64,000 bases of DNA, taken from positions 372,001-436,000 of the forward strand of contig NZ_JAJBZH010000002.1 in the NCBI RefSeq assembly GCF_020551945.1. The letters are read 5' to 3'. Shown here piece after piece: positions 1-64,000 of this stretch. Numbering within the stretch: the first letter of the stretch is position 1; each line of letters begins with the position of its first letter. Position numbers and translations under genes: made by a program. Origin of the DNA: Cellulosimicrobium marinum (GTDB lineage Bacteria; Actinomycetota; Actinomycetes; Actinomycetales; Cellulomonadaceae). The notes below the pieces were generated by a model that was not told where the DNA came from, did no database searches, and saw only the letters and a list, made by a program, of their open reading frames with translations.

Positions 1-568
1 CCTTGATGCCCTCCCACGACTCCTTGATCGTGGCGCTCTGCGCGACGTTGTCGCAGGTGTCGTTGCTGCGGGAGGAGTCGGTGCTGAGCACGAGGAGGTC
101 GCCGTGCACGGAGATGTCGTTCTGCGACCCCGGGCACACGACCTGGGCGACCTGCACCGGCGCGGTCGGGTCCGCGACGTCGTACACGGTGAACCCGCCG
201 TAGTTGCCGGCGAACGCGTAGCGGCCCTGGAACGCGAGGTCGGAGCTGTACTGGCCCTCGGGCGTGAACGCGCCGTTCTTCGGGATGTTCGCGACGAGGG
301 TGAGGTTGGGGCTGCCGGCGATCTCCCCGGGCGCGAGGACGTCGGTGTCCACGGCGAGGGGTGCGAGGCGCTGGGCGGGGAGGTCGGCGACGGCCTCCGT
401 GCCCTCCTCGACGAGGTCGGCGACCTCCGCGGGAGAGCCGTCGGACGGTTCCGCGGCCGCCGTGGTGGCCAGGGCGAGGGAGGAGGCCGCGAGGGTGGCG
501 GCGAGGGACGAGGCGAGCAGGACCCGGCGTCTGCGGCGGGTCGTGGGCCTGTGCGTCGTTCGATGCAC
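1..568 (-). CDS. Secreted LVIVD-repeat protein (3' end outside window)
   Basis: Only the first 189 codons are present; the gene reads leftward off position 1. The start is GTG at 566-568, chosen because AGGAGGTG lies at 576-583 with seven bases between. The N-terminus has an arginine-rich run followed by LLASSLAATLAASSLALA, a clear export signal. After about residue 100 it reads YAFAGNYGGFTVYDV and NDISVHGDLLVLSTDSS, the repeat pattern of LVIVD proteins, which look like surface beta-propellers and have no established activity. Cysteines in VVCPGSQ and DTCDN might pair. It diverges from the DUF305 lipoprotein gene across a 104-bp spacer that must hold both promoters. The family call rests on the repeat pattern only. 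Confidence 0.75.
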   Translation of the reverse strand, partial: MHRTTHRPTTRRRRRVLLASSLAATLAASSLALATTAAAEPSDGSPAEVADLVEEGTEAVADLPAQRLAPLAVDTDVLAPGEIAGSPNLTLVANIPKNGAFTPEGQYSSDLAFQGRYAFAGNYGGFTVYDVADPTAPVQVAQVVCPGSQNDISVHGDLLVLSTDSSRSNDTCDNVAQSATIKESWEGIK

Positions 569-672
569 GGGGAAACACCTCCTTGGTAGGGTTCTCCGCA
601 TTCTGTCGGGAAGATGTGATATGGACCACAGGTGACGGCAGATTGGCGACAACCTTTTACACGGAGGGAACA

Positions 673-1395
673 GTGCGGGTGCAGAGTTTTCCCGTCGGTA
701 ACGTGGCCCGGCCCGCGCGCGCACGCGCCCTGACCTGCGTCGTCGTCCTCGCCGTGCTGGGCACCGCCGCCTGCACCGGCGACCCCGAGCCCGTCGTCAA
801 CCCGTCGAGCGTCGTCCTCCAACCCGGCCGCCCCGGCGACGACACGAGCACGACGGCGCCGGAGGACTTCGCCGGCCCCCTCGCCACGGGGGAGTGGAAC
901 CAGGCCGACGTCACCTTCGTCACGAGCATGATCACCCACCACCTCCAGGCCCTCGACATGGCCGCCCTCGCGCCCGACCGCGTCGCCTCGCCCGAGGTCG
1001 CCACCCTCGCCGAACGCATCACCGCCGCCCAGGGACCCGAGATCCACGGCCTCGCCGCCTGGCTCGCCGAGCGCGACCTGCCCGTGCCCGCCGAGGCCGA
1101 ACAGCTCGACGGCACCGGCCCGCGCGTCCCCGCCACCGGCCACACCCACGACCACGACGGCATGGCTGGCATGCTCAGCGACGCGCAGATGCAGGCGCTC
1201 GAGGACGCCACCGGCGCCGACTTCGACCGGCTGTTCCTCGAAGGGATGATCCAGCACCACCAGGGCGCGCTCGACATGGCCGACGTCGTCCTCGTCGACG
1301 GCCAGGACACCTACGCCCTCGAGATCGCCGCCGACACCGCCGCCGGGCAGAGCGCCGAGATCGGACGCATGCAGGGCCTGCTCGACGCGCTCTGA
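673..1395 (+). CDS. DUF305 lipoprotein
   Basis: This is a 240-residue exported lipoprotein. GTG at 673 is preceded by GGAGGGAA at 663-670; an upstream in-frame extension lacks a ribosome site and would bury the signal. The hydrophobic stretch ends in the lipobox LGTAAC, so Cys34 should be acylated. Two copies of the DUF305 helix signature follow: MITHHLQALDMAALAP and MIQHHQGALDMADVVL. They are separated by a histidine-rich HTHDHDGMAGM segment. DUF305 is a ferritin-like helical family often found near copper genes. Metal binding is plausible from the paired histidines but is not shown here. It stands alone between a divergent gene and a convergent one. Confidence 0.85.
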   Translation: MRVQSFPVGNVARPARARALTCVVVLAVLGTAACTGDPEPVVNPSSVVLQPGRPGDDTSTTAPEDFAGPLATGEWNQADVTFVTSMITHHLQALDMAALAPDRVASPEVATLAERITAAQGPEIHGLAAWLAERDLPVPAEAEQLDGTGPRVPATGHTHDHDGMAGMLSDAQMQALEDATGADFDRLFLEGMIQHHQGALDMADVVLVDGQDTYALEIAADTAAGQSAEIGRMQGLLDAL

Positions 1396-1445
1396 GCCCG
1401 CCCCCGTCCTCAGCCCCGAGCGTGCCCGTCGCCCGCGGCGCCCGC

Positions 1446-3653
1446 TCACCCGGTCGCCTCGCTCGTGGGGCGCGAGAGCCCCGAGGCCTCCTTGAACGAC
1501 GCCGTGAACGCCGCGCGCGACGCGCCGTCGTCCAGGGACGTGCTCGCCGCCGCGAGCCGCTCCGCCTCGGCCGGGTCCACGCCGTCCTCGACGAGCGCCG
1601 CGAGCAGCAGGTCGTGCCCGCGCGCCGCGAGGACGAGCTGTTCCGCGTGGCCCTCGGCCGCCGCGGCGTCGACCGCGACCCGCACGGTCCCGTCCAGGCT
1701 CACGAGATAGCTGCCCGCCACCGAGAGCAGCGGGGTCGTGACCACCGCCTGCCCCGTCGTCCGGGCCAGCAGCCCGGCCGCGCCCATGAGCGCCGTGACC
1801 CGCGTCGCGTACCGGGCGTGCTCCTTCTCCGCGCTCTCCAGCGCCGCCCGTTCCACCGCCCCCGCCACGAACCCCGCGTCCGACATCGCGGCAGCGTGCG
1901 CGCGCGCGAACGCGTCCGCCACCGACGCGGCGTCGCCGCGCGACCGCACCGCACCGCCCGGCGCGAGCACCGCACCCAGCGCCGCGTCGTGGTGCGCCAC
2001 CAGCGCGTGCTCCCACCGCGCCACGCCCGTGTCGTCGCTCGTCGTCACCGCCAGCACACGGGCGACGTCCTGCGGGTCGAGCAGCGGCAGCGTCCGCCCC
2101 CCGACGCCCGGGAACACGGCGTCCGGCGCCTCCGCCGCCACGGTGTACGTGCCCACCGCGGTGAAGTCGTCCATCCGGTTCACGTTGACGTCGAACGCGT
2201 CGACGTACGGCACGAACGCGTCCGTCAGGTGCTCCCGGGCCTGGCCCGAGAGCGTCCCCGCGAGCAGACCGTCCGGCAGGTCCGACGCCGCCCGGGACAG
2301 CACCAGCGCCGCACCGGCCTGCGCCGTCGCGTCCTGCTCGCCGTGCAGGACCGCGGAGCGCAGCACGTCCGTCACCGCCGCGCCGTCGTCCGCCCAGCCG
2401 AACGCCTGCGCCGTGCCGAACCACGTCGCCGACCGCGCGGCACCCAGCGCGTCGTCGCCCTCGCCCGACAGGTAGCGCCACGACAGCTCCGGCGACGCCG
2501 CGAGGCCGTCCAGCGCCACCACCGTGAGGTCGCGCGTGTCCCGCTCGTACGGCAGCGTCGCCAGCACGTCGGGCGAGCGTCCGACGTCGCGCCGCACCTC
2601 CTCCAGCCGCGTCACCGCGCCCAGGTGGACGCCGGGCGCGACCCGCGGTGCCGCCAGCAGGAGTGCCGCCGTCGCCGCCCACCCCGTCGGGATCGTGTCC
2701 ACGCCCAGGTCGTCGACGACGCGGCGCCCCCACTCCTCCTGCTCGTCGGCGGTCAGCGACGCCGTCCACGGCCCCAGCGCGTCGCGGACCGCCACCGCGA
2801 CACGACCCTCCGGCGTCGTCGCGTCGAGCACCTGCCCGTCCGTCGCGAGCGTGCCGCCCTCGCCCAGCAGCACGTACAGGTCCGCCGGGGCGGTCCGGTC
2901 CATCAGCACGTCCCAGAACGCCGGGTCGTCGCCCGCGGCCTCGACCAGCGCGGCGAGCTCGGCCGTCGCGGCGTCCCGCGCCGGGCCGCGCACGCTCCGG
3001 TCGGCCACCGCATCGACGAGACGCGCCGCGGCCAGGGCCGTCGCGCCCGACGACTGGAACGAGGCCAGCAGACCGCCCGCCGCGACCCACGCGCCGACGG
3101 CCGCCACGTCGAGCAGCGGCTCCACACGTGCCGCGGCAGCCACCGCCGCCGCGCGCTTCGCGTCGCACGCCCGCCACCAGTCGTCCTCGGCGCGACGCAC
3201 GTCCTCCCGCGCCGCCTCGGCGTTCGCCCGCGCCCGCTGCACCCGTGCCGCCGCGTCCGGGTCGACCGCCCCGAACGGGTCCCCCGACGCGTCCAGACGT
3301 GCCACGCCCTCCGCCGTGACCCACCGGTCCATCTCCGCGAGCGCCGCGCACCGGCGCGCGACGGCCGCGTCCGCGTCGCCCTGGCGGAGCGCGAGGTCGT
3401 CCGCGAACCCCGCGAGGGCCAGCCCCGCGGCGTCGAGCAGCGCCCCGTGCGCGCGGGCGCGCGCAACGGCGTCGTCGACCCGGCCGACCGCCAGCGTCAC
3501 CGCGGTCCCGCGCTGGCTCGCGAGCGCGTCCCGCACCGGCGCGAGCTCGTCGCACGCCACCGCGAGCGCCTCCCGCACCCGGGCGTAAGCGGCGACCGAC
3601 GCCCGGACCTCGTCCGGGTTCCCCGTGAGCGCCTCGAACGGCACGTCGGCCAC
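1446..3653 (-). CDS. Large WXG/LXG-like hypothetical protein
   Basis: I recognise no named family in this 735-residue protein. It starts at GTG 3651-3653, three bases after the stop of the upstream small gene, so the two are probably translationally coupled. The first 110 or so residues are alanine-rich and predicted helical (VRASVAAYARVREALAVACD, then LASQRGTAVTLAVGRVDDAV), resembling the helical targeting modules of type VII secretion substrates. The middle holds a long helix containing EDDWWRACDAKRAAAV. No signal peptide is seen and there is at most one weak hydrophobic segment. Length and gene order (small helical partner first) resemble secreted-toxin-like pairs, but no catalytic motif is visible, so a structural role is equally possible. 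Confidence 0.6.
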   Translation of the reverse strand: MADVPFEALTGNPDEVRASVAAYARVREALAVACDELAPVRDALASQRGTAVTLAVGRVDDAVARARAHGALLDAAGLALAGFADDLALRQGDADAAVARRCAALAEMDRWVTAEGVARLDASGDPFGAVDPDAAARVQRARANAEAAREDVRRAEDDWWRACDAKRAAAVAAAARVEPLLDVAAVGAWVAAGGLLASFQSSGATALAAARLVDAVADRSVRGPARDAATAELAALVEAAGDDPAFWDVLMDRTAPADLYVLLGEGGTLATDGQVLDATTPEGRVAVAVRDALGPWTASLTADEQEEWGRRVVDDLGVDTIPTGWAATAALLLAAPRVAPGVHLGAVTRLEEVRRDVGRSPDVLATLPYERDTRDLTVVALDGLAASPELSWRYLSGEGDDALGAARSATWFGTAQAFGWADDGAAVTDVLRSAVLHGEQDATAQAGAALVLSRAASDLPDGLLAGTLSGQAREHLTDAFVPYVDAFDVNVNRMDDFTAVGTYTVAAEAPDAVFPGVGGRTLPLLDPQDVARVLAVTTSDDTGVARWEHALVAHHDAALGAVLAPGGAVRSRGDAASVADAFARAHAAAMSDAGFVAGAVERAALESAEKEHARYATRVTALMGAAGLLARTTGQAVVTTPLLSVAGSYLVSLDGTVRVAVDAAAAEGHAEQLVLAARGHDLLLAALVEDGVDPAEAERLAAASTSLDDGASRAAFTASFKEASGLSRPTSEATG

Positions 3654-3656
3654 CGC

Positions 3657-3989
3657 TCACACCGCCCGGGCGTGCCGGGGACCGACGTCGGCCGTCCTCG
3701 GCACGAGCACCGCGGCGAGCGCGTGCACCGTGCGGGACTCCGCGCCGTCGAACAGCCCGGACGCCTCCCGCAGCGCCGCGGCCAGCGCGTCCAGGTCCGC
3801 CAGGAGGGCACGGTGCGCCGGGGCCCACGTGCGTCCGAGCTCGCCGACCGCGGCCCCGAGCGTCACGTCGCCCGTCGCCGCCGACGGGTCGCCCGCCGGA
3901 CCCGCGACCGCGAGGAGCGCGCCCGCCGCAGCCGCGGTCCGCGCGGCCGCCAGCGCCAGAGCGTCCGGGTCGACCTCGACCACCGCCAT
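3657..3989 (-). CDS. Small helical WXG100-like partner
   Basis: This 110-residue, alanine-rich and mostly helical protein has ATG at 3987-3989 with AGGGGGAC just upstream. It contains a central Trp (GRTWAPAHRALLADLDALAA) and two predicted amphipathic helices. This size and shape is usual for ESAT-6/WXG100-type proteins, though the exact W-x-G turn is absent. It is the first gene of a two-gene unit with the 735-residue protein. It may be a heterodimer partner or chaperone for that protein; this is inference from size and order. Nothing in it suggests an enzyme. Confidence 0.55.
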   Translation of the reverse strand: MAVVEVDPDALALAAARTAAAAGALLAVAGPAGDPSAATGDVTLGAAVGELGRTWAPAHRALLADLDALAAALREASGLFDGAESRTVHALAAVLVPRTADVGPRHARAV

Positions 3990-4105
3990 CGTGTCCCCCT
4001 GCCCCTGCTCCTGTCCTCGCAGCGGGCGTCGAGCCCGCGTCGCGGCGACCGTAGCAGCGGGACGCGCGGTGCAGGCCGTCGTCCACAGGGGGCTGGCGCG
4101 CGAGA

Positions 4106-4150
4106 ACGGGGTTGCTGTCGTTCTCCGGTGGAGAACGACAGCAACCCCGT
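4106..4150. terminator. Perfect 20-bp hairpin, family H1 copy a
   Basis: Arms at 4106-4125 and 4131-4150 are perfectly complementary around a 5-base loop. The core GGTTGCTGTCGTT is shared with four other spacers in this window (7444, 14425, 30070, 39151). It lies upstream of the WXG-like pair and downstream of the asparaginase gene, which reads toward it from the right, so it can end asparaginase transcription. There is no T-tract. Confidence 0.7.
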
Positions 4151-4176
4151 GGTCGGCGGCTACCGGGACGGCTGCG

Positions 4177-5778
4177 TCAGCAGGTCGTCGCCGGGTAGGC
4201 GGCGGTCTTCACCGTCTGGATGCCGGTGCCGTCGACGTTCTTGTACGCGGTGAGCGTGGCCTCGCCCGCCGCGAGGTCGGCCGTCGCCGGGATGGTGTGC
4301 TTCACCGTCTTCCCCGCGGGGATCTTCGAGAACTTGTAGCCGCCCGCCGGGCTCGTGACGCGCACGTCGATCGAGACGGTGTCGGTGTTCGTGATCTCGA
4401 CCGTGAGCTCGGCCTTCGTGGCCTTGCACGCGGGCGTCGCCGTCCCGGAGAACAGCACCGCGGTCGCACCGGGCCCCGCCCCGATCGTCCCCGCCGCCTC
4501 CGACTGGTCGAACGACGGCGACCCGTACGTCGCGAACCATCCGCGCGCCGTCTCCAGGTCGTCGGTGAAGCCGCGCGACAGCAGCAGGAGGAGGCGGGCC
4601 TTGATGGCGGTGAGGTCGCCGCCCGCGATGATCCCGTTCCCCGAGCCGTACGACGAGCCCGAGCCGGTGCGCGTCGTCGAGACGAACCACACGCCCTCGC
4701 CGATCGCGGCCGAGCGGGCCTGGCTCATCGCGCGGGAGATGCCGCCCGCACCCGTGCCCGCGGTGACGATGCCCTGGACACCCGCGTCCGCGAACGCGGT
4801 CACGGCCTCGCCCCCGGCCTCCTGGTAGGACATGAGGATCTCGGTGCGCGGCAGCTCGGCGGGAGCGACGTCGGACAGGTCGAACGGCGTGAACCAGTCC
4901 TCGGTGTCGCACGTCGTGACGCGCGCGGGCGCACGGCCCAGCGTGACGTTGTCGCCGTCGATCCACCCCAGCACGCCGTACTCGCGCGACTGGAACGTGT
5001 CCGTGCGGTACGAGTTCGACTTGGTGACGTCGCGCGCCGCCTGGATCTCGTCGTTGAGCATGAGGACGGTGCCGAAGCAGAACGTCTGCTGCGACGCCGC
5101 GACCTTGATCGCGTTGTACAGGTTCGCGGGCGCGTCGGTGCCGAACACCAGGTCCTCCGCCGGGCTGTCGGCGGCGCCCCACGGACGCATCGAGCCCGTC
5201 GTCACGACCGGCTTGCGCGACTGGACGGTGAGGTCGAGCCAGTAGGCGAACTCCTCCTGCGTGTCCGTGCCCGTGGTCACGACGACGGCGTCCGCCGTCT
5301 CGAGCTGCTTCTCCACCTCGAGGGTCAGCGCGTGGAACTGCGCGATCGAGTAGCCGGACGACCCGGCGTTGCCGAACTGCACGGACGTGACGTCGGCGAC
5401 GGCGTCGAGCTCGGGCCGCAGCGCGTCGAGCATGTCCTCCATGAGGTACGAGCCGGACCGGTAGGACGTGAACGTCTCACGGCCCGTGGCCTTGCCGGAG
5501 ATGGTGCCGCCGGTGCCGACGACGACCACCTTCGGCTTGTCGGTCGTGGCGTTCGCCGTCGCCGTGGCGTACCGGGCGGACGTGATGCCGAGCGGGTTGG
5601 TCGCGACCCCGGCCGCGAGCACGGGTGCCTGGGCGCCCTCCGCCCGGGCGGCGGCCGTGGTGGCGCGCGAGTCGGCGACGGCGTAGGCGACGGTCGCGAC
5701 GAGCGCGGCGAACGCCAGCGCGACGGCGAGCACGAGCGCGACGACGCGCCCGGACAGCGTCAAGGTGAAGGTTCTCAA
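4177..5778 (-). CDS. Type II L-asparaginase, membrane-anchored or secreted
   Basis: The product hydrolyses L-asparagine to aspartate and ammonia. I place the start at TTG 5776-5778, giving 533 residues, because GGAAGG lies at 5787-5792 with eight bases between and the frame upstream has no better site. A hydrophobic helix (residues about 10-33) exports or anchors it. Asparaginase signatures are intact: GTGGTISG near residue 90, with the nucleophilic Thr, and VVTTGTDTQEEFAYWLDLTV near residue 165, with the Thr-Asp pair. The last 90 residues (from ATPACKATKAELTVEITNTD to the final AYPATTC) are an extra module also seen at the ends of the phosphatase at 42163 and the aminopeptidase at 54458. The family normally has about 330 residues, so both the anchor and tail are additions. 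Confidence 0.93.
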   Translation of the reverse strand: MRTFTLTLSGRVVALVLAVALAFAALVATVAYAVADSRATTAAARAEGAQAPVLAAGVATNPLGITSARYATATANATTDKPKVVVVGTGGTISGKATGRETFTSYRSGSYLMEDMLDALRPELDAVADVTSVQFGNAGSSGYSIAQFHALTLEVEKQLETADAVVVTTGTDTQEEFAYWLDLTVQSRKPVVTTGSMRPWGAADSPAEDLVFGTDAPANLYNAIKVAASQQTFCFGTVLMLNDEIQAARDVTKSNSYRTDTFQSREYGVLGWIDGDNVTLGRAPARVTTCDTEDWFTPFDLSDVAPAELPRTEILMSYQEAGGEAVTAFADAGVQGIVTAGTGAGGISRAMSQARSAAIGEGVWFVSTTRTGSGSSYGSGNGIIAGGDLTAIKARLLLLLSRGFTDDLETARGWFATYGSPSFDQSEAAGTIGAGPGATAVLFSGTATPACKATKAELTVEITNTDTVSIDVRVTSPAGGYKFSKIPAGKTVKHTIPATADLAAGEATLTAYKNVDGTGIQTVKTAAYPATTC

Positions 5779-5973
5779 GGGGGTGGCCTTCCGTGGGGGA
5801 TGTGGCACGGCCGACGCTAAGGAGCGCGTGTTGCCTGGTGATTGCCTGGACGTAAGAAGTACGCACGTGCAGGAACCTCGGGGAAACCACCCGGACGAAC
5901 GGTTGACCCGACGCCGCGCCGGCACGAGCCTGGGAGGGGCGCCGGCACCCGCCCGGCGCGGCAAGGAGCGGTC

Positions 5974-7401
5974 ATGGACGACCGGACCGAGGCGCTGCGC
6001 CGCGCCGACGAGCACGCCCTCGCCTGGCTCGACTCCCTCGCCACTCGACCCGTGCCCCCGCGGGCGAGCGTCGAGGACGTCGTCGCCGCGCTCGGCACCG
6101 ACCTGCCCGACGCCCCGACGCCCGCCCCCGACGTCGTCGACCTCCTCGCGACCGCGTGCGAACCGGGGCTCACCGCCATGCCGTCCGGCCGCTTCTACGG
6201 CATGGTCATCGGCGGCAGCCACCCCGCCGCGCTCGCCGCCGACCGGCTCACCAGCGCCTGGGACCAGAACTGCGCCCTGCGCACCGTCACCCCCGCGCAC
6301 ACCGCCGTCGAGGACGTCACGAGCGCGTGGCTGCTCGACCTGCTCGGCCTGCCGCCCACCGGCGCCGTCGGGTTCGTCACCGGCGCCACCACCGCCAACT
6401 TCACGGCGCTCGCCGCCGCGCGGACCGAGGTGCTGCGGCGCGCCGGCTGGGACGTGCGGGCCGACGGCCTCACCGGGGCGCCGCGCGTGCGCGTGCTCGT
6501 CGGTGCCGAGCGGCACGAGTCGGTCGACCTCGCCCTGTCCTACCTCGGCCTCGGCACCCCCGAGGTCGTGCCCGCCGACGACCAGGGCCGGATCTCGGCC
6601 TCCGCGCTCGCGGACGCGCTCGACCGCTCGCCCGACCCGGGCGCCGGCCGCCTCGCGGGTCGCCACGCCGACCCGGGACGTGCCGCCGACGACCCGGTGC
6701 CGACGATCGTCGTCCTCCAGGCGGGCAACGTGCACTCGGGCGCGTTCGACCCCTTCGGCGCGGTGGTCGACGTCGCGCACCGCCACGGCGCGTGGGTGCA
6801 CGTCGACGGCGCGTTCGGGCTGTTCGCCGCCGCGTCACCGGCGTACCGGCACCTCGTCGCGGGGTACGAGGCCGCGGACTCCTGGGCCACCGACGCGCAC
6901 AAGACCCTCAACGTGCCCTACGACTGCGGTCTCGCGATCGTCGCGGACCCCGCCCCGCTGCGCGCCGCGATGGGGATGCACGGCGACTACCTCATCCAGA
7001 GCGACGCGGGCGACCCGCTCGACAAGGTGCCCGAGCTCTCGCGCCGGGGCCGCGCGTTCGCGGTCTGGGCGGTGCTGCGCGCGCTCGGCCGCCACGGCGT
7101 CGCCGACCTCGTCGACGGCTTCTGCCGGCACGCCGCCGCGTTCGCCGACGGCGTCCGGGGGATCGACGGCGCCGAGGTGCTTCACGACGTCGTGTTCACC
7201 CAGGTGTGTGCGACGTTCGGCGACGACGACCGCACGCGCGACGTCGTGCGCCGCGTCCTCGACGACGGCACCGCGTGGATGTCCGGCTCGCGCTGGCACG
7301 ACCGAGCCGTCCTGCGCGTCTCCGTGAGCAGCTGGGCCACGACCGACGACGACGTGCGCGTCAGCCTCGACGCGCTGCGCCGCGCCGCGTCGGCCACCTG
7401 A
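5974..7401 (+). CDS. PLP-dependent decarboxylase (group II family)
   Basis: A 475-residue pyridoxal-phosphate enzyme of the group II amino-acid decarboxylase fold. ATG 5974 is chosen over an upstream in-frame extension because AAGGAG sits at 5963-5968. The cofactor lysine is Lys310 in SWATDAHKTLNVPYDCG. Other fold markers are GFVTGATTANFTALAAAR (phosphate side), GAWVHVDGAFG (the Asp that holds the pyridine nitrogen) and QAGNVHSGAFDPF. The substrate cannot be read from the sequence; aromatic amino acids or tyrosine-like substrates are usual for this branch. No signal peptide is present, so it is cytoplasmic. It is divergent from asparaginase and has no evident operon partner. Confidence 0.88.
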   Translation: MDDRTEALRRADEHALAWLDSLATRPVPPRASVEDVVAALGTDLPDAPTPAPDVVDLLATACEPGLTAMPSGRFYGMVIGGSHPAALAADRLTSAWDQNCALRTVTPAHTAVEDVTSAWLLDLLGLPPTGAVGFVTGATTANFTALAAARTEVLRRAGWDVRADGLTGAPRVRVLVGAERHESVDLALSYLGLGTPEVVPADDQGRISASALADALDRSPDPGAGRLAGRHADPGRAADDPVPTIVVLQAGNVHSGAFDPFGAVVDVAHRHGAWVHVDGAFGLFAAASPAYRHLVAGYEAADSWATDAHKTLNVPYDCGLAIVADPAPLRAAMGMHGDYLIQSDAGDPLDKVPELSRRGRAFAVWAVLRALGRHGVADLVDGFCRHAAAFADGVRGIDGAEVLHDVVFTQVCATFGDDDRTRDVVRRVLDDGTAWMSGSRWHDRAVLRVSVSSWATTDDDVRVSLDALRRAASAT

Positions 7402-7443
7402 CGCACGGCCCGCGCGTCGGCCACCCGCCCGCTCCGGCCGAGA

Positions 7444-7488
7444 ACGAGGTTGCTGCCGTCATCGGGCGGATGACGGCAGCAACCTCGT
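7444..7488. terminator. Perfect 19-bp hairpin, family H1 copy b
   Basis: Arms 7444-7462 and 7470-7488 are perfectly complementary around a 7-base loop. It lies between two convergent genes (decarboxylase ending at 7401, ScyD/E-like gene ending at 7516) and so can serve both as a terminator. The left arm starts ACGAGGTTGCTGCCGTC, matching the H1 family core. Confidence 0.75.
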
Positions 7489-7515
7489 GGTCGACGCGGA
7501 TCGTCCTCGTGCTCG

Positions 7516-8649
7516 TCAGCGACCGCGCGGGAAGCCGACCCGGACGAGGTGACCGTCGGGCGGCCCCTCCTCGCCCGGCAGCACGTTCGTCGTCGCCAGC
7601 AGACCCGTGCTCGTCCACTCGAGCGCACCCGGCAGCGCCGTCTCGACGACCGTGCGCGGCCCGGACGACGTCGCCTGCGAGATCCTGCCCCCGAACATCT
7701 CGGCGACGTAGACCGTGCCCGTCGGGGACACGGCGACGCCGGTCGCGGAGACGAACCCGGACGCGACCTTGCGCACCTTCCCGGACCACGGGTCGACCGT
7801 GTACACGGCGCCGCGGGCACCGAGGCTCGCGTCCTCCGGCCCGCCCGGCAGGGTCGACACGTAGAGCTGGCCCCACGGCCCGACCTCGACGTCCGTCGGG
7901 ACAGCCTCGAACCAGTACGTCTCGCCGACCACGCAGTCCGGCCAGCCGATGCCCGCCGCGGCCTCGGCCGTGACGACCGCGGGCTGCGCCGGCAGCACCG
8001 CGAGCGTGCGGGCCTTGCCGAACGGGCTCACGGACAGCAGCGTGTTCGTGCCCGCGTCGGCGACGAACGTCGTGCCCAGCAGGCTCGCCGTCGCGTAGGG
8101 GTGGGAGTCGACGATGCCCGTGTACAGCGGCGAGATCGGGCCCCCCGCGGGCACCTGTGCGACGCAGGCCGGGTCGGTGTCGCGCAGCCCGTAGGTCGTC
8201 TTCCCGTCGGGGTTGTGCTTCTGCTCGTAGGCGTACGTGTCGAGGACGAGGCGTGGTGCGCCGCTCGGCGCGCCCTTCTTGTCGAGCCGCAGCGTGTGGA
8301 CGGACGAGCCCGTGATGCCCGTCTCGTCGCTCTCCGTCTCGGTGAACGTGAGGGTGCGCAGCCCGTCGAACGACACGCCGCCCACCTCCGCCCCGTTCGC
8401 CGAGCCGTACAGGACGGACTGCTCGCCGTCACGGTCCACCGCGGTGAGGAGACCGGCGAAGTTCTGCGTGACGTACGTGGTCCCGTGCCAGCCCGCGGCG
8501 AGGCTCAGGGGGCCGACGAGGCCGCCCGTGAGGTCCGTGACGGCGGGCGGTCGGGGGTCGGGCTTGCCCCCGCCGTGCGCGACGGCGGGGGTGGCGGCCA
8601 GCAGCAGCGACGTCGCCGCTGCGGCCAGGACGGTGGGAACGCGTCTCAT
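7516..8649 (-). CDS. Secreted ScyD/ScyE-family beta-propeller protein
   Basis: A 377-residue exported protein with a signal peptide (RRVPTVLAAAATSLLLAA, cleavage after AVA near residue 24). It has the ScyD/ScyE look: an opening LVGPLSLAAGWHGTTYVTQN, strand repeats such as TTFVADAGTNTLLSVSPFGK and ATGVAVSPTGTVYVAEMFGG, and an NHL-like six-bladed propeller length. Family members were named from the cyanobacterial scytonemin cluster but occur widely in actinobacteria as secreted proteins of unknown activity. No scytonemin genes are nearby, so pigment synthesis should not be inferred. ATG at 8647-8649. Confidence 0.85.
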   Translation of the reverse strand: MRRVPTVLAAAATSLLLAATPAVAHGGGKPDPRPPAVTDLTGGLVGPLSLAAGWHGTTYVTQNFAGLLTAVDRDGEQSVLYGSANGAEVGGVSFDGLRTLTFTETESDETGITGSSVHTLRLDKKGAPSGAPRLVLDTYAYEQKHNPDGKTTYGLRDTDPACVAQVPAGGPISPLYTGIVDSHPYATASLLGTTFVADAGTNTLLSVSPFGKARTLAVLPAQPAVVTAEAAAGIGWPDCVVGETYWFEAVPTDVEVGPWGQLYVSTLPGGPEDASLGARGAVYTVDPWSGKVRKVASGFVSATGVAVSPTGTVYVAEMFGGRISQATSSGPRTVVETALPGALEWTSTGLLATTNVLPGEEGPPDGHLVRVGFPRGR

Positions 8650-8876
8650 GGGGTGTGCTCCAAGGTCCGGCGTGGCCCGACACCCGCGGGGGACCGCCCG
8701 TCGTGCGGGCGCGCGAGGTCCGGGCGAGAGGTGAGGGTGTCGTCGGGCCGGACGACGGAGGCGCGCGGCGACGGTGCGGCGCGTGCCGTGTGCCGGCTGG
8801 GTGCCGGCGGCGGAGAGCGTGGGAGGAACCTGTGGCCCGCCGGTGAGCGCGCGAGCCCTCCTGAGTGTGCACCCGG

Positions 8877-8910
8877 CGGCCGGGCCCGCGCCAGATCCCG
8901 GGCCCGGCCG
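8877..8910 (-). terminator. Perfect 12-bp G+C hairpin
   Basis: Arms CGGCCGGGCCCG (8877-8888) and its complement (8899-8910) flank a 10-base loop. It lies directly after the stop of the secreted endonuclease/phosphatase gene (8924) in that gene's direction, where a terminator is expected. Confidence 0.7.
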
Positions 8911-8923
8911 CAGCGGGTGATTC

Positions 8924-10303
8924 TCAGCGCACCGCGACGTCGACCCACACGAGACGGTGGTCGCTGCTCGGGAACGGGAACACGCCGGTCAGGCGCGAGA
9001 GCGGGTCGGCCTGCACGGGCCAGAACACCCCGGCGTCGCGCACGCGCAGGTCGCGCGAGGGCAGCACGTAGTCGGCGCGCAAGTTCCCCGGGGCGGTGTC
9101 CGCGAAGTCGGCGGTGTCGTACCGCGGGTCGCCGACGTGCGTCGCGTTCGCCCCGCCCTGCAGCGCGGCCGCCTCGACCCCGCCGCGCGACGACGGCCGC
9201 GGGTCGGTGATCGCGCGGTGGTCCAGGAGCTGGTCGATCGCGGCGTCGACGGAGTCCCCGTCGAGCGGGTCCGCGTTCTGGTCACCCACCACGACGAACG
9301 ACGCACCGGGTCGCAGACCGCCGCGGTGCCCCTCGTCGTCGTACACGTACCGGGACGTCTTCCCGGGCGTGACGTAGTCCGCCCAGAAGCGGATCTCGTC
9401 GTGGTTCCGCAGCCCGTTGCGGTCCTCCGGACCGTCGAACGTCGGCGGGGTGGGGTGCGACGCGAGCACGTGCACGGTCTCGCGGCCCACGCGCACGGGG
9501 ACGTCCCAGTGCGACTTGCTCGACAGCCGCACCACCTCCAGCTCCTCGGGCGTGAACCAGTCCGCGGGCTCGGGCGTCGTCGGGTCGTCGGGGAGCAGCG
9601 CGCCGGGCATGTCCTTCCACAGGAACTCCTGGAAGGTGCGGACGTCACGCGTGTCGATCGGGTACCGCGACAGCACGGCCATGCCGTACTGGCCCTCGAA
9701 CAGCCCGAACCCGAACGCGTCGTCCCCGCCGCCCACCGTCCCGTCGTCGTTGAGGTCGAACCCGCTCGGGATGCCGGTGTTCGACGGCGCGACGTACGCG
9801 TACCGGTACTCGATCGGCGTCGCCCCGCCCTGGGGGACCTCGAGGTAGTTCTCGCGGAACAGGTCGACGGCACGCCCGTCCGGGACGTAGTCGAACTCGT
9901 TGAGCAGCACCACGTCCGGGCGCGTGCGCTGCAGCACCTCCGCGATCGTCGCGGCCTGCGCGTCGTCGCCCGTCGACAGGTCGGCCTCCAGCTCGCCCGA
10001 CGCCGCGCGGTTGAGGCTCGCGTTGTACGTCGCCACGCGCAGCGTCTCGCCCCGTCCGTTCCCGTGGCCACCTCCATGCCCGTGGCCACCTCCGTGCCCA
10101 CGGCCGCGGTCGCCGTCGTGCCCTGTCCCGTGCCCCTTCCCGTTCCCGCGGTCGTCGTGCGCGACGGCGACCCCCGCCGTCGCGCCGACCGCGCCCAGGG
10201 CGAGGGTCGCCGCCAGTGCCGCCGCCAGGGCGGACCCGACGGCCGTGCGGGCCGGGCGGGGGAGGGTCGAGGTCGTGCGCTCGGTGCGTCGTCGTGCGGT
10301 CAC
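8924..10303 (-). CDS. Secreted endonuclease/exonuclease/phosphatase-fold enzyme
   Basis: A 459-residue exported member of the EEP fold (DNase I-like), acting on nucleic acid or phosphoesters outside the cell. GTG start at 10301-10303 follows GAGGAG at about 10310-10316. A signal peptide (residues about 15-45) is followed by a glycine-histidine linker (GHGGGHGHGGGHGNGRG) that could bind metal. The catalytic domain shows the metal and phosphate motifs: ATYNASLNRA, VVLLNEFDYV (Glu), VGDQNADPLDG (Asp, Asn) and SSDHRLVWVDV (Asp-His pair). An insertion LNDDGTVGGGDDAFGFG looks like a calcium-type Asp loop. DNA versus phospholipid substrate cannot be told apart here. Confidence 0.85.
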   Translation of the reverse strand: MTARRRTERTTSTLPRPARTAVGSALAAALAATLALGAVGATAGVAVAHDDRGNGKGHGTGHDGDRGRGHGGGHGHGGGHGNGRGETLRVATYNASLNRAASGELEADLSTGDDAQAATIAEVLQRTRPDVVLLNEFDYVPDGRAVDLFRENYLEVPQGGATPIEYRYAYVAPSNTGIPSGFDLNDDGTVGGGDDAFGFGLFEGQYGMAVLSRYPIDTRDVRTFQEFLWKDMPGALLPDDPTTPEPADWFTPEELEVVRLSSKSHWDVPVRVGRETVHVLASHPTPPTFDGPEDRNGLRNHDEIRFWADYVTPGKTSRYVYDDEGHRGGLRPGASFVVVGDQNADPLDGDSVDAAIDQLLDHRAITDPRPSSRGGVEAAALQGGANATHVGDPRYDTADFADTAPGNLRADYVLPSRDLRVRDAGVFWPVQADPLSRLTGVFPFPSSDHRLVWVDVAVR

Positions 10304-10412
10304 GGTGTGCTCCTCGTCGTCGGGGACGTCCGCTCCCAACCTAGGAGCGCCCTGTGCGGGAGGGAAGGGCCGGGAGGCGAACCTCCGGCGAACGGTGCGG
10401 TGACCGTCGAGC

Positions 10413-10470
10413 GCTGCACCTCGGGCCGAGCGATGCACTCCCCGGTGCAGCACTCGGCCCGGAGTGCAGC
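10413..10470. repeat. Nested imperfect palindrome upstream of VOC gene
   Basis: Outer arms GCTGCACCTCGGGCCGAG (10413-10430) and CTCGGCCCGGAGTGCAGC (10453-10470) match at 16 of 18 positions. An inner TGCAC/GGTGCA pair continues the hairpin. It sits between the divergent EEP gene and VOC gene and could be an operator or a leader hairpin. Confidence 0.55.
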
Positions 10471-10561
10471 TCTCGACGCCTGCGGCGGTGCCCTTGCGCG
10501 GCGTCCGCGACCAGACCGAGAGTGAAGGACGGGACCGCAGGCGCACCACCAGGAGGCGACC

Positions 10562-11395
10562 ATGACCGACGGCACCGCACGCACCTACCCGCACGGTGTC
10601 CCGAGCTGGGTCGACACCGAGCGCACCGACGTCGACGGCGCCGTCGCGTTCTACCGTGCCCTGTTCGGCTGGGAGACCGACGAGCGGGCGACCGGCGAGC
10701 CCGGGCGCCGGTACGTCGTCGGGACGCTCGGCGGGCAGGACGTCGCCGCGATCTGCTCGCCCGGCGTCCGGCCCGGCGACGGCACGCCGGCCTGGACCAC
10801 CTACGTCTCCGTCGACGACGTCGACTCCACGACCCGCGGCGTCGAGGACGTCGGCGGCACCGTCCTGGCGCACCCCACGACGCTCGGCACCCAGGGCCGT
10901 GTCGCGGTGGTGCGCGACCCCCACGGCGCCACCTGCGGACTCGTGCAGGCCGACGACGCGCGCGGCGCCCAGCGCGTCAACGAGCCCGGCACGTGGAACG
11001 TCAGCGTCCTCCACACCCCCGACCCGGAGCGCGCCCTGCACTTCTACGGACCGCTCCTCGGCTGGGAGGTCAGCCCGGACCTCGGCGCGGGCATGGTGCG
11101 CGTCCCCGGCTACGGCGACCACCTCGCCCGCACCGTCGACCCAGGGATCCACGAGCGCCAGGCGTTCGCACCGCCCGGCTTCGCGGACGTCGTCGCGGGG
11201 ATCGTGCCCGACGCCGGCCCCGCCCGCTTCACCGTGACGTTCGCCGTCGCGGACCGGGACGAGAGCGTCGCGCGCGCCCTCGCCGCCGGTGCCGTCGTCG
11301 TGTCGACCACGGAGGACGAGTGGACGCGCGACGCCGTCGTCCGCGACCCGCAGGGCGTCGAGCTCACCCTCTCCCAGTTTGCCCCGCAGGCCTGA
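10562..11395 (+). CDS. Two-domain VOC (glyoxalase-like) protein
   Basis: A 277-residue cytoplasmic protein with two tandem vicinal-oxygen-chelate domains: residues about 12-125 (PHGVPSWVDTERTDVDGAVA, then VAVVRDPHGATCGLV) and about 140-275 (NEPGTWNVSVLHTPDPERAL, then DAVVRDPQGVELTLSQ). The D-P-x-G turns end each domain as in the family. Proteins of this layout are annotated as glyoxalase or bleomycin-resistance-like, but the substrate is not known. ATG 10562 follows AGGAGGCGACC directly. It is probably transcribed alone, with the palindrome at 10413 in its leader. Confidence 0.87.
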   Translation: MTDGTARTYPHGVPSWVDTERTDVDGAVAFYRALFGWETDERATGEPGRRYVVGTLGGQDVAAICSPGVRPGDGTPAWTTYVSVDDVDSTTRGVEDVGGTVLAHPTTLGTQGRVAVVRDPHGATCGLVQADDARGAQRVNEPGTWNVSVLHTPDPERALHFYGPLLGWEVSPDLGAGMVRVPGYGDHLARTVDPGIHERQAFAPPGFADVVAGIVPDAGPARFTVTFAVADRDESVARALAAGAVVVSTTEDEWTRDAVVRDPQGVELTLSQFAPQA

Positions 11396-11459
11396 CCCGC
11401 CCCGGCCGGGCGGTCGGCCGCGCGGACGCGTTCGCGCGACGCCGCCGCCGTGCGCCAGG

Positions 11460-12863
11460 ATGAGCGCCGTGTTCGTCGTGACCCGCACCCCCCACGAGGT
11501 CCTCGTCTCGCGCCTGCGCGCCGCAGGAGTCGAGATCGGCATGATCGGCCCCGCCGACGACCGCGGCTGGCTCGTCGCCGACGTCGAGCCGCCCGAGCCC
11601 GCGGAGGGCGGCACGCGCCGCACCCCCGCCGACGTCGCCGCGGCGCTCGCCGCCGTCGACCGCGTCGCCGACGCCCCCTGGGTCGTCGCGCTCGACACCT
11701 GGACCGACGACCTGCCCGACGTCGTCGAAGGCCTCCTCGCCGCACGCACCGCACCCGGGGTCGAGCCCGTCGTCGCACGGTGGAGCCACCCCGTCTTCCA
11801 GGACACCACCGGCACCGCCCCGACCGCGCAGGACCGCCGCGACGTCCCCGACGCCGCCGACCTCGTCGACGACCCCGCCGACCTGCTCGCCGCCCTCGAC
11901 GCGCTGCTCGGCCTGCGCGACGACCCGGCCACCGCCACCGAGACGCTCCTCGCCCTCGACACCGTGGACAGGTTCCCCCAGGTGCTCGACGAGATCACCG
12001 TCCTCCCGGTCAACGACCCGCCCGCCCCCACCGCGGGCGTGCACGTCGCCCGCACCGACCCCGCCCTCGTCCGCGCGGCCCTGCGCCACGGCACCCGCTC
12101 CTGGGTGCGCGTCCCCGCCGAGCGCACGAGCGTCGTCGTGCACGAACGCCTCCCCGTGCCGCCCGACGCCGAACCCGGCGACGAGGCGGTCGCAGCCGTC
12201 GTCGCCGAGCACCGCGTACGGACGCGCCTCGCGGGCGCGCTGCGGGACGGCGAGGCCGTGCTCGGGCTCATGCGCTCCGGCGACGCCACCACCTGGACGC
12301 TCGCCGTCCCCGGGAACGACCAGCGGTTCGGCAACTGGGACACCGGCTGGACGTTCCTCGACGAGCAGGCCGGCCGGGACGGCGCCTACGACGCGCTCGT
12401 CCACGCGTTCGGCGAGCCCCTGCAGCCCGTGCGACTGCGCGCCCTGCTCGACGCCACGACCTGGGACGGTGACCCCGCCGCCGAGCTCGTCCACCAGCTC
12501 CGCCTCCCCGACGAGGCCCTCGAGGCCCTCGACGACCCCGACCGGTTCCGCCACGGCGCGCAGGAGGTCGTCGGGCTCGCCGACGGCGAGGGCCTCGCCC
12601 CCGCCGACCGCGCGGCGCTCGAGGCACGTGCCCCGCGTCGCACGGCAGGTCAGGTCGTGCGCGACGTCGCGCTCCTCCTCGCCGGGACCGCGCTCGCCCT
12701 GCTCGGGCTCGGCACGTTCCTCACCCAGGGCGGCCTCGTCGGCGTGGAGGGCGAACCCTGGTGGACGTTCCCCGTCGGGTTCGCAGGCGCCGTCCTCGCG
12801 TTCATCGGCGGGGGAGCGCTCCTCGCCGCGCGCGGCCGGCGCCGTCGGTTCGTCGACGGCTGA
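11460..12863 (+). CDS. Hypothetical protein with C-terminal membrane hairpin
   Basis: I do not recognise this 467-residue protein. It starts at ATG 11460, preceded by GCGCCAGG. The first 400 residues are soluble and acidic, with a possible alpha/beta start (FVVTRTPHEVLVSRLRAAGV) and a repeated GNDQRFGNWDTGWTFLDE segment. The C-terminus has two transmembrane segments (DVALLLAGTALALLGLGTFL and FAGAVLAFIGGGALLAARG) separated by a short loop with EGEPWWTF, then a basic RGRRRRF tail. The bulk therefore lies in the cytoplasm if the tail follows the positive-inside rule. It converges on the chitinase gene. Confidence 0.7.
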   Translation: MSAVFVVTRTPHEVLVSRLRAAGVEIGMIGPADDRGWLVADVEPPEPAEGGTRRTPADVAAALAAVDRVADAPWVVALDTWTDDLPDVVEGLLAARTAPGVEPVVARWSHPVFQDTTGTAPTAQDRRDVPDAADLVDDPADLLAALDALLGLRDDPATATETLLALDTVDRFPQVLDEITVLPVNDPPAPTAGVHVARTDPALVRAALRHGTRSWVRVPAERTSVVVHERLPVPPDAEPGDEAVAAVVAEHRVRTRLAGALRDGEAVLGLMRSGDATTWTLAVPGNDQRFGNWDTGWTFLDEQAGRDGAYDALVHAFGEPLQPVRLRALLDATTWDGDPAAELVHQLRLPDEALEALDDPDRFRHGAQEVVGLADGEGLAPADRAALEARAPRRTAGQVVRDVALLLAGTALALLGLGTFLTQGGLVGVEGEPWWTFPVGFAGAVLAFIGGGALLAARGRRRRFVDG

Positions 12864-12918
12864 ACCACCTCCCGAGGGCCGCCGAGCCGGCCCCCGCCGG
12901 GCACGGTCCCGGACACGG

Positions 12919-12956
12919 GCGAGGGCCCGGCGCGACACGTCGCACCAGGCCCTCGC
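12919..12956. terminator. Hairpin between convergent genes
   Basis: GCGAGGGCC (12919-12927) pairs with GGCCCTCGC (12948-12956) across a 20-base loop. It is the only strong stem in the spacer between the convergent hypothetical gene (ends 12863) and the chitinase gene (ends 12985). Confidence 0.5.
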
Positions 12957-12984
12957 GACACCCGCGACCAGCGCGGGAGCCGAC

Positions 12985-13947
12985 TCAGCAGGACAGGTTC
13001 GCACCCGTCGTCGTGCCGAGGATCTGCGTGAACCGCTGGAACGCGTTGATGCGCGACTGCACCTGCGCCGGGTTGCCCCCGTTGCACTCCAGCGTCCCGT
13101 TGATCGACCGGATGGTCTCGCCGAACCCGGCACCGTTCACGATCGCCTGGTGACCCGTCATCGTCCCCGGACCGGACTGCGTGTTCCAGTACCAGAGCGC
13201 CGTCTTCCACGCGACGGCCGGGTCCGTCTCCACCAGGTACGGGTTGTTCAGCAGGTCGATGCCCAGAGCGTCACCCGCCGCCTTGTAGTTGTAGTTCCAG
13301 CTCAGCTGGATCGGGCCCTTGCCGTAGTACGCGCTCTGGCCCGCCGGGCAGCCGTACGGCTGGTTCCGGTCGCAGTAGTGCGGGTAGTTCGCCGTGTTGA
13401 TCTCCTTCACGTACACCAGGCCACCCGTCTCGTGGTTGATGTTCGCCAGGAACGCCGCCGCCTCACGCTTCGCGACCTCCGGGCCGCCCGCGCTCGCGAA
13501 CTCCGGGTACGCCGACAGCGCCGCGACCAGACCGTCGTACGTGTAGAACGGGTTCCGGTTCGGGAACATCTGCTCGAACTGCGCACGGCTCACCACGAAG
13601 CTGCCGCTCACCGGCGGGTCGGTCGGCGGGTCCGTCGGCGTCGTCCCGCCACCGCACGCACCCTCGGAGCGCCACACGCCCCACTGACCGGTCGACCCGG
13701 GCGTCTCGCCCTGCGTCCACCAGCCGGCCTTCCAGTTCTGGCCACCGTGGGACACGACGGCGCCGCCCACGTACACGCTGCTCGCGCTCCACGCGGCCGC
13801 GCACGCCGCAGCCGCACGAGCCGGGGCAGCAGTCGTCACGGCGAGCGCCGCTGCCAGCGCCAGCACGATCGCCAGCAGTGTGGCGACAGGACGGGAGACA
13901 CGGGCCGGCAGGTGCGCGGCACGCGTCGTCTCAACGGGGGAGTGCAT
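12985..13947 (-). CDS. Secreted GH19 chitinase with N-terminal chitin-binding module
   Basis: A 320-residue secreted endochitinase cleaving beta-1,4-GlcNAc chains. ATG at 13945-13947 follows AAAGGTG. Signal peptide residues 1-45 end in APARAAA. A carbohydrate-binding module of the CBM5/12 type (residues about 47-95) shows YVGGAVVSHGGQNWKAGWWT and PGSTGQWGVWR with exposed tryptophans. A short TPTDPPTDPP linker leads to the GH19 domain (about 110-320), with the catalytic glutamate in LANINHETGGL and the family signature YYGKGPIQLSWNYNY. Cysteines are conserved. A paralogue lacking signal and binding module follows at 14535. Confidence 0.93.
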   Translation of the reverse strand: MHSPVETTRAAHLPARVSRPVATLLAIVLALAAALAVTTAAPARAAAACAAAWSASSVYVGGAVVSHGGQNWKAGWWTQGETPGSTGQWGVWRSEGACGGGTTPTDPPTDPPVSGSFVVSRAQFEQMFPNRNPFYTYDGLVAALSAYPEFASAGGPEVAKREAAAFLANINHETGGLVYVKEINTANYPHYCDRNQPYGCPAGQSAYYGKGPIQLSWNYNYKAAGDALGIDLLNNPYLVETDPAVAWKTALWYWNTQSGPGTMTGHQAIVNGAGFGETIRSINGTLECNGGNPAQVQSRINAFQRFTQILGTTTGANLSC

Positions 13948-14044
13948 CGGTGCACCTTTCGTCAGGATTCGGGTCACCCCGAGCCTGAGCCGCCCGCCCG
14001 CGATGGACAACCCCCGTACGGGGAACCCCTCACCCCGTACGGCC

Positions 14045-14125
14045 GGGGTAGAACCGTGGTCTGCCGAGGTAGAGCCGTGGTTGCGCGAGGTAGAACTGTG
14101 GTTGCGCGAAGTGGAACCGTGGTCG
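14045..14125. repeat. Four 21-bp tandem repeats (GAGGTAGAACCGTGGTTGCGC type)
   Basis: Units start at 14045, 14066, 14087 and 14108 and keep the core GTAGAACCGTGGT with a few changes. Related arrays occur at 31021, 40671 and 58275. Confidence 0.85.
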
Positions 14126-14165
14126 GGTCGGGTCGGGTCGGGTCGGGTCGGGTCGGGTCGGGTCG
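14121..14165. repeat. Nine tandem GGTCG pentamers
   Basis: Positions 14121-14165 are an uninterrupted run of GGTCG, a simple repeat prone to slippage. It joins the 21-bp array to the palindrome. Confidence 0.9.
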
Positions 14166-14169
14166 GGGC

Positions 14170-14270
14170 TGGTCGGGCGGCGGCCGTGCCGGGTCGACCA
14201 TCCGCGCCGCTCGTCCCTCGCGTCGCTCCCGCCAGACCCGCCACGACCCGGCACGGCCGCCGCCCGACCA
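14170..14270. repeat. 101-bp palindromic element, copy 1
   Basis: Perfect 27-bp arms (14170-14196 and 14244-14270, beginning TGGTCGGGCGGCGGCC) enclose 47 bp. The enclosed sequence, running from CATCCGCGCCGCTCG to GCCAGACCCGCCACGACC, is nearly identical to that of copy 2 at 58344-58440. There is no coding capacity. Confidence 0.85.
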
Positions 14271-14380
14271 ACCCCGGTGTCGCTGCCGCCAGACCCGCCA
14301 CGACCCGGCACGGACGCCGCCCGACCAACCCCGGTGTCGCTGCCGCCAGACCCGCCACGACCCGGTGTCGCTGCCGCCCA
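14231..14380. repeat. 57-bp tandem duplication, about 2.6 copies
   Basis: The segment starting GCCAGACCCGCCACGACC recurs at 14231, 14288 and 14345 (period 57). The third copy has an internal deletion. The unit includes the right arm of the palindrome, so the duplication postdates it. Confidence 0.85.
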
Positions 14381-14424
14381 TCCCGCGCGGGCGACGTCGA
14401 GCACGACCCTGCTCGCTGTCGATG

Positions 14425-14469
14425 ACGACGTTGCTGTCGTTCTCGCCGCGATAACGACAGCAAGGTCGT
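14425..14469. repeat. H1 hairpin copy c
   Basis: Arms 14425-14441 and 14453-14469 pair at 16 of 17 positions. The preceding bases (GACCCTGCTCGCTGTCGA at 14405-14422) match those before copy e at 39130, so the shared element is longer than the hairpin. It lies after the leaderless chitinase gene in that gene's direction. Confidence 0.7.
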
Positions 14470-14534
14470 GTTCGGCGCTGGCTCGGGCCGACGGCGCGGG
14501 GCGGGCGGTTGGGTGTCCGACGCCGGTCGGCGGG

Positions 14535-15170
14535 TCAGCAGGTGAGGTGGTCGCCGGTGGTGGTGCCGAGGATCTCGACGTAGCGGCGGAACAGGCGGAC
14601 GCGGTTGTTCATCTGGCGGGGGTTGCCGCCCTCGCACTCCAGGGGGCCGTTGATCGCGCGGATCGTCTCGGCGAAGCCGTGCTCGCCGACGATCGCGTCG
14701 TGGCACGTCATGGCGGCGGTGCCGGGCTGGGTGTTCCAGTACCAGAGCGCGGTCTGCCAGGCGACGGTCGGGTCGGTCTCGACGAGCTCGGGGTGCGTGA
14801 GCAGGTCGATGCCGAGGGCCTCGCCGGCGGCGCGGTAGTTGAAGTTCCAGCTGAGCTGGATGGGGCCCCGACCGTAGTAGGCGTCTTGGCCGGCGGGGCA
14901 CCCGTAGGGCTGCGACGGGTCGCAGTAGTGCGAGTAGTTGTCCGTGTTCACCTCGACGACGTGGACGAGCCCGTGCGTCTCGTGGCTGACGTTCGCGAGG
15001 AACGCCGCGGCCTCACGACGTGCGACCCGGTCGCCGCCGGTCGTCGCGAACGCCGGGTACGCGGCCGTCGCGGCGACGAGGCCGGCGTACGTGTAGAAGT
15101 CGTCCCGCTCGGGGAACATGGCCTCGAACTGCTGCTCGCTCACCACGAAGGCCGGGGTCGTCTCGCTCAT
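14535..15170 (-). CDS. GH19 chitinase catalytic domain without signal peptide
   Basis: A 211-residue protein that is almost entirely a GH19 domain, closely similar to residues 110-320 of the neighbouring secreted chitinase. It keeps the catalytic region LANVSHETHGL, the signature YYGRGPIQLSWNFNY and the terminal TTGDHLTC. ATG at 15168-15170 with AGGAGAGG upstream gives MSETTPAFVVSEQQFEAMFP, which has no hydrophobic signal. No alternative upstream start adds one. It probably arose by tandem duplication with loss of the export and binding modules. It may be released by lysis, exported by another route, or be a cytoplasmic/peptidoglycan-type hydrolase like phage endolysins of this fold. Confidence 0.88.
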   Translation of the reverse strand: MSETTPAFVVSEQQFEAMFPERDDFYTYAGLVAATAAYPAFATTGGDRVARREAAAFLANVSHETHGLVHVVEVNTDNYSHYCDPSQPYGCPAGQDAYYGRGPIQLSWNFNYRAAGEALGIDLLTHPELVETDPTVAWQTALWYWNTQPGTAAMTCHDAIVGEHGFAETIRAINGPLECEGGNPRQMNNRVRLFRRYVEILGTTTGDHLTC

Positions 15171-15360
15171 GGGTCGTCCACCTCTCCTCGACACGCCGCT
15201 GCGGTGCGGCGTCACCACCCTAGGCGGTTCGTCAGGAGGCCTGCGTAATGCGCCCGGATGCCACGGATCGCGCGTCGTGCGACTCTGCGAGCAACAAGGC
15301 CCACGAACGACGAGGCCGGCGAGCACCGTGAGCCGCGAGCAACCGGGAGGGCGCGTGGGC

Positions 15361-17361
15361 GTGGCACCACCCGACACCCAGGAGCTGCCGAAGCGCCGGG
15401 TGTACGTCATCTTCGGCGCGCTCATGCTCGCCATGCTGCTCGCCGCGCTCGACCAGACGATCGTCGCGACGGCGCTGCCGACGATCGTGTCCGACCTCGG
15501 CGGGGCGGAGCACCTGTCGTGGGTCGTCACGGCGTACATGCTCGCCTCGACCGCGACGACGGTCCTGTGGGGCAAGCTCGGCGACCTCGTCGGCCGCAAG
15601 CCGCTGTTCGTGGTGTGCATCCTCGTGTTCCTCGCGGGGTCGATGCTCGCGGGCACGTCGCAGACGATGGGGCAGCTCATCGCGTGGCGGGCCGTGCAGG
15701 GCGTCGGCGGCGGCGGGCTGATGGTGCTGGCGCAGGCGATCGTGGGCGACGTCGTCTCCCCGCGCGAGCGCGGCCGGTACCAGGGGTTCTTCGGTGCCGT
15801 GTTCGGCGTGTCCTCCGTCGCGGGGCCGCTGCTGGGCGGGTTCTTCGTCGACAACCTCGACTGGCGGTGGGTCTTCTACATCAACGTGCCGATCGGTGCC
15901 GTCGCGCTGGTGACGGTCCTCGCGGTGCTGCCGCGCATCGCCGCGACGAAGCACCCGCGCATCGACTACGCGGGGATCGTGCTGCTCGGCGTGATCGCGA
16001 CGTGCATCGTCCTCGTGACGAGCCTGGGCGGCACGACGTGGGGGTGGGGTTCCGTCCAGGTGTGGGGCCTGTCGGCGCTCGCGGTCCTCGCGCTCGTCGC
16101 GTTCGTGCTCGTGGAGCAGCGGGCGCCGGAGCCGGTGCTGCCGTTGCGCCTGTTCCGCAACCGCGTGTTCTCGACCGCGGCGGTCATCGGGTTCGCGGTG
16201 GGGTTCGCGATGTTCGGCGCGATCACCTACCTGCCGCTGTACCTGCAGCAGGTCAAGGGGTCGAGCCCGACGGCGTCCGGCCTGGAGATGACGCCGATGA
16301 TGCTGGGGCTGCTGCTGACGTCGATCGGTTCGGGGCAGATCATCTCCCGCACCGGCCGGTACAAGGTCTTCCCGATCCTCGGGACGGCGACCACGTCGGT
16401 GGGTCTCTACCTGCTCTCGCTCATGGGTCGCGACACGTCGACCCTCCAGGCGGGCCTGAGCATGTTCGTGCTGGGTCTCGGCCTGGGCATGGTCACGCAG
16501 GTGCTGGTCCTCGCGGTGCAGAACGCGGTGGAGTACCGCGACCTCGGGACGGGGACGTCGGGCGCCACGTTCTTCCGCACGATCGGCTCGTCCGTCGGCG
16601 TCGCGGTGTTCGGCACGATCTTCGCGAACCGTCTCGCGGCGAACCTGTTCGACGGCGTCCCGGCCGACGCGCAGGGCCCGTGCGGTCCCGAGGCGCTCGC
16701 CGCGTCGTCGAACACGCTGGCGCAGTGCCCGCCGGACGTGCAGGACTGGTTCCTCGACGCGTTCGCGGCCTCGCTCCAGACGGTGTTCGCGTGGGCGGTG
16801 CCGGTCGCCCTGCTCGCGTTCGTCCTCGCGTGGTTCCTGCCGGAGACCACGCTGCGCACGACGTCGCGCGACGCGCCGCAGCCCGACGCGGCCGAGGCCG
16901 CGGGCCACGCCGCGGGCGAGGCGTTCGCGCTGCCGTCGAGCCGCACGTCCCTGGAGGAGCTGCGCCTGGTCCTGTGGCGGCGTGTGGGTGCGCGCGACCC
17001 GCTGGCCGTCTACCGGCGGGTCGCGGGCGACGTCGGGCTCGACCCGGGCCAGGCGTGGATGCTCACGCGCGTGTCGCTCAAGCGGGCGCGGTCCGTCGGC
17101 ACCATGGCCGAACGGTCCGGCCGGCCGCGCGAGCGCGTGCTCGACGTCGCGCGCTCGCTCGCGGAGCGCGGGCTCGTCTCCCTGGACGACGACACGGTGA
17201 CGCCCACCGCCGCGGGGGACGACGTCGCCGAGGCGCTCCGGGCCGCCGAACGTTCCCGCCTCGCGCGGTACGTCGAGGGGTGGGAGCACGAGCCGGACGT
17301 CGACGAGGTCGTGCGGCGGCTCACCGACGACCTGCTGACGGACCCCGTGCACGACGCCTGA
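15361..17361 (+). CDS. DHA2 (EmrB/QacA) drug exporter with C-terminal winged helix
   Basis: A 666-residue major-facilitator exporter with 14 predicted membrane segments. MFS motif A is GKLGDLVGRK and the antiporter motif is VAGPLLGGFFVDNLDWRWVF. After the last helix (about residue 510) follows a cytoplasmic extension of 140 residues. Its end reads ARSVGTMAERSGRPRERVLD and ERGLVSLDDDTVTPTAAGDD, the helix-turn-helix and wing pattern of MarR-like domains. The start is GTG 15361 with GGGAGGG at 15345-15351; GTG 15355 is possible. The gene diverges from the leaderless chitinase. The substrate is unknown. The fused domain may sense drug or simply be structural. Confidence 0.87.
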   Translation: MAPPDTQELPKRRVYVIFGALMLAMLLAALDQTIVATALPTIVSDLGGAEHLSWVVTAYMLASTATTVLWGKLGDLVGRKPLFVVCILVFLAGSMLAGTSQTMGQLIAWRAVQGVGGGGLMVLAQAIVGDVVSPRERGRYQGFFGAVFGVSSVAGPLLGGFFVDNLDWRWVFYINVPIGAVALVTVLAVLPRIAATKHPRIDYAGIVLLGVIATCIVLVTSLGGTTWGWGSVQVWGLSALAVLALVAFVLVEQRAPEPVLPLRLFRNRVFSTAAVIGFAVGFAMFGAITYLPLYLQQVKGSSPTASGLEMTPMMLGLLLTSIGSGQIISRTGRYKVFPILGTATTSVGLYLLSLMGRDTSTLQAGLSMFVLGLGLGMVTQVLVLAVQNAVEYRDLGTGTSGATFFRTIGSSVGVAVFGTIFANRLAANLFDGVPADAQGPCGPEALAASSNTLAQCPPDVQDWFLDAFAASLQTVFAWAVPVALLAFVLAWFLPETTLRTTSRDAPQPDAAEAAGHAAGEAFALPSSRTSLEELRLVLWRRVGARDPLAVYRRVAGDVGLDPGQAWMLTRVSLKRARSVGTMAERSGRPRERVLDVARSLAERGLVSLDDDTVTPTAAGDDVAEALRAAERSRLARYVEGWEHEPDVDEVVRRLTDDLLTDPVHDA

Positions 17362-17390
17362 CGGCGACCTGTCAGGCGGACGCGGTCCCG

Positions 17391-18077
17391 TCAGGCGGAC
17401 GCCGTGGCCTCCCGTGCGGCGGGGACGGTCGCGGGTCGTGCCGCGACGGACCCGTGCCCGGCGACGTCGAGGCCGGCCTCGACGACCCGTGCGCGGCCGT
17501 CGGTCACCTCGACGGTCGACACGGACGCGTTCGGCAGCGCGACGAGGCGCGAGGGGTCGATCGTGGCGAGGTACGCGCCGAGGGTGAGGCCGTGCCCGAC
17601 GACGAGCACCTCCCGGTCCTGCCCCGCACCGGGGGAGGTGGCGTCGTCGTGCGCCGCGACGATCCTCGCGAAGGCGGCACGTACGCGGGTCATGAACGCG
17701 GCGCCGGACTCGCCGCCGCCGACGCCGGGGTGGGTGCCCGCCAGCACGGCCGGGATCACCTCCGCCCAGGGCTCCACGGCTTCGAGCTCGTGCTCGGGGC
17801 GGCGCTCGTACGTCCCGAAGGACAGCTCGCGCAGGTCGTGGTCGACGCTCAGGGCGAGGTCGGGGTGGTGCCGCAGCAGCTCCATCGCCGTGAGGACCGC
17901 GCGGCCCTGCGGCGAGCAGTACACGGCGCCGAAGTCGCGCCGCGCGAGGTGCTGCGCGGTGACGCGGACGCCGGCGCGGCCGGTGCGGGTGAGGGGGGAG
18001 TCGCACGCGCCCTGGAGGTGGCGGCGCGCGTTGAGGACGGTCTGCCCGTGTCGCACGAGCGTGAGCGTGAGGGTCAT
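17391..18077 (-). CDS. Histidine phosphatase family protein
   Basis: A 228-residue cytoplasmic phosphatase of the phosphoglycerate-mutase-like branch. The catalytic RHG motif is LTLVRHGQTVLNARRHLQG (His9), and the second catalytic His is in LVVGHGLTLGAYL. The acid/base Glu is in LRELSFGTYERRPEHE. ATG at 18075-18077, with GGAAGGG ten bases upstream. Substrate specificity in this family cannot be predicted; sugar phosphates or cofactor phosphates are typical. A second member lies at 39958. It converges on the exporter gene with only 29 bases between, which contain a duplicated GTCAGGCGGACGC. Confidence 0.88.
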   Translation of the reverse strand: MTLTLTLVRHGQTVLNARRHLQGACDSPLTRTGRAGVRVTAQHLARRDFGAVYCSPQGRAVLTAMELLRHHPDLALSVDHDLRELSFGTYERRPEHELEAVEPWAEVIPAVLAGTHPGVGGGESGAAFMTRVRAAFARIVAAHDDATSPGAGQDREVLVVGHGLTLGAYLATIDPSRLVALPNASVSTVEVTDGRARVVEAGLDVAGHGSVAARPATVPAAREATASA

Positions 18078-18127
18078 CGTCGGTGTGCCCTTCCGGTGGT
18101 CCCGGGTCTCGCAGGTCGGTCGTGACG

Positions 18128-19291
18128 CTAGCGGGGCGAGGTGGCCGTGTGGCGTCCGGCAGGCGTCGGCGAGCCGTCGGGCAGGGGACGGGCAGGGGTC
18201 GGGTCGGTGGACTGCTCGCGCGGGGGCGGCCAGGGCTCCTGCCCGGGCGCGGCGTCGGGCACGACGGTCCCGGCGCGCCCGTGCACGAGCAGCGTGGCGA
18301 GGGCGACGAGCCAGCCGGTGGTGATGCCCCACGCGAGGCTCTCCTGCACGGGCGGCAGCACCTGGGCGAGGTCGGGACCGGCCAGGCTCCCGACGGTGTC
18401 CAGCCGGTCGGCCACGGTCCGTGCCGCGGTCGCGGTCGCCGCCCCGGCGACGCACGTGAACCACACGGCGAGACCGAGGGCGGCGCGCCCCGTCGCGGGC
18501 GGCAGCCGCCGGGCGGCGAGCGCCACGAGCACGCCCACGACGAGCGCGAGGACGCCCGCCCATGCGAGCTCGAGCGGCGTGCCGAGCACGTCCGCCGGAC
18601 GCGCGCCCCACCGCATCGCCGGGGCGACCCCGACGCTGCGGGGCAGGTCGAGCACGCCCCGCGCCGCGGCGTCGTGCACGAGCGTGCCCACGAGGCCGAC
18701 GACCGCCCACAGCACGACGGCGCCCGCCACCGCGGTGAGCGTCGCCGGCAGGACGCGCACGCGCGGCAGGGCGCGGGCGTGGCGCGACCCCGCGGGGTCG
18801 TCGCGCCGGTCGGTGAGGGCGAGGGTGACGACGACGGCGAGCCCGACGACCCACCCGTTCACCAGGCCCCAGTACCCGTCGACGAGCGAGTGGAGGAGCG
18901 TCGACGTGCGCTCGGCCGTCCACGGCAGCGCAGCCCCCGCGAACCAGCGGGCGGCGCCCGCGAGCGCCGAGGCCGCGACGACGCAGAACCACACGCCGAG
19001 GAACGCGGCCCACCGGCCCGTCCACAGGGGCAGGCGCCGCACGGCGAGGGAGGTGCCGGCCGCGACGACCGCGCCCGCGAGGAGCGCCGTGAGCACCGCG
19101 GCGCCGGTGAGCGGCTCGCCGCCGAGGACGAGGCCCGTCGGGTGCGGCAGCACGACACGGACGACGGCGCTGTGCACGAGGTACGTCGCGTGGGCGTGGA
19201 CCCAGTCGGCGGCCTGCCCGGTCGCGAGCCACAGCACCGTGGTGAGCAGACCGGCGACGACGACGGCGGGGACGGTCCTCGATGACGGCAT
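18128..19291 (-). CDS. Multi-pass membrane protein with internal duplication
   Basis: I do not recognise the family. The 387-residue protein has about eight membrane segments and a proline-rich cytoplasmic tail. The two halves resemble each other: AAFLGVWFCVVAASALAGAA in the first matches AALGLAVWFTCVAGAATATA in the second, and GYWGLVNGWVVGLAVVVTLA matches ESLAWGITTGWLVALATLLV. The pattern is inverted-repeat-like or tandem, as in many channels and transporters, but no transport motif is visible. ATG at 19289-19291. It faces away from the riboswitch-led gene at 19572. Confidence 0.78.
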   Translation of the reverse strand: MPSSRTVPAVVVAGLLTTVLWLATGQAADWVHAHATYLVHSAVVRVVLPHPTGLVLGGEPLTGAAVLTALLAGAVVAAGTSLAVRRLPLWTGRWAAFLGVWFCVVAASALAGAARWFAGAALPWTAERTSTLLHSLVDGYWGLVNGWVVGLAVVVTLALTDRRDDPAGSRHARALPRVRVLPATLTAVAGAVVLWAVVGLVGTLVHDAAARGVLDLPRSVGVAPAMRWGARPADVLGTPLELAWAGVLALVVGVLVALAARRLPPATGRAALGLAVWFTCVAGAATATAARTVADRLDTVGSLAGPDLAQVLPPVQESLAWGITTGWLVALATLLVHGRAGTVVPDAAPGQEPWPPPREQSTDPTPARPLPDGSPTPAGRHTATSPR

Positions 19292-19338
19292 CCTGCGAGG
19301 GTAGTGGTCGCGACGTCCGCGGTGGCACGGGGTCCGGG

Positions 19339-19368
19339 TTGCGTTCCGTGGACGGGGTCGGGTAGACA
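19339..19368 (+). promoter_or_regulatory. Predicted promoter of the riboswitch transcript
   Basis: TTGCGT (19339-19344) and TAGACA (19363-19368) are separated by 18 bases and lie just before the riboswitch fold, giving a start near 19375. Confidence 0.45.
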
Positions 19369-19374
19369 TCTTCC

Positions 19375-19461
19375 CAGGTCACGAGCGACCGGCGAGACGC
19401 CCTCCGCGTGCCGGTCCGGCAACCGCGCCCCTCGCGCACGGTGCCCCAGGAGGAAGACCGG
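19375..19461 (+). ncRNA. SAM-IV-like (SAM-I/IV clan) riboswitch
   Basis: The sequence matches the SAM-I/SAM-IV core. P1 pairs GGTC (19377-19380) with GACC (19456-19459). The GGTCACGAG box follows, then P2 pairs GACCGGC (19387-19393) with GCCGGTC (19410-19416), then CGGCAACC (19417-19424), then GGTGCC (19440-19445) closing P3, and finally GGAAGACC. These invariant pieces occur in the right order and spacing for actinobacterial SAM-IV aptamers, which bind S-adenosylmethionine and normally turn off methionine genes. The next gene on this strand is a hypothetical protein at 19572. A GGCC-rich stem at about 19460-19480 could be the expression platform. Confidence 0.75.
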
Positions 19462-19571
19462 CCCCGGCCCACCGGCCGTGGGACGTGCGAGGTCGACGTC
19501 CGGCTCACAGGCGTTGCTCGCGCACCGGGACGCCGAGGCCGAGGGGCTGGCGCGGCCCTACCCTGGCGGCC

Positions 19572-20138
19572 ATGTCGAGACACGCGCCGACCGCCACCGC
19601 CGCCGACCTCGCCGCCGCTGTGGGGCAGCGCCTCGAGCAGACGCCGTACCGCCTCGTCGACCCGCAGCCCGACGGGTTCACGATGGTGATCGACCTCGCC
19701 GACGCCCGGTGGTGGGGCGCGCTCTCCCGCAGCGGGCTGCGGGAGACCTACGCGTTCGTCGTGCGGCTCGAGCCCGACGGGCCGGGCTACACGATCCTCG
19801 AGCAGCGCCGGGCGGTCGAGTGGACGGTCGGCGCGCACGGGCCCCAGCCGCGGCTCGGCGGAGTGCTGTCCGCGCACCGGTTCGACGGCACGACCTGGAC
19901 GTGGACGGCGAAGATCCGCGTCGGGCTCGACGACGAGGGGCGGGCGCGCGCCGTCGTCGCCTACGCGTTCACCCCGCTCCACGGCCGGAAGATCATCCGT
20001 GAGGCGGCGAAGAGCCTCGGCCTGCGCCTGCGGCTCAACACCCAGTCGAAGATCGGGCTCGTCGCGGCGATCTTCGGCGGGGTCGTGGCGGTCGGCGGGG
20101 TCGTGGTCGCGGTCGTCGCGGCGACGTCGGGCGCCTGA
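19572..20138 (+). CDS. Hypothetical tail-anchored protein behind a SAM riboswitch
   Basis: I do not recognise this 188-residue protein. ATG 19572 has only a weak ribosome site (CTGGCGGCC). GTG 19485, in frame, is possible but adds an arginine-rich segment of no clear merit. The body is beta-rich and soluble (TPYRLVDPQPDGFTMVIDLA, then TWTWTAKIRVGLDDEGRARA). The C-terminus is one membrane helix (IGLVAAIFGGVVAVGGVVVA) preceded by basic LRLRLNTQSK, so the body faces the cytoplasm. Its position 110 bases after a SAM-IV-like riboswitch implies methionine- or SAM-linked expression, although nothing in the protein suggests sulfur metabolism. Confidence 0.72.
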   Translation: MSRHAPTATAADLAAAVGQRLEQTPYRLVDPQPDGFTMVIDLADARWWGALSRSGLRETYAFVVRLEPDGPGYTILEQRRAVEWTVGAHGPQPRLGGVLSAHRFDGTTWTWTAKIRVGLDDEGRARAVVAYAFTPLHGRKIIREAAKSLGLRLRLNTQSKIGLVAAIFGGVVAVGGVVVAVVAATSGA

Positions 20139-20222
20139 CCGGCGGGGACCGCTCAGTTCGCGCCGCGACGAACGTCTACCGTGCGGAGCCCGGGGGTCGG
20201 GCCCGACCACGAGGAGGCAGCG

Positions 20223-21089
20223 ATGAGCGAGCGCACCACCCACACCCTGGACGTGCCCGGCGCCGTCCTCACCTACGACGTCCTGACGCCCTCGGCGGCG
20301 GGTGACGCGCCGCCGCTCGTCGTCATGGGGTCGCCCATGGCGGCGTCGGGGTTCGCGCAGCTCGCGGAGCTGTTCGACGACCGCACCCTCGTCCTCTACG
20401 ACCCGCGCGGCACCGAGCGCAGCACCCTCGAACCGGGCGGCGAGGTGACGATGCCGGGGCACGCGGACGACCTGCACCGGGTCGTCGACGCCGTCGGGCT
20501 CGGCCCGGTCGACGTGTTCGGGTCGAGCGGCGGCGGGATCGTCGGGCTGTCGTGGATCGAGCAGCACCCGCAGGACGTGCGGACGTTCGTCTCGCACGAG
20601 CCGCCCCTGACGGCGCTGCTCGAGGACCGCGAGGTGGCCGACGCCGTCGAGCTCGACATCGTCGCCACCTACCACCGCGAGGGGTCCGGTCCGGCGATGG
20701 CGAAGTTCATCGCACTGGTGAGCCATGTGGGCCCGCTCCCCGCGGACTACCTGGAGCGCCCAGCGCCCGACCCGGCCATGTTCGGGCTCCCCGCCGAGGA
20801 CGACGGCTCGCGCGACGACCTGCTCCTCGGGCACAACCTCGCCGCCCAGCCGCTCTACGCGCCCGACCTCGACGCGCTGCGGGCCTCCGGTGTGCGGATC
20901 GTGCCCGCCGTCAGCGCGACGGGCGAGGGCACGCTCGCCTGGCGGGGCGGCGTCGCGCTCGCGCAGGCCCTCGGCGTCGAGCCGGAGGTCTTCCCCGGCG
21001 ACCACGGCGGCTTCATGGTCAGCGACTGGTCGCCCGACAACGACCCGGCGGCGTTCGCGAAGACGCTGCGCGAGGTGCTCGCGGGCTGA
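20223..21089 (+). CDS. Alpha/beta hydrolase
   Basis: A 288-residue cytoplasmic alpha/beta-hydrolase. ATG 20223 follows GAGGAGGCAGCG. The nucleophile elbow is DVFGSSGGGIVGL (Ser in GSSGG), the oxyanion region PPLVVMGSPMAASGF, and the catalytic His lies in FPGDHGGFMVSDW. A D-P-R-G motif (LYDPRGTERS) follows strand 4 as in many esterase and haloalkane-like members. The substrate is unknown. It is probably separate from the riboswitch gene, 84 bases upstream, though read-through cannot be excluded. Confidence 0.88.
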   Translation: MSERTTHTLDVPGAVLTYDVLTPSAAGDAPPLVVMGSPMAASGFAQLAELFDDRTLVLYDPRGTERSTLEPGGEVTMPGHADDLHRVVDAVGLGPVDVFGSSGGGIVGLSWIEQHPQDVRTFVSHEPPLTALLEDREVADAVELDIVATYHREGSGPAMAKFIALVSHVGPLPADYLERPAPDPAMFGLPAEDDGSRDDLLLGHNLAAQPLYAPDLDALRASGVRIVPAVSATGEGTLAWRGGVALAQALGVEPEVFPGDHGGFMVSDWSPDNDPAAFAKTLREVLAG

Positions 21090-21093
21090 CCGC

Positions 21094-21180
21094 GAGATCG
21101 GCGGACACGGTCGAGGTCGGCGGAGCGGTTCCGCCGATCTCAGTCGTGTCCGCCGATCTCAGTCGTGCCCGCCGACCTCG
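21094..21180. terminator. Nested palindrome between convergent genes
   Basis: Arms GAGATCGGCGGACACG (21094-21109) and its complement (21145-21160) are perfect; inside them TCGGCGGA pairs with TCCGCCGA. A third partial copy of the right arm (CAGTCGTGCCCGCCGACCTC) follows at about 21160-21179. It separates the hydrolase and the convergent membrane gene. Confidence 0.65.
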
Positions 21181-21188
21181 GGCGCCGC

Positions 21189-21824
21189 TCAGGGTTCCGT
21201 GGTGCCGTACTCCGGGCGGGAGAACGCGAGCACGACGCCGAGCCCGCCCCGACCGGCCAGGCGCGCCCGGTCCTCGGGGTGGTCGAGCAGGTGCTGCAGC
21301 ACGAGCGCGACGGCGCCCGGGTCGGCCACGACGACGGCGTCCGGCTCCGGGGGCGCGGCCGGCAGCCGGGTCTGCAGGAGGTCGTCGTCGCCGTCCGCGT
21401 GACGGGGGCGGGCGCCGTCGTGCAGCGCGACGCGCAGGACGGGACGGCGCTCGCCCGGCGCGACCTCGACGTGCGCGACGTCCTCCCAGCGCACGACGAC
21501 GCGGCGCACCTCGGGGCCGTCGACCGGCAGCTCGATCTCGTGCGGCCGGAGCACGACGGCGCGGCGGAGCGGTGCGCGGACGTAGACGACCGCCCCGGAG
21601 CCGAACGCGAGCGCCGTGACGCCGGCGAGGAGCGCGACGACGCCCTCGTCGGCGCGCAGCCCCCACACGCCCGCCCACACCGCCCCGCCCGTGCAGGCGA
21701 GCAGGATCAGCAGGACGGAGAGGAAGTCGAGGACGGGGGTCAGGCGCTCGCGGCCGCGGACGCCGCCGTGGACGCGCGCCCAGACCATGGAGGGGCGGTG
21801 GGCGGGTCGCGGACCGGGGGGCAC
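21189..21824 (-). CDS. Small membrane protein with PH-like cytoplasmic part
   Basis: A 211-residue protein with two adjacent membrane helices (LDFLSVLLILLACTGGAVWA and VVALLAGVTALAFGSGAVVY), followed by a soluble domain. That domain (LRRAVVLRPHEIELPVDGPE, then VRWEDVAHVEVAPGERRPVL) resembles the PH-like domains of bacterial two-helix membrane proteins. The start is uncertain: GTG 21822-21824 gives this length, while ATG 21788 would shorten it by 12 residues. Neither has a strong ribosome site. No function is known. Confidence 0.7.
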   Translation of the reverse strand: MPPGPRPAHRPSMVWARVHGGVRGRERLTPVLDFLSVLLILLACTGGAVWAGVWGLRADEGVVALLAGVTALAFGSGAVVYVRAPLRRAVVLRPHEIELPVDGPEVRRVVVRWEDVAHVEVAPGERRPVLRVALHDGARPRHADGDDDLLQTRLPAAPPEPDAVVVADPGAVALVLQHLLDHPEDRARLAGRGGLGVVLAFSRPEYGTTEP

Positions 21825-22328
21825 GGGTCCAGTGTCCCGGACCCGTGGTCCGTGTCGGCCCGGCGGGCGGACGACGGGGTGGCGACCGGCCAGGGCGCGC
21901 AGGCGTGGCAGTCGAGATCTGAGTATTGACAGCAGTCTTTTGCCTGATCACGACAGAACTTTCGCCTCACAGTTGACACCTAGGTTGTCCTGCGGTGTCA
22001 TAGACCCCAGTTGCCCCTGGAACCCACCAGGGGACCCGGACGGTGGCGCGGGGGAGCTCACCGGACGGGCCGACTGCCGGGCGCGCACAGCAGCGTGGAC
22101 CGGCGGGCCACCGTGGCCCCGACCTCGCCCCGCGGCACGACGTCGTGCCGTCGCGACGAGCCCCGAAGTACCCGAAGCCTGCGGGAGACCCTCCCGCGTG
22201 CTGCGCCGCGCCCTTTCGGCCCGGGGTCCGATACCCCGGTGTCCGCTCGACCCGTGACGTGGCACCGATCGCCACGGCGCGCCCGCGCGCCGGGGCTGTT
22301 CGGCGCGCGTCCGTCCGGAAGGAGTCCC
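21825..22328. other. 504-bp spacer and long leader of the laccase gene
   Basis: No gene is seen. The part at 21911-22005 is much richer in A+T than the surroundings and holds the likely promoters. Between 22006 and 22328 the leader is G+C-rich with several small stems, the clearest being CCCCTGG/CCAGGGG at 22014-22033. I cannot match it to a known riboswitch class. Confidence 0.6.
21926..22003 (+). promoter_or_regulatory. Predicted promoter(s) of the redox locus
   Basis: Two exact TTGACA boxes occur at 21926-21931 and 21973-21978. The second is followed after 19 bases by TCATAG (21998-22003), an acceptable -10. The transcript would have a leader of about 320 bases before the laccase ATG. Confidence 0.45.
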
Positions 22329-23384
22329 ATGAGCGAGCCGACGACCAGCCCGGTCTCGTCACCGCTGTCCCGCCGTTCCCTGCTGATCGGAGCCGGCGTC
22401 GTCGCCGCCGCACCTGCCGCAGCGCTCGTCCTCGGCGCCGGGGGCAGCGTCGCCGCGCCCGCGAACGCCGCCGTCCCGGCCGCCGCCGGCGACGTCCGTC
22501 GCATCACGATGTACGCCGAGCGCATCGACGCGAGGACCGTCGGCTACGGGCTGGAGCCCGGCAAGGCGACCGTCCCCGGCCCCGTCCTCGAGATGTGGGA
22601 GGGCGAGACGCTCGAGATCACGCTCGTCAACACCACGGACCAGCGCCTGTCCATCCACCCGCACGGCGTCAACTACGACGTCAACAGCGACGGCAGCCCC
22701 TTCAACGACTCGTTCAACGAGCCCGGGGAGACGCGCACCTACATCTGGTCGACCACGAAGATGAAGCGCGACCGCGGCATCTGGATGCCCGGCAGCGCCG
22801 GGTACTGGCACTACCACGACCACGCGTGGGGCGAGCACGGCACGCCCGGCATCGCGGCGGGCCTGTACGGCGCGCTCGTCGTGCGCCGCGTCGGCGACGT
22901 GCTGCCGCAGAAGCAGTTCACCGTCGTGTTCAACGACATGCTCATCAACAACAAGGCCGCGCCCGACACCCCGATGTTCGAGGCGAAGCTGGGCGAGCGG
23001 GTCGAGTTCATCTGCATCGGCCACGGCAACACGTTCCACACGTTCCACCTCCACGCCCACCGGTGGGCGAACAACCGCACGGGCCTGCTCGACGGCGAGT
23101 TCGACGTGAGCCAGGTGGTGGACAACCGCGACCTCAACCCGGGCGACTCGTTCGGGTTCCAGGTCGTCGCGGGCCTCGGCGTCGGGCCGGGTGCGTGGAT
23201 GTACCACTGCCACGTCCAGTTCCACGCCGACGGCGGGATGGCGGGCATCTTCCTCGTCCGCAACGCCGACGGCAGCATGCCGCCCGGCGCGCAGGCGTCG
23301 ATCGACCGGTTCAAGGGCCACGCGCACACGACGTCCACCGAGCAGCCCGCGGCGTCCGACACCGCGGGACACGCCGGGCACTGA
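22329..23384 (+). CDS. Two-domain multicopper oxidase (small laccase type)
   Basis: A 351-residue exported copper oxidase that reduces oxygen to water while taking electrons from phenols or a partner protein. ATG 22329 follows GGAAGGAGTCCC. The N-terminus has a twin-arginine signal (SRRSLLIGAGVVAAAPAAAL), suiting export of a folded copper protein. All copper motifs are present: IHPHGVNYD, WHYHDHAWG, HTFHLHAH and YHCHVQFHADGGM. The length and two cupredoxin domains match the trimeric small laccases of Streptomyces. The C-terminal tail is histidine-rich (GHAHTTS, AGHAGH). It is the first of three consecutive exported redox genes. Confidence 0.93.
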   Translation: MSEPTTSPVSSPLSRRSLLIGAGVVAAAPAAALVLGAGGSVAAPANAAVPAAAGDVRRITMYAERIDARTVGYGLEPGKATVPGPVLEMWEGETLEITLVNTTDQRLSIHPHGVNYDVNSDGSPFNDSFNEPGETRTYIWSTTKMKRDRGIWMPGSAGYWHYHDHAWGEHGTPGIAAGLYGALVVRRVGDVLPQKQFTVVFNDMLINNKAAPDTPMFEAKLGERVEFICIGHGNTFHTFHLHAHRWANNRTGLLDGEFDVSQVVDNRDLNPGDSFGFQVVAGLGVGPGAWMYHCHVQFHADGGMAGIFLVRNADGSMPPGAQASIDRFKGHAHTTSTEQPAASDTAGHAGH

Positions 23385-23457
23385 GGCCCCACGACCACCT
23401 CGTTCCGCGCCCGGGCACCGTCCGGGCGTGCCGCACCGATGACGAAGGAGTTGGAGA

Positions 23458-26400
23458 GTGCTGTCCAGACGAGCTCTGACCACGAGAAGAGGGCGCTCCC
23501 GACCGGGAGCGCTGACGACGATGGCCGTGGGGCTGACGGGCGCCGCGCTCGTCGTCGGCACGGCCGTCGTCCCGGCCACCGCCCAGCCCGCGCCCGCCGC
23601 GTCGACACCGCTCACGACGGCGCCGCTCGCCGCCGCGACCGGGGCGAAGGACGCGCGCGTGCTGGTGTTCCACGGCGCGCCCGACGAGCAGACCGACCCG
23701 GTCGTCGACGCCACCGCCGCCCTGCGTGAGCTCGGCGCGGCCAACGGGTTCGACGTCGAGGCGTCGTCCGACCCCGCGGTGTTCAGCGAGGCGTCGCTGG
23801 GCGACTACCGGGGTGTCGTCATGCTGTCCGCCGAGGGCATCGAGCTCGGCGCCGCGCAGGAGGCGGCGCTGAAGGACTACGTCAACGACGGCGGTGGGTT
23901 CCTGGGCGTGCGCGACGCCGCGCGTGCCCAGGAGACGTCGCAGTGGTTCGGGGGCCTGGTGGGCGCCCGGATCGCGGGGGCGACGCGGGTCGCGGAGCCG
24001 GTGGCGGAGGCGACCGGCACCGGGCGTAGCCCGTCGGCCGAGACCCCGCCCATGGCCGTCGACGGCGACCCGGGCACGAAGTGGCTGACGTTCGCCCGCA
24101 CGGGGACGCTCACGCTGCGCATGGAGGAGCCGGTCGCGCTCGTCGAGTACAGCCTGACGTCGGCGAACGACTCCCCGGGGCGCGACCCGAGGAACTGGAC
24201 GATCCAGGGCTCGAACGACGGCGAGACGTGGACCGACGTCGACGCGCGCACCGACCAGACGTTCTCGCAGCGCTTCCAGCCGCGCACGTTCGAGGTCGGC
24301 AGCACGACGGAGTACGGCTGGTACCGCCTCGTCGTCTCCGCGAACTCGGGCGACGCCGAGGTCCAGCTCGCCGAGCTCTCCCTGTTCGGCCCGGACTCCG
24401 TCGAGCAGCCCGACCCGGAGATCCCGCTCGAGGAGCGGACGGTCGACGTGGTCGACCGCCAGCACCCGGCGTCGGCGGACCTGCCGCTCACGTGGGACCG
24501 CGAGGACCGGTGGCTCGACTGGGCCGACGACCCCGCGGGCGACGTGCACACGGTCGCGACGCTCGAGCCCGGCCCGGACGCCGGCCCGACGACATCGCCG
24601 TTCCAGCCGGTGTCGTGGTGCCGTGACTACGACGGCGGCCGCTCGTTCTACACCGGCATGGGCGGCACCGAGGAGAGCTGGGCGGACCCGACGTTCCGCG
24701 AGCACCTCCTCGGGGCGCTGCAGTGGACGACCGGCGTGGTGCGCGGCGACTGCCAGGCCACCATCGCGTCGAACTACACCGCGGAGCGCCTGTCGGCGGT
24801 CAACACGCAGGGACAGCTCGACCAGAACGGCGAGCCGCACGGCCTGACGATCGCGCCCGACGGCACGGTCTTCTACATCGGTCGCGGCGCGTGCGCCACG
24901 GGCCCGATCCCGTCGTGGGACGACCCCGACGTGGGCCTGGGCTGCGGCACGATCCACCAGTGGGACCCGGAGACGGGTGACGTCACGCTCCTCACGACGC
25001 TCGACGTCATGGGCAACCGCGGCAGCGGCTCGGAGCTCGTGAAGAACGAGGAGGGCCTGCTCGGCATCGTGCCCGACCCGAACTTCGCGGAGAACCACTG
25101 GCTGTACGCCTACTGGATGCCGCACGAGTCGATCGACACCGAGCGTCGCGTGGGCTACCGCACGGTCTCCCGGTTCACCTACGACCCGGAGGGCCCGAGC
25201 ATCGACCAGAGCACGCGCGTCGACCTGCTCGAGTGGGAGACGCAGATCCACAGCTGCTGCCACGCGGGCGGCGGCATGGCGTTCGACGACGAGGGCAACC
25301 TCTACATCGGCTCCGGCGACAGCAACTCGTCCGGCGGCTCGAACGGGTACTCCGGCAACAACTGGACGCAGGAGTACGCGGGCATCTCGTTCCAGGACGC
25401 GCGCCGCACGTCGGGCAACACGAACGACCTCAACGGGAAGATCATCCGGATCCACCCGGAGGACGACGGGACGTACACGATCCCCGAGGGCAACCTGTTC
25501 CCCGAGGGTGAGTACGAGGCCGGCAAGACGCGGCCCGAGATCTACGTGATGGGCGTGCGCAACATCTCGCGCCTGCAGATCGACGCGGACACGGACTGGC
25601 TCACCGCAGGGTGGGTCGGGCCCGACGCCGGGTCGCCGAGCCCCGAGCTCGGCCCGGCGAAGTACGAGACCGCGACGATCATCACGTCCGCGGGCAACCA
25701 GGGGTGGCCCTACTGCATGGGCAACCGTCAGCCGTACCGCGACCGCAGCAACGAGGACGCGAGCGTCCTCACCGACTGGTACGACTGCGACGACCTGAAG
25801 AACACGTCGCCCCGCAACACGGGCCTCGTGGACATCCCGCCGGCGCGCGACAACATGATCTGGTACTCGCCGTCGGGCGGCGGGCCGGTGTTCCCGGACC
25901 GCGGCGACGGCATCCCGACGTACGAGGACGACGAGGCGACCTACACCATCCCGTGGCTGCGGGGCGGTGGCCAGGCCGTCATGTCCGGCCCCACCTACCG
26001 TCAGTCGCAGGTGGACCCGGAGTCCGAGGTCGCATGGCCGTCCTACTGGGAGGGCAAGTGGTTCATCGGTGACCAGTCGAACGCGAACAACCGTGTCGCG
26101 GTGACGGTCGACCCCGAGACCGTGGACGAGGCCGGTGCGCCGGTGTTCATGGAGGACCTGCGTCACATCATCCCGGGCGGTCGCGGCGACGGGCTGCTGC
26201 AGAGCTGGATGGACGCGAAGTTCGGTCCCGACGGCGCGCTGTACCTGCTCGACTACGCGGGCGGCTTCTTCAGCCTCGACCCGAACCAGAAGCTCATGCG
26301 GATCACGTACCAGGGCGGCGCCCCGACGCCCGCCCCGGCCGCGACCGCGACGAGCATCCAGGGCGACCCGCTCGCCGTGCAGTTCACGGGCGAGCGCTCC

Positions 26401-27441
26401 GGCGGCGTCTCCTACCTGTGGGAGTTCGGCGACGGCGCGACGTCCCGGCAGGCCAACCCGGTCCACCGGTACCCGCGCGTCAAGTCGTACGAGGCGACGC
26501 TGACCGTCACGTACGCGGACGGCTCGAAGGCGACGGTCACGGTCGACGGCTCGCCGACCTGCACGCTGCCCGACGAGCGCGACACCGTGTTCTTCGGCGA
26601 CGTGGACTCGCGGGTCGAGAACCTCGACCTCGGGGCCTGCACGATGAACGACCTGTTCCAGGACGAGAAGGAGTGGCGCACGCACGCGCGGTTCCTGTCC
26701 CACGTGACCTCGGTCGCGACGGGTCTGTACAACGACAGCCGGATCGACGAGCGCGAGCGTGAGCGGCTGATCGACGCCGCGGCGCGGTCGCAGATCGGCG
26801 TGGACCCGGGCGGGTACCGCACGATCTTCGACGGCACCGAGGACTCGCTGTACGACTGGTTCCAGGCACCCGGGGGCGAGTTCACCCTCGAGCCTGGCGG
26901 GTCGCTGCGGTCGAAGGGCGGGCTCGGGATGCTCTGGTACGCGGGCGAGGAGCTCGGGGACTTCTCCGTGAAGCTGCTCTACCGCGACGTGTCGCCGGGC
27001 ACCCACCACGCCAACAGCGGCGTGTTCACCCGGTTCCCCGACCCGGAGGACCCGGGCGACCACGAGTGCGCCGAGGGCCAGTCCCCGGCGTGGGTCGCGA
27101 TCTCGTGCGGGCACGAGATCCAGATCTACGACGGCCCCACGGGCGAGCCGCAGAAGACGGGCTCCGTCTACAACTTCGACCCGCTCGGCCTGAACACGGG
27201 TGGCGAGAAGCCCAAGGGGGAGTGGAACGAGTACGAGATCCGCGTCGTGGGTCAGCAGTACACGATCATCCGCAACGGCGTCGTGATCAACGAGTGGGAG
27301 AACGCGCCCGGCCAGGAGTCGTCGCGCGCGGGCGACCCGCCGACCGACCTGCGCCAGTTCGACAGCGGGTTCATCGGGCTGCAGAACCACGGGAACTCGG
27401 ACCTCATCGAGTTCCGCGACATCCGGGTGGCCGACCTCTAG
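23458..27441 (+). CDS. Secreted ThuA / discoidin / sorbosone dehydrogenase / PKD / DUF1080 fusion
   Basis: A 1,327-residue exported enzyme. GTG 23458 follows AAGGAGTTGGAGA. The order is: signal peptide (to about 45); ThuA domain (about 62-180 and 325-428) interrupted by a discoidin F5/8C domain (about 185-311, NWTIQGSNDGETWTDVDART); glucose/sorbosone dehydrogenase propeller (about 438-954, EEGLLGIVPDPNFAENHWLY and HAGGGMAFDDEGNLYIGSGD); PKD domain (about 965-1033, YLWEFGDGATSRQANPVHRY); an 80-residue cysteine-bearing module (1035-1115); and DUF1080 (about 1120-1327, GTHHANSGVFTRFPDPEDPG). ThuA and DUF1080 both occur in keto-glycoside breakdown, and the propeller family oxidises sugars, often with PQQ. 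The combined activity is inferred, not shown. Confidence 0.9.
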   Translation: MLSRRALTTRRGRSRPGALTTMAVGLTGAALVVGTAVVPATAQPAPAASTPLTTAPLAAATGAKDARVLVFHGAPDEQTDPVVDATAALRELGAANGFDVEASSDPAVFSEASLGDYRGVVMLSAEGIELGAAQEAALKDYVNDGGGFLGVRDAARAQETSQWFGGLVGARIAGATRVAEPVAEATGTGRSPSAETPPMAVDGDPGTKWLTFARTGTLTLRMEEPVALVEYSLTSANDSPGRDPRNWTIQGSNDGETWTDVDARTDQTFSQRFQPRTFEVGSTTEYGWYRLVVSANSGDAEVQLAELSLFGPDSVEQPDPEIPLEERTVDVVDRQHPASADLPLTWDREDRWLDWADDPAGDVHTVATLEPGPDAGPTTSPFQPVSWCRDYDGGRSFYTGMGGTEESWADPTFREHLLGALQWTTGVVRGDCQATIASNYTAERLSAVNTQGQLDQNGEPHGLTIAPDGTVFYIGRGACATGPIPSWDDPDVGLGCGTIHQWDPETGDVTLLTTLDVMGNRGSGSELVKNEEGLLGIVPDPNFAENHWLYAYWMPHESIDTERRVGYRTVSRFTYDPEGPSIDQSTRVDLLEWETQIHSCCHAGGGMAFDDEGNLYIGSGDSNSSGGSNGYSGNNWTQEYAGISFQDARRTSGNTNDLNGKIIRIHPEDDGTYTIPEGNLFPEGEYEAGKTRPEIYVMGVRNISRLQIDADTDWLTAGWVGPDAGSPSPELGPAKYETATIITSAGNQGWPYCMGNRQPYRDRSNEDASVLTDWYDCDDLKNTSPRNTGLVDIPPARDNMIWYSPSGGGPVFPDRGDGIPTYEDDEATYTIPWLRGGGQAVMSGPTYRQSQVDPESEVAWPSYWEGKWFIGDQSNANNRVAVTVDPETVDEAGAPVFMEDLRHIIPGGRGDGLLQSWMDAKFGPDGALYLLDYAGGFFSLDPNQKLMRITYQGGAPTPAPAATATSIQGDPLAVQFTGERSGGVSYLWEFGDGATSRQANPVHRYPRVKSYEATLTVTYADGSKATVTVDGSPTCTLPDERDTVFFGDVDSRVENLDLGACTMNDLFQDEKEWRTHARFLSHVTSVATGLYNDSRIDERERERLIDAAARSQIGVDPGGYRTIFDGTEDSLYDWFQAPGGEFTLEPGGSLRSKGGLGMLWYAGEELGDFSVKLLYRDVSPGTHHANSGVFTRFPDPEDPGDHECAEGQSPAWVAISCGHEIQIYDGPTGEPQKTGSVYNFDPLGLNTGGEKPKGEWNEYEIRVVGQQYTIIRNGVVINEWENAPGQESSRAGDPPTDLRQFDSGFIGLQNHGNSDLIEFRDIRVADL

Positions 27442-27454
27442 CCACCGCACCGGC

Positions 27455-27486
27455 CCGGCGGGGGCGACGCACGTCGCCCCCGCCGG
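27455..27486 (+). terminator. Perfect 14-bp hairpin after the dehydrogenase fusion
   Basis: CCGGCGGGGGCGAC (27455-27468) pairs with 27473-27486 across a 4-base loop, 13 bases after the stop codon. It could attenuate transcription into the cupredoxin gene; there is no T-tract. Confidence 0.7.
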
Positions 27487-27585
27487 ACCGGCCCCGCCGC
27501 GTCGCGCGGCACCCCCGGCGGGCACCGCCCGCACCCCTAGACCGTCACCGCACGATCCCTGCACATCGACGAGGAGTGCACACCC

Positions 27586-30054
27586 ATGGAACGACGAACC
27601 GGCCCGGGCGACGCCCGACGCCACCGCGCCCGGCGCCTCACGGCCGCCGTGGTCGCGGGACTCACCGCCGCGACGGTCGTCTCCGTCGCCCCCGCGACGG
27701 CGACGACGCCGACCGCCCCCGCGGCCGCCGTCGGGCAGCCCGCGGCCCCCGCCGCCCAGGTCGCCGCGGAACAGGTGCTCACCTGGACCGCCGACAACAG
27801 CGTCAGCGACTACCTGGAGTTCCCCGCGACGGCGACCGCCGGCCCGGCGACGATCGTGTTCGAAACGTCGCTCGCGACGGGGAACACGTTCGGCATGAGC
27901 CACACGCTGACGTTCGACACGTCCACGCCGGGCTACAACCACGACGTCGACCTCAACATCCTCGCCAGCCCGTTCGACGCGAACGGCGGGCTGCACGAGG
28001 CCGAGGTCGTCCTCACGCCCGGCACGTACCGCTACTTCTGCGCCATCCCCGGCCACGGGGAGATGTGGGGCGAGCTCGTCGTCACCGACGACGGCGGCGG
28101 CGAGGACACCACCGCGCCGTCGGTCACCGCGCAGGTGACGGGCGAGCAGGACGACGACGGCGCGTACGTGGGCGGCGCGACCGTCACCCTCGCCGCGACG
28201 GACGACGGCTCCGGCGTCGCGGGCGTCGAGTACGACCTCGACGGCGCGGGCTGGACGGCGTACGACGAGCCGTTCGTCGTCGACGCCGTGGGCGAGCACT
28301 CGCTGCAGTTCCGCGCGACCGACCAGGCGGGCAACACGTCCGAGCCGCAGACCGCGACGTTCACCGTGGTCGAGGGCGACGTCGTCGAGGACACCACCGC
28401 CCCCGTCGTCGAGCCGATGGTCATGGGCGAGCAGGACGAGGACGGCGCCTACGTCGGCACCGCCGCGTTCATGCTGCACGCGCACGACGAGGAGGGCGGC
28501 TCCGGGGTCGCGTCCGTCGAGTACCAGGTGGGCGACCAGTGGCTCCCGTACACGACGACCGTGCCGTTCACCGAGCCGGGTGAGCACACCGTCTCCTACC
28601 GCGCGACGGACAACGCGGGCAACGTGTCCGAGGTCGGCTCCGTGACGTTCACCGTCGTGGAGGACGGCGAGGACGACACCACCGCGCCGACCGTGACCGC
28701 CGAGGTCAGCGGCACCCAGGACGAGAACGGCGCGTTCGTGGGCTCCGCCACCGCGACCCTCACCGCGACCGACGACGCGTCCGGCGTCGAGTCCGTCGAG
28801 TACGACCTCGACGGCGCCGGCTGGACCGGGTACACCGGGCCCGTCGTGGTCGACGAGCCCGGCGAGCACACGCTCGTCTACCGGGCCACCGACGCCGCGG
28901 GCAACGTCTCCGAGGAGACCGTCACCACGTTCACCGTGGTCGAGGAGGACACCGGCGACACCACCGCACCGACGGTCGGCACCGAGATCAGCGGCACCCA
29001 GGACGAGGACGGCGCCTACGTCGGCTCCGCGTCCGTCATGGTCACCGCGACCGACGACGGATCCGGCGTCGCGTCCGTCGAGTACGACCTCGACGGGGCC
29101 GGCTGGACCGAGTACACCGAGGCCGTCGTCGTCGACGAGCCCGGCCGGCACACCCTCGCGTACCGCGCGACCGACGAGGCGGGCAACGTCTCCGAGGCCG
29201 CGACCGTCACGTTCGACGTCGTCGAGGCCGACGGGAGCGACGTCGTCGCCCCCGACGTCCAGCACCGCGTCTACGGGCAGCGCAACGACGCGGGCGAGTA
29301 CCTCGGCCCGGCGTTCCTGCGGCTGCGCGCGACCGACGCCGACTCCGGTGTCGCGTCGGTCGAGTACCAGGTCGACGGCGGCGAGTGGACCGCGTACGCG
29401 GGGCAGATCACGCTGCGCAGCCCCGGTGCGCACACCGTGACCTACCGGGCGACCGACGTCGCCGGGAACGTGTCCGCACCGGTGAGCGTCGTCGTCGTGC
29501 TCGAGGGCGGCGAGACCGGCGACACCGAGGGCCCCGAGGTCACCGCGGGGGTCGGCGGCAGCCGGACGCGCGACGGCGAGTACGTCACCCGCGCGACCGT
29601 CACCCTGACGGCCGTCGACGAGGAGTCCGGCGTCGACCGCACGGAGTTCCAGGTCGACGACGGCACGTGGCAGCGCTACGCCGCCCCGTTCGTCATCGCG
29701 GCCGACGGCGAGCACGTGGTGCGCTACCGCGCCGTCGACGGCGCGGGCAACGTGTCGCAGACCGGCGAGGTGACCTTCACGGTCCTCGAGCTGCGCCGCG
29801 ACCGCTGCCCGGGCTCCGACGTGCGACCCACCGTGGTCATCGACGGCCACGACAGCACCGTCGAGAACTTCGACGACGGCGAGGGCTGCACCGTCAACGA
29901 CCACATCGCCGAGGACGACGAGTACTTCACGCACCGCGAGTTCGTGGACCACGTGAGCCTCGTCACCGAGGACCTCGTGTGGGACGGCGTGCTCGTCGAG
30001 TCCGAGCGCGAGCTCATCATCACCGCGGCGGAGCTGTCGGACATCGGTCGCTGA
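27586..30054 (+). CDS. Secreted cupredoxin with six Ig-like (OmpL47-type) repeats
   Basis: An 822-residue exported protein beginning ATG 27586. After the signal peptide (to about residue 40) comes a plastocyanin-like domain (about 64-167). Its type 1 copper ligands are visible as His in FGMSHTLTF and Cys-His-Met in YFCAIPGHGEMWG. Six repeats of about 92 residues follow (about 172-738), each starting D-T-T-A-P and ending Y-R-A-T-D-x-A-G-N-V-S, the pattern of OmpL47-type or bacterial Ig-like domains. The last 80 residues (740-822: GCTVNDHIAEDDEYFTHREF, then SERELIITAAELSDIG) match the module inside the preceding dehydrogenase fusion. The repeats likely form a stalk. A role as electron carrier to the laccase is inference from gene order. 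Confidence 0.88.
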   Translation: MERRTGPGDARRHRARRLTAAVVAGLTAATVVSVAPATATTPTAPAAAVGQPAAPAAQVAAEQVLTWTADNSVSDYLEFPATATAGPATIVFETSLATGNTFGMSHTLTFDTSTPGYNHDVDLNILASPFDANGGLHEAEVVLTPGTYRYFCAIPGHGEMWGELVVTDDGGGEDTTAPSVTAQVTGEQDDDGAYVGGATVTLAATDDGSGVAGVEYDLDGAGWTAYDEPFVVDAVGEHSLQFRATDQAGNTSEPQTATFTVVEGDVVEDTTAPVVEPMVMGEQDEDGAYVGTAAFMLHAHDEEGGSGVASVEYQVGDQWLPYTTTVPFTEPGEHTVSYRATDNAGNVSEVGSVTFTVVEDGEDDTTAPTVTAEVSGTQDENGAFVGSATATLTATDDASGVESVEYDLDGAGWTGYTGPVVVDEPGEHTLVYRATDAAGNVSEETVTTFTVVEEDTGDTTAPTVGTEISGTQDEDGAYVGSASVMVTATDDGSGVASVEYDLDGAGWTEYTEAVVVDEPGRHTLAYRATDEAGNVSEAATVTFDVVEADGSDVVAPDVQHRVYGQRNDAGEYLGPAFLRLRATDADSGVASVEYQVDGGEWTAYAGQITLRSPGAHTVTYRATDVAGNVSAPVSVVVVLEGGETGDTEGPEVTAGVGGSRTRDGEYVTRATVTLTAVDEESGVDRTEFQVDDGTWQRYAAPFVIAADGEHVVRYRAVDGAGNVSQTGEVTFTVLELRRDRCPGSDVRPTVVIDGHDSTVENFDDGEGCTVNDHIAEDDEYFTHREFVDHVSLVTEDLVWDGVLVESERELIITAAELSDIGR

Positions 30055-30069
30055 CACCCGCCTCCCGCC

Positions 30070-30122
30070 GAGCACGAGGTTGATGTCGTCCTGAGCTCGA
30101 TGACGACATCAACCTCGTGCTC
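30070..30122. terminator. Perfect 21-bp hairpin, family H1 copy d
   Basis: Arms 30070-30090 and 30102-30122 pair perfectly around 11 bases. It directly follows the cupredoxin gene and is the likely end of the three-gene redox locus. The core CACGAGGTTGATGTCGTC is that of the H1 family. Confidence 0.8.
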
Positions 30123-30164
30123 GTCTGCGACCAGGCTCGTGGTCGGCCGACGGGTCGAGACGCC

Positions 30165-30184
30165 CTGATAGCATCACCTATCAG
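30165..30184 (+). promoter_or_regulatory. Palindrome overlapping the MNT gene ribosome site
   Basis: CTGATAG (30165-30171) and CTATCAG (30178-30184) form a perfect inverted repeat whose right arm runs into AGGAGG (30183-30188). The position suits an autoregulatory operator or a stem that masks the ribosome site. Confidence 0.55.
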
Positions 30185-30196
30185 GAGGTGGTCGCG

Positions 30197-30727
30197 GTGG
30201 TGGAGTCGGGCGTCGAGGCGGCGTTCCGTCAGTACCTGGGGGCCCTCGGGGACCGGGCGGAACACCTGCGCCACGAGGCGCGCACCACCCTCGAACGGGG
30301 AGCCCGCCAGGCAGCCGACCTCGGGTGGAGCCAGCGGCGCATCGCCGACGCGATCGGCAGGAGCCAGCCGGAGGTCAAACGCCTGCTCGACCGGGCGACC
30401 GCGTCCGACGAAGCCCCTCCGGGTCGCACCCGCGACCACCTGTCGGTGCTCGACGAGGTCCTCGGGCTCCGCCGCGACGCGATCGTCGACACCGCGGCGC
30501 GGCACGGGGTACGGAACGTCCGCGTCTTCGGGTCCGTGGCGTCGGGCACCGAGACCGCCGACTCGGACGTCGACCTGCTCGTCGACCTCGACGACGGGGT
30601 CGGGCTCATGCGCCTCGGGGCGTTGGAGGTCGAGCTCGAAGCCCTTCTCGGCCGCCCCGTCGACATCGTGCCGGAGGTCGCGCTCCGGCCCGAGGTCCGC
30701 GCGACCGTCACGGCGATCCCGCTGTGA
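30197..30727 (+). CDS. MNT-type nucleotidyltransferase with N-terminal HTH
   Basis: A 176-residue protein with a minimal nucleotidyltransferase domain at its end: FGSVASGTETADSDVDLLVDL is the G-S-x11-D-x-D catalytic pattern, and PVDIVPEVALRPEV follows as in MntA antitoxins. The first 75 residues contain a helix-turn-helix (LGWSQRRIADAIGRSQPEVK) that could bind the palindrome at 30165. GTG 30197 is preferred for its spacing from AGGAGG at 30183-30188; GTG 30188 and 30200 are in frame. MNT proteins usually pair with a HEPN toxin and inactivate it by adding AMP. Here the next gene begins like HEPN but is not one. Confidence 0.8.
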   Translation: MVESGVEAAFRQYLGALGDRAEHLRHEARTTLERGARQAADLGWSQRRIADAIGRSQPEVKRLLDRATASDEAPPGRTRDHLSVLDEVLGLRRDAIVDTAARHGVRNVRVFGSVASGTETADSDVDLLVDLDDGVGLMRLGALEVELEALLGRPVDIVPEVALRPEVRATVTAIPL

Positions 30728-30996
30728 GCCGCGACGACCGTGACCACGCGCGGGAGGCGCTTAGCCATCAGGGCGACGCGGAAGGGCCGCGCCGGGTCGT
30801 CGAGAGCACCGCGGGCGTCGCACCGGTCGTCGGCCTGCCCAGCGGCATCGGCAGGCCGGCGACCCGTGCCCTCGTCGCCGCGGGTCTCACGTCGTTGTCC
30901 GACGTCGCCCGGCTCACGGACGCGGACCTGCTCGCCCTGCACGGTGTCGGGCCGAAGGCGGTGCGCATCCTGCGCGAGGCGCTCGCCGCTCGTTGA
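30724..30996 (+). CDS. Small helix-hairpin-helix protein overlapping the MNT gene
   Basis: A 90-residue protein whose GTG (30724-30726) overlaps the upstream stop by four bases, so it is translationally coupled. Residues 1-16 (VSRDDRDHAREALSHQ) look like the beginning of a HepT-type HEPN toxin. From about residue 30 it switches to a different domain (GLPSGIGRPATRALVAAGLT, then LLALHGVGPKAVRILREAL), a helix-hairpin-helix DNA-binding fold with the GVGPKA turn. It may be a chimera left by a deletion that removed most of a HEPN gene. No HEPN R-x4-6-H motif is present. Confidence 0.65.
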   Translation: MSRDDRDHAREALSHQGDAEGPRRVVESTAGVAPVVGLPSGIGRPATRALVAAGLTSLSDVARLTDADLLALHGVGPKAVRILREALAAR

Positions 30997-31020
30997 CCGA
31001 CCTCGCGCCCGGCCCCTGCC

Positions 31021-31060
31021 CGCGAGGTAGTACCGGGGTTCGCGAGGGAGTACCGCAGTT
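31021..31060. repeat. Two 20-bp tandem repeats of the GTAGTACCG type
   Basis: CGCGAGGTAGTACCGGGGTT (31021-31040) and CGCGAGGGAGTACCGCAGTT (31041-31060) differ at three positions. GAGGGAGTA (31044-31052) also pairs with TACTCCCTC (31073-31081), making a stem between convergent genes. Confidence 0.7.
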
Positions 31061-31094
31061 CATGGCCCCCGATACTCCCTCGGTGACCCAGGTT

Positions 31095-32276
31095 CTACGT
31101 CGGCGAACGAGCCGTCACCGTCATCCCGGCATCGCGTGTCGCCGTGAGGAGGGCGTCGAGGCCGAACGCCTGCACCGGGCCGAGGGCGCCGGTGGCGCGG
31201 ACGCCGCCCGCCGCGGCGCGCATCGCGCCCCACGCGAGGTAGCGGGCCGTGAGGTCGTAGGCGTCCGGTCCGTCGAGCCGCACACGGCGCAGCAGCTCGC
31301 CCGACGCCGAGCGTGCGTCGGCGACGACGTGCGTGCGCGACGTCGCACGCCGGGCGGCGTCCGGGCCACCGCCCGACCCCGAGGCCCGCGCCTGCACGGC
31401 CCGGCGCACCGCGGGACCGACCCCCGGGAGCCGCAGGGCCGCCGTCGTGCACCCGGTGACGAGGGGGAGGAGCGGCAGCACCCGGCTCGACACCCCGATC
31501 GCGACCTCGACGTCCCGCAGGCCCGGTGCCAGCGCGGGCAGGAAGAACGGCTCCGTCCCGCCGGCCGTGACGCCGCGCACCCGCCGCCCCGGCGCGACGT
31601 CGAACGACACCACCCGCGCCGCCACGCGCTCGGTGCGCAGCCGGCCGGCGCGCCACGCGTACGACGGCTCCAGCACGGTCGTCAACGCACTGGAACGCGT
31701 CCCGCCGCTCGTCCCGCCGCCCGTCGGGAAGTAGCCGATCTCCAGGCGCGTCGCGTCGGCGCCCCCGTCCTGGAGCGCGAGCGCACCCGCCACGTTGCCC
31801 GGCACCCAGTCGTGACCGAACGCCGTGAGCAGGGCCGTCCCCGCCCGCCGCGCCCGAGAACCGTGCTCCTCAACCACCCGTCGGATGAACGCCGGCTCGC
31901 CCGTCGAGTCCAGGTACGTCGCGCGCGCGTCCACCGCCGCCTCCACCGCGGCCGTGCCGTGCCGCAGGAACGGCCCGACCGTCGACACCAGCACGTCGCC
32001 CGGCCCCACCAGCGCCCGCACCGTCCGCGGGTCGTCGACGTCCGCCACCGCCGTGTCGAGGAGCTCCGGTTCGCCGGGGTCCCCGCTGCTGTCGTTCGGG
32101 CCTGTCCTGGCGAGGTCCGCGGAGAGCGAGACCAGGCCTCGTCGTGACCGCCCGGCCAGCACCGGTCGCGCACCCCGTGCCACGAGCTCCCGGGCGACCA
32201 GCTCGCCCGTGTAGCCCGTCGCACCGAGCAGGACGACGCGGCCCGTGGGGGTAGGGCTGGTCGGGGTGGCGGTCAT
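31095..32276 (-). CDS. Saccharopine dehydrogenase-like NAD(P)-binding protein
   Basis: A 393-residue cytoplasmic protein with an N-terminal Rossmann fold (RVVLLGATGYTGELVARELV) and the saccharopine dehydrogenase-like pattern VLVSTVGPFLRHGTAAVEAA and ARATYLDSTGEPAFIRRVVE. Actinobacterial relatives include trans-acting enoyl reductases and many uncharacterised proteins, so lysine metabolism should not be assumed. ATG at 32274-32276. The stop (31095-31097) lies inside the repeat-bearing spacer. It lies 25 bases downstream of a lipoprotein gene on the same strand and may share its transcript. Confidence 0.82.
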   Translation of the reverse strand: MTATPTSPTPTGRVVLLGATGYTGELVARELVARGARPVLAGRSRRGLVSLSADLARTGPNDSSGDPGEPELLDTAVADVDDPRTVRALVGPGDVLVSTVGPFLRHGTAAVEAAVDARATYLDSTGEPAFIRRVVEEHGSRARRAGTALLTAFGHDWVPGNVAGALALQDGGADATRLEIGYFPTGGGTSGGTRSSALTTVLEPSYAWRAGRLRTERVAARVVSFDVAPGRRVRGVTAGGTEPFFLPALAPGLRDVEVAIGVSSRVLPLLPLVTGCTTAALRLPGVGPAVRRAVQARASGSGGGPDAARRATSRTHVVADARSASGELLRRVRLDGPDAYDLTARYLAWGAMRAAAGGVRATGALGPVQAFGLDALLTATRDAGMTVTARSPT

Positions 32277-32301
32277 GCGGGGGCCCTTCTGCAGGGGAGA
32301 C

Positions 32302-32841
32302 CTACTCGCCCAGGGATACCAGCACGACGGTCGCGTCGTCGACGTCGAGGTAGGCCGTCGAGACGAAGCCCGACTCGGCGAACCGCGCGTCGAGCGCCGG
32401 GCCGGTGAGCAGGGGACCGTCCGGCAGCGCGCCCGCGATCCCCTCGACGACGTCGGGCTGCTCAGAGGTCTCTTGCGGCGCGGTCTCGTCCGCAAGGGTC
32501 TGCGCGACCGCCGGGTCGAGCTCGACGACCGCGTCGATCCAGTACGTCGTCGGGCCGGGGACGTCCTCGTCGCCGACCGTGCCCGACGACCACGTCGCCG
32601 ACACCGGGGTCCCCAGCGCGGAGAACCGGTCCGTCAGCGGGGCGAGGTCCGAGCGCACCTCGCCCGTGCCGTTCTTCGCAGGGGTCCCGTCCATCGTCGT
32701 CTCCCTCGTGCCGTCGGTGGTGCGGTCTCCCGGGTCGGAACCCGGGGTGCAGGCGGTGAGCGCGAGCACGACGGCGAGGGCCGCCGTCGGGCCGGCGAGG
32801 TGCCGGGACCGTCCGGCCACGGTCGGTCGTGCGTTGGTCAT
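32302..32841 (-). CDS. Hypothetical lipoprotein
   Basis: A 179-residue lipoprotein with lipobox VLALTAC (Cys31), followed by a Thr/Asp/Gly-rich linker and a domain of about 115 residues (LAPLTDRFSALGTPVSATWS through TAYLDVDDATVVLVSLG) that I do not recognise. ATG at 32839-32841 follows CGGAGGACCG. No cysteine remains after the lipid anchor. It precedes the saccharopine dehydrogenase-like gene on the same strand. The function is unknown. Confidence 0.75.
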   Translation of the reverse strand: MTNARPTVAGRSRHLAGPTAALAVVLALTACTPGSDPGDRTTDGTRETTMDGTPAKNGTGEVRSDLAPLTDRFSALGTPVSATWSSGTVGDEDVPGPTTYWIDAVVELDPAVAQTLADETAPQETSEQPDVVEGIAGALPDGPLLTGPALDARFAESGFVSTAYLDVDDATVVLVSLGE

Positions 32842-33011
32842 CGGTCCTCCGTGACGGGCTCGACGACGGCGGACCCCGACTCGCCGACCGTCCAGGAGAC
32901 GGTGAGCTGGACACTACCGGTGCTGTCGAACGGCTCGGCTGGGTCCGCTGCCCTCCGTGCTCGAGTGATCCGCTTTCCCCCCGGATGCGGGTGAAACCCT
33001 CTGCGCACCCG

Positions 33012-33039
33012 TTGCGCACGTGCAGTTACTGCACATACT
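33012..33039 (+). promoter_or_regulatory. Promoter with central palindrome, leaderless start
   Basis: TTGCGC (33012-33017) and CATACT (33034-33039) are spaced by 16 bases. The spacer contains TGCAGTTACTGCA (33021-33033), an inverted repeat well placed for a repressor. The GTG of the next gene (33048) lies where transcription should begin, so the mRNA is probably leaderless. Confidence 0.55.
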
Positions 33040-33047
33040 CTGGTGGC

Positions 33048-33437
33048 GTGACCACCGACCCGCAGCGACAGCCCCGACCTCGGCTCGACGCCGCCCGTGC
33101 GGCGTTCGACGAAGCGTCGTCGGCCGCGCCGGGAGAGGCGGTGGAGCCCTTGGCACGGGCGCGCGGCCTGCTCGACGCGGCGCTCGACGAGGCGATGGCC
33201 GAGGCGCTGCTCGCCGGGTCGTCGATGCGGTCGGTCGCCGAGGAGGCAGGCGTCGCGCCGAACACCGTGCCGCCGCGGCTCGGGCGCACGCAGTCGCTCG
33301 GCGGGTACTCCGGCCCCGACGGCCGCGTCTCGGCCGAGGGCGTCACCCGGGCCCGCTACGACCGGGAGCGAGGAACCCCGCCGCCCGCCGCGCCGTCGTC
33401 CACGGAACCGCTGCGGTTCCGCCGACGCCGCAGCTGA
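33048..33437 (+). CDS. Small HTH-like protein, leaderless
   Basis: A 129-residue protein starting at GTG 33048 directly after a promoter, with no ribosome site. The centre (ALLAGSSMRSVAEEAGVAPN) is a helix-turn-helix, and the C-terminus is basic (EPLRFRRRRS). Small proteins of this type in actinobacteria are annotated as hypothetical DNA-binding proteins. It could repress itself through the palindrome at 33021-33033. The following VWA gene starts 51 bases later and may be cotranscribed. Confidence 0.7.
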   Translation: MTTDPQRQPRPRLDAARAAFDEASSAAPGEAVEPLARARGLLDAALDEAMAEALLAGSSMRSVAEEAGVAPNTVPPRLGRTQSLGGYSGPDGRVSAEGVTRARYDRERGTPPPAAPSSTEPLRFRRRRS

Positions 33438-33488
33438 ACCACCCTCTTCTCCAGCCACCCGCCCAGCAGCACGACGAAGGGAACCGCC

Positions 33489-34526
33489 ATGCCCGACAAC
33501 ACCCTCACCCACCTCGCGATGCTGCTCGACCGGTCCGGCTCGATGCAGGCGATCAAGGCCGCGACGGAGCAGGGCTTCGACCTGTTCCTGTCCGAGCAGC
33601 GCGAAGCCCCCGGCCGCTGCACCGTCACGCTCGCGCAGTTCGACAACGAGTACGAGGAGGTCTACACCGACCTCGACCTGCGCGACGTCCCGCCGCTCGA
33701 GCTGCGCCCGCGCGGCATGACCGCCCTGCTCGACTCCATCGGGCGCCTCGTCCAGACGACCGCCCTGCGCATCGCCCAGCTCCCCGACGAGCAGCGCCCC
33801 GCGACCGTCATCGTCGGCATCATGACCGACGGCCACGAGAACGCCTCGAAGGAGTACACGCACGCCGCGATCAAGGCGCTCGTCACCGAGCGCGAGGAGA
33901 CGTTCGGCTGGACCTTCCTCTACATGGGCGCCAACCAGGACGCCATCGAGGTCGGCGCGTCCCTCGGCGTCAAGCGCGAACGGTCCCTCACGTACGAGGC
34001 GGGCAACGTCGGCCAGGCGTACGCCGCGACGTCCCGCGCGCTCAACGACCTGCGCGGCGCCGTCCACGCCGGCGCCGCGCCCGCCGCCGCCCGCGACCAG
34101 CACGCCGTCTACTCCCAGGCCGAACGCGACCAGGCCGCCGCACCGCGCGGGTCCGGGCGCGGCCACGGCACCACGGCGTCGCCGTTCAGCGAGGCCGAGC
34201 TCGTCGCCTACCTGCGGTCCGTCGCCTGGTCCGGGCGGCCGACGCTCGGTGACGTCGCCACCCACGGCGGAGGCGCCGTCGTCCACGCCACCGTCCACGG
34301 CGTCCCCGTGTTCCTCAACGCCGACACCTCGAGCACCGCCCTCCAGGAACTCGTCGACGCCGCAGCCCGCGGACCGCTGCCCTGGTCCGTCATCGCGAAC
34401 CGCGCCGGCCAGCTCAACAAGGTCACCTTCCGGTCCGACCGCGCCCGCGTCCCCGGGTTCTACTGCTACACCCACGACGTCCAGCCCACGGCCGGACGGC
34501 TCGGCGTCGTCACCGCCGCCCGCTGA
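33489..34526 (+). CDS. VWA-domain protein
   Basis: A 345-residue cytoplasmic protein. Residues 1-190 are a von Willebrand A domain with an intact metal site: the D-x-S-x-S motif in LLDRSGSMQAI, the threonine in RGMTALLDSIG and the aspartate in IMTDGHENASKEYTH. A Gly/Ala/Arg linker (about 195-235) leads to a C-terminal domain of about 110 residues (EAELVAYLRSVAWSGRPTLG to VPGFYCYTHDV) I do not recognise. ATG 33489 follows GAAGGGAACC. VWA proteins usually bind partner proteins through a metal ion; no MoxR-type ATPase is nearby. Confidence 0.85.
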   Translation: MPDNTLTHLAMLLDRSGSMQAIKAATEQGFDLFLSEQREAPGRCTVTLAQFDNEYEEVYTDLDLRDVPPLELRPRGMTALLDSIGRLVQTTALRIAQLPDEQRPATVIVGIMTDGHENASKEYTHAAIKALVTEREETFGWTFLYMGANQDAIEVGASLGVKRERSLTYEAGNVGQAYAATSRALNDLRGAVHAGAAPAAARDQHAVYSQAERDQAAAPRGSGRGHGTTASPFSEAELVAYLRSVAWSGRPTLGDVATHGGGAVVHATVHGVPVFLNADTSSTALQELVDAAARGPLPWSVIANRAGQLNKVTFRSDRARVPGFYCYTHDVQPTAGRLGVVTAAR

Positions 34527-34596
34527 GTGCCCGACGGCGCGTGGCCGGCTGCGACGTGGACCCTTCTCGGGGTTCGAGCACGACGGGCTCAGCGGA

Positions 34597-35526
34597 TCAG
34601 ATCCTCGGCGTGGGTTCGACAGAGCGCTGGTCCGCAGCAGATACCTGCCCGAACCTCTCGTAGCGCCAGGCGAGAAGTTCTCGGTCGGGTCGGTCGGTGC
34701 GCCGACGCGGAAGCGTGATGCTATGGCCGTGCATCTCTTGGAGCCCGTGCTTGAGCATCGGCCCGTCGATCTCTTCGAGCAGGTCGAGGGCGATGCGGAC
34801 CTCGCCGTCGGGGGTGACGCCGAGCATGTTCTGGTCATAAGCCGCGTGGTGGATCTTGCACAGAGCAAGGCCGTTGTTCACCGTGGGGAGTCCGCGCTCG
34901 TCGCTGTCCGGCACGATGTGGGCCGCGTCGAGAAGGGCGCCGTGCTTGAGCTCGCAGATGGCGCACCGGGTCTCATAGGCGACGAGGACACGCGTGCGGA
35001 ATGCGGGCTGGTGAAGTCGCTGTCTGGCAAGGCGGAGTGCGTACTCACGCTGGGGCGTCGTGAGGTGGCGTGCGTCGGGGATGAACCGAAACGCCTCGTC
35101 GAGGGCAATGAGGAACTGCCGGCTCTCCGGCTCGTCATCGACAACGTAGACGGGCGCGACGGGGGTGTAGATGTTCTTGACTTCCTTGCGGAACAGGATG
35201 AGCGGCATGCCGCTCTGCATCGCGTGGCGAAGCTTGCGGTTGTCGCCGCTCCATGGGTCGCCCTTGCGGTACGCGTAGTGGAGCAATCCGTCCTCGGACT
35301 CGGTGTCGTCGTACGGTCCGTCGGCAACGCTGACGATGGAGAGGGTAGAGCCGAACGCCTGGGGGTTGCGGATGCCGCGCGAGTAATCGATCACGGGGAG
35401 CTTGCGGCCGTCGATGTGGAAGTCGAGCAGTTCGTCGCGGCGCAGGAATCCACCGTTCGCCTCGGCGCGCTCGTGGACCCACTGGATGATCCGAACGCGG
35501 AGCGCGGCTTCGACGGCAGATTCCAT
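34597..35526 (-). CDS. HNH endonuclease with SRA-like N-terminal domain
   Basis: A 309-residue protein. The C-terminal half has a complete HNH nuclease: two zinc-type cysteines in ETRCAICELK, AAHIVPDSDERG with the first His, NNGLALCKIHHAAYD with Asn and His. The N-terminal 130 residues (GSTLSIVSVADGPYDDTESE, then DNRKLRHAMQSGMPLILFRK, then YTPVAPVYVVDDEP) resemble SRA/YDG-like modified-base-binding domains, so it may be a modification-dependent restriction enzyme. The DNA is clearly less G+C-rich than its neighbours (about 63% in a sampled 60-base stretch), suggesting acquisition by transfer. ATG at 35524-35526 with a weak ribosome site. No methyltransferase is nearby. Confidence 0.85.
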   Translation of the reverse strand: MESAVEAALRVRIIQWVHERAEANGGFLRRDELLDFHIDGRKLPVIDYSRGIRNPQAFGSTLSIVSVADGPYDDTESEDGLLHYAYRKGDPWSGDNRKLRHAMQSGMPLILFRKEVKNIYTPVAPVYVVDDEPESRQFLIALDEAFRFIPDARHLTTPQREYALRLARQRLHQPAFRTRVLVAYETRCAICELKHGALLDAAHIVPDSDERGLPTVNNGLALCKIHHAAYDQNMLGVTPDGEVRIALDLLEEIDGPMLKHGLQEMHGHSITLPRRRTDRPDRELLAWRYERFGQVSAADQRSVEPTPRI

Positions 35527-35655
35527 GGACGCAGCTCACCAGGCAATATGTCGGGATTCAAGGTCGAGCCGGGTGAAGTCTGAGGGGAGCGACACCGGGA
35601 CTCGCCGCACCGGGCGCGCTCGCGGAGGGACTTGGCGTCTGGCTAGCGTCATCGG

Positions 35656-36018
35656 ATGGACACCACGACGAGGACGCGGGAGTTCTTCGACGGCTACCGG
35701 CGGGCGCTGCTCGCCCGGGACGAGCAGGCGCTCGCGGACCTGTACGCGGTGCCGGCGCTGATCCTGTTCCCGGGACGGTCGTTGCCGGTGACGGACCGGG
35801 AGCAGACGGCGGAGTTCTTCGCGTCGGCGTTCGGCCAGTACGAGGAGGTGGCGGGCATGACGGCGGAGGTCGTGGTCGTCGCCCAGGCGCCGCACAGCGT
35901 GTGGGCGGACGTGACGTGGCGCCACGACACGTTGGAGTCGGAGCGGTTCGTGTACCAGTTGCTCGACGAGAGCGGGATCTGGCGGATCGCGGTCCTCACG
36001 CCGTTGCCGGTCGGCTGA
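35656..36018 (+). CDS. SnoaL/NTF2-like small protein
   Basis: A 120-residue protein with the NTF2/SnoaL-like layout: an N-terminal helix (TREFFDGYRRALLARDEQAL), LYAVPALILFPG, then curved strands ending in RFVYQLLDESGIWRIAVLT. This cone fold holds small hydrophobic ligands and serves in isomerases, cyclases or as a dimer module; no catalytic residues can be assigned. ATG 35656 lacks a strong ribosome site (GTCATCGG). It converges on the FAD monooxygenase gene with nine bases between. Confidence 0.75.
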   Translation: MDTTTRTREFFDGYRRALLARDEQALADLYAVPALILFPGRSLPVTDREQTAEFFASAFGQYEEVAGMTAEVVVVAQAPHSVWADVTWRHDTLESERFVYQLLDESGIWRIAVLTPLPVG

Positions 36019-36027
36019 GCGGGCGTC

Positions 36028-37287
36028 TCACCGGTCGGTGGTCGGGGGCGGTCGCCAGCCCATCACGCCGTCGAGCGCGCGGGTGCCGAGGGACGCGGCC
36101 CACGTGCCGGCGAGGCGGGCGCCGACGTCGCGGGCGCCGGTGGCCAGCGGTGAGGTCCAGCGGGTCGGGGCGGCGACCTGCACGGACAGCCGCATGACGG
36201 AGGCGACGCGGGGTCGACGTTCGGCGGACCAGCGTTGGAGGGCCGTGGCGACCTCGACGGCGTGGGTGCTGCGCGACGTCGGGCCCCCACCGCCTTGCCC
36301 GGCGGACGGGACGGGCAGGTGCGCGCCGAGGACGACGGCGTCCTCGATCGCCTGGCAGCCGCCCTGCCCGACGTTGGGGAGCATGGCGTGGGCGGCGTCC
36401 CCGACGAGCGCGACGCGACCGGTCGCGAGGGTCGCCGGCGGTGCGGGCAGGTGCCGCAGGTCGTGCCGCAGCACCTGCCCGGGGTCGACGGACGCGAGCA
36501 GCTCGGGGATCGGGTCGTGCCAGTGGGCGAGGCGCTCGCGCAGCGCGTCGAAGGTGACGGGCACGCCTGCGCGGTCGGCGACGGACACGTACGCGTAGAC
36601 GCGCCCGTCGGCGAGCGGCACGAGGCCGACGACGATCCCGCGACCCCACGTCTCGCTGCCCACGACGCCGCCGCGCGGGGCGGGCGCGACGAGCCGCCAC
36701 GCCGTCGACCCGCCGTGGACCGGCCTCGGGGCGTACGGCCACCAGCGGGCCCGGGTGGGGGAGTCGATGCCGTCCGCGGCGACGACGAGGTCGGCCTCCA
36801 CCTCGCTCACGGGCACGCCGTCGTCGGGCTCGACCGTGCCGGGCGGGGCTGCGTCGGACACCTGCACCCGGGCCGGCGCGCCCCCGTCCCCCGGGTGCAC
36901 GACGGCGCCGCTCACCCCGAGCCGCAGCGCGCCGTCGGGCAGGGCGCGGGCGAGCAGGTCGACGAGCTGTGCGCGGTGCAGCACGAGGGTCCGGTCGCCG
37001 AACCGGGCGCCCGCGTCGGAGGCGTCCGCACGCACCAGCCAGCGTCCGTCAGGGCGACGCATGCCGACCTCGCCCTGCAACGTCGCGAGGTCGCGCAGCG
37101 GCTCGTCGAGACCGAGCGCGCCGAGCGCACGCACCGCGTTCGGCGCGACCGCGATGCCCGCCCCGACCGGGTCGAGCGACCGCGCCCGCTCGAGGACGAT
37201 GACGTCCCACCCCGCCCGTGCGAGGGACACCCCCGACGCGAGGCCGCCGATCCCTCCGCCGACCACCAGGGCACGCGCCGCGCTCAC
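36028..37287 (-). CDS. FAD-dependent aromatic monooxygenase
   Basis: A 419-residue flavoprotein of the class A hydroxylase family (salicylate/PHBH-like). The FAD-binding G-x-G-x-x-G is at the N-terminus (ALVVGGGIGGLASGVSLARA), the D-G motif is DLVVAADGIDSPTRAR, and the GD motif is RVALVGDAAHAMLPNVGQGG. These bind FAD and NADPH. The substrate cannot be inferred; related enzymes hydroxylate aromatics or polyketides. GTG at 37285-37287, with GGAG nine bases upstream. An upstream extension in the same frame has no signal or ribosome site and is not used. Confidence 0.88.
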   Translation of the reverse strand: MSAARALVVGGGIGGLASGVSLARAGWDVIVLERARSLDPVGAGIAVAPNAVRALGALGLDEPLRDLATLQGEVGMRRPDGRWLVRADASDAGARFGDRTLVLHRAQLVDLLARALPDGALRLGVSGAVVHPGDGGAPARVQVSDAAPPGTVEPDDGVPVSEVEADLVVAADGIDSPTRARWWPYAPRPVHGGSTAWRLVAPAPRGGVVGSETWGRGIVVGLVPLADGRVYAYVSVADRAGVPVTFDALRERLAHWHDPIPELLASVDPGQVLRHDLRHLPAPPATLATGRVALVGDAAHAMLPNVGQGGCQAIEDAVVLGAHLPVPSAGQGGGGPTSRSTHAVEVATALQRWSAERRPRVASVMRLSVQVAAPTRWTSPLATGARDVGARLAGTWAASLGTRALDGVMGWRPPPTTDR

Positions 37288-37519
37288 TGCTCGTCTCCGT
37301 CCGTCACGGCACGACGGTACCGACACCGACCCCGGGCGCGAACCCCTCGCGACGCCGGTCCGTCCGCTCGCCGTTCCTCGGGCGGGTGTGGCCGACTGTT
37401 GTCCACAGTGCGGGCGGACGGGTTCCGTCGCGGGGTCGGTTTCGCTAGGTTCTGGGGCAGTTCGTGCAGCGTCGTCCGGGTCGGGTGGCGTGCAGGGGGT
37501 CTGCCGCAGGGGGAAAGTC

Positions 37520-38182
37520 ATGCCTTTCGTGGGTCGTTCGTCGCGTCGTGCCCGACGTCGTCCGGTCGCCGCGGGGTGTCGGGGCGCCCGGTACGCGGGG
37601 TTCCGGGTTGCCGGGGCGGTGCTGGTGGTGAGTCTGGTCGTGTCCGGGTGCACGGGTGATCCGGTCGAGCCCGAGACGTCGACGAGCTCGAGCAGCACTG
37701 TCGATCCGACGCCGACCGAGACGCCCGAGCCGACGCCGACCGAGACCGGCCCGACCAAACCCGCGCGTCCCGCCGCGATGGACCAGCACGACGCCGAGGG
37801 CGCCGCCGCCGCCGCGGAGTACTTCCTCGAGCTCTACCCGTACGTCATGACCACCGGCGACACCGCCGAGTGGGAAGCCATGTCACACGAAGCGTGCGAG
37901 TCGTGTCAAGGCATGCTCGATAGCGCGAGTTTGCGAGCCCAGGACGGCGACATCTTCGAGGGCGGCGAGACCCGTGTCGTGGTTGGCGAGACCTACGTGC
38001 AGGACGAATTGACGGGCCTCTTCCCTCTTGATCTTGAGGTCACTCAGGATCCTGTCCAGATCGCGAGCCGCGGGGGCGAGATTCTCTACGCCGAGGACCA
38101 GCGGACCTTCGCCGCCCGGGCAGAGATGGGTGTACGCGATGGCGACTGGGTTGTCTTTGGCTTCGCGGAGATTCCCGCGTGA
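37520..38182 (+). CDS. DUF6318-like lipoprotein
   Basis: A 220-residue lipoprotein. ATG 37520 follows GGGGGAAAGTC. The signal is AGAVLVVSLVVSGC (lipobox VVSGC) after a basic N-terminus. A Ser/Thr/Pro linker (TPTETPEPTPTE) precedes a domain with DAEGAAAAAEYFLELYPYVM and EAMSHEACESCQGMLD. This acidic helix plus C-x-x-C pair is what I know as DUF6318, a family of unknown function in actinobacteria. The 3' half of the gene (from about 37870) is visibly poorer in G+C than the 5' half. The next gene overlaps its stop by four bases. Confidence 0.75.
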   Translation: MPFVGRSSRRARRRPVAAGCRGARYAGFRVAGAVLVVSLVVSGCTGDPVEPETSTSSSSTVDPTPTETPEPTPTETGPTKPARPAAMDQHDAEGAAAAAEYFLELYPYVMTTGDTAEWEAMSHEACESCQGMLDSASLRAQDGDIFEGGETRVVVGETYVQDELTGLFPLDLEVTQDPVQIASRGGEILYAEDQRTFAARAEMGVRDGDWVVFGFAEIPA

Positions 38183-39084
38183 GGCGCGGCGTTGCCGCAT
38201 CCATCGCCGGTACAGCGTCCTTCGTCCTCATACTCCACCCAGTGCATGCAGGTGCGGTCGAGGGCAAGTACGGAGATGGCCTCGCCGGAGATGTTCAGCG
38301 CGACAATGTCACCGTCGAGGCAGCGGAGCGGGCGACGTGGGGTGGGGGTGTGTTCGAGGCGGGTGCGGATGGCGGGCCGGCGACGGAGCGGTTCTGGCGT
38401 GCGGACGCGAGCCGGTGTCTGACGGTGGATCTGGCGGGCTCGGCGGAGGTGTTGCGGCAGTCGTGCGCGGAGGGGACCGAGGTCGCGACGGCGGGGGTGG
38501 AGTGCGGGGAGGACGAGCACACGCTGGACCCGTTGTACCGCCAGACGCGCACGGTGGGCGCCGACGGTGCGGTCGGGGCGTGGACGTTGGAGGAGGTCCT
38601 CAACGAGGGCGACTGCGTGTCCCCGGCGGACCTGCTCGCCGAGGCCGAGCGGCAGTTCGCGTCCCTGCCGATCGTCCCGTCGCAGGTGGTGGTGCAGCCG
38701 CCGGACGGGTGGACCCTGGTCAACGTCCCCACGATCACCTACACCCAGGACGAGCCGCAGGTCCTGGCGGCGACGCTGCTGGGTATCGGGGTGGAGATCC
38801 GCGCGACCCCTGAGTCGTTCGCGTGGGACTACGCCGACGGCACGGACCCCGTGGTCACGACCGACCCGGGGGCGCCGTACCCGGACCACACGGTCCACCA
38901 CACGTACGTCGAGCCGGTGGAGTCGGTGGCGATCGGGCTGACCACGACGTGGTCGGGCCAGTTCCGCATCACCGGGTCGCCGACGTGGACCGACGTGCCC
39001 GGCACCGCCACGACCACCAGCACGGCCGAACCGTTGCGCGTGTACGAAGCCCGCTCCCGCCTGGTGACCGACACGCTCGACTGA
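38179..39084 (+). CDS. Secreted PKD-like hypothetical protein
   Basis: A 301-residue exported protein translated from GTG 38179, which overlaps the upstream lipoprotein stop (GTGA), so the two are coupled. A short signal (AASIAGTASFVLILHPVHAG) is followed by a cysteine-containing N-terminal region (SRCLTVDLAG, RQSCAEGTEV, GVECGEDEHT, NEGDCVSPADL) and then a PKD-like beta domain (VGVEIRATPESFAWDYADGT, then VHHTYVEPVESVAIGL). I recognise this layout from actinobacterial proteins beside DUF6318 lipoproteins, but no function is known. The first 120 bases share the lower G+C of the upstream gene's 3' half. Confidence 0.72.
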   Translation: MRRGVAASIAGTASFVLILHPVHAGAVEGKYGDGLAGDVQRDNVTVEAAERATWGGGVFEAGADGGPATERFWRADASRCLTVDLAGSAEVLRQSCAEGTEVATAGVECGEDEHTLDPLYRQTRTVGADGAVGAWTLEEVLNEGDCVSPADLLAEAERQFASLPIVPSQVVVQPPDGWTLVNVPTITYTQDEPQVLAATLLGIGVEIRATPESFAWDYADGTDPVVTTDPGAPYPDHTVHHTYVEPVESVAIGLTTTWSGQFRITGSPTWTDVPGTATTTSTAEPLRVYEARSRLVTDTLD

Positions 39085-39150
39085 ACCACCCGCCGTCGGG
39101 CACCCGCGCCGCCTGACGTACGCCGAGAACGACCCTGCTCGCCGCCGACC

Positions 39151-39195
39151 ACGAGGTTGCTGCCGTTCTGCCGCTCAGAACGACATCAACCTCGT
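39151..39195. terminator. H1 hairpin copy e
   Basis: Arms 39151-39170 and 39176-39195 pair at 18 of 20 positions around a 5-base loop, following the PKD-like gene. The preceding GAGAACGACCCTGCTCGCC (39125-39143) resembles the sequence before copy c at 14405, so the two share a longer element. Confidence 0.7.
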
Positions 39196-39253
39196 GCTCG
39201 GCGGGCGTCCGGCCCGCGCGAGCGAGTCACGCCACCGGCCGACCGAGACCAGC

Positions 39254-39309
39254 GCACGACGCACGACGCACGACACACGACACACGACACACGACACCCA
39301 GCACACGAC
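39254..39309. repeat. Eight 7-bp tandem repeats before a lipoprotein gene
   Basis: Units RCACGAC run from 39254 to 39309 (three GCACGAC, three ACACGAC, one degenerate, one ACACGAC). They end two bases before the ribosome site GAGGGGGAAG (39312-39321) of the next gene. Confidence 0.85.
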
Positions 39310-39324
39310 ACGAGGGGGAAGCAC

Positions 39325-39924
39325 ATGAGGACGACACGAGCACGGGGCGCAGGACGACCGGCGAGCGCGGGAGGTCGACGTGCCGGGAGGTCGCTCGGCG
39401 CGGTGCTCGTCGGTCTGTCGGCGGCGGCGGCGCTGTCCGCGTGCGCGACCGGAACCGACACGGCCGGCGCGGCGGACGGGGCGTCGTCGGCCGTCGCCGA
39501 GGACCCGACGACGGCGGAGGCGACCGACCCGGTGCCGCTGACGTACGAGGAGATCCTCGACAAGGCGGAGGTGCGGCTGCGTGACGTGTTCCTGGCGGAG
39601 GTCGTCGAGGAGTGTCTGGCTCGTGCGGGGGACACCGGACCGGTCGAGGTGAGCGGTGCGGAGGTGCCGTGCCCCACGACGGGTTCGGTCCCGGCCGTCG
39701 GTGCCCCGGTGGAGACGACGTGGGGCGAGCACCGCTGGGACGTCGAGCTGGACGACGAGATGTCCACGTTCACGGTGACGTTCACCCCGACGGAGGGCTC
39801 GCCGCTGCTGGTGATCGAGATCAACGGTGACGTCGAGTCGGTGACCGGGGCGACCCTCACCGGCTCGCTCGACCCGATGGTGCGGTTCAACCCGTTCACG
39901 GTCGAGACGCTCGTCTGGTCGTAG
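39325..39924 (+). CDS. Hypothetical lipoprotein
   Basis: A 199-residue lipoprotein. ATG 39325 is preceded by GAGGGGGAAGCAC. The signal (AVLVGLSAAAALSACATG) has lipobox LSAC. An acidic Ala/Thr linker leads to a compact domain with two cysteines (VEECLARAGD, AEVPCPTTGS) and strands such as TWGEHRWDVELDDEMSTFTV. I do not recognise the family. A 7-bp repeat tract in its leader could alter expression by slippage. A phosphatase gene begins 33 bases after its stop. Confidence 0.72.
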   Translation: MRTTRARGAGRPASAGGRRAGRSLGAVLVGLSAAAALSACATGTDTAGAADGASSAVAEDPTTAEATDPVPLTYEEILDKAEVRLRDVFLAEVVEECLARAGDTGPVEVSGAEVPCPTTGSVPAVGAPVETTWGEHRWDVELDDEMSTFTVTFTPTEGSPLLVIEINGDVESVTGATLTGSLDPMVRFNPFTVETLVWS

Positions 39925-39957
39925 GGTGGCGGGGGTACCCCCGCGAACCGGAGAACC

Positions 39958-40641
39958 ATGCGCCTGCTGCTCGTCCGTCACGGACAGACCCCGTCCAACG
40001 TCGTCGGCCTGCTCGACACGGCACTGCCGGGGCCGGGCCTGACCGCTCTCGGTTCGCGTCAGGCCGCCGCGGTGCCGGAGGCGCTCGCGGACCGCGTGGT
40101 GCACGGGGTCGCGGTGTCGACGCTGGTCCGCACCCACCAGACCGCCGCGCCGCTCGTCGAGCACCTCGGGCTGGACCCGGTGGAGCTCGACGGGCTGCGC
40201 GAGATCGACGCGGGCGACCTCGAGATGTCGGGCCGGCACGAGGACCACGTGACCTATCTCGAGACCGTGTTCGCGTGGGGTGCGCGCGACCTGGGTCGGC
40301 GCATGCCCGGTGGGCCCGACGGCGCGACCTTCCTCGACCGGTTCGACGACGCCGTGGCGCAGGTCGCCGGAGCGGGGTGGGAGACCGCCGTCGTGGTGTC
40401 GCACGGTGCGGCGATCCGCTCGTGGGCGTCGGCGCGTGCGGAAGGCGTCGACCTGCACCGGATGGCGTACACGCCGCTCGCCAACACCGGGCTCGTCGAG
40501 GTGGAGGGCGACCCGGTGGCCGGGTGGCGCTTCGTCGGCGTGAGCGACGGCCCGCTCGGCGGGCACCTGCTCGAGGACGAGCTCGCCGACGACCCGACGG
40601 GCGAGTCCGTCGGCGAGGAACGGGTCGACGCCGAACGCTGA
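39958..40641 (+). CDS. Histidine phosphatase family protein
   Basis: A 227-residue cytoplasmic enzyme of the phosphoglycerate-mutase-like family. The RHG motif is LLLVRHGQTPSNVVGLL (His8), the acid/base Glu is in GLREIDAGDLEMSGRHEDH, and the second His is in AVVVSHGAAIRSWA. ATG 39958 follows CCGGAGAACC. It is a distant paralogue of the phosphatase at 17391, and differs in having DLEMSGRHE rather than SFGTYERR. The substrate is unknown. It may be cotranscribed with the preceding lipoprotein. Confidence 0.88.
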   Translation: MRLLLVRHGQTPSNVVGLLDTALPGPGLTALGSRQAAAVPEALADRVVHGVAVSTLVRTHQTAAPLVEHLGLDPVELDGLREIDAGDLEMSGRHEDHVTYLETVFAWGARDLGRRMPGGPDGATFLDRFDDAVAQVAGAGWETAVVVSHGAAIRSWASARAEGVDLHRMAYTPLANTGLVEVEGDPVAGWRFVGVSDGPLGGHLLEDELADDPTGESVGEERVDAER

Positions 40642-40670
40642 CGCACGCACCCGGGCGCCCCGTCCTCCCG

Positions 40671-40750
40671 CGGAAACCTTGGTACTACTTCGGGAACCTC
40701 GGTTCTACCTCGGGGACCTCGGTACTACCTCGGGAACCTCGGTACTACCT
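40671..40750. repeat. Four 20-bp tandem repeats (GGGAACCTCGGTACTACCTC type)
   Basis: Units begin at 40671, 40691, 40711 and 40731 with few differences (core ACCTCGGTACTACCTCGG). In reverse orientation the core reads GAGGTAGTACCGAGGT, which is the same motif as the arrays at 14045, 31021 and 58275. It lies between two convergent genes. Confidence 0.88.
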
Positions 40751-40785
40751 CGGGGCCGGGGTTCTTGCGGCGACGGTGCCGTCGG

Positions 40786-41427
40786 TCAGGGCGCGGGGAG
40801 GACGATCGTCGTGACGACGTCCGTCACGGCGGGGCGGCGCGGGGTCGAGCCGAAGCCGAACCGCACCGGCGGGTCCACGGGCGCCAGGCCGCCCAGGGGT
40901 TCGCCGCCCCAGGTCGTCACGGCGCCGTCGATCTCGTGCACGTCGGTCGCGCCGTAGTGCTCGGTCCGCCCGGACCCGGCGCTGCCGCGCGTGCGCACGC
41001 CGTGCAGCAGCGCTCGCGCCACCGGGTCGGTGACGGCGGTGACGTGCCGAGACGCCGCCACACGGTCGGGCACCACGCGCAGGACACGCCCGAGCGTCGT
41101 CCGGCGCCCGACGGCGACACGCGCCTCCAGCGGTCCCGCCGCCACGTGCCACGCGGAGCCGCTGCGACCCGCCGGTCCGTCGTCGACCTCGCCGCCCTCG
41201 ACGGTCACCGGGACCACCTCCACGCGGTCGAAGGTGTACGTCGAGCCGACGAGGTCGGCGACCTCGGCCGTCGGTGCGAGCAGGACACGCTCGCCGTCCG
41301 GCCGTTCGACCATGACGTCGGCGAAGCCGCCGAGGGGCGTGACGTCCCAGCGGCCGACGACGAAGCGCGTCCCGGACGCGGTGCCCCACCCGGCGATCCG
41401 GCCTCGGAACACGAGCGCGCGCGACAT
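40786..41427 (-). CDS. Conserved hypothetical protein
   Basis: A 213-residue soluble protein beginning MSRALVFRGRIAGWGTASGT at ATG 41425-41427. I know similar uncharacterised actinobacterial proteins with this N-terminus but no function. It is beta-rich (RFVVGRWDVTPLGGFADVMV, then ERVLLAPTAEVADLVGSTYT) and ends RFGFGSTPRRPAVTDVVTTI. There are no cysteines, signal peptide or membrane segments, and no catalytic motif is visible. It is transcribed alone toward the 20-bp repeat array. Confidence 0.75.
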   Translation of the reverse strand: MSRALVFRGRIAGWGTASGTRFVVGRWDVTPLGGFADVMVERPDGERVLLAPTAEVADLVGSTYTFDRVEVVPVTVEGGEVDDGPAGRSGSAWHVAAGPLEARVAVGRRTTLGRVLRVVPDRVAASRHVTAVTDPVARALLHGVRTRGSAGSGRTEHYGATDVHEIDGAVTTWGGEPLGGLAPVDPPVRFGFGSTPRRPAVTDVVTTIVLPAP

Positions 41428-41551
41428 CCCGGCAGCCTAGGCCCGCACCGCGCCCGCCGCCCGCTCCCGCCGCCGCTCCCACGTGGCGAGCGGCCGCGGG
41501 GGGCGGGACGCTCGACGAAGGCGGCGCGCGCCGTCGGGCAGGAGGAGCACG

Positions 41552-41977
41552 GTGCCTAAGACGACGCGGGACGGGGACGCGAGGGAGTCGGAGATCCCGA
41601 GCACGCTGCAGCGCTCCGACGAGAAGGCGCAGCGGACGTTCGCCAAGGCGTACGACGCGGCGATGGAGCAGTACGGCTCGGCGGAGCGGGCGAGCCGGGT
41701 GGCGTTCGCGGCGCTCAAGCACACGCACGAGAAGATCGGCGACCACTGGGAGCCGAAGCAGGAGCCGGGGCCGTCGGACGAGCGGGCCGAGGAGGGCGGG
41801 CTCGACTCGACGGCGGAGACGGCGGGTGGGGTCGACGCGAACGCGACGAAGGAGCACCTCCTGGACGTCGCGCGTCGTCTGGACGTGGACGGGCGGTCGT
41901 CGATGACGAAGGACGAGCTCGTCGACGCGATCCAGCGGGCGAACGACCGTGCGACGCGGCACGCGCGCGGCGACTGA
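41552..41977 (+). CDS. ChaB-domain protein with C-terminal Rho-N-like helix
   Basis: A 141-residue protein from GTG 41552, which follows GGAGGAGCACG. Residues 10-70 are a ChaB domain (SEIPSTLQRSDEKAQRTFAK, then SRVAFAALKHTHEKIGDHWE). The name comes from the E. coli cation-transport regulator region, but the biochemical role is uncertain. After an acidic linker the last 45 residues (TKEHLLDVARRLDVDGRSSM, then TKDELVDAIQRANDRAT) are a Rho N-terminal/SAP-like helical motif that can bind nucleic acid. Actinobacterial homologues often have this pairing. Confidence 0.85.
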   Translation: MPKTTRDGDARESEIPSTLQRSDEKAQRTFAKAYDAAMEQYGSAERASRVAFAALKHTHEKIGDHWEPKQEPGPSDERAEEGGLDSTAETAGGVDANATKEHLLDVARRLDVDGRSSMTKDELVDAIQRANDRATRHARGD

Positions 41978-42023
41978 CCCCGCCGCACCGGCCGGCGTAT
42001 GCGCCACCTGATCGTCTCGCGGC

Positions 42024-42056
42024 GTTCATCCGTGCGACGGGTACGGGTCATTCCGC
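42024..42056 (+). promoter_or_regulatory. PHO-box-like site before a secreted phosphatase
   Basis: GTTCATCCGTG (42024-42034) and GGTCATTCCGC (42046-42056) are PhoP-type 11-bp units spaced exactly 22 bases apart, with a degenerate unit between. TACGGT (42062-42067) follows as a possible -10. PhoP would activate the phosphatase in low phosphate. Confidence 0.55.
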
Positions 42057-42162
42057 CTCCGTACGGTGACAGCGCTTCCCATCTGCTTCCTCCCCTGGGT
42101 CCGCGCGGCCACGGTGGTCCGATGCCCGTCGCCGTGCAGGCCCCTGACCTGCGAAGGAACCC

Positions 42163-44352
42163 ATGAACCTCCCTGCCTCCCGGCGGTCCGGCGTGCCCGC
42201 GCGCGCGACCGCCTCGACGCTGACCGCCGCGCTCGTCGGCAGCCTGCTCGTCGCGGCGTCGACCGCGACCGCGACCACCGCCACCGCGACCACCGCGACC
42301 GCGGCCGACCGGGCCGACGAGTCCCTGCTCAGCACGAGCGGCACCACCTGGCGCTACCTCGAGGACAACACCGACCCCGCCGGTGACGACCCGGACCCGC
42401 GCGTGTGGACGACCACCGCCTACGACGACTCCGCCTGGAAGACGGGCACGGGCGCGTTCGGCGCCAAGCGGGGCCAGCCCACCGGCATCGGCGCGGCGTT
42501 CCCCGTCACGACGCTGCTCACGCAGTACCTCCCCGGCACGACGACGGACGTGCCGACGTTCTTCTTCCGCACCGACGTGGACCTCACGGCGGCGCAGCTC
42601 GACGACGTCCCGGCGTTCGAGGGCGAGATCGTCTACGACGACGCCGCGATCGTCTACGTCAACGGCGAGGAGGTCGTGCGCCTCGGCGATGACGACCGCG
42701 AGATCACGCAGAACCTCCAGTACCACGGCAACAGCCGGACCGACCCGGTGACGGGCACCTTCGTGGTGCCCGCGGACGCGTTCCGCGCGGGGGAGAACAC
42801 GATCTCGGTCGCGCTCTACCAGGACGCGCCGACGAGCTCGGACATCTACCTCGACGTCCGCTCGCTCGTCCCGACGCACGGCGAGGTCCGTGACGTCGCG
42901 CTCAACGTCGGCGCGGACGAGACGCAGGCGAACGTCGCCTGGTTCTCGACCCTGCCCGGCGCCGGCGAGGTGCAGTGGGTCGGTCCCGACGCACGCACCG
43001 CCGAGGGCGAGATCGACTGGTCGGCCGCGGAGTCGGCGTCGGCCACGAGCGGGACGGCGGCCGACGGCGCGACCTACCACCACGCCACCCTCACGGACCT
43101 GGAGGAGCACACCGCGTACACGTACCGCGTGGGCGGGGCGGCGACGGGCTGGTCGGAGCCGGCGACGTTCGACACGGGCACGTTCGCGGACGAGTTCTCG
43201 TTCCTGTTCATCGGCGACGCGCAGATCGGCGCGAGCGGCAACGCGACGAACGACGCCGCGCGCTGGGCGGAGAACCTCGGCACGATGACGGCGCGCCACC
43301 CGGACGCGTCGCTCCTCCTCTCGGCGGGCGACCAGGTGGAGCACGCCGGCAGCGCCGAGCAGTACACGGGCTTCCTCGCGCCGCGGCAGATGCGCGAGCT
43401 GCGGTTCGCGACGCAGGACGGCAACCACGACACGGCGAGCGCGCTGTACGACCAGCACTTCGCCATGCCCAACCTGTCGGCCGAGCAGCGGCGCGACTAC
43501 TGGTACGGCTACAACGACATGCTCGTCGTCGGGATCGACTCGAACGACTGGAGCGAGGCCGACGTCGCCGGGCACGAGGCGTTCCTGCGCGACGTGATCG
43601 GCACGCACGGCGACGACTACTCGTGGGTGCTCGTGACGTTCCACCACTCGCTGTACAGCCAGGCGTTCCACTCGCGCGACCGCGACGTCGTCGCGCTGCG
43701 CGAGGCGCTGTCGCCCGTGTTCAGCGAGCTCGGCGTCGACCTGGTCCTCGCGGGCCACGACCACATCTACACGCGCAGCCACCTCATGGAGGGCACGACG
43801 CCGGTCGACCCGGCGGCCACGCCCGCCGTGGGCGACGTGCTCGTCCCCGAGGGCGACCAGGTGCTGTACGTGACGGGCAACTCCGCGAGCGGCTCGAAGT
43901 ACTACGGGTTCGACGGCGAGAAGCCGTGGACGGCGTGGTGGGAGCAGGAGCGCACGCCCAGCTACTCCGACGTCGACGTCACGCCCGAGGCGTTGACGAT
44001 CACGACGTACGAGACGGCGACCGAGCGCGTCATGGACCGGGTGACGCTCAGCCGCGCGCCGCAGGGCCCGGAGCTCACGCAGGTCACGGCGGAGAGCCGC
44101 TGCCTCGCGGGCAGGGCCTACGTCGCGGTGCGTGCGACGAACGGTGAGGACGTGCCCGTCGACGTGACCCTCGCGACGCCGTTCGGCACGCGGACGGTCG
44201 CGGACCTCGCCCCCGGCAAGGCGGCGTACCAGTCGTTCGCGACCCGTGCCACGTCGGTCGAGGCCGGCACGGTGACCGTCACGGGCGCGCTGCCCGACGG
44301 CGGCGCCTCCCGCACGGTCGACGTCCCCGTCGCGGCGCTCACCTGCGGCTGA
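42163..44352 (+). CDS. Secreted purple-acid-type metallophosphoesterase with shared C-terminal module
   Basis: A 729-residue exported phosphoesterase. ATG 42163 follows GCGAAGGAACCC. After the signal peptide (to about 46) comes a beta region (about 50-240), then an FN3-like purple-acid-phosphatase N domain (about 240-340, ADETQANVAWFSTLPGAGEV). The metallophosphoesterase core (about 340-635) shows FLFIGDAQIG, LLSAGDQVEHAG, ATQDGNHDTA, TFHHSLYSQ and LVLAGHDHIYTRS, all the bimetal ligands. The final 93 residues (ELTQVTAESRCLAGRAYVAV to AALTCG) are a module shared with the aminopeptidase at 54458 and, more distantly, with the asparaginase at 4177. It likely releases phosphate from organic esters outside the cell. 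Confidence 0.92.
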   Translation: MNLPASRRSGVPARATASTLTAALVGSLLVAASTATATTATATTATAADRADESLLSTSGTTWRYLEDNTDPAGDDPDPRVWTTTAYDDSAWKTGTGAFGAKRGQPTGIGAAFPVTTLLTQYLPGTTTDVPTFFFRTDVDLTAAQLDDVPAFEGEIVYDDAAIVYVNGEEVVRLGDDDREITQNLQYHGNSRTDPVTGTFVVPADAFRAGENTISVALYQDAPTSSDIYLDVRSLVPTHGEVRDVALNVGADETQANVAWFSTLPGAGEVQWVGPDARTAEGEIDWSAAESASATSGTAADGATYHHATLTDLEEHTAYTYRVGGAATGWSEPATFDTGTFADEFSFLFIGDAQIGASGNATNDAARWAENLGTMTARHPDASLLLSAGDQVEHAGSAEQYTGFLAPRQMRELRFATQDGNHDTASALYDQHFAMPNLSAEQRRDYWYGYNDMLVVGIDSNDWSEADVAGHEAFLRDVIGTHGDDYSWVLVTFHHSLYSQAFHSRDRDVVALREALSPVFSELGVDLVLAGHDHIYTRSHLMEGTTPVDPAATPAVGDVLVPEGDQVLYVTGNSASGSKYYGFDGEKPWTAWWEQERTPSYSDVDVTPEALTITTYETATERVMDRVTLSRAPQGPELTQVTAESRCLAGRAYVAVRATNGEDVPVDVTLATPFGTRTVADLAPGKAAYQSFATRATSVEAGTVTVTGALPDGGASRTVDVPVAALTCG

Positions 44353-44382
44353 CGGAGGACGACACAGGAGCGGGGCGTCCCG

Positions 44383-44430
44383 ACCTGTCAGCGCCGGGTC
44401 GACCTCCGGGTCGACGGGGTGCTGACAGGT
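44383..44430. terminator. Inverted repeat after the phosphatase gene
   Basis: ACCTGTCAGC (44383-44392) pairs with GCTGACAGGT (44421-44430), flanked by GGGGCG/CGCCCC and with GTCGACC/GGGTCGAC inside. A third GTGTCAGCG half follows at about 44446, adjoining the next gene's stop. Confidence 0.65.
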
Positions 44431-44448
44431 CCGGGGCGCCCCGACGTG

Positions 44449-44739
44449 TCAGCGCGGGGGGTACTCGCCGGAGCGGATCTTGCGCATGGCGAGGACGCGG
44501 ACCCAGATCGCGAAGACGCCGAGCGCGGTGCCGGTCACGACGCCGAACCAGCGGGCGGCGTTCTTGCCCTCACCCTCCCACGCACCCGTGAGGAGCCCGC
44601 CGAGGAGCAGGGCGGCGATGCCGAGGGACAGCGTGGCGATGACGGGCAGCCAGTACTTGACGAGGCGGATCGCGCCCTCGGGCGTGCGTCCCCCACGGCG
44701 CGGCGGGGGAGGCGGGGCCTGGCCGGGGTAGTGGCTCAT
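44449..44739 (-). CDS. Small two-helix membrane protein
   Basis: A 96-residue protein with a proline-rich N-terminus (YPGQAPPPPPRRGGRTPEGA) and two membrane helices (YWLPVIATLSLGIAALLLGG and WFGVVTGTALGVFAIWVRVL), ending in a basic tail. ATG at 44737-44739 overlaps the upstream stop by four bases (ATGA), so it is coupled to the preceding gene. It is the last gene of a three-gene set with a WXG-module protein first. The role is unknown; an immunity-type or secretion-accessory membrane protein fits the position. Confidence 0.75.
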   Translation of the reverse strand: MSHYPGQAPPPPPRRGGRTPEGAIRLVKYWLPVIATLSLGIAALLLGGLLTGAWEGEGKNAARWFGVVTGTALGVFAIWVRVLAMRKIRSGEYPPR

Positions 44740-45362
44740 CGCAGCGCGGTGCGCAGCGCGTCGAGCGCGGCGGCGGTGTCGGCGAGGGTCTCGTCCTGGA
44801 TGGTCAGCGCGCCGTCGGGCCCGGTGGGCTCGGTCGCGACCTTCCACGTCCCGGCGTCGTCGCGGTGCACGGCGGCCGCGACGGACCCGGTGCGGGTCGT
44901 GACCTTGACGCTCACGCTGACGGCCGCGTCGCCGGCGTCCTCGACGCCCTGGCGGGCGAGGTCGACGCCGCCGTCCACGAGGTCGGACCCCGGCCGGACG
45001 GGCAGGACGTCCCACGTGTCGAGGCCGCGCGGGCTCACGAGGAGGCCGTTGCCGCCGACCCCCACGAGGATCGCGGCGTCGGTGCGGTCGCGGCGGACGA
45101 TGCCGACCTCGACCCACCGGTCGGCGCCCGTGAGGACGCCGCTCACCCCGCCCGCGTTGCCGACGGGCGCGACCTGCCCGTCCGTGGCGACCGCGAGGCC
45201 GCGGACGAGCAGCGAGGAGAGCCCGGCGCGCCGCGCCTCGGGCGACGCCTGGATCTCGGTGAGTCGCAGGCTCGTCGCGGACTGCGTCGCGGCGTCACCC
45301 TTCTGGAAGGTGAGGAGGGCGGCGAGCTCGAACGACGTGAACGGCATCGCGGGGTTCGTCAC
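44736..45362 (-). CDS. Hypothetical protein, possibly EspG-like
   Basis: A 208-residue soluble protein between a WXG-module protein and a small membrane protein. The pattern SFELAALLTFQKGDAATQSA, then SSLLVRGLAVATDGQVAPVG, then RRDRTDAAILVGVGGNGLLV and an alanine-rich C-terminal helix (LADTAAALDALRTAL) recalls EspG-type ESX chaperones, but I cannot confirm it. GTG at 45360-45362 with GGAGACCC upstream; ATG 45347 (MPFTSFELAA) is an alternative. A chaperone for the upstream product is plausible from order and fold guess. Confidence 0.6.
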   Translation of the reverse strand: MTNPAMPFTSFELAALLTFQKGDAATQSATSLRLTEIQASPEARRAGLSSLLVRGLAVATDGQVAPVGNAGGVSGVLTGADRWVEVGIVRRDRTDAAILVGVGGNGLLVSPRGLDTWDVLPVRPGSDLVDGGVDLARQGVEDAGDAAVSVSVKVTTRTGSVAAAVHRDDAGTWKVATEPTGPDGALTIQDETLADTAAALDALRTALR

Positions 45363-45404
45363 AGGGGTCTCCGGCGGGTAGCGGGTGCTCGGTCAGGGCA
45401 GGGC

Positions 45405-46370
45405 TCAGCCGAACCCGAACAGTGTACGGACGGGCGAGGTGACGTCGTCGACGAAGTCGCCCGCGGCGTCGGCCACGGTCGACGCGCCCTCCGCGATGTT
45501 CGACCCGACGTCGCCGACGAACGACGTCGTGGCGTTCCACGCGTCGCTCGCCATGCCGCCGATCCACTCGGTCGTCTCCATGCCCTCGGGCGTGAGGAGG
45601 TTGAGTCCGCCCCACACGAGACCGGCGACGCCGATCCCGGCGGCGACGCCCCACCCGACCGGGTTGGACGCGAGCGCCGCGATCGCGACGGCCGTTCCGG
45701 CGCCGCCGATCGCGGTGCTGATGGCGCCGTCGGCGATGGACCAGCCGTCGCCGTCGATGATGCCGTTGATGCCCTCGGCGAGGCCGTCGGCGAGCGTGAT
45801 CGCGGAGAACAGGCCGCCCGCGGCGCTGAACGCCGTGCCGAGCTTGCCCGCGTTCGCGACGAAGCCGAACTCGTCGAGCGTGGAGAGGATGAAGTCGCCG
45901 GTGCCGGCGACGATGCCGCCCCACGTCGCGGCGTCGGACACCCAGCCGGGGAGCCCGAGCCACCACTCGTCCGCCTCGCCGCCCGCACCCGGACCGCCGG
46001 GCCCTCCGGGTCCACCGGGCCCTCCGGGACCCCCGGGTCCGCCGGGACCGTACGGCCCGCCCGGTCCGAACGGGCCACCGGGGCCGAACGGTCCGCCGGA
46101 GTCGGTGCTCGACTGCTCCTGCTGGTCCGCGTCGGCCTGGAGCGTCTGCGCGTGGCCCGCGAGCATGTCCGCCACCGAGGTGAGCTGCGGGGCGAGGACC
46201 GAGTCCCACGACCCGACGAACTCCGAGCGGTCCGGCCCGGACCACGGGCTCTGCGCCACGCGCGGGCCGACGGACGTCGCGACCGCGCGCAGCGTGTCGC
46301 TCGCGGTGTCCATCTGCTGCGCGAGGGCGCGCAGGGCCGCGACGTCGGCGCCCCACATGCCTGAGCTCAC
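45405..46370 (-). CDS. WXG-module protein with collagen-like linker
   Basis: A 321-residue protein. Residues 1-90 (MWGADVAALRALAQQMDTAS, then SPWSGPDRSEFVGSWDSVLA, then LQADADQQEQSSTD) form a WXG100-type helical hairpin. A linker of G-P-G-G and G-G-P repeats (about 93-132) resembles collagen. The C-terminal 185 residues are hydrophobic and glycine-rich (AFSAAGGLFSAITLADGLAE, then TAIGGAGTAVAIAALASNPV, then GWGVAAGIGVAGLVWGGLNL), a pore-forming or membrane-insertion look. GTG at 46368-46370. The same N-terminal module is fused to a calpain at 61341. Secretion by a type VII-like system and a membrane-active end are inferred. Confidence 0.72.
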   Translation of the reverse strand: MSSGMWGADVAALRALAQQMDTASDTLRAVATSVGPRVAQSPWSGPDRSEFVGSWDSVLAPQLTSVADMLAGHAQTLQADADQQEQSSTDSGGPFGPGGPFGPGGPYGPGGPGGPGGPGGPGGPGGPGAGGEADEWWLGLPGWVSDAATWGGIVAGTGDFILSTLDEFGFVANAGKLGTAFSAAGGLFSAITLADGLAEGINGIIDGDGWSIADGAISTAIGGAGTAVAIAALASNPVGWGVAAGIGVAGLVWGGLNLLTPEGMETTEWIGGMASDAWNATTSFVGDVGSNIAEGASTVADAAGDFVDDVTSPVRTLFGFG

Positions 46371-46516
46371 GCGTCCTCCTCGTCGGCGTCGGGCGCGGGA
46401 GGCCCGCGCGGGTCGTCGGTGCCCCGTGGCCCGGGCGCCACGAGGGACACTAGCCGACGACGCCCTCCCGGCCGATGGGGAGCACTCCCCACGGACAGGC
46501 GTGCCACGATGGCGGC

Positions 46517-47017
46517 ATGACGACGACGCCCGACGACCTCGCGTCCACCATCGCCACCGTGGAGGCGCAGGAGCGCGACCTCGTGCTCCCCGCGTTCACC
46601 CACGACGACGCGTGGCGGCTCGGCTGCCTCCTCGTCGAGCTCGCCGTCGAGCGCGAGCTGCCGGTGACGATCGACGTCCGCAAGGGCCCGCAGCAGGTGT
46701 TCCACGCGGCACGCGAGGGGACGACGCCCGACAACGACTCGTGGGTGGAGCGCAAGGTGCGGGTCGTGCAGCGGTTCGGGGCGTCGTCGTACCTCGTGGG
46801 GCTGCGCTCGAAGGCCCGGGGGACCACGTTCACGGAGCAGCACCAGCTCCCGTTGCAGGAGTACGCGGCCCACGGGGGCGCGTTCCCCGTGCGGGTCGAG
46901 GGCGTGGGCGTCGTCGGCGTGGTCACCGTGTCGGGCCTGGCGCAGGCCGACGACCACGCGCTCGTCGTCGAGGCGCTGCGCGCGTTCCTCGGGACGCCGG
47001 AGACGCTGCTCGCCTGA
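46517..47017 (+). CDS. UPF0303 / heme-degrading-domain (HbpS-like) protein
   Basis: A 166-residue soluble protein of the GlcG/HbpS-like fold, subfamily UPF0303. Typical stretches are LELAVERELPVTIDVRKGPQ (LVELAVERELPVTIDVRKGP here), FHAAREGTTPDNDSWVERKV and GGAFPVRVEGVGVVGVVTVS. Members bind small cofactors such as heme, but the subfamily is uncharacterised. ATG 46517 has a weak ribosome site (CGATGGCGGC). It is divergent from the WXG operon and converges closely on the coiled-coil gene (12 bases between). Confidence 0.85.
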   Translation: MTTTPDDLASTIATVEAQERDLVLPAFTHDDAWRLGCLLVELAVERELPVTIDVRKGPQQVFHAAREGTTPDNDSWVERKVRVVQRFGASSYLVGLRSKARGTTFTEQHQLPLQEYAAHGGAFPVRVEGVGVVGVVTVSGLAQADDHALVVEALRAFLGTPETLLA

Positions 47018-47029
47018 GGCAGGGCGCCG

Positions 47030-48001
47030 TCAGCCCGTGCGCCGGACCGCCCGCCGCGCCTTGCGGGCTGCGGCCGCGCGTTCCTCCGCGACGCCCAGCG
47101 CGTCGTCGGCCGCGTCCAGGACCGCCCGGGCGTCGGCGTGCGCCTCCCTGGCCTCCTCCAGCCGCGCGCGCGCCGCGTCGCGCTCGTCCGCGAGGCGCGC
47201 GAGCTCGTCCTCGATCCGTCCGAGGTCCTCCTCCGCACGCCCGACGGCGTCGCCCGCCTCGCGCGCACGGCCGTCCGCCTCATCGCGGGCCGCCTCCCGG
47301 CGGTCCACCTCCGCCGCGCTCTCCTCGACCTCGCGCTCGGCCGCCGCGAGCGGGTCGTCCGGGTCGGTCGCCGCCCCTGCGGCGGGCGCCTCCACCGCGG
47401 ACCTCGGCACGTCTGCGGCGTCGTCCGCCCCGGGGCCGGCCTTCTTCGCCCGCCGCACCGTCGCGGCGCTGCGCAGCTCGACGACGTCTGCGGGCTCGCC
47501 GTCCTCGTCGAGGATCCCGAACCCGACGTGCTGCAGCGCCCGCGCGAGACGCCCGGACCGCACGAGCGCGCCGGCGTCCGCGTCCATGACGGCCGCGGTG
47601 AGCGTCTCCGCGAGACGGTCGACGGCGCTCGCGGACACCGCGCGTCCCGCGACCTCGCCCGCGTCGCGCACCTCGCGGACGAGGGCCTCGGTGCGCTCGC
47701 GGCGCAGCCGGTCGAGCGCCGTGATGCGGCCGCGGTCGCGGTCGTCCGTCGCGTCACGCAGCTCGTCGCCGATCGTCACGAGCGCGGCCACCTCGTCGGG
47801 GTGCTCGCGCGCGACCTGGTTCACCACCCACGCGGCGACGGTCGGCTTCGGCAGGCGCGCGACACGCTCCGCACCGACCGTGTCGCCCGACGCCTTGACC
47901 CGCTTCGACGCGGCGTTGCGCGCAACGACGAACTGCTCCAGCGGCAGCGCGTACAGCTCGTCGAGGACGGTGTCGACGTCGACGGGTGCGTCCGGGCTCA
48001 T
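47030..48001 (-). CDS. Coiled-coil hypothetical protein
   Basis: A 323-residue soluble protein, known to me only as a conserved hypothetical of actinobacteria. The N-terminal 190 residues are a helical domain (LDELYALPLEQFVVARNAAS, then PKPTVAAWVVNQVAREHPDE). After a variable linker (195-225) the remainder is a long charged coiled coil (AEREVEESAAEVDRREAARD, then ERDAARARLEEAREAHADAR) ending in a basic ARKARRAVRRTG. ATG at 47999-48001. It may bind nucleic acid through the basic end. It lies downstream of the DEDDh exonuclease on the same strand, with 44 bases between. Confidence 0.75.
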   Translation of the reverse strand: MSPDAPVDVDTVLDELYALPLEQFVVARNAASKRVKASGDTVGAERVARLPKPTVAAWVVNQVAREHPDEVAALVTIGDELRDATDDRDRGRITALDRLRRERTEALVREVRDAGEVAGRAVSASAVDRLAETLTAAVMDADAGALVRSGRLARALQHVGFGILDEDGEPADVVELRSAATVRRAKKAGPGADDAADVPRSAVEAPAAGAATDPDDPLAAAEREVEESAAEVDRREAARDEADGRAREAGDAVGRAEEDLGRIEDELARLADERDAARARLEEAREAHADARAVLDAADDALGVAEERAAAARKARRAVRRTG

Positions 48002-48045
48002 GGGCCCAGCCTCCCCGTTCCCGGCCCGAGGCGCAGGGGCGGGCC

Positions 48046-49326
48046 TCACGCCGAGCGTGACACGCCCGTGAGCAGGCGCTCGAACGCGTCCTCGGTGACC
48101 ACCGGGATGCCGTACCGCCGGGCCGTGCGCGCCTTCGTCGAGAGCGTGTCGGGGTCCGCCGCGACCACGAGGCGCGTCCGCCGGGTGACGTGCGGCCACG
48201 GCGCGAGACCGGCGCCGCGCACCGCGTCCTCCCACGCCGCCCGGGTGCGGCGCATCGACCCGGTGAGGACCACCTCGTCGCCCCCCGCGAGCGTGAACCG
48301 GGACCGCTGCCCGACGGCGGGGCTCGCCTCGTCCACGAGCCGCGCCCCGAGCGCGGCGTGCGCCGCCGCGGCGACGTCGTCCGCGTCCAGGCCGAGCTGG
48401 CCGGCGGCCTCGTGCAGCACCGGGTGCGCGGCGAGCGCCTCGACGACGGCGGGTTCGTCGGGGCCGTCGTCGAGCAGGTCGCGGGCGAGCGCGGCGAGGT
48501 GGTCGCGGTGCAGCCGCTCGACGGCGTCCCGGTCGAGCCCCGAGCGTCGGGCGACGTCGAGGAGCGCCGCGCGCTCGGCGTGCGACACGTAGCCGTCGAG
48601 CAGCGCGAGGTCGAGCACGCGCAGGTACTCCGTGCCCGGTGCGGACGCGTCCGCGGTCGGGGTGGTGGGGCGGATGCCGGGCGGCGGGGTGTCGAGCGCG
48701 GCGAGCCAGTGCCCGTGCCGGCGGCTGGCGCCCCGCAGCACCGGCTCGACCGCGAGCGACGCCGGGAGGGTCCACCGCACGCCGTCGGCGGCCAGGCGGG
48801 CCGACGCCCAGCAGTCGTCGTCGCGCGCGACGTCGAGGAAGTGCCCGAGCAGCCCCGCCGTGGCGCGCGCGTCCCCGAGGGCCGAGTGGACGCCGTCGTG
48901 CACCACGCCGACGGCCGCGCAGCACGCGGCGAGGCCCCGCGACCCCGTGAGGTAGCGGCCCGCGAGCTGCTGCGTGCATAGGCACGCGACCGGGTCGATC
49001 GCGGCGACCACGCCGGCGCGGCCGAGCTCGGCGCGCAGGAAGCGGGTGTCGAACGCCGCGTTGTGCGCCACGAGCACGCGGCCCTCCAGGAGCCGGAGCA
49101 GGTCCGGGGCGACGTCGCGGAACGGCGGGGCCAGGGCCACGTCGGCGGCGGCGATGCCGTGCACGTGCTGGGGCCCGAGGTCCCGGCCGGGGTTGACGAG
49201 GGTGCACCACTCGTCCTCGACCGCACCCCGCTCGTCGACCAGGACGACCGCCGCCTCCGCGATGCGGTCGCCGAGGCGAGGGGACAACCCGGTGGTCTCG
49301 AGGTCGAGGACGGCGAATCCGGGCAC
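48046..49326 (-). CDS. DEDDh 3'-5' exonuclease with C-terminal BRCT domain
   Basis: A 426-residue DNA polymerase III epsilon-like exonuclease. The DEDDh motifs are FAVLDLETTGLSPRLGDR (Asp, Glu), VLVAHNAAFDTRFLRAEL (Asp) and GVHSALGDARATAGLLG (His, Asp). A helical middle (about 245-330) leads to a BRCT domain at the end (TLAGGDEVVLTGSMRRTRAA, then TRRTRLVVAADPDTLSTKAR, then KARTARRYGIPVVTEDAFER). This layout is common in actinobacteria and suggests DNA repair. GTG at 49324-49326; upstream codons in the frame are not used because they encode a proline/arginine run without a ribosome site. Confidence 0.88.
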   Translation of the reverse strand: MPGFAVLDLETTGLSPRLGDRIAEAAVVLVDERGAVEDEWCTLVNPGRDLGPQHVHGIAAADVALAPPFRDVAPDLLRLLEGRVLVAHNAAFDTRFLRAELGRAGVVAAIDPVACLCTQQLAGRYLTGSRGLAACCAAVGVVHDGVHSALGDARATAGLLGHFLDVARDDDCWASARLAADGVRWTLPASLAVEPVLRGASRRHGHWLAALDTPPPGIRPTTPTADASAPGTEYLRVLDLALLDGYVSHAERAALLDVARRSGLDRDAVERLHRDHLAALARDLLDDGPDEPAVVEALAAHPVLHEAAGQLGLDADDVAAAAHAALGARLVDEASPAVGQRSRFTLAGGDEVVLTGSMRRTRAAWEDAVRGAGLAPWPHVTRRTRLVVAADPDTLSTKARTARRYGIPVVTEDAFERLLTGVSRSA

Positions 49327-49404
49327 GCGCCCAGTCTGCCCGATCTGCCCCGGTCCACGAGGGAACGCCCACCGGACATGGCGTCCCGGTGAAGTCCGCG
49401 ACCG

Positions 49405-49437
49405 GCGCGATGACCGGGCGGGTGCGATCCGGTGAAC
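49405..49437 (-). promoter_or_regulatory. Possible PHO box near the ugp operon
   Basis: On the minus strand GTTCACCGGAT (49427-49437) and GGTCATCGCGC (49405-49415) are PhoP-type units spaced 22 bases, the same arrangement as at 42024. It lies 118 bases before ugpA but in the opposite orientation, so which gene it serves is uncertain. Confidence 0.35.
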
Positions 49438-49463
49438 GCTTCCGGAACCCTGGATCAGGCCGT

Positions 49464-49504
49464 GGACAAACAGGGACAAAGCGGTCGGCGCCGCTCCCTA
49501 CGAT
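49464..49504 (+). promoter_or_regulatory. Direct repeat and -10 before ugpA
   Basis: GGACAAA occurs twice (49464-49470 and 49474-49480), ten bases apart, on one face of the helix. TACGAT (49499-49504) is a possible -10. The repeat may be an activator or repressor site for the ugp operon. Confidence 0.4.
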
Positions 49505-49554
49505 GACCGAGGCCGCGAGGCCGACGACCCATCCCCGTTCGAGCGGACAACGCT

Positions 49555-50532
49555 GTGACCTCAGCCGACACCCTCCTGGCGCCCGGCGCGCCCACCACTC
49601 CGGCGCCCGCGCCGGTGCCACCCCCCGCGACCGGGCGACGCAGGACCCTCGGCGCCCGCCGACGTCGCACCGCGCTCCTGTGGGCGCTGCTCCTCGCCGG
49701 GCCCAACCTCGCGCTGCTGCTCGTCTTCGTGTACCGGCCGCTGCTGCAGAGCTTCTACCTGTCGACCCTCCAGTGGAACCTCGGCTCGCCCGTCGCGCGG
49801 CCCATCGGGCTCGGCAACTACGTCGAGTGGGTCACCGCGCCGTCGACCCCGACCGTGGTGACCACGACGCTCGTGTTCACCGTCGCGACCGTCGGCGGGG
49901 CGATGGTCCTCGGGCTCGGGCTCGCGATCCTCCTCGACCGCCGCCTCGTGGGCCGCGGGTTCGCGCGCACGGTCGCGTTCGCGCCCTACGTGCTCTCCGG
50001 GTTCGCCGTCGGCATCCTCTGGCTGTTCATCTTCGACCCGCGCTACGGCCTGCTCCAGGAGCTCCTCGGGCTCGTCGGCCTGCCGTCCCCGCAGTGGTAC
50101 ACCGAACGTCCCTGGTCCCTCGTCATGACGATCGTGGTCTACCTGTGGAAGAACCTCGGCTACGTCGCCCTCATCTACCTCGCCGGCCTCCAGTCGGTCC
50201 CGAAGGACCTCAAGGACGCCGCCGCGCTCGACGGCGCGTCGTCGGCCCGCACGCTCCGCTCGATCGTGCTGCCGCTCCTCACGCCGACCACGTTCTTCCT
50301 CCTCGTGACGATGCTGCTCAGCTCGCTGCAGTCGTTCGACATCATCAAGGCGATGACGCAGGGCGGCCCGCTCGGCTCCACGACGACGCTCATGTACTCG
50401 ATCTACGAGGAGAGCTTCGTCAACGGCCGCGCGGGCTACGCGTCCGCCGTCGCGACCGTGCTGTTCCTCGTGCTGCTCGTGGTGACGGCGGTGCAGATGC
50501 GGTTCGTCCAGCGGAAGGTGCACTACTCATGA
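49555..50532 (+). CDS. ugpA: ABC sugar-type permease UgpA (glycerol-3-phosphate/GPD uptake)
   Basis: A 325-residue integral membrane permease with six helices, first gene of a four-gene operon. GTG 49555 starts it. The cytoplasmic EAA loop that contacts the ATPase is DAAALDGASSARTLRSIVLP. The hydrophobic start is LLWALLLAGPNLALLLVFVY. It pairs with UgpE to form the channel. The assignment to the ugp group rests mainly on the glycerophosphodiester phosphodiesterase at the operon end, since CUT1 permeases look alike. The operon has no ATPase, so a shared one (MsiK/UgpC type) must act. Confidence 0.85.
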   Translation: MTSADTLLAPGAPTTPAPAPVPPPATGRRRTLGARRRRTALLWALLLAGPNLALLLVFVYRPLLQSFYLSTLQWNLGSPVARPIGLGNYVEWVTAPSTPTVVTTTLVFTVATVGGAMVLGLGLAILLDRRLVGRGFARTVAFAPYVLSGFAVGILWLFIFDPRYGLLQELLGLVGLPSPQWYTERPWSLVMTIVVYLWKNLGYVALIYLAGLQSVPKDLKDAAALDGASSARTLRSIVLPLLTPTTFFLLVTMLLSSLQSFDIIKAMTQGGPLGSTTTLMYSIYEESFVNGRAGYASAVATVLFLVLLVVTAVQMRFVQRKVHYS

Positions 50533-51371
50533 GCGTCGCCACGTCCCGTCGTCCGCTCCGGCTGCCCGTCGGCAGCTACCTCGTCATGGCCCTCGCGACC
50601 GTGGCCCTCGGGCTCCCGCTCGTGTGGATGGCCCTCGCCAGCCTCAAGACGCCGGACGAGCTGTACCAGCTCCCGCTGCAGTGGCTCCCCGGGCAGGTGA
50701 ACCTCGACAATTACGCGCAGGCGGCCGAGTCGATCCCGCTCGGCCGGCTGCTCATGAACAGCGTCGGGCTGACGGTCGTCGGCGCCGGGCTCAAGGTCGT
50801 ACTCGGCCTGTGCTGCGCGTACGCGCTCGTGTTCCTCGACTTCCCGTTCAAGAAGGTCGTGTTCGGGCTGGTCATCGCGACGCTCATGATCCCGCCGCAG
50901 ATCACGATCATCCCCAACTACACCCTCGTCGCGAGCCTCGGCTGGCTCAACACGTACCAGGGCATCCTCGTCCCCGGCCTCGCGAGCGCGTTCGGCACGT
51001 TCCTCTTCCGCCAGCACTTCCTCACGCTGCCGCGCTCGATCCTCGAGGCCGCCGAGCTCGACGGCGCCGGCCACTGGCGCACGCTCTGGCGGTTCGTCGT
51101 GCCGATGAGCACCCCGACCGTCGCAGCCGTGGCGCTCGTGTCCGTCGTCACCGAGTGGAACGACTACCTGTGGCCGTTCCTCGTCGTCGACGACCCGGAC
51201 AAGATGACGCTGCCCGTCGGCCTCACCCTGCTGCAGAACATCGACGGGATGACGAACTGGGGCGTGCTGCTCGCCGCGACCGTCGTCGTGACCCTGCCGA
51301 TCCTCCTCGTCTTCCTCGTGCTGCAGCGCCGGCTCGTCGCCGGCCTCACCGCGGGAGCCGTCACCGGCTGA
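50529..51371 (+). CDS. ugpE: ABC sugar-type permease UgpE
   Basis: A 280-residue six-helix permease. ATG 50529 overlaps the ugpA stop by four bases (ATGA), giving coupled translation and equal amounts. The EAA loop is EAAELDGAGHWRTLWRFVVP. The periplasmic loops and SLKTPDELYQLPLQWLPGQV are as in MalG/UgpE proteins. It is the partner of the upstream permease. Confidence 0.87.
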   Translation: MSVATSRRPLRLPVGSYLVMALATVALGLPLVWMALASLKTPDELYQLPLQWLPGQVNLDNYAQAAESIPLGRLLMNSVGLTVVGAGLKVVLGLCCAYALVFLDFPFKKVVFGLVIATLMIPPQITIIPNYTLVASLGWLNTYQGILVPGLASAFGTFLFRQHFLTLPRSILEAAELDGAGHWRTLWRFVVPMSTPTVAAVALVSVVTEWNDYLWPFLVVDDPDKMTLPVGLTLLQNIDGMTNWGVLLAATVVVTLPILLVFLVLQRRLVAGLTAGAVTG

Positions 51372-51472
51372 CCCCGCCCCGGACCCGCGCCCGGCGTCGT
51401 CGGGCGCTCCCGCTCGGACCCCGAGCACCCGAACCGCGCACCGACCCCGGTGCACGACCCGAAGGAGCACCT

Positions 51473-52834
51473 GTGTCCCACCGTCCCGCCCGGCGCGCGT
51501 CGCGCCGGTACGCTGCCGCCGCGCTCACGGCCGTCGCCGCCCTCACCGTCACCGCGTGCGCGGGCCCGAGCGTCGGCTCGACCGGCGGCTCCGACGAGGC
51601 GAGCGACGAGGCGACCGACTGGTCGTCCGTCGAGCCGGCGTCCGAGATCACCTGGTGGAGCAACCACCCGGGCCAGTCGCAGGAGATCGAGCAGCAGATC
51701 ATCGACGCCTTCGAGGCCGAGACCGGCATCGGCGTGGAGCTCGTCACCGCCGGCGCGAACTACGACGAGGTAGCCCAGCGCTTCCAGGCCGCGTCGCAGA
51801 CCGACGAGATGCCCGACGTCGTCATCGCCTCCGACGTCTGGTGGTTCCGCTACCACCTCAACGACCAGATCCTGCCGCTCGACGACGTCCTGGAGCACCT
51901 CGACGCCGACGCGGAGGACTTCCAGCCCGCGCTCTACGCCGACTACGAGTACGAGGACCAGCACTGGGCCGTGCCGTACGCGCGCTCGACGCCGCTGTTC
52001 TACTACAACAAGGACCTGTGGACCGCCGCCGGCCTGCCCGACCGCGGCCCCGAGACGTGGGCCGAGCTCGAGGAGTGGGACGCGTCGCTGAGCACCCAGG
52101 TGCCCGAGGGCGGCTCGACGTTCGGCCTCTCCACCGGCCCGTCCTGGGGCGCGTGGTGGTTCGAGAACATGATCTGGGGCCAGGGCGGGGCGTACTCCGA
52201 CGGCTTCGACCTCACCCTCGACACCGAGGAGTCGGTCGCGGGCGGCCAGTTCCTCCACGACCTGTTCCACGACTCGGGTGTCGCGACGCTCTCCGCCGAC
52301 GACGCGATGGCGGACTTCGCCTCCGGGCTCATCGCCTCGACGATCGGGTCGACCGGCTCGCTCAAGGGCGCGCTCGACGCGGCCCCGTTCGAGGTCGGCA
52401 CGGCCTACCTGCCCGACGGCCCGCAGGGCGGCGGCACGCCGACCGGCGGCACCGGCGTCGCGATCTCCTCGTCGAGCACGCCCGAGGAGCAGCTCGCGGC
52501 CGCGATGTTCCTCGAGTTCCTCACGAGCACCGAGAACACGGCGACCTTCTCCCAGGGCACCGGGTACATGCCCGTGCGGACCTCCGCGGTCGAGAGCGAC
52601 ACCATGACGGCGATCTACGAGCAGACGCCGCAGTTCCGCACCGCCGTCGACCAGCTCGCCGACAAGGCGCGCATCCAGGACGACGTGCGCGTGTTCGTCC
52701 CCGGAGCCGACGCCCTCCTCAACGACGCGATCGAGCAGATCGTCATCGAGGGCACCGACCCGGCCGCAGCCTTCGAGTCGATCGCGCCGCAGATCGAGCG
52801 CGCGTACGAGGAGAACGTGGAGCCGTACCTGTGA
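51473..52834 (+). CDS. ugpB: Solute-binding lipoprotein UgpB
   Basis: A 453-residue extracellular binding lipoprotein that delivers substrate to UgpAE. GTG 51473 follows GAAGGAGCACCT. The lipobox is LTVTAC. The fold is a two-lobe binding protein with EITWWSNHPGQSQEIEQQII, MPDVVIASDVWWFRYHLNDQ, YARSTPLFYYNKDLW and GTGYMPVRTSAVES. UgpB-type proteins share the double-Trp (ITWWSNH) and GxxYxPVR features, which favour glycerol-3-phosphate or a glycerophosphodiester as ligand. Its gene is 101 bases after ugpE. Confidence 0.85.
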   Translation: MSHRPARRASRRYAAAALTAVAALTVTACAGPSVGSTGGSDEASDEATDWSSVEPASEITWWSNHPGQSQEIEQQIIDAFEAETGIGVELVTAGANYDEVAQRFQAASQTDEMPDVVIASDVWWFRYHLNDQILPLDDVLEHLDADAEDFQPALYADYEYEDQHWAVPYARSTPLFYYNKDLWTAAGLPDRGPETWAELEEWDASLSTQVPEGGSTFGLSTGPSWGAWWFENMIWGQGGAYSDGFDLTLDTEESVAGGQFLHDLFHDSGVATLSADDAMADFASGLIASTIGSTGSLKGALDAAPFEVGTAYLPDGPQGGGTPTGGTGVAISSSSTPEEQLAAAMFLEFLTSTENTATFSQGTGYMPVRTSAVESDTMTAIYEQTPQFRTAVDQLADKARIQDDVRVFVPGADALLNDAIEQIVIEGTDPAAAFESIAPQIERAYEENVEPYL

Positions 52835-53589
52835 GCCGGCCCCGCGTCGTCGCGCATCGCGGCAACAGCGCGGTCGCCCCGCAGAACACCCTCGCCGCCT
52901 TCGAGGCGGCGTGGCGGGCGGGCGCGGACAGCATCGAGATCGACGTGCAGCTCACCGGCGACGGCGAGGTCGTCGTCATCCACGACGACACCGTGGACGC
53001 CACGACGGACGGCACGGGCGCGCTCGCGGGGCTCGGTCTCGCGGACGTGCGCGCGCTCGACGCGGGCTCGTGGTTCTCGCCCGCGTTCGCGGGGCAGCGC
53101 GTCCCGACGTTCGCCGAGGTGGTCGACCTCCTGCTCTCCCGGCCCGGCGTCGACCTGCTGCTCGAGGTGAAGGGGTCGTGGACCACGGAGCAGGTGCGCA
53201 AGGTCACCGAGCCGCTGCGGGCGGCCGGGCTGACCGACCGGGTGATCGGGCAGAGCTTCTGGCCCGAGACCGTCGCCGCGCTCGCCGAGGCCGACCCGGA
53301 GCTGCGTCGCGGACTGCTGGTGGTGGAGGTCGGCGACGACCTGCTCGACCGCTGCGCCGAGCTCGGCGTCGTGACGTGCAACCCGGTCGGCACCCTGCTC
53401 GTCGAGCAGCCCGACCTGGTCGACCGTCTGCACGCCGCCGGCCTCCAGGTCACGGTGTGGACCCTGAACGAGCCGGAGCACTGGGACGCCGCCGTGCGCC
53501 TCGGCGTCGACGGCGTGATCACCGACCGGCCGGACCGGCTCGCGGGCTGGATCGCCGCCCGGGCCGGGGCGCTCGTCCCCACCGCCTGA
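52831..53589 (+). CDS. ugpQ: Glycerophosphodiester phosphodiesterase UgpQ
   Basis: A 252-residue cytoplasmic enzyme that cleaves glycerophosphodiesters to glycerol-3-phosphate and an alcohol. GTG 52831 overlaps the ugpB stop by four bases (GTGA). The catalytic motifs are VVAHRGNSAVAPQNTLAAFE (His-Arg-Gly, Asn), ADSIEIDVQLTGDGEVVVIHDDTVDATT (read as EIDV and HDDTVD, metal-binding Glu and Asp with the second His) and LLLEVKGS (Glu, Lys). It completes the uptake-and-hydrolysis pathway. Confidence 0.9.
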   Translation: MSRPRVVAHRGNSAVAPQNTLAAFEAAWRAGADSIEIDVQLTGDGEVVVIHDDTVDATTDGTGALAGLGLADVRALDAGSWFSPAFAGQRVPTFAEVVDLLLSRPGVDLLLEVKGSWTTEQVRKVTEPLRAAGLTDRVIGQSFWPETVAALAEADPELRRGLLVVEVGDDLLDRCAELGVVTCNPVGTLLVEQPDLVDRLHAAGLQVTVWTLNEPEHWDAAVRLGVDGVITDRPDRLAGWIAARAGALVPTA

Positions 53590-53600
53590 CGACCGACGAC

Positions 53601-53632
53601 GACGGCGTCGCCCCACGAGGGGCGGCGCCGTC
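53601..53632 (+). terminator. 14-bp hairpin after ugpQ
   Basis: GACGGCGTCGCCCC (53601-53614) pairs with GGGGCGGCGCCGTC (53619-53632) around ACGA with one mismatch, 11 bases after the stop codon. It should end the ugp transcript. Confidence 0.75.
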
Positions 53633-53717
53633 ACCGTCGGGCACGGCGTCCGGCTGGCGTCGTGCCCGACGTCGGGCCACGGTGGACCCGGACGGACCGC
53701 CGACGGAAGGACAGCTC

Positions 53718-54380
53718 ATGAAGGTCGTCGTCATCGGAGCGCACGGCAAGGTGGGCCGCGTGCTCCTGCCGATCCTCGCCGAGCACGGGGACGAGGTCGC
53801 CGGGGTCGTCCGGCGGGAGGAGCAGCTGCCGCTCGTGCGCGACCTCGGCGGCGAACCGGTGCTCCTCGACGTCGAGCACGCGTCGACCGAGCAGATCGCC
53901 GACGCCGTGCGCGGGTACGACGCCGTCGTGTGGACCGCGGGCGCGGGCGGCGGGGACCGCGACCGCACCTACGCCGTCGACCGGGACGCCGCCGTCCGGG
54001 CGGTCGACGCCGCGACGTCCGCCGGGGTCGGCCGGTTCGTCCTCGTCTCCTGGATCGGGTCGGTGCCCGACCACGGGGTCCCGGAGGACTCGTCGTTCTT
54101 CGCCTACGCCGACGCGAAGCTCGCGGCCGACGACCACCTGCGCGCCACCGACCTGGAGTGGACCGTCCTCGGACCGGGCACGCTCACCGACGACGCCCCC
54201 ACCGGCGCCGTCGACGTGCTCGCGGAGGACGCCGAGACCCCGCAGGGCGCGGCGTCGCAGGTGTCGCGCGCGGACGTCGCGATGGTCGTCGCGCAGACGC
54301 TCCGCACGCCCGCGACCGTGGGCCGCTTCGTCCGGTTCACCGCCGGGGACGCGCCGATCCTCGAGGCGCTCGACCGGTAG
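53718..54380 (+). CDS. NAD(P)-binding SDR-like protein (atypical)
   Basis: A 220-residue NAD(P)H-binding protein. ATG 53718 follows GACGGAAGGACAGCTC. The Rossmann signature is KVVVIGAHGKVGRVLLPILA (GxxGxxG), and the family pattern continues with VRGYDAVVWTAGAGGGDRDR and FVLVSWIGSVPD. There is no Tyr-x-x-x-Lys pair at the usual SDR place (FFAYADAKLAADD has Tyr-Ala-Asp-Ala-Lys), so it is an atypical SDR of the YwnB/YhfK type, probably a regulator or redox sensor. Confidence 0.87.
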   Translation: MKVVVIGAHGKVGRVLLPILAEHGDEVAGVVRREEQLPLVRDLGGEPVLLDVEHASTEQIADAVRGYDAVVWTAGAGGGDRDRTYAVDRDAAVRAVDAATSAGVGRFVLVSWIGSVPDHGVPEDSSFFAYADAKLAADDHLRATDLEWTVLGPGTLTDDAPTGAVDVLAEDAETPQGAASQVSRADVAMVVAQTLRTPATVGRFVRFTAGDAPILEALDR

Positions 54381-54389
54381 GACCACGCG

Positions 54390-54447
54390 CCGAACCCCGG
54401 GTCGTTCGGCAGGAACGGTGCGTCCTGCCGAACGACCCGGGGTTCGG
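54390..54447. terminator. Perfect 25-bp hairpin between convergent genes
   Basis: Arms 54390-54414 and 54423-54447 (beginning CCGAACCCCGGGTCGTTCGG) pair perfectly around an 8-base loop. It lies between the SDR-like gene and the aminopeptidase gene, ten bases after one stop and ten before the other. It is not of the H1 sequence family. Confidence 0.8.
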
Positions 54448-54457
54448 CGGCCTCAGG

Positions 54458-56227
54458 TCAGCCGCAGGTGATCGCGTCGAACGGCACCTCGTACACCTGG
54501 TGGCGGGGGTCGCCGTCGTTCCACACGTACGCGCTGACCGTCGCCGTGCCGGCCTCCACCGACGCGGCACGCGTGTTGAACGCCTGGTAGGCGTTGGAGC
54601 CCGACGCCTCCTTCGTGAACTTCTTCTCCCCGAACGCCGTCCTGATCCGGACGTCCGCCCAGCCCGTCTCGTCGTTCGTCGCCCGCACCGCCACGTACGC
54701 CGTGCCGTTCAGGCACCGCGCCTGCGCCGTGAGGTTCGTCAGCTCCGGGTTCCCGGCGCCGTTCACCGCGAACGTGTCGTCCGCGAGCGCCGCGACCGCG
54801 TGCCCGATCGCGCGCGACATGATGTCGAGCGCGGTGGGGTCGACGTTGTCGATCGTGTCCTGCGGCGAGTGGTAGTTCGGGTCGTAGAAGATGCCCTCCG
54901 TGCCGCCGAACAGCGCGACCTCCTCGGCGGTCTTCGAGCCGTCCGCACCGGTGAACAGGCCCGACGCGGGGACGCCGTTGGCGATGAACGCCTGGTAGTC
55001 CGAGCGGCCCGAGAACTGGGTGTCGACCCACGGCTGGTCGATCGAGTCGAAGTAGTCGGTGAAGACGTCCTCCGTCTGGGCCGACCCCTCGGGGATCGGC
55101 ACGCCCGCGGGCGGCGGGTACGTCGACTGGTCGGCGTCGTACACGCCGATGATGTAGTTCGGCGACCCCACCATGTCGAAGTTCAGGTAGGTCGCGATGT
55201 CGTCGAGCGCGGCGGGGTCGTTCGCGGCGAGGTCGTCGACGTAGTGCGTCGACCCGATCAGCCCGACCTCCTCCGCGCCCCACCACGCGAAGCGCACCGC
55301 GTTGTCCGGCCAGCCGTCGGCCTCCGCGGCCGCCGCGAGCTGGACCGCGACCTCGAGGATCGCCATCGACCCCGACCCGTTGTCGTTGATGCCCGCGCCG
55401 TCCTCGACGCTGTCGAGGTGCGCACCCGCCATGACGACGTTGTTCGCCCGCCCGCCCGGCGTCTGCGCGAGGACGTTGAACGTCTCGAACTCCTCGACGT
55501 GCGACTGGTAGTCGTACGTGGCCTCGGGCGTCGCGCCACCCGCGAGGGCCGCGAGGACCTCCTGCCCGGCGGCCTGCGTGATGCCGACCGTCGGGGCCCA
55601 CGCGGGGCTCTCCGCGCCGAGCGTCGGGTTCAGGGCGCCGTTCGTGTTGTTGTAGAGGACGACGGCGGCCGCACCCGCGCCCGCGGCGACCTGCACCTTC
55701 TGGGCGAACGGGCACGAGCCACGGCTCACGAGCGCGACCGCGCCGTCGGCGTCCACCCCGTCCCAGTCCGCGGCGACGCACCCGTGCCGCAGGGCGTCGA
55801 CGGGCTGCACGACCGGGCCGGTCACGCCGTCGTCCGGGGTGTCGGGGGCGAACTCCGCCGGGTACACGTCCTCCGTCACCTCGACGCCCGCGACGGTGAG
55901 CGAGAGGTCGTCCACCACGAGGTCCTCGAAGGTGAAGTACTGCCGCTCGGGCGTGTACCCCGCCGCGGTCAGGGCGTCCTCGACGTACTGCGCGCTCGCC
56001 TCGTACCCCGGCGTCTCCAGGGCACGGTTGCCGCCGTTCGCGTCGGCGATGCCCTGCAGGTCCACCAGACGGTCCATGACCGCGTCACCGGTGACGAGGT
56101 CCTCGAGGGGGAGCGGGTCGGCGGCGCTGCGGACGGCTCCGGGTGCTGCACCCACGGGTGCGGCGGTCATGACGGCGAGCACGAGGCTCGCGGCGGCTGC
56201 GGACGGGACGAACGAACGTGGTCTCAC
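54458..56227 (-). CDS. Secreted M28 aminopeptidase with PA domain and shared C-terminal module
   Basis: A 589-residue exported zinc aminopeptidase. GTG at 56225-56227 follows GAGGAGGATGC. The signal (AAAASLVLAVMTAAPVGAAP) is followed by a propeptide, a protease-associated domain (about 140-235, CPFAQKVQVAAGAGAAAVVL) and the M28 catalytic domain (about 240-490): AGAHLDSVEDGAGINDNGSG (His, Asp), WWGAEEVGLIGS (Glu-Glu), NFDMVGSPN (Asp) and YHSPQDTIDN (His). The last 95 residues (ELTNLTAQARCLNGTAYVAV to DAITCG) are the module shared with the phosphatase at 42163. Streptomyces leucine aminopeptidases lack such a tail. Confidence 0.93.
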   Translation of the reverse strand: MRPRSFVPSAAAASLVLAVMTAAPVGAAPGAVRSAADPLPLEDLVTGDAVMDRLVDLQGIADANGGNRALETPGYEASAQYVEDALTAAGYTPERQYFTFEDLVVDDLSLTVAGVEVTEDVYPAEFAPDTPDDGVTGPVVQPVDALRHGCVAADWDGVDADGAVALVSRGSCPFAQKVQVAAGAGAAAVVLYNNTNGALNPTLGAESPAWAPTVGITQAAGQEVLAALAGGATPEATYDYQSHVEEFETFNVLAQTPGGRANNVVMAGAHLDSVEDGAGINDNGSGSMAILEVAVQLAAAAEADGWPDNAVRFAWWGAEEVGLIGSTHYVDDLAANDPAALDDIATYLNFDMVGSPNYIIGVYDADQSTYPPPAGVPIPEGSAQTEDVFTDYFDSIDQPWVDTQFSGRSDYQAFIANGVPASGLFTGADGSKTAEEVALFGGTEGIFYDPNYHSPQDTIDNVDPTALDIMSRAIGHAVAALADDTFAVNGAGNPELTNLTAQARCLNGTAYVAVRATNDETGWADVRIRTAFGEKKFTKEASGSNAYQAFNTRAASVEAGTATVSAYVWNDGDPRHQVYEVPFDAITCG

Positions 56228-56360
56228 GCATCCTCCTCGGCAGTGGCCCCCGCCGGCCCTCCCGGTGGTGGCGGGAGCAGCCGAGTCGCACACGAGACGC
56301 GACGCTGCGAAGACCCGTGTGGAGGTGAGCCTAGGCGCCCGGGGGCAGACCGTCGAGAGG

Positions 56361-56816
56361 TCAGGGGCAGAGGCGGGCTTCCGGGGCGGCGGCAAGGACG
56401 ACCTCGGCGGACGCGAGCACGAACGTGCCCGCCGCGGGGTTCGTCGAGCACACGGTCCACCGGGGCGCCGTCGTGCGCAGCGTCGTCCCGTGGCGCGCGT
56501 CGACGAGGCGGACGTGCGTCGCGCCTGCGCGGTCGAGCGTGCGGCGCGCCTCGGCGACGGGGCGTTCGGCGAGCCGGGGCATCGACAGTCCCGGCTCGAT
56601 GGTGACGCCGACGTCGATCCCCGCGGACCCGCCGTGCCCGGGCGGGTCGGCCGGACCGGTGGACGGCTCGGCGGTGGGCGACGTGGTGCTCGTCGGGCCG
56701 GGCGTCGGTCCGGCGGTCGGCGACCCCGGGTCGCCGGGGACCTTGCAGGCCCCGAGCAGGCTGAGGGTGACGACGGTCGTCACGACCGCTCCGCCACGAC
56801 GCACGACGTACCGCAC
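56361..56816 (-). CDS. PASTA-like lipoprotein
   Basis: A 151-residue lipoprotein. GTG at 56814-56816 follows GGGGGGCAGC. The lipobox is LSLLGAC, followed by a Pro/Thr/Ser linker (PGSPTAGPTPGPTSTTSPTA). The C-terminal 75 residues read LSMPRLAERPVAEARRTLDR, then TTAPRWTVCSTNPAAGTFVL, which fits the PASTA fold (helix then strands) that binds cell-wall fragments. The two cysteines (TVCST and the final RLCP) could bridge. The role is unknown. Confidence 0.7.
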   Translation of the reverse strand: MRYVVRRGGAVVTTVVTLSLLGACKVPGDPGSPTAGPTPGPTSTTSPTAEPSTGPADPPGHGGSAGIDVGVTIEPGLSMPRLAERPVAEARRTLDRAGATHVRLVDARHGTTLRTTAPRWTVCSTNPAAGTFVLASAEVVLAAAPEARLCP

Positions 56817-56912
56817 GTGCTGCCCCCCGATCGTCGGGCGCGACCCCCTGTCGCGCCGTCCTCGCCGAGCCTACGACACGGACCGCGCACGCGGGCGTCC
56901 ACGTCGGTGGGT

Positions 56913-58229
56913 TCAGGGGGACTCGTCCGCGATGTCGGAATGATTCGCCCCGGCAATCTTCTTGGGGGGCCGGATGGTCGGCACGTCACCCACGATCGGG
57001 ATGGGTCGGCGGTGGAACGGGAACCCGTACCGCGTCACCAGTCCCGCGAGCGTCGTGAGCCGGTTGCGGGGCCCGATCAGCCCCATGATGTGGACGAACA
57101 GCCACGCGAGCCACGCCACCCCGCGCGTCAGGCGCACCCGCCCCACGACCTCCGCGACGGCCGCACGACGACCGATGACGGCCATGGTGCCCTTGTCGAA
57201 ATAGCGCAGGGCCGTCGTCGGGCGGCCCGCGACGAGAGCGCGCACGTTGCGCCCGACCTGCGCACCGGACTGGATCGCCGGCTGCGCGAGCTGCGGCAGG
57301 CCCGCGGGGGAGACGGCGATGTCGCCCGCCGCGAACACCCCGGGCAGGCCCTCGACCTGCAGGTCGTCGCCGACGACGACGCGCCCGCCCTCCCCGCGCG
57401 GCAACCCCCAGTCGTCGACCTCCTCGTGCGGGTGCACCCCCGCCGACCAGATCGTCAGGTCCGAGCGGATACGCGTGCCGTCCGTCAGCACCACGGCGTC
57501 CGGCAGGACCTCCGAGACACCGGCACCCAGATGCAGCCCGACGTGCCGCCGGCGCAGCTCGTCCGCGGCGTACCGGCGCAGCGCCGGGTGGAACGTCTTG
57601 AGCACCTCCGGCCCGCGCTGGACGATCTTCACCTCGAACGCGTCACCGTGGATCTCGGGGTACGACGGCCGCAGCCCCGCCGTCCGCAGCTCGGCGAGCG
57701 CACCCGCGACCTCGACGCCCGTCGCGCCGCCCCCCACGACGACGACACGCAGCCCGTCGTCCGTGCCCGGCGTGGAGGCCGCCTTCTCCAGACGGATGAA
57801 CAACGTGTCACGGATGCGCATCGCCTGGGACCGCGAGTACATCGGGAACGAGTTCTCCTTGGCGCCCGGCGTGCCGAAGAAGTTCGCCGAGACACCGTTG
57901 GCGAGCACGAGGTAGTCGTAGTCCACCCACTCGTCGTTGAGCAGACGGATCCGGCGGTTCTCGTGGTCGACGCCGACGAGGTGCTCGTGCACGACCCGCA
58001 CGTTCTTCTGCCTCAGGCGCAGCCCCCGCAGGAAGTAGGTGACGTCACCGGGATTCAGGCCACCCGTCGCGACCTGGTACAGCAGCGGCTGGAACGTGTT
58101 GTAGACGCGCCGGTCCACGAGCGTGATCCGCACGGGGTCCTTCGCGAGCTCCTTCACGACGGCGAGACCGGCGAACCCCGCACCGACCACCACGACGTGG
58201 GGCAGGGCGGGCGGCGTGGGGTCGGGCAC
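56913..58229 (-). CDS. ndh: Type II NADH dehydrogenase (NDH-2)
   Basis: A 438-residue membrane-associated flavoprotein passing electrons from NADH to menaquinone without pumping protons. FAD and NADH sites are VVVVGAGFAGLAVVKELAKD and RVVVVGGGATGVEVAGALAE. Quinone-site motifs are LPQLAQPAIQSGAQVGRNVR (A-Q-P-x-x-Q) and GVFAAGDIAVSPAG binds FAD. C-terminal helices (GVAWLAWLFVHIMGLIGPRN) attach it to the membrane. GTG at 58227-58229 with a weak ribosome site (GGCGGC). Confidence 0.93.
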   Translation of the reverse strand: MPDPTPPALPHVVVVGAGFAGLAVVKELAKDPVRITLVDRRVYNTFQPLLYQVATGGLNPGDVTYFLRGLRLRQKNVRVVHEHLVGVDHENRRIRLLNDEWVDYDYLVLANGVSANFFGTPGAKENSFPMYSRSQAMRIRDTLFIRLEKAASTPGTDDGLRVVVVGGGATGVEVAGALAELRTAGLRPSYPEIHGDAFEVKIVQRGPEVLKTFHPALRRYAADELRRRHVGLHLGAGVSEVLPDAVVLTDGTRIRSDLTIWSAGVHPHEEVDDWGLPRGEGGRVVVGDDLQVEGLPGVFAAGDIAVSPAGLPQLAQPAIQSGAQVGRNVRALVAGRPTTALRYFDKGTMAVIGRRAAVAEVVGRVRLTRGVAWLAWLFVHIMGLIGPRNRLTTLAGLVTRYGFPFHRRPIPIVGDVPTIRPPKKIAGANHSDIADESP

Positions 58230-58274
58230 GCCGCCAGGTTACCGGCGGGCCGTGCGGCTGGCGCGGTGGTGGGT

Positions 58275-58337
58275 GAGGGAGGACCGTGGTTGCGCGAGGG
58301 AGAACCGGGGTTGGCCGAGGGAGAACCGTGGTCGTGA
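58275..58337. repeat. Three 21-bp tandem repeats (GAGGGAGAACCGTGGTT type)
   Basis: Units begin at 58275, 58296 and 58317 and share the core GAGGGAGAACCG. They match the array at 14045 and, like it, are directly followed by the palindromic element. Confidence 0.85.
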
Positions 58338-58343
58338 CGAGCG

Positions 58344-58440
58344 CAGGTCGGGCGGCCGCGCCGGGTCTACCATCCGCGCCGCTCGTTCCTCGCGTCGCTC
58401 CCGCCAGACCCGCCACGACCCGGCACAGCCGCCCGACCTG
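58344..58440. repeat. 97-bp palindromic element, copy 2
   Basis: Arms starting CAGGTCGGGCGGC (58344-58366) and ending GCCGCCCGACCTG (58417-58440) enclose a centre almost identical to copy 1 at 14170-14270 (two changes visible in about 48 bases). It lies between the NDH-2 start and the acyl-CoA ligase end, after a 21-bp array. Confidence 0.85.
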
Positions 58441-58476
58441 AGCTCGAGCGTGGGCGCACCTCGACGGACGCCGGTT

Positions 58477-60291
58477 CTACCTCGCGGTCGCCCGGTCGGG
58501 GCGGTCAGGGCGGTGGTGCTCGACGTCGTCGCGTCCGAGGAGGTCGTCGCGGACCGTGCGGCGCAGCACCTTGCCGATCTGCGAGCGGGGAAGGTCGGGC
58601 ACGACGGCGAGCGCGCGCGGCAGGGCGTACCGGGCGAGACGACGCTCGCCCCACTCGCGGACCGCGGCGAGGTCGACGCGCGGGGGCGCGGGGGCGCCGT
58701 CGGGCCCGTCGTCGTCGAGGACGACGACCGCCGCGACGCGCTCGTCGGAGCCCGCACCGGGCAGGCCGACGACGGCGACGTCGCGCACCCCCGGCATGTC
58801 CCGCAGGTGGTCCTCCACCTGCGAGGGGTACACCTTGAAACCGCCGGTGACGATCATCTCCTTGATGCGGTCCACGAGCGTGACCGTGCCGGCGTCGGGC
58901 CCCTCCAGGGGCACCTCGACGACGTCGCCCGTGCGCAGCCAGCCGCCGTCGAGGAGCTGCTGGGCGGTCTCGTCGGGCCGGTTCCAGTAGCCGGCGAACA
59001 CCTGGGGGCCGCGCACGAGGAGCTCGCCCCGCACGGTGGGGACGCCGTCGTCGCCCGGGGTGGGCTCGGCGTCGTGCAGGTCGCCCGTGTCGAGCGCGTC
59101 GGGGTCGACGACGCGCACGTCGGTGCTCGGGAACGGCAGCCCGAGGGTGCCGGGCCGGCGGTCGTCGGAGCACGGGTTGCCGAGGGAGATCGGCGACGTC
59201 TCCGTCATCCCGTACCCCTCGATGAGCAGGCCGCCGGTCGTGTCCTCCCACCGGGAGGCCGTCTCGGCGGTGATGGGCATGGCACCCGCGAACGCGAGGC
59301 GGATCGAGGTCAGGTCGGTCCGGGCGTCGGAGGCGGCGGTGACGATGCGGTCGAACATCGGTGCGACGCCCGGCAGGAACGTCGCCGGGCGGCGTGCCTG
59401 CGCGGCGACGAACGCGTGGGCGTCGAACGTCGGGAACGCGACGAGCGTCGCGCCGATCCGTGCCGGGAGCGTGAGGCAGAACGTCAGGCCGAACGCGTGG
59501 AAGAACGGCAGCACGCCGTAGACCGTCTCCTCGCCCTCGGTGAACGACGCCCACGCCTGGCCCTGCACGACGTTCGCCACGAGGTTGCGGTGCGTGAGGA
59601 CCGCGCCCTTCGGCGTGCCCGTGGTGCCACCGGTGTACTGGACGAGCGCGACGTCGTCGGCGTCCGGGAGCGGCAGCGTCGGGGGCAGGCGGCGCGCCCG
59701 GGCCACGAGGCGGTGCCAGTCCGCGACGCCCGCGGGGACGGGTCCGCGCAGCGCGTCGCGCTGGGCGCGGGCGCGGGCGACGGGCAGCCGCAGCGCGAGG
59801 CGCGACGAGCGGGGCAGGTCCCGTGCGAGGTCGACGGCGACGACGGTGCGCAGGGCGGGCGCGTCCGCGCGGGCGTCGAGCACGGCGGGGACGGCCTTCG
59901 TCCACGCGAGCGCGACGACGGCGCCCGAGTCCGCGAGCTGGTGCCCCAGCTCCGTGGCCGTGTACGTGGGGTTGTGCTCGACGACGACGGCGCCGAGCCG
60001 CAGCGTCGCGTAGAACGCCACGACGTGCGCGGTGCCGTTCGGCAGCACGAGCGCGACCCGGTCCCCGCGACGCACGCCGAGGTCGTGCAGGGCGCTCGCG
60101 GCACGCTCCACCTCGGCGGCCAGGTGCGCGTACGTGGTGGTGGCGCCGAAGAAGTCGACGGCGACGCGCTCGGGCCAGCGCGCGGCCGCGCGCCGCAGCG
60201 CGGCCGGGACGGGCTCGTCGGGGATCTTCACGTCGGCCGGGACGCCCGGCGCGTACCGGGCGGTCCAGGGCCGGGTCGCGAGCAGGTTCAC
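58477..60291 (-). CDS. Long-chain fatty-acid-CoA ligase-like AMP-forming enzyme
   Basis: A 604-residue adenylate-forming enzyme. GTG at 60289-60291 begins just inside the operator-bearing region. The AMP-binding P-loop is VALVQYTGGTTGTPKGAVLT, followed by VLPFFHAFGLTFC, GYGMTETSPISLGNP and LRTGDVVEV (Asp). The C-terminal lysine domain is DRIKEMIVTGGFKVYPSQVE with PRSQIGKVLRR. This pattern is that of FadD-like ligases which activate fatty acids with ATP and CoA. The chain length is not predictable. A TetR-type palindrome directly upstream fits lipid-responsive control. Confidence 0.9.
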   Translation of the reverse strand: MNLLATRPWTARYAPGVPADVKIPDEPVPAALRRAAARWPERVAVDFFGATTTYAHLAAEVERAASALHDLGVRRGDRVALVLPNGTAHVVAFYATLRLGAVVVEHNPTYTATELGHQLADSGAVVALAWTKAVPAVLDARADAPALRTVVAVDLARDLPRSSRLALRLPVARARAQRDALRGPVPAGVADWHRLVARARRLPPTLPLPDADDVALVQYTGGTTGTPKGAVLTHRNLVANVVQGQAWASFTEGEETVYGVLPFFHAFGLTFCLTLPARIGATLVAFPTFDAHAFVAAQARRPATFLPGVAPMFDRIVTAASDARTDLTSIRLAFAGAMPITAETASRWEDTTGGLLIEGYGMTETSPISLGNPCSDDRRPGTLGLPFPSTDVRVVDPDALDTGDLHDAEPTPGDDGVPTVRGELLVRGPQVFAGYWNRPDETAQQLLDGGWLRTGDVVEVPLEGPDAGTVTLVDRIKEMIVTGGFKVYPSQVEDHLRDMPGVRDVAVVGLPGAGSDERVAAVVVLDDDGPDGAPAPPRVDLAAVREWGERRLARYALPRALAVVPDLPRSQIGKVLRRTVRDDLLGRDDVEHHRPDRPDRATAR

Positions 60292-60301
60292 CCCGCCACC
60301 G

Positions 60302-60323
60302 TAACCTACGGTTGCGTAGGTTA
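60302..60323. promoter_or_regulatory. TetR-type operator palindrome
   Basis: TAACCTACG (60302-60310) and CGTAGGTTA (60315-60323) form a perfect 9-bp inverted repeat around GTTG. It lies 10 bases before the acyl-CoA ligase start and covers the stop codon of the upstream gene. Such TAACCTACG palindromes are typical of TetR regulators of lipid genes. Confidence 0.65.
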
Positions 60324-60635
60324 TGTGTCGCCCGGGTGACCAGGCGGTCGGACCGGGCGCCACCGCGCGCCCATCCTGCGCGCCACCGACGTGCCCGACG
60401 TCGCGGCCAGCCCCCGCACCGCCGTCACCACTACCCCTGCTACCTCGCGCGCCGCGTCGTCGCCGTCCGCGAGGAAGCGCACCGTGACGCGGGCCTCCCC
60501 GCGCACCACCCCGACGTCGTACGCCTCGACCGTCGTGCGCACGCGCGCCGCCTCCACCGCGGCGGGCAGCACCGCCACCGGGTCCGCACCCGGGCGCAGC
60601 AGCCCCACGGCGAGGGACACGCGGTACGACGTCAC
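60321..60635 (-). CDS. Small hypothetical protein
   Basis: A 104-residue protein I do not recognise. It starts at GTG 60633-60635, seven bases after the stop of the upstream lipoprotein gene, suggesting one transcript. It reads VAVLPAAVEAARVRTTVEAY, GEARVTVRFLADGDDAAREV, then VVVTAVRGLAATSGTSVARR, an alpha/beta pattern with no motif. Its stop codon lies inside the operator palindrome at 60302-60323, so transcription of this gene would pass through the ligase promoter. Confidence 0.6.
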   Translation of the reverse strand: MTSYRVSLAVGLLRPGADPVAVLPAAVEAARVRTTVEAYDVGVVRGEARVTVRFLADGDDAAREVAGVVVTAVRGLAATSGTSVARRMGARWRPVRPPGHPGDT

Positions 60636-60642
60636 GCGACCC

Positions 60643-61176
60643 TCACGTCCCGGCGAGCGCCGGGCCGTCGCAGGGCGAGGCGTCCACGGGCCCGCGCAGG
60701 CCGACGCGTGCGGTCGCGCCGTCGACCGTGACGGTGAGGAGCCACCCGGCCGCGTCCTGCGCCTCGACGACGACGTCGCCGCCGTGCTCGGTGTCGTGCG
60801 GCCCGGTGGCCGGGTCGAAGCCGTGGGCGTCGAGCACGTCCGCGAGCGCGTCCGGCACGTCGTCGAGCGCGGCGACGGCCGTGGCGGGGTCGACGTCGGC
60901 GCGGGCCTCCGGCAGCACCACCGAGCACGTGCCGTCGGGCTGCGCGCTGAGCTCGGGGCCGTCCGGCCCGACGGTCGAGGCGTCGGCCCACGCCGCGTCG
61001 GGGAGGACGGGGCCCAGGGCGTCGAGGGCGTCGGCCCGCAGGTCCGTGTAGGCGGGGAGCGCGTCGGCGGGCGCCGGGGGCGGGGCGGTGGGCACGTCGT
61101 CGGCGGTGCAGCCCCCGAGGGCGACCGTGCCGACGAGGGCGCCGGCGAGCGTGACGAGGACCGCGGACCTGCGCAT
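60643..61176 (-). CDS. Hypothetical lipoprotein
   Basis: A 177-residue lipoprotein. ATG at 61174-61176 follows GGAGGGGGAGATCC. The lipobox is VALGGC. The domain after the linker (LRADALDALGPVLPDAAWAD, then CSVVLPEARADVDPATAVAA, then WLLTVTVDGATARVGLRGPV) is not one I know; a pair of cysteines (TCSVV and SPCDGP) may bridge. It diverges from the calpain-like gene, whose start is 165 bases away. It could be an immunity or partner protein, but there is no direct support. Confidence 0.72.
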   Translation of the reverse strand: MRRSAVLVTLAGALVGTVALGGCTADDVPTAPPPAPADALPAYTDLRADALDALGPVLPDAAWADASTVGPDGPELSAQPDGTCSVVLPEARADVDPATAVAALDDVPDALADVLDAHGFDPATGPHDTEHGGDVVVEAQDAAGWLLTVTVDGATARVGLRGPVDASPCDGPALAGT

Positions 61177-61340
61177 GGATCTCCCCCTCCGGCGGCGCGG
61201 CGCCGCCCGGCGTGGACGGTACCACCGGGCGGCGGCCGGTGGATGGGGAGCGCGCCCCTGGCCGCGGGGTCGTCGACCCGCTAACGTCACGCCCGGTCGG
61301 CACGTGGACGAGCCGGTCGGCGGGTGGACGAGGGGGACGG

Positions 61341-62429
61341 ATGGGCGGCATGTACGGGGCGGATGTCGCGGCGCTGCGCGAGCTCGGGGGCCGGGTGGCG
61401 ACGGCGGGCGGTGCGCTGGCGCAGGCGCGGGGCGAGATCGACGCGCGCCTCGCGTCGTGCGGGTGGCACGGCGCGGACGGCGACGCGTTCCGGCAGGACT
61501 GGGCCTCGACGCTCGGCCCGCGGCTCGCCGCGGCAGCGCTCCTCCTGGAGGAGGCGGCGACGGCGCTGCGCCGCGACGCCGACCAGCAGGAGGGCGCGAG
61601 CACCGACGGCGGTGGGCCCGGTGGCGCCCCGGGTGCCGGGGACCGCGGGGCGCCGGGCGGGGACCGCAGCACGCCGGACGGCGACCGGCCCGGCGACCCC
61701 GGCCTCACCGACGGCCTGGGCGAGTACGACGAGGAGAACCCGGTGGGCGACCTCCCGCTGGACGACGCCGCCGTGGACCCGGACCAGATCAAGCAGGGGC
61801 AGCTCGGCGACTGCTGGCTGCTCGCCGGTCTCGGCGCGATCGCGCACGACGACCCGGGCTTCTTCCGCGAGCACATGGTGCGCAACGAGGACGGCACGTG
61901 GACCGTGACGATGTACGACGACGGCGAGCCCGTGGAGATCACGGTCGAGCCGACGATCCCGGAGAACGGCGTGCGCGACCCCGACGGGGACCCGAACTGG
62001 GCGTCGATCTACGAGAAGGCGGCGGCCGAGTACTTCGGCGGCGACTACGCCGACCTCGACGGTGGCTTCACGAGCGACGCGTTCGAGGCGATCACGGGGG
62101 CGCAGGCCGACCGCAGCGGCGAGCTGGACCTCGCGGAGATCCAGGACCGTCTCGCCGACGGGCCCGTCGCCGTCGGCACGGAGGACGACGACGCGTTCTG
62201 GTTCTGGGAGGACGAGGTCGACGACTCGCGGATCGTGCCCAACCACGCGTACGTCGTGGACGAGGTGCGGGAGGTCGACGGCGAGCTGAAGATCCACGTC
62301 GTCAACCCGTGGGGGCCTGACGGCGGGTCGCTCGACGGGGAGAACAAGGTCGGCGACCTGTGGCTCACCGAGGCGGAGTACCAGGCGAACTTCGACTCCG
62401 TGTACTCCGTCCCGTCGACGAAGGGCTGA
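61341..62429 (+). CDS. WXG-module calpain-like cysteine protease
   Basis: A 362-residue protein. ATG 61341 follows GAGGGGGACGG. Residues 1-92 (MYGADVAALRELGGRVATAG, then CGWHGADGDAFRQDWASTL, then LRRDADQQEGASTDGG) form the WXG100-type module also found at 45405. A Gly/Asp/Pro linker (about 93-135) leads to a calpain-type protease (about 140-362). The catalytic Cys158 is in GQLGDCWLLAGL, His302 in VPNHAYVVDEV and Asn322 in HVVNPWGPDGG, the standard C-H-N triad. Papain-fold calpain domains are rare in bacteria. Export by a type VII-like system and action on a target cell or wall protein are inferred from the fusion. Confidence 0.83.
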   Translation: MGGMYGADVAALRELGGRVATAGGALAQARGEIDARLASCGWHGADGDAFRQDWASTLGPRLAAAALLLEEAATALRRDADQQEGASTDGGGPGGAPGAGDRGAPGGDRSTPDGDRPGDPGLTDGLGEYDEENPVGDLPLDDAAVDPDQIKQGQLGDCWLLAGLGAIAHDDPGFFREHMVRNEDGTWTVTMYDDGEPVEITVEPTIPENGVRDPDGDPNWASIYEKAAAEYFGGDYADLDGGFTSDAFEAITGAQADRSGELDLAEIQDRLADGPVAVGTEDDDAFWFWEDEVDDSRIVPNHAYVVDEVREVDGELKIHVVNPWGPDGGSLDGENKVGDLWLTEAEYQANFDSVYSVPSTKG

Positions 62430-62434
62430 CCGCG

Positions 62435-62698
62435 ATGACTCAGGAGACGACCACCGCCGCGCAGGGCGAGCAGCCGACGTTCGCGGGCGTGCGCGTCGGG
62501 GTGATGCGCGTGGGGGTGCGCGGCGACCGGGCGCGGGTCCAGCTCGCGGTGCGCAGCCCGCACCGTCAGGACGTCGTGGTGGTGGACCGCGGCGGCAGCG
62601 TGGACCTGCACGGCGCGGGGACGCTGCACGTGGACGCGGTCGACGGGGTCGAGGGGAGCTCGCGCGGCACGGTGACGTTCACGTTCGAGCCGGCGTGA
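62435..62698 (+). CDS. Small partner protein of the calpain
   Basis: An 87-residue beta-rich protein starting at ATG 62435, five bases after the calpain stop, so the pair is surely cotranscribed. The sequence (FAGVRVGVMRVGVRGDRARV, then VRSPHRQDVVVVDRGGSVDL, then RGTVTFTFEPA) is compact and lacks cysteines. I cannot name a family. Placement right after a protease with a delivery module suggests an inhibitor/immunity protein or a chaperone. Confidence 0.65.
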   Translation: MTQETTTAAQGEQPTFAGVRVGVMRVGVRGDRARVQLAVRSPHRQDVVVVDRGGSVDLHGAGTLHVDAVDGVEGSSRGTVTFTFEPA

Positions 62699-62768
62699 CC
62701 GACAGGACCGCCACGAGGGCCAGGAGAATCACCGTGTCCGCGACCCGACGTGCTGCGACAATCCGAGG

Positions 62769-63488
62769 ATGACCACCGCCGCCCCCGCCACCGAGCTCGC
62801 GTCCTCCGCCCTCACGGGCACCCTCCTCGCCGTCTGCCGCGTCCACGGTCTCCTGCCCGACGCGGGGACGGTCGGCGTGACGGCCATCGACAAGCGGCCC
62901 GTCGACGGGCCGGTCAAGGCGCGACGTCTCGGCCTGTACGCCGACGTCCAGGCGGACCGCGCCAACCACGGCGGTGCCGACCAGGCCGTGTACGCGTACG
63001 GGCAGGACGACGCCGACTGGTGGGCCGGCGAGCTCGGGCGCGACGTCCCTCCGGGCCTGTTCGGGGAGAACCTGCGCGTGCAGGGGATCCCGGTGAGCGG
63101 CGCCCTCGTCGGCGAGCGGTGGTCGGTCGGGACGGCGCTGCTCGAGGTGACCCAGCCCCGCACCCCGTGCGCGACGTTCGCCCGTCGCCTCGACGAGGCC
63201 GGATGGGTCAAGCGGTTCACGGTGGCGAACCGGACCGGGGCCTACCTGCGGGTCGTGCGGCCGGGCGAGGTGCGCGCCGGTGACACGGTCACCGTCTGCT
63301 ACCGGCCGGAGCACGGGGTCGGTCTCGCGGACTGGTTCGGCGCGTGGACGACGCGCGGTGCCGACCCGGCGCGGGCGGCCGGGCTCGCGCAGGCGCTGCT
63401 CGCGGCGCACCTCGGCGGCGACGTGACCCTCACCGACGAGATGCTCGCCCGCGCCGAGACCGCCGCGGGCCGCCGCATCGAGGACTGA
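62769..63488 (+). CDS. MOSC-domain protein (YiiM-like)
   Basis: A 239-residue MOSC protein. ATG 62769. The MOSC fold is recognised by RRLGLYADVQADRANHGGADQAVYAYGQDDADWW (read as NHGGADQAVYAY), GLFGENLRVQG, LLEVTQPRTPCATFARRL (the conserved Cys) and GAYLRVVRPGEVRAGDTVTV. Relatives carry a molybdenum cofactor bound through this Cys and reduce N-hydroxylated compounds; some, like YiiM, reduce 6-hydroxylaminopurine. The C-terminal extension (VGLADWFGAWTTRG onward) is also as in YiiM. Confidence 0.88.
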   Translation: MTTAAPATELASSALTGTLLAVCRVHGLLPDAGTVGVTAIDKRPVDGPVKARRLGLYADVQADRANHGGADQAVYAYGQDDADWWAGELGRDVPPGLFGENLRVQGIPVSGALVGERWSVGTALLEVTQPRTPCATFARRLDEAGWVKRFTVANRTGAYLRVVRPGEVRAGDTVTVCYRPEHGVGLADWFGAWTTRGADPARAAGLAQALLAAHLGGDVTLTDEMLARAETAAGRRIED

Positions 63489-63522
63489 CGCGCTCGGCGT
63501 CTGCGGACGACGCCGGTCGCGG

Positions 63523-64000
63523 TCAGCGTCCGGCGCGCGGCACCCGGGGGGCGCGCGGACCGCGCGGCGGCTCGTTCGGCGGCCACTCGCCGTCGTCCGA
63601 GCCGTCGTCCGCGCTGAAGAGCAGGTCGTGCAGGCGCACCTGTACGTCCTCGACGTCCGGGACGTCGTGCAGCTCCAGGCCGGGCTTGTCCGTCGCGTCC
63701 GAGATGACGAGGGTGCCGCACCCGAAGAGCCGGTCGATCGGGCCCTTCTCGTAGTTGACGTCGTTGATGCGGTAGAGCGGGATGTCACGGCCCGTGCGCG
63801 TGACGATCCCCGAGCGCATCGCGATGCGCTTGTTCGTCACCGTGTACTCCGTGGTGCGCCAGCGCAGCCACGGCACCCCGACCCAGATCACCGCCGCGAC
63901 GACCGCGACACCGACGGCGGCCCAGCGCGCCACGTCGTCCGGCACGAGCAGCAGCGCGACGACCGCCCCCGCGACGAGGAGCACCAGCAGGACGAGCGGC
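63523..64000 (-). CDS. PH-domain (bPH2/YdbS-like) membrane protein, 5' part outside window
   Basis: The gene enters from the right edge; 159 codons are visible. The first part reads PLVLLVLLVAGAVVALLLVP and VGVAVVAAVIWVGVPWL, two membrane helices. A bacterial PH domain (bPH2) follows: TTEYTVTNKRIAMRSGIVTR, then IPLYRINDVNYEKGPIDRLF, then GCGTLVISDATDKPGLELHD. The acidic, proline-rich tail ends WPPNEPPRGPRAPRVPRAGR. This is the common YdbS-like design, a membrane protein of unknown function. The true start is beyond position 64000. Confidence 0.85.
   Translation of the reverse strand, partial: PLVLLVLLVAGAVVALLLVPDDVARWAAVGVAVVAAVIWVGVPWLRWRTTEYTVTNKRIAMRSGIVTRTGRDIPLYRINDVNYEKGPIDRLFGCGTLVISDATDKPGLELHDVPDVEDVQVRLHDLLFSADDGSDDGEWPPNEPPRGPRAPRVPRAGR

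Follow-up and report, generated by a model that had tools for sequence, protein, structure and literature searches.

In many Streptomyces-related soil bacteria, the gene for a small laccase adjoins genes for a secreted enzyme of the sugar-oxidising type and for a copper carrier, a partnership that suggests what the natural role of the laccase may be. We studied this set in a window of 64,000 nucleotides from Cellulosimicrobium marinum, where a sequence-only reading had noticed three consecutive genes and proposed an extracellular route that oxidises sugars at the expense of oxygen. All three open reading frames are present in this order on the + strand, as are all features given below, and each encodes the type of protein originally named: a small laccase (22329..23384, 351 aa), a large exported fusion (23458..27441, 1,327 aa, GTG start) and an exported cupredoxin protein (27586..30054, 822 aa). 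A purine stretch resembling a ribosome-binding site lies ahead of each of the three start codons. The hairpin reported at the end of the locus proved to be a perfect 22-bp inverted repeat with an 11-nt loop (30069..30123, arms 30069-30090 and 30102-30123), which has a fold z-score of -5.6 and lacks a T-run. Scans of positions 21800-30500 found no terminator-like site, no sigma-70-like promoter and no Rfam family at gathering score, and no sugar gene adjoins the locus among the neighbours scanned.

The first gene encodes a two-domain laccase with Cu-oxidase_2 and Cu-oxidase_3 Pfam domains and a twin-arginine signal (SRRSLL), in which all 12 of the 12 copper ligand positions are occupied, in agreement with the initial description. 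Judged by its sequence, it is an orthologue of the Streptomyces coelicolor small laccase SLAC (SCO6712, PDB 3cg8), matching PDB entries 3t9w (E 7e-127) and 3cg8 (E 8e-109); small laccases make up 50 of the best 60 PDB sequences listed for it. It shares with SLAC and other two-domain laccases the complete set of copper ligands as well as the twin-arginine signal. The complete ligand set (types 1, 2 and 3, across two cupredoxin domains) was found in 140 of 146 laccase open reading frames, a set that includes a few loci fetched twice. The orthology to SLAC was absent from the sequence-only reading, and we count it as the main point of interest. SLAC is described, in the excerpts of the literature consulted, as a phenol oxidase of debated role, with no mention there of partner genes; the roles that these excerpts propose for small laccases range over morphogenesis, pigment, copper and lignin, among others, and a lignocellulose defect is given for one mutant.

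The second gene encodes the fusion, whose ThuA, F5/8 type C, GSDH, PKD and 3keto-disac_hyd domains all exceeded their Pfam gathering scores, bearing out the domain order first proposed. The ThuA domain (PF06283, 164.9 bits against a cut-off of 33.4) falls into two stretches (23641..23991, and 24403..24729 for residues 316-424) split by the inserted discoidin domain (23995..24393). These are followed by a glucose/sorbosone dehydrogenase-type propeller (24745..26313), a PKD domain (26329..26538), the first copy of a module shared with the cupredoxin protein (26545..26793) and a 3-keto-disaccharide hydrolase (DUF1080) domain (26800..27438; PF06439, 102.8 bits against 26.8), for which PDB relatives were also found.

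The propeller scored 69.3 bits with the GSDH model (PF07995, cut-off 25), and the best PDB fold match of its AF2 model (mean pLDDT 76.7) was the PQQ-containing soluble glucose dehydrogenase (sGDH) 1c9u, with an E value of 5e-19. The model also matched the S. coelicolor aldose sugar dehydrogenase 3das, which is PQQ-bound by its entry title, and the non-enzyme HHIP (E 4e-15), so that dehydrogenase activity does not follow from the propeller fold alone. Active-site residues of sGDH include His144, Arg228, Asn229, Gly247-Pro248, Lys377, Arg406 and Arg408. Counterparts of His144, Arg228-Asn229 and Gly247-Pro248 are kept in 134 of 134 propellers scoring over 400 bits (a few loci were fetched twice), with Cys-Cys-His at the position of the catalytic His in the window protein. 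Lys377, Arg406 and Arg408 are unmatched because the alignment to sGDH stops near sGDH residue 272; by eye, Arg450 (23 of 24) might replace Lys377, and the positions for Arg406 and Arg408 do not hold Arg. Although part of the active site is conserved, the use of PQQ by the propeller is uncertain. Synthesis of PQQ by the host is usual for quinoprotein dehydrogenases, and it is not required. The pqqC profile TIGR02111 matched only 4 of 246 genomes of the class and 3 of the 38 that carry the locus, with no match in the window's own genome, so that PQQ would have to be scavenged or another cofactor used.

The third gene encodes a protein whose cupredoxin domain (27763..28101) has the four type 1 copper ligands His, Cys, His and Met that had been recognised from the sequence. 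The same set occurs in cupredoxin order in 135 of 135 cupredoxins, a set in which a few loci again occur twice. The domain aligns only weakly with chains of plastocyanin, auracyanin and rusticyanin (E 0.0075 to 0.03), and since its score with the plastocyanin model PF00127 lies below the cut-off (13.1 against 21.2 bits), we name it a divergent cupredoxin and not a member of PF00127. The six repeats that follow had been called Ig-like; their number stands, and their type is OmpL47. The protein ends in the second copy of the shared module (29767..30051). Comparison of the two copies confirmed the module, with 40% identity and conserved cysteines; it has no convincing Pfam match and no PDB fold match (best E 1.0). 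Both module matches in the window's own genome lie inside the locus. Genomes of family f26 in the class search contain at least 3 to 20 matches each (lower bounds, with 22 candidates scored per genome), many of them in other large open reading frames, and the module also occurs in a few genomes that lack the locus (for example G018, G112, G131 and G239). We therefore dropped, as a general claim, the idea that the module is for docking within this locus only.

Neighbourhood conservation was the first test that the sequence-only reading had set for itself, and its outcome did not refute that reading: a search across genomes found the three genes together. A close propeller protein is encoded in 38 of the 246 class genomes; all 38 also encode the laccase and the cupredoxin, within 5 kb in 37, at co-occurrence cut-offs of 1e-235, 1e-12 and 1e-90 that were chosen with the results in view, the next matches being far weaker (5e-116, 2e-4 and 3e-22). 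Just two of 49 close laccase matches in the class search stand apart from both partners (G016:C15 and G028:C3). All parts are present in 76 of 80 named loci, the top 80 among 555 confirmed loci and hence those nearest to the window. Among the exceptions, L077 and L141 lie at contig ends; Saccharomonospora piscinae (L133) has the laccase alone, with the propeller and cupredoxin genes together on another contig; and S. halophila (L142) has the laccase and the fusion, with no cupredoxin found in its genome. Three loci of family f23 (L047, L048 and L049, the first at a contig end) have laccases adjoining a cupredoxin without propeller or hydrolase, which ties the laccase to the cupredoxin directly. 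The adjacency of the set is conserved across several actinomycete families, and the gene arrangement is far beyond chance by Fisher values that ignore relatedness.

Presence and absence also vary together within a single genus. Among 295 Streptomyces genomes, 176 have laccase and cupredoxin, 11 the laccase only, 2 the cupredoxin only and 106 neither. The 11 of 187 laccase-bearing genomes that have neither cupredoxin nor close propeller indicate that the laccase can serve alone. Every one of the 35 Streptomyces loci examined had all parts (15 + 20; one set of 20 loci was hand-picked), including that of genome G476, whose laccase matches the 3cg8 chain at 100% identity across 309 aa. In these 35 loci the hydrolase domain is always carried by the cupredoxin protein, whereas of the 98 other loci that have a close propeller, 97 carry it on the propeller protein (a few loci in these counts were fetched twice). 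This domain swap links the propeller protein to the cupredoxin protein. Hitch-hiking of the genes without function was dropped as an explanation, because presence and absence co-vary within one genus and the hydrolase domain changes partner inside the set.

The extracellular sugar route originally proposed is partly supported: it is the link to sugar that gained support, from the domain swap, from LacI-type regulators and from sugar-type neighbours in a few loci. A LacI-type regulator adjoins the laccase in 15 of the 35 Streptomyces loci, G476 included, and none was found within 2.5 kb in the other 20 (the set includes a few loci fetched twice). Sugar ABC transporter parts, isomerases, Gfo/Idh and ThuA proteins lie beside the locus in L114, L135 and L137, which were also hand-picked. 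When neighbours were clustered for 36 chosen loci, only four open reading frame clusters spanned at least four genus labels, and one of these consists of ABC ATPases, mixing sugar and other types.

Taken as a pathway, these observations incline us, by a modest margin, towards an exported chain that runs from a sugar dehydrogenase through the cupredoxin and the small laccase to oxygen and is coupled to keto-sugar cleavage. The propeller, with its quinoprotein dehydrogenase fold, would oxidise an extracellular sugar or glycoside, and the cupredoxin would accept its electrons singly. The small laccase would then take them up at its type 1 copper and reduce oxygen to water, while the oxidised (keto) sugar would pass to the ThuA and 3-keto-disaccharide hydrolase domains on the same proteins. 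A more general claim is tentative, with chances that we put a little short of even: in most actinomycetes with small laccases, the laccase may be primarily not a phenol oxidase but the dedicated terminal oxygen reductase of an exported sugar-oxidising chain, fed by its partner cupredoxin and driving an oxidise-then-cleave glycoside route with scavenged PQQ or another cofactor at the Cys-Cys-His site.

The same genes could be read in other ways. Excerpts of published work report phenol oxidation by small laccases in vitro (PMC3918160), and reduced lignin degradation, with a lignin-solubilising defect, in a silA mutant (PMC5675413). The laccase might accordingly turn phenols into quinones or radicals that serve as electron acceptors for sugar oxidation by the propeller during attack on lignocellulose, with the cupredoxin as a side carrier. 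The Streptomyces genomes with laccase alone (11 of 187) fit such a scheme, but we consider it unlikely, as it leaves unexplained the near-constant cupredoxin (176 of 187) and its fusion to the hydrolase (35 of 35). We also consider it unlikely that the propeller serves not as a dehydrogenase but as a domain for sugar binding, or as a lyase or hydrolase, in secreted proteins that cleave glycans while laccase and cupredoxin attack the lignin or phenolics of that material. The scarcity of pqqC (3 of 38 locus genomes), the unmatched C-terminal PQQ residues and the occurrence of this fold in the non-enzyme HHIP would suit a propeller of that kind, whereas the counterparts of the sGDH catalytic His, Arg-Asn and Gly-Pro in 134 of 134 propellers, together with the S. 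coelicolor relative that is PQQ-bound by title (3das), argue for a dehydrogenase.

Copper handling is a further possibility, in which the cupredoxin would carry or store copper and load the laccase with it. Numbering and position make SCO6710 the probable gene for the cupredoxin-hydrolase protein of S. coelicolor, and SCO6711 the probable one for its ThuA-propeller protein; SCO6710 is putatively repressed by CsoR according to excerpts of PMC6414726, and L047-L049 pair laccase and cupredoxin without a propeller. However, the type 1 electron-transfer site is complete in 135 of 135 cupredoxins, a pattern search at gene starts for CsoR-type operators found no convincing site, and neither the fusion to a sugar hydrolase nor the linkage to the propeller is accounted for, making a locus mainly for copper handling very improbable.

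The preferred chain from sugar to oxygen resembles several known systems in part. Methylamine dehydrogenase is a quinoprotein that reduces the cupredoxin amicyanin, and pseudoazurin is a cupredoxin that feeds NirK, a trimeric two-domain copper enzyme; the same type of electron hand-over is proposed here, but with oxygen as the acceptor, a sugar as the donor and export from a Gram-positive cell. The window propeller has its fold and part of its active site in common with sGDH (1c9u) and the aldose sugar dehydrogenases 3das and 2ism. It differs from these in being only ~15-18% identical in structural matches, in its Cys-Cys-His at the catalytic His, in the ThuA, hydrolase and further domains fused to it, and in that pqqC was not found in most of its hosts. 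For the oxidise-then-cleave step, excerpts of PMC9007349 propose, with genetic support, that the Caulobacter LacABC lactose 3-dehydrogenase acts with a DUF1080 3'-ketolactose hydrolase, that is, exported glycoside oxidation followed by a DUF1080-type hydrolase, as suggested for the window locus; LacABC is membrane-bound, and neither cupredoxin nor laccase is mentioned in those excerpts. We found no description of the laccase, propeller and cupredoxin association in the portions of the open-access literature searched, and a term search through the text of PMC13118837, on synteny across Streptomyces, found none of laccase, ThuA, SCO67, cupredoxin and copper.

Few bacterial laccases have been studied as much as SLAC and its relatives, whose natural role is nonetheless debated. 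The near-constant gene partnership, which includes S. coelicolor, points to a probable natural electron donor and to a class of sugar substrate, and makes the role of small laccases testable. If the proposed chain is true, these bacteria would have an exported, copper-based form of glycoside oxidation that passes its electrons into water and yields no hydrogen peroxide.

Domain searches with Pfam and NCBIfam on the three open reading frames bore out the gene identities proposed in the sequence-only reading: a laccase gene (22329-23384, + strand) with Cu-oxidase_2 and Cu-oxidase_3 domains, a fusion gene (23458-27441, + strand) with ThuA (two stretches), F5/8 type C, GSDH, PKD and 3keto-disac_hyd domains, and a gene (27586-30054, + strand) for a protein with an N-terminal divergent cupredoxin domain and six OmpL47-type repeats. 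The cupredoxin domain scores under the Pfam cut-off and its weak PDB matches are plastocyanin, auracyanin and rusticyanin; the type 1 copper ligands reported earlier form a complete His, Cys, His, Met set. The fusion and cupredoxin proteins do have in common an undescribed module of ~80 residues (A4) with conserved cysteines, and the two window copies are 40% identical. Module A4 is confined to this locus in the window's own genome, and genomes of class family f26 (e.g. G059 and G174) hold at least 3 to 20 copies each, many in other large ORFs. The strong hairpin described after the set is a perfect 22-bp inverted repeat (30069-30123) 3' of the third gene, with a strong fold (z -5.6) and no T-run.

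Two-domain small laccases head the PDB matches of the window laccase (3t9w, E 7e-127; 3cg8, E 8e-109), and 12/12 copper-ligand positions are present, in agreement with the full copper motifs read earlier. The window laccase is an orthologue of SLAC. Several loci carry a tandem second laccase: two (L046:4209-5795 and L070:5638-7131) have lost ligands that include the T1 Cys and two T3 His, and in four (L047:1055-2431, L048:7110-8471, L049:6929-8170 and L069:5698-7299) the T1 His is replaced by Tyr. All six ligand-depleted proteins have C-terminal extensions and could act as partner subunits or be pseudoenzymes.

Neighbourhood conservation, the check suggested by the sequence-only reading, was found in both surveys. 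Among 246 genomes drawn over the class, a close propeller occurred in 38, cupredoxin in 39 and a close laccase in 39. All 38 propeller genomes carry all three, in 37 of them within 5 kb on one contig; in the 38th (G164) a contig end cuts the propeller gene. In another genome (G016), laccases and cupredoxin are present and contig ends split the propeller gene. Nearly all close laccase matches in the class sample (47/49) lie no more than 5 kb from a cupredoxin or propeller gene, and none of the 20 further genomes sampled from the window's order (families f2-f8) gave a close match to any of the three. A contig scan of named genomes with the laccase alignment confirmed at least 555 relatives, of which the best 80 were kept; 76 of these 80 loci hold laccase, propeller, cupredoxin and hydrolase domain. 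Genera in this best 80 include Cellulosimicrobium, Isoptericola, Oerskovia, Promicromonospora, Georgenia, Micromonospora, Actinoplanes, Amycolatopsis, Saccharomonospora, Kribbella, Jiangella and Rhodococcus, and the nearest relatives of the window's proteins among the matches listed are from Cellulosimicrobium, Oerskovia and Isoptericola.

The laccase of one genome (G476, genus g30) is 100% identical to the 3cg8 chain over 309 residues, and PMC9692349 identifies 3CG8 as the S. coelicolor SLAC; on these grounds g30 was taken as Streptomyces. Of 295 Streptomyces genomes, 187 have laccase and 178 cupredoxin: the two occur together in 176, laccase by itself in 11, cupredoxin by itself in 2, and 106 have neither (Fisher 2e-64, with relatedness ignored). 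The 11 laccase-only genomes had no cupredoxin at E 0.01 and no close propeller, and both cupredoxin-only genomes, drafts of about 800 and 1,100 contigs, carry the propeller. Thus in Streptomyces cupredoxin and propeller almost never occur without laccase, while laccase can stand alone. This asymmetry fits the laccase being the outlet of the chain, and it also indicates that the laccase has a use outside the chain.

In all 35 Streptomyces loci inspected (15 + 20, including G476), the laccase and ThuA-propeller genes are divergent; after the latter comes a cupredoxin gene, and its protein carries the module and hydrolase domain at the C-terminus. Outside this Streptomyces set, 97 of the 98 loci that have a close propeller carry the hydrolase domain as part of the propeller protein; the exception appears to be L141, truncated by a contig end. 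The hydrolase domain switches carrier yet stays in the set, a strong argument for the propeller protein and the cupredoxin protein working together. In L048, L049 and, at a contig end, L047, laccase pairs adjoin cupredoxin without propeller or hydrolase; two of these three genomes also hold a full locus elsewhere.

Positions corresponding to sGDH His144, Arg228-Asn229 and Gly247-Pro248 are conserved in 134/134 propellers by profile alignment, and an AF2 model of the propeller (mean pLDDT 76.7) gave sGDH with PQQ as its top fold match (E 5e-19) and also matched the S. coelicolor aldose dehydrogenase 3das with bound PQQ. Counting against a dehydrogenase, the non-enzyme HHIP matches the model too (E 4e-15), and PqqC was found in 4/246 class genomes and 3/38 locus genomes; the PqqC search did not find it in the window's own genome and matched 0/14 control genomes, its positives being those four genomes alone. 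Also on that side, the PQQ-holding residues in the last third of sGDH went unmatched in the alignment. An invariant Cys-Cys-His (134/134; residues 171-173 of the propeller, 24745-26313) falls at the catalytic His of the sGDH Lys-Asp-His. In methanol dehydrogenase a vicinal disulfide lies beside PQQ, and by analogy one is possible at the propeller Cys-Cys. The propeller may use PQQ acquired from the environment or a different cofactor. The window's genome also encodes, at G000:C13:23567-25489, a second and more distant protein of ThuA-GSDH type (42% identity), on a contig with no close laccase or cupredoxin match in the class searches.

The surroundings of some loci are sugar-related. In the hand-picked loci L114, L135 and L137, the Halosaccharopolyspora locus (L114) is preceded by genes for an ABC ATPase, a sugar-type binding protein, a ThuA-GSDH-CBM6 protein, a xylose-isomerase-like TIM barrel and a Gfo/Idh oxidoreductase; the Actinoplanes locus (L135) neighbors a ThuA-hydrolase protein and two TIM barrels, and the Amycolatopsis locus (L137) a ThuA-GSDH gene followed by two TIM barrels. 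The gene runs upstream of the latter two (L135:1-4300 and L137:50-4700) we take to resemble an ebo-type cluster. No sugar-type neighbors were seen among the eight genes scanned at the window locus. The laccase has a LacI-type regulator gene no more than 2.5 kb away in 15/35 Streptomyces loci, including G476; in genomes of S. coelicolor type this gene comes directly 3' of laccase (L171:6863-7921). According to PMC9007349, DUF1080 proteins have been proposed to hydrolyse 3-keto-glycosides, a role backed genetically by lactose use in Caulobacter. Judging by numbering, the cupredoxin-hydrolase gene of G476 (L171:11748-14018) is probably SCO6710, which PMC6414726 describes as a glycosyl hydrolase under putative repression by CsoR; if so, this repression would link the locus to copper sensing. 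A pattern search at gene starts found no clear CsoR site.

The literature searched, mainly open-access, contained no description of a laccase-propeller-cupredoxin association, in line with the sequence-only reading, which knew of no such system. Streptomycete laccase roles are listed as proposed or speculated, and a silA mutant as poorer at lignin degradation, in PMC5675413 and PMC7036934. The partnership at this locus is widespread, and it is almost constant wherever propeller or cupredoxin occurs. The kind of system, with quinoprotein, cupredoxin and multicopper protein, is known from other settings; within the literature searched, the present combination appears to be new, as does its connection to SLAC. 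The best explanation is an exported sugar-oxidising chain, its redox steps putative, with the small laccase at its end.
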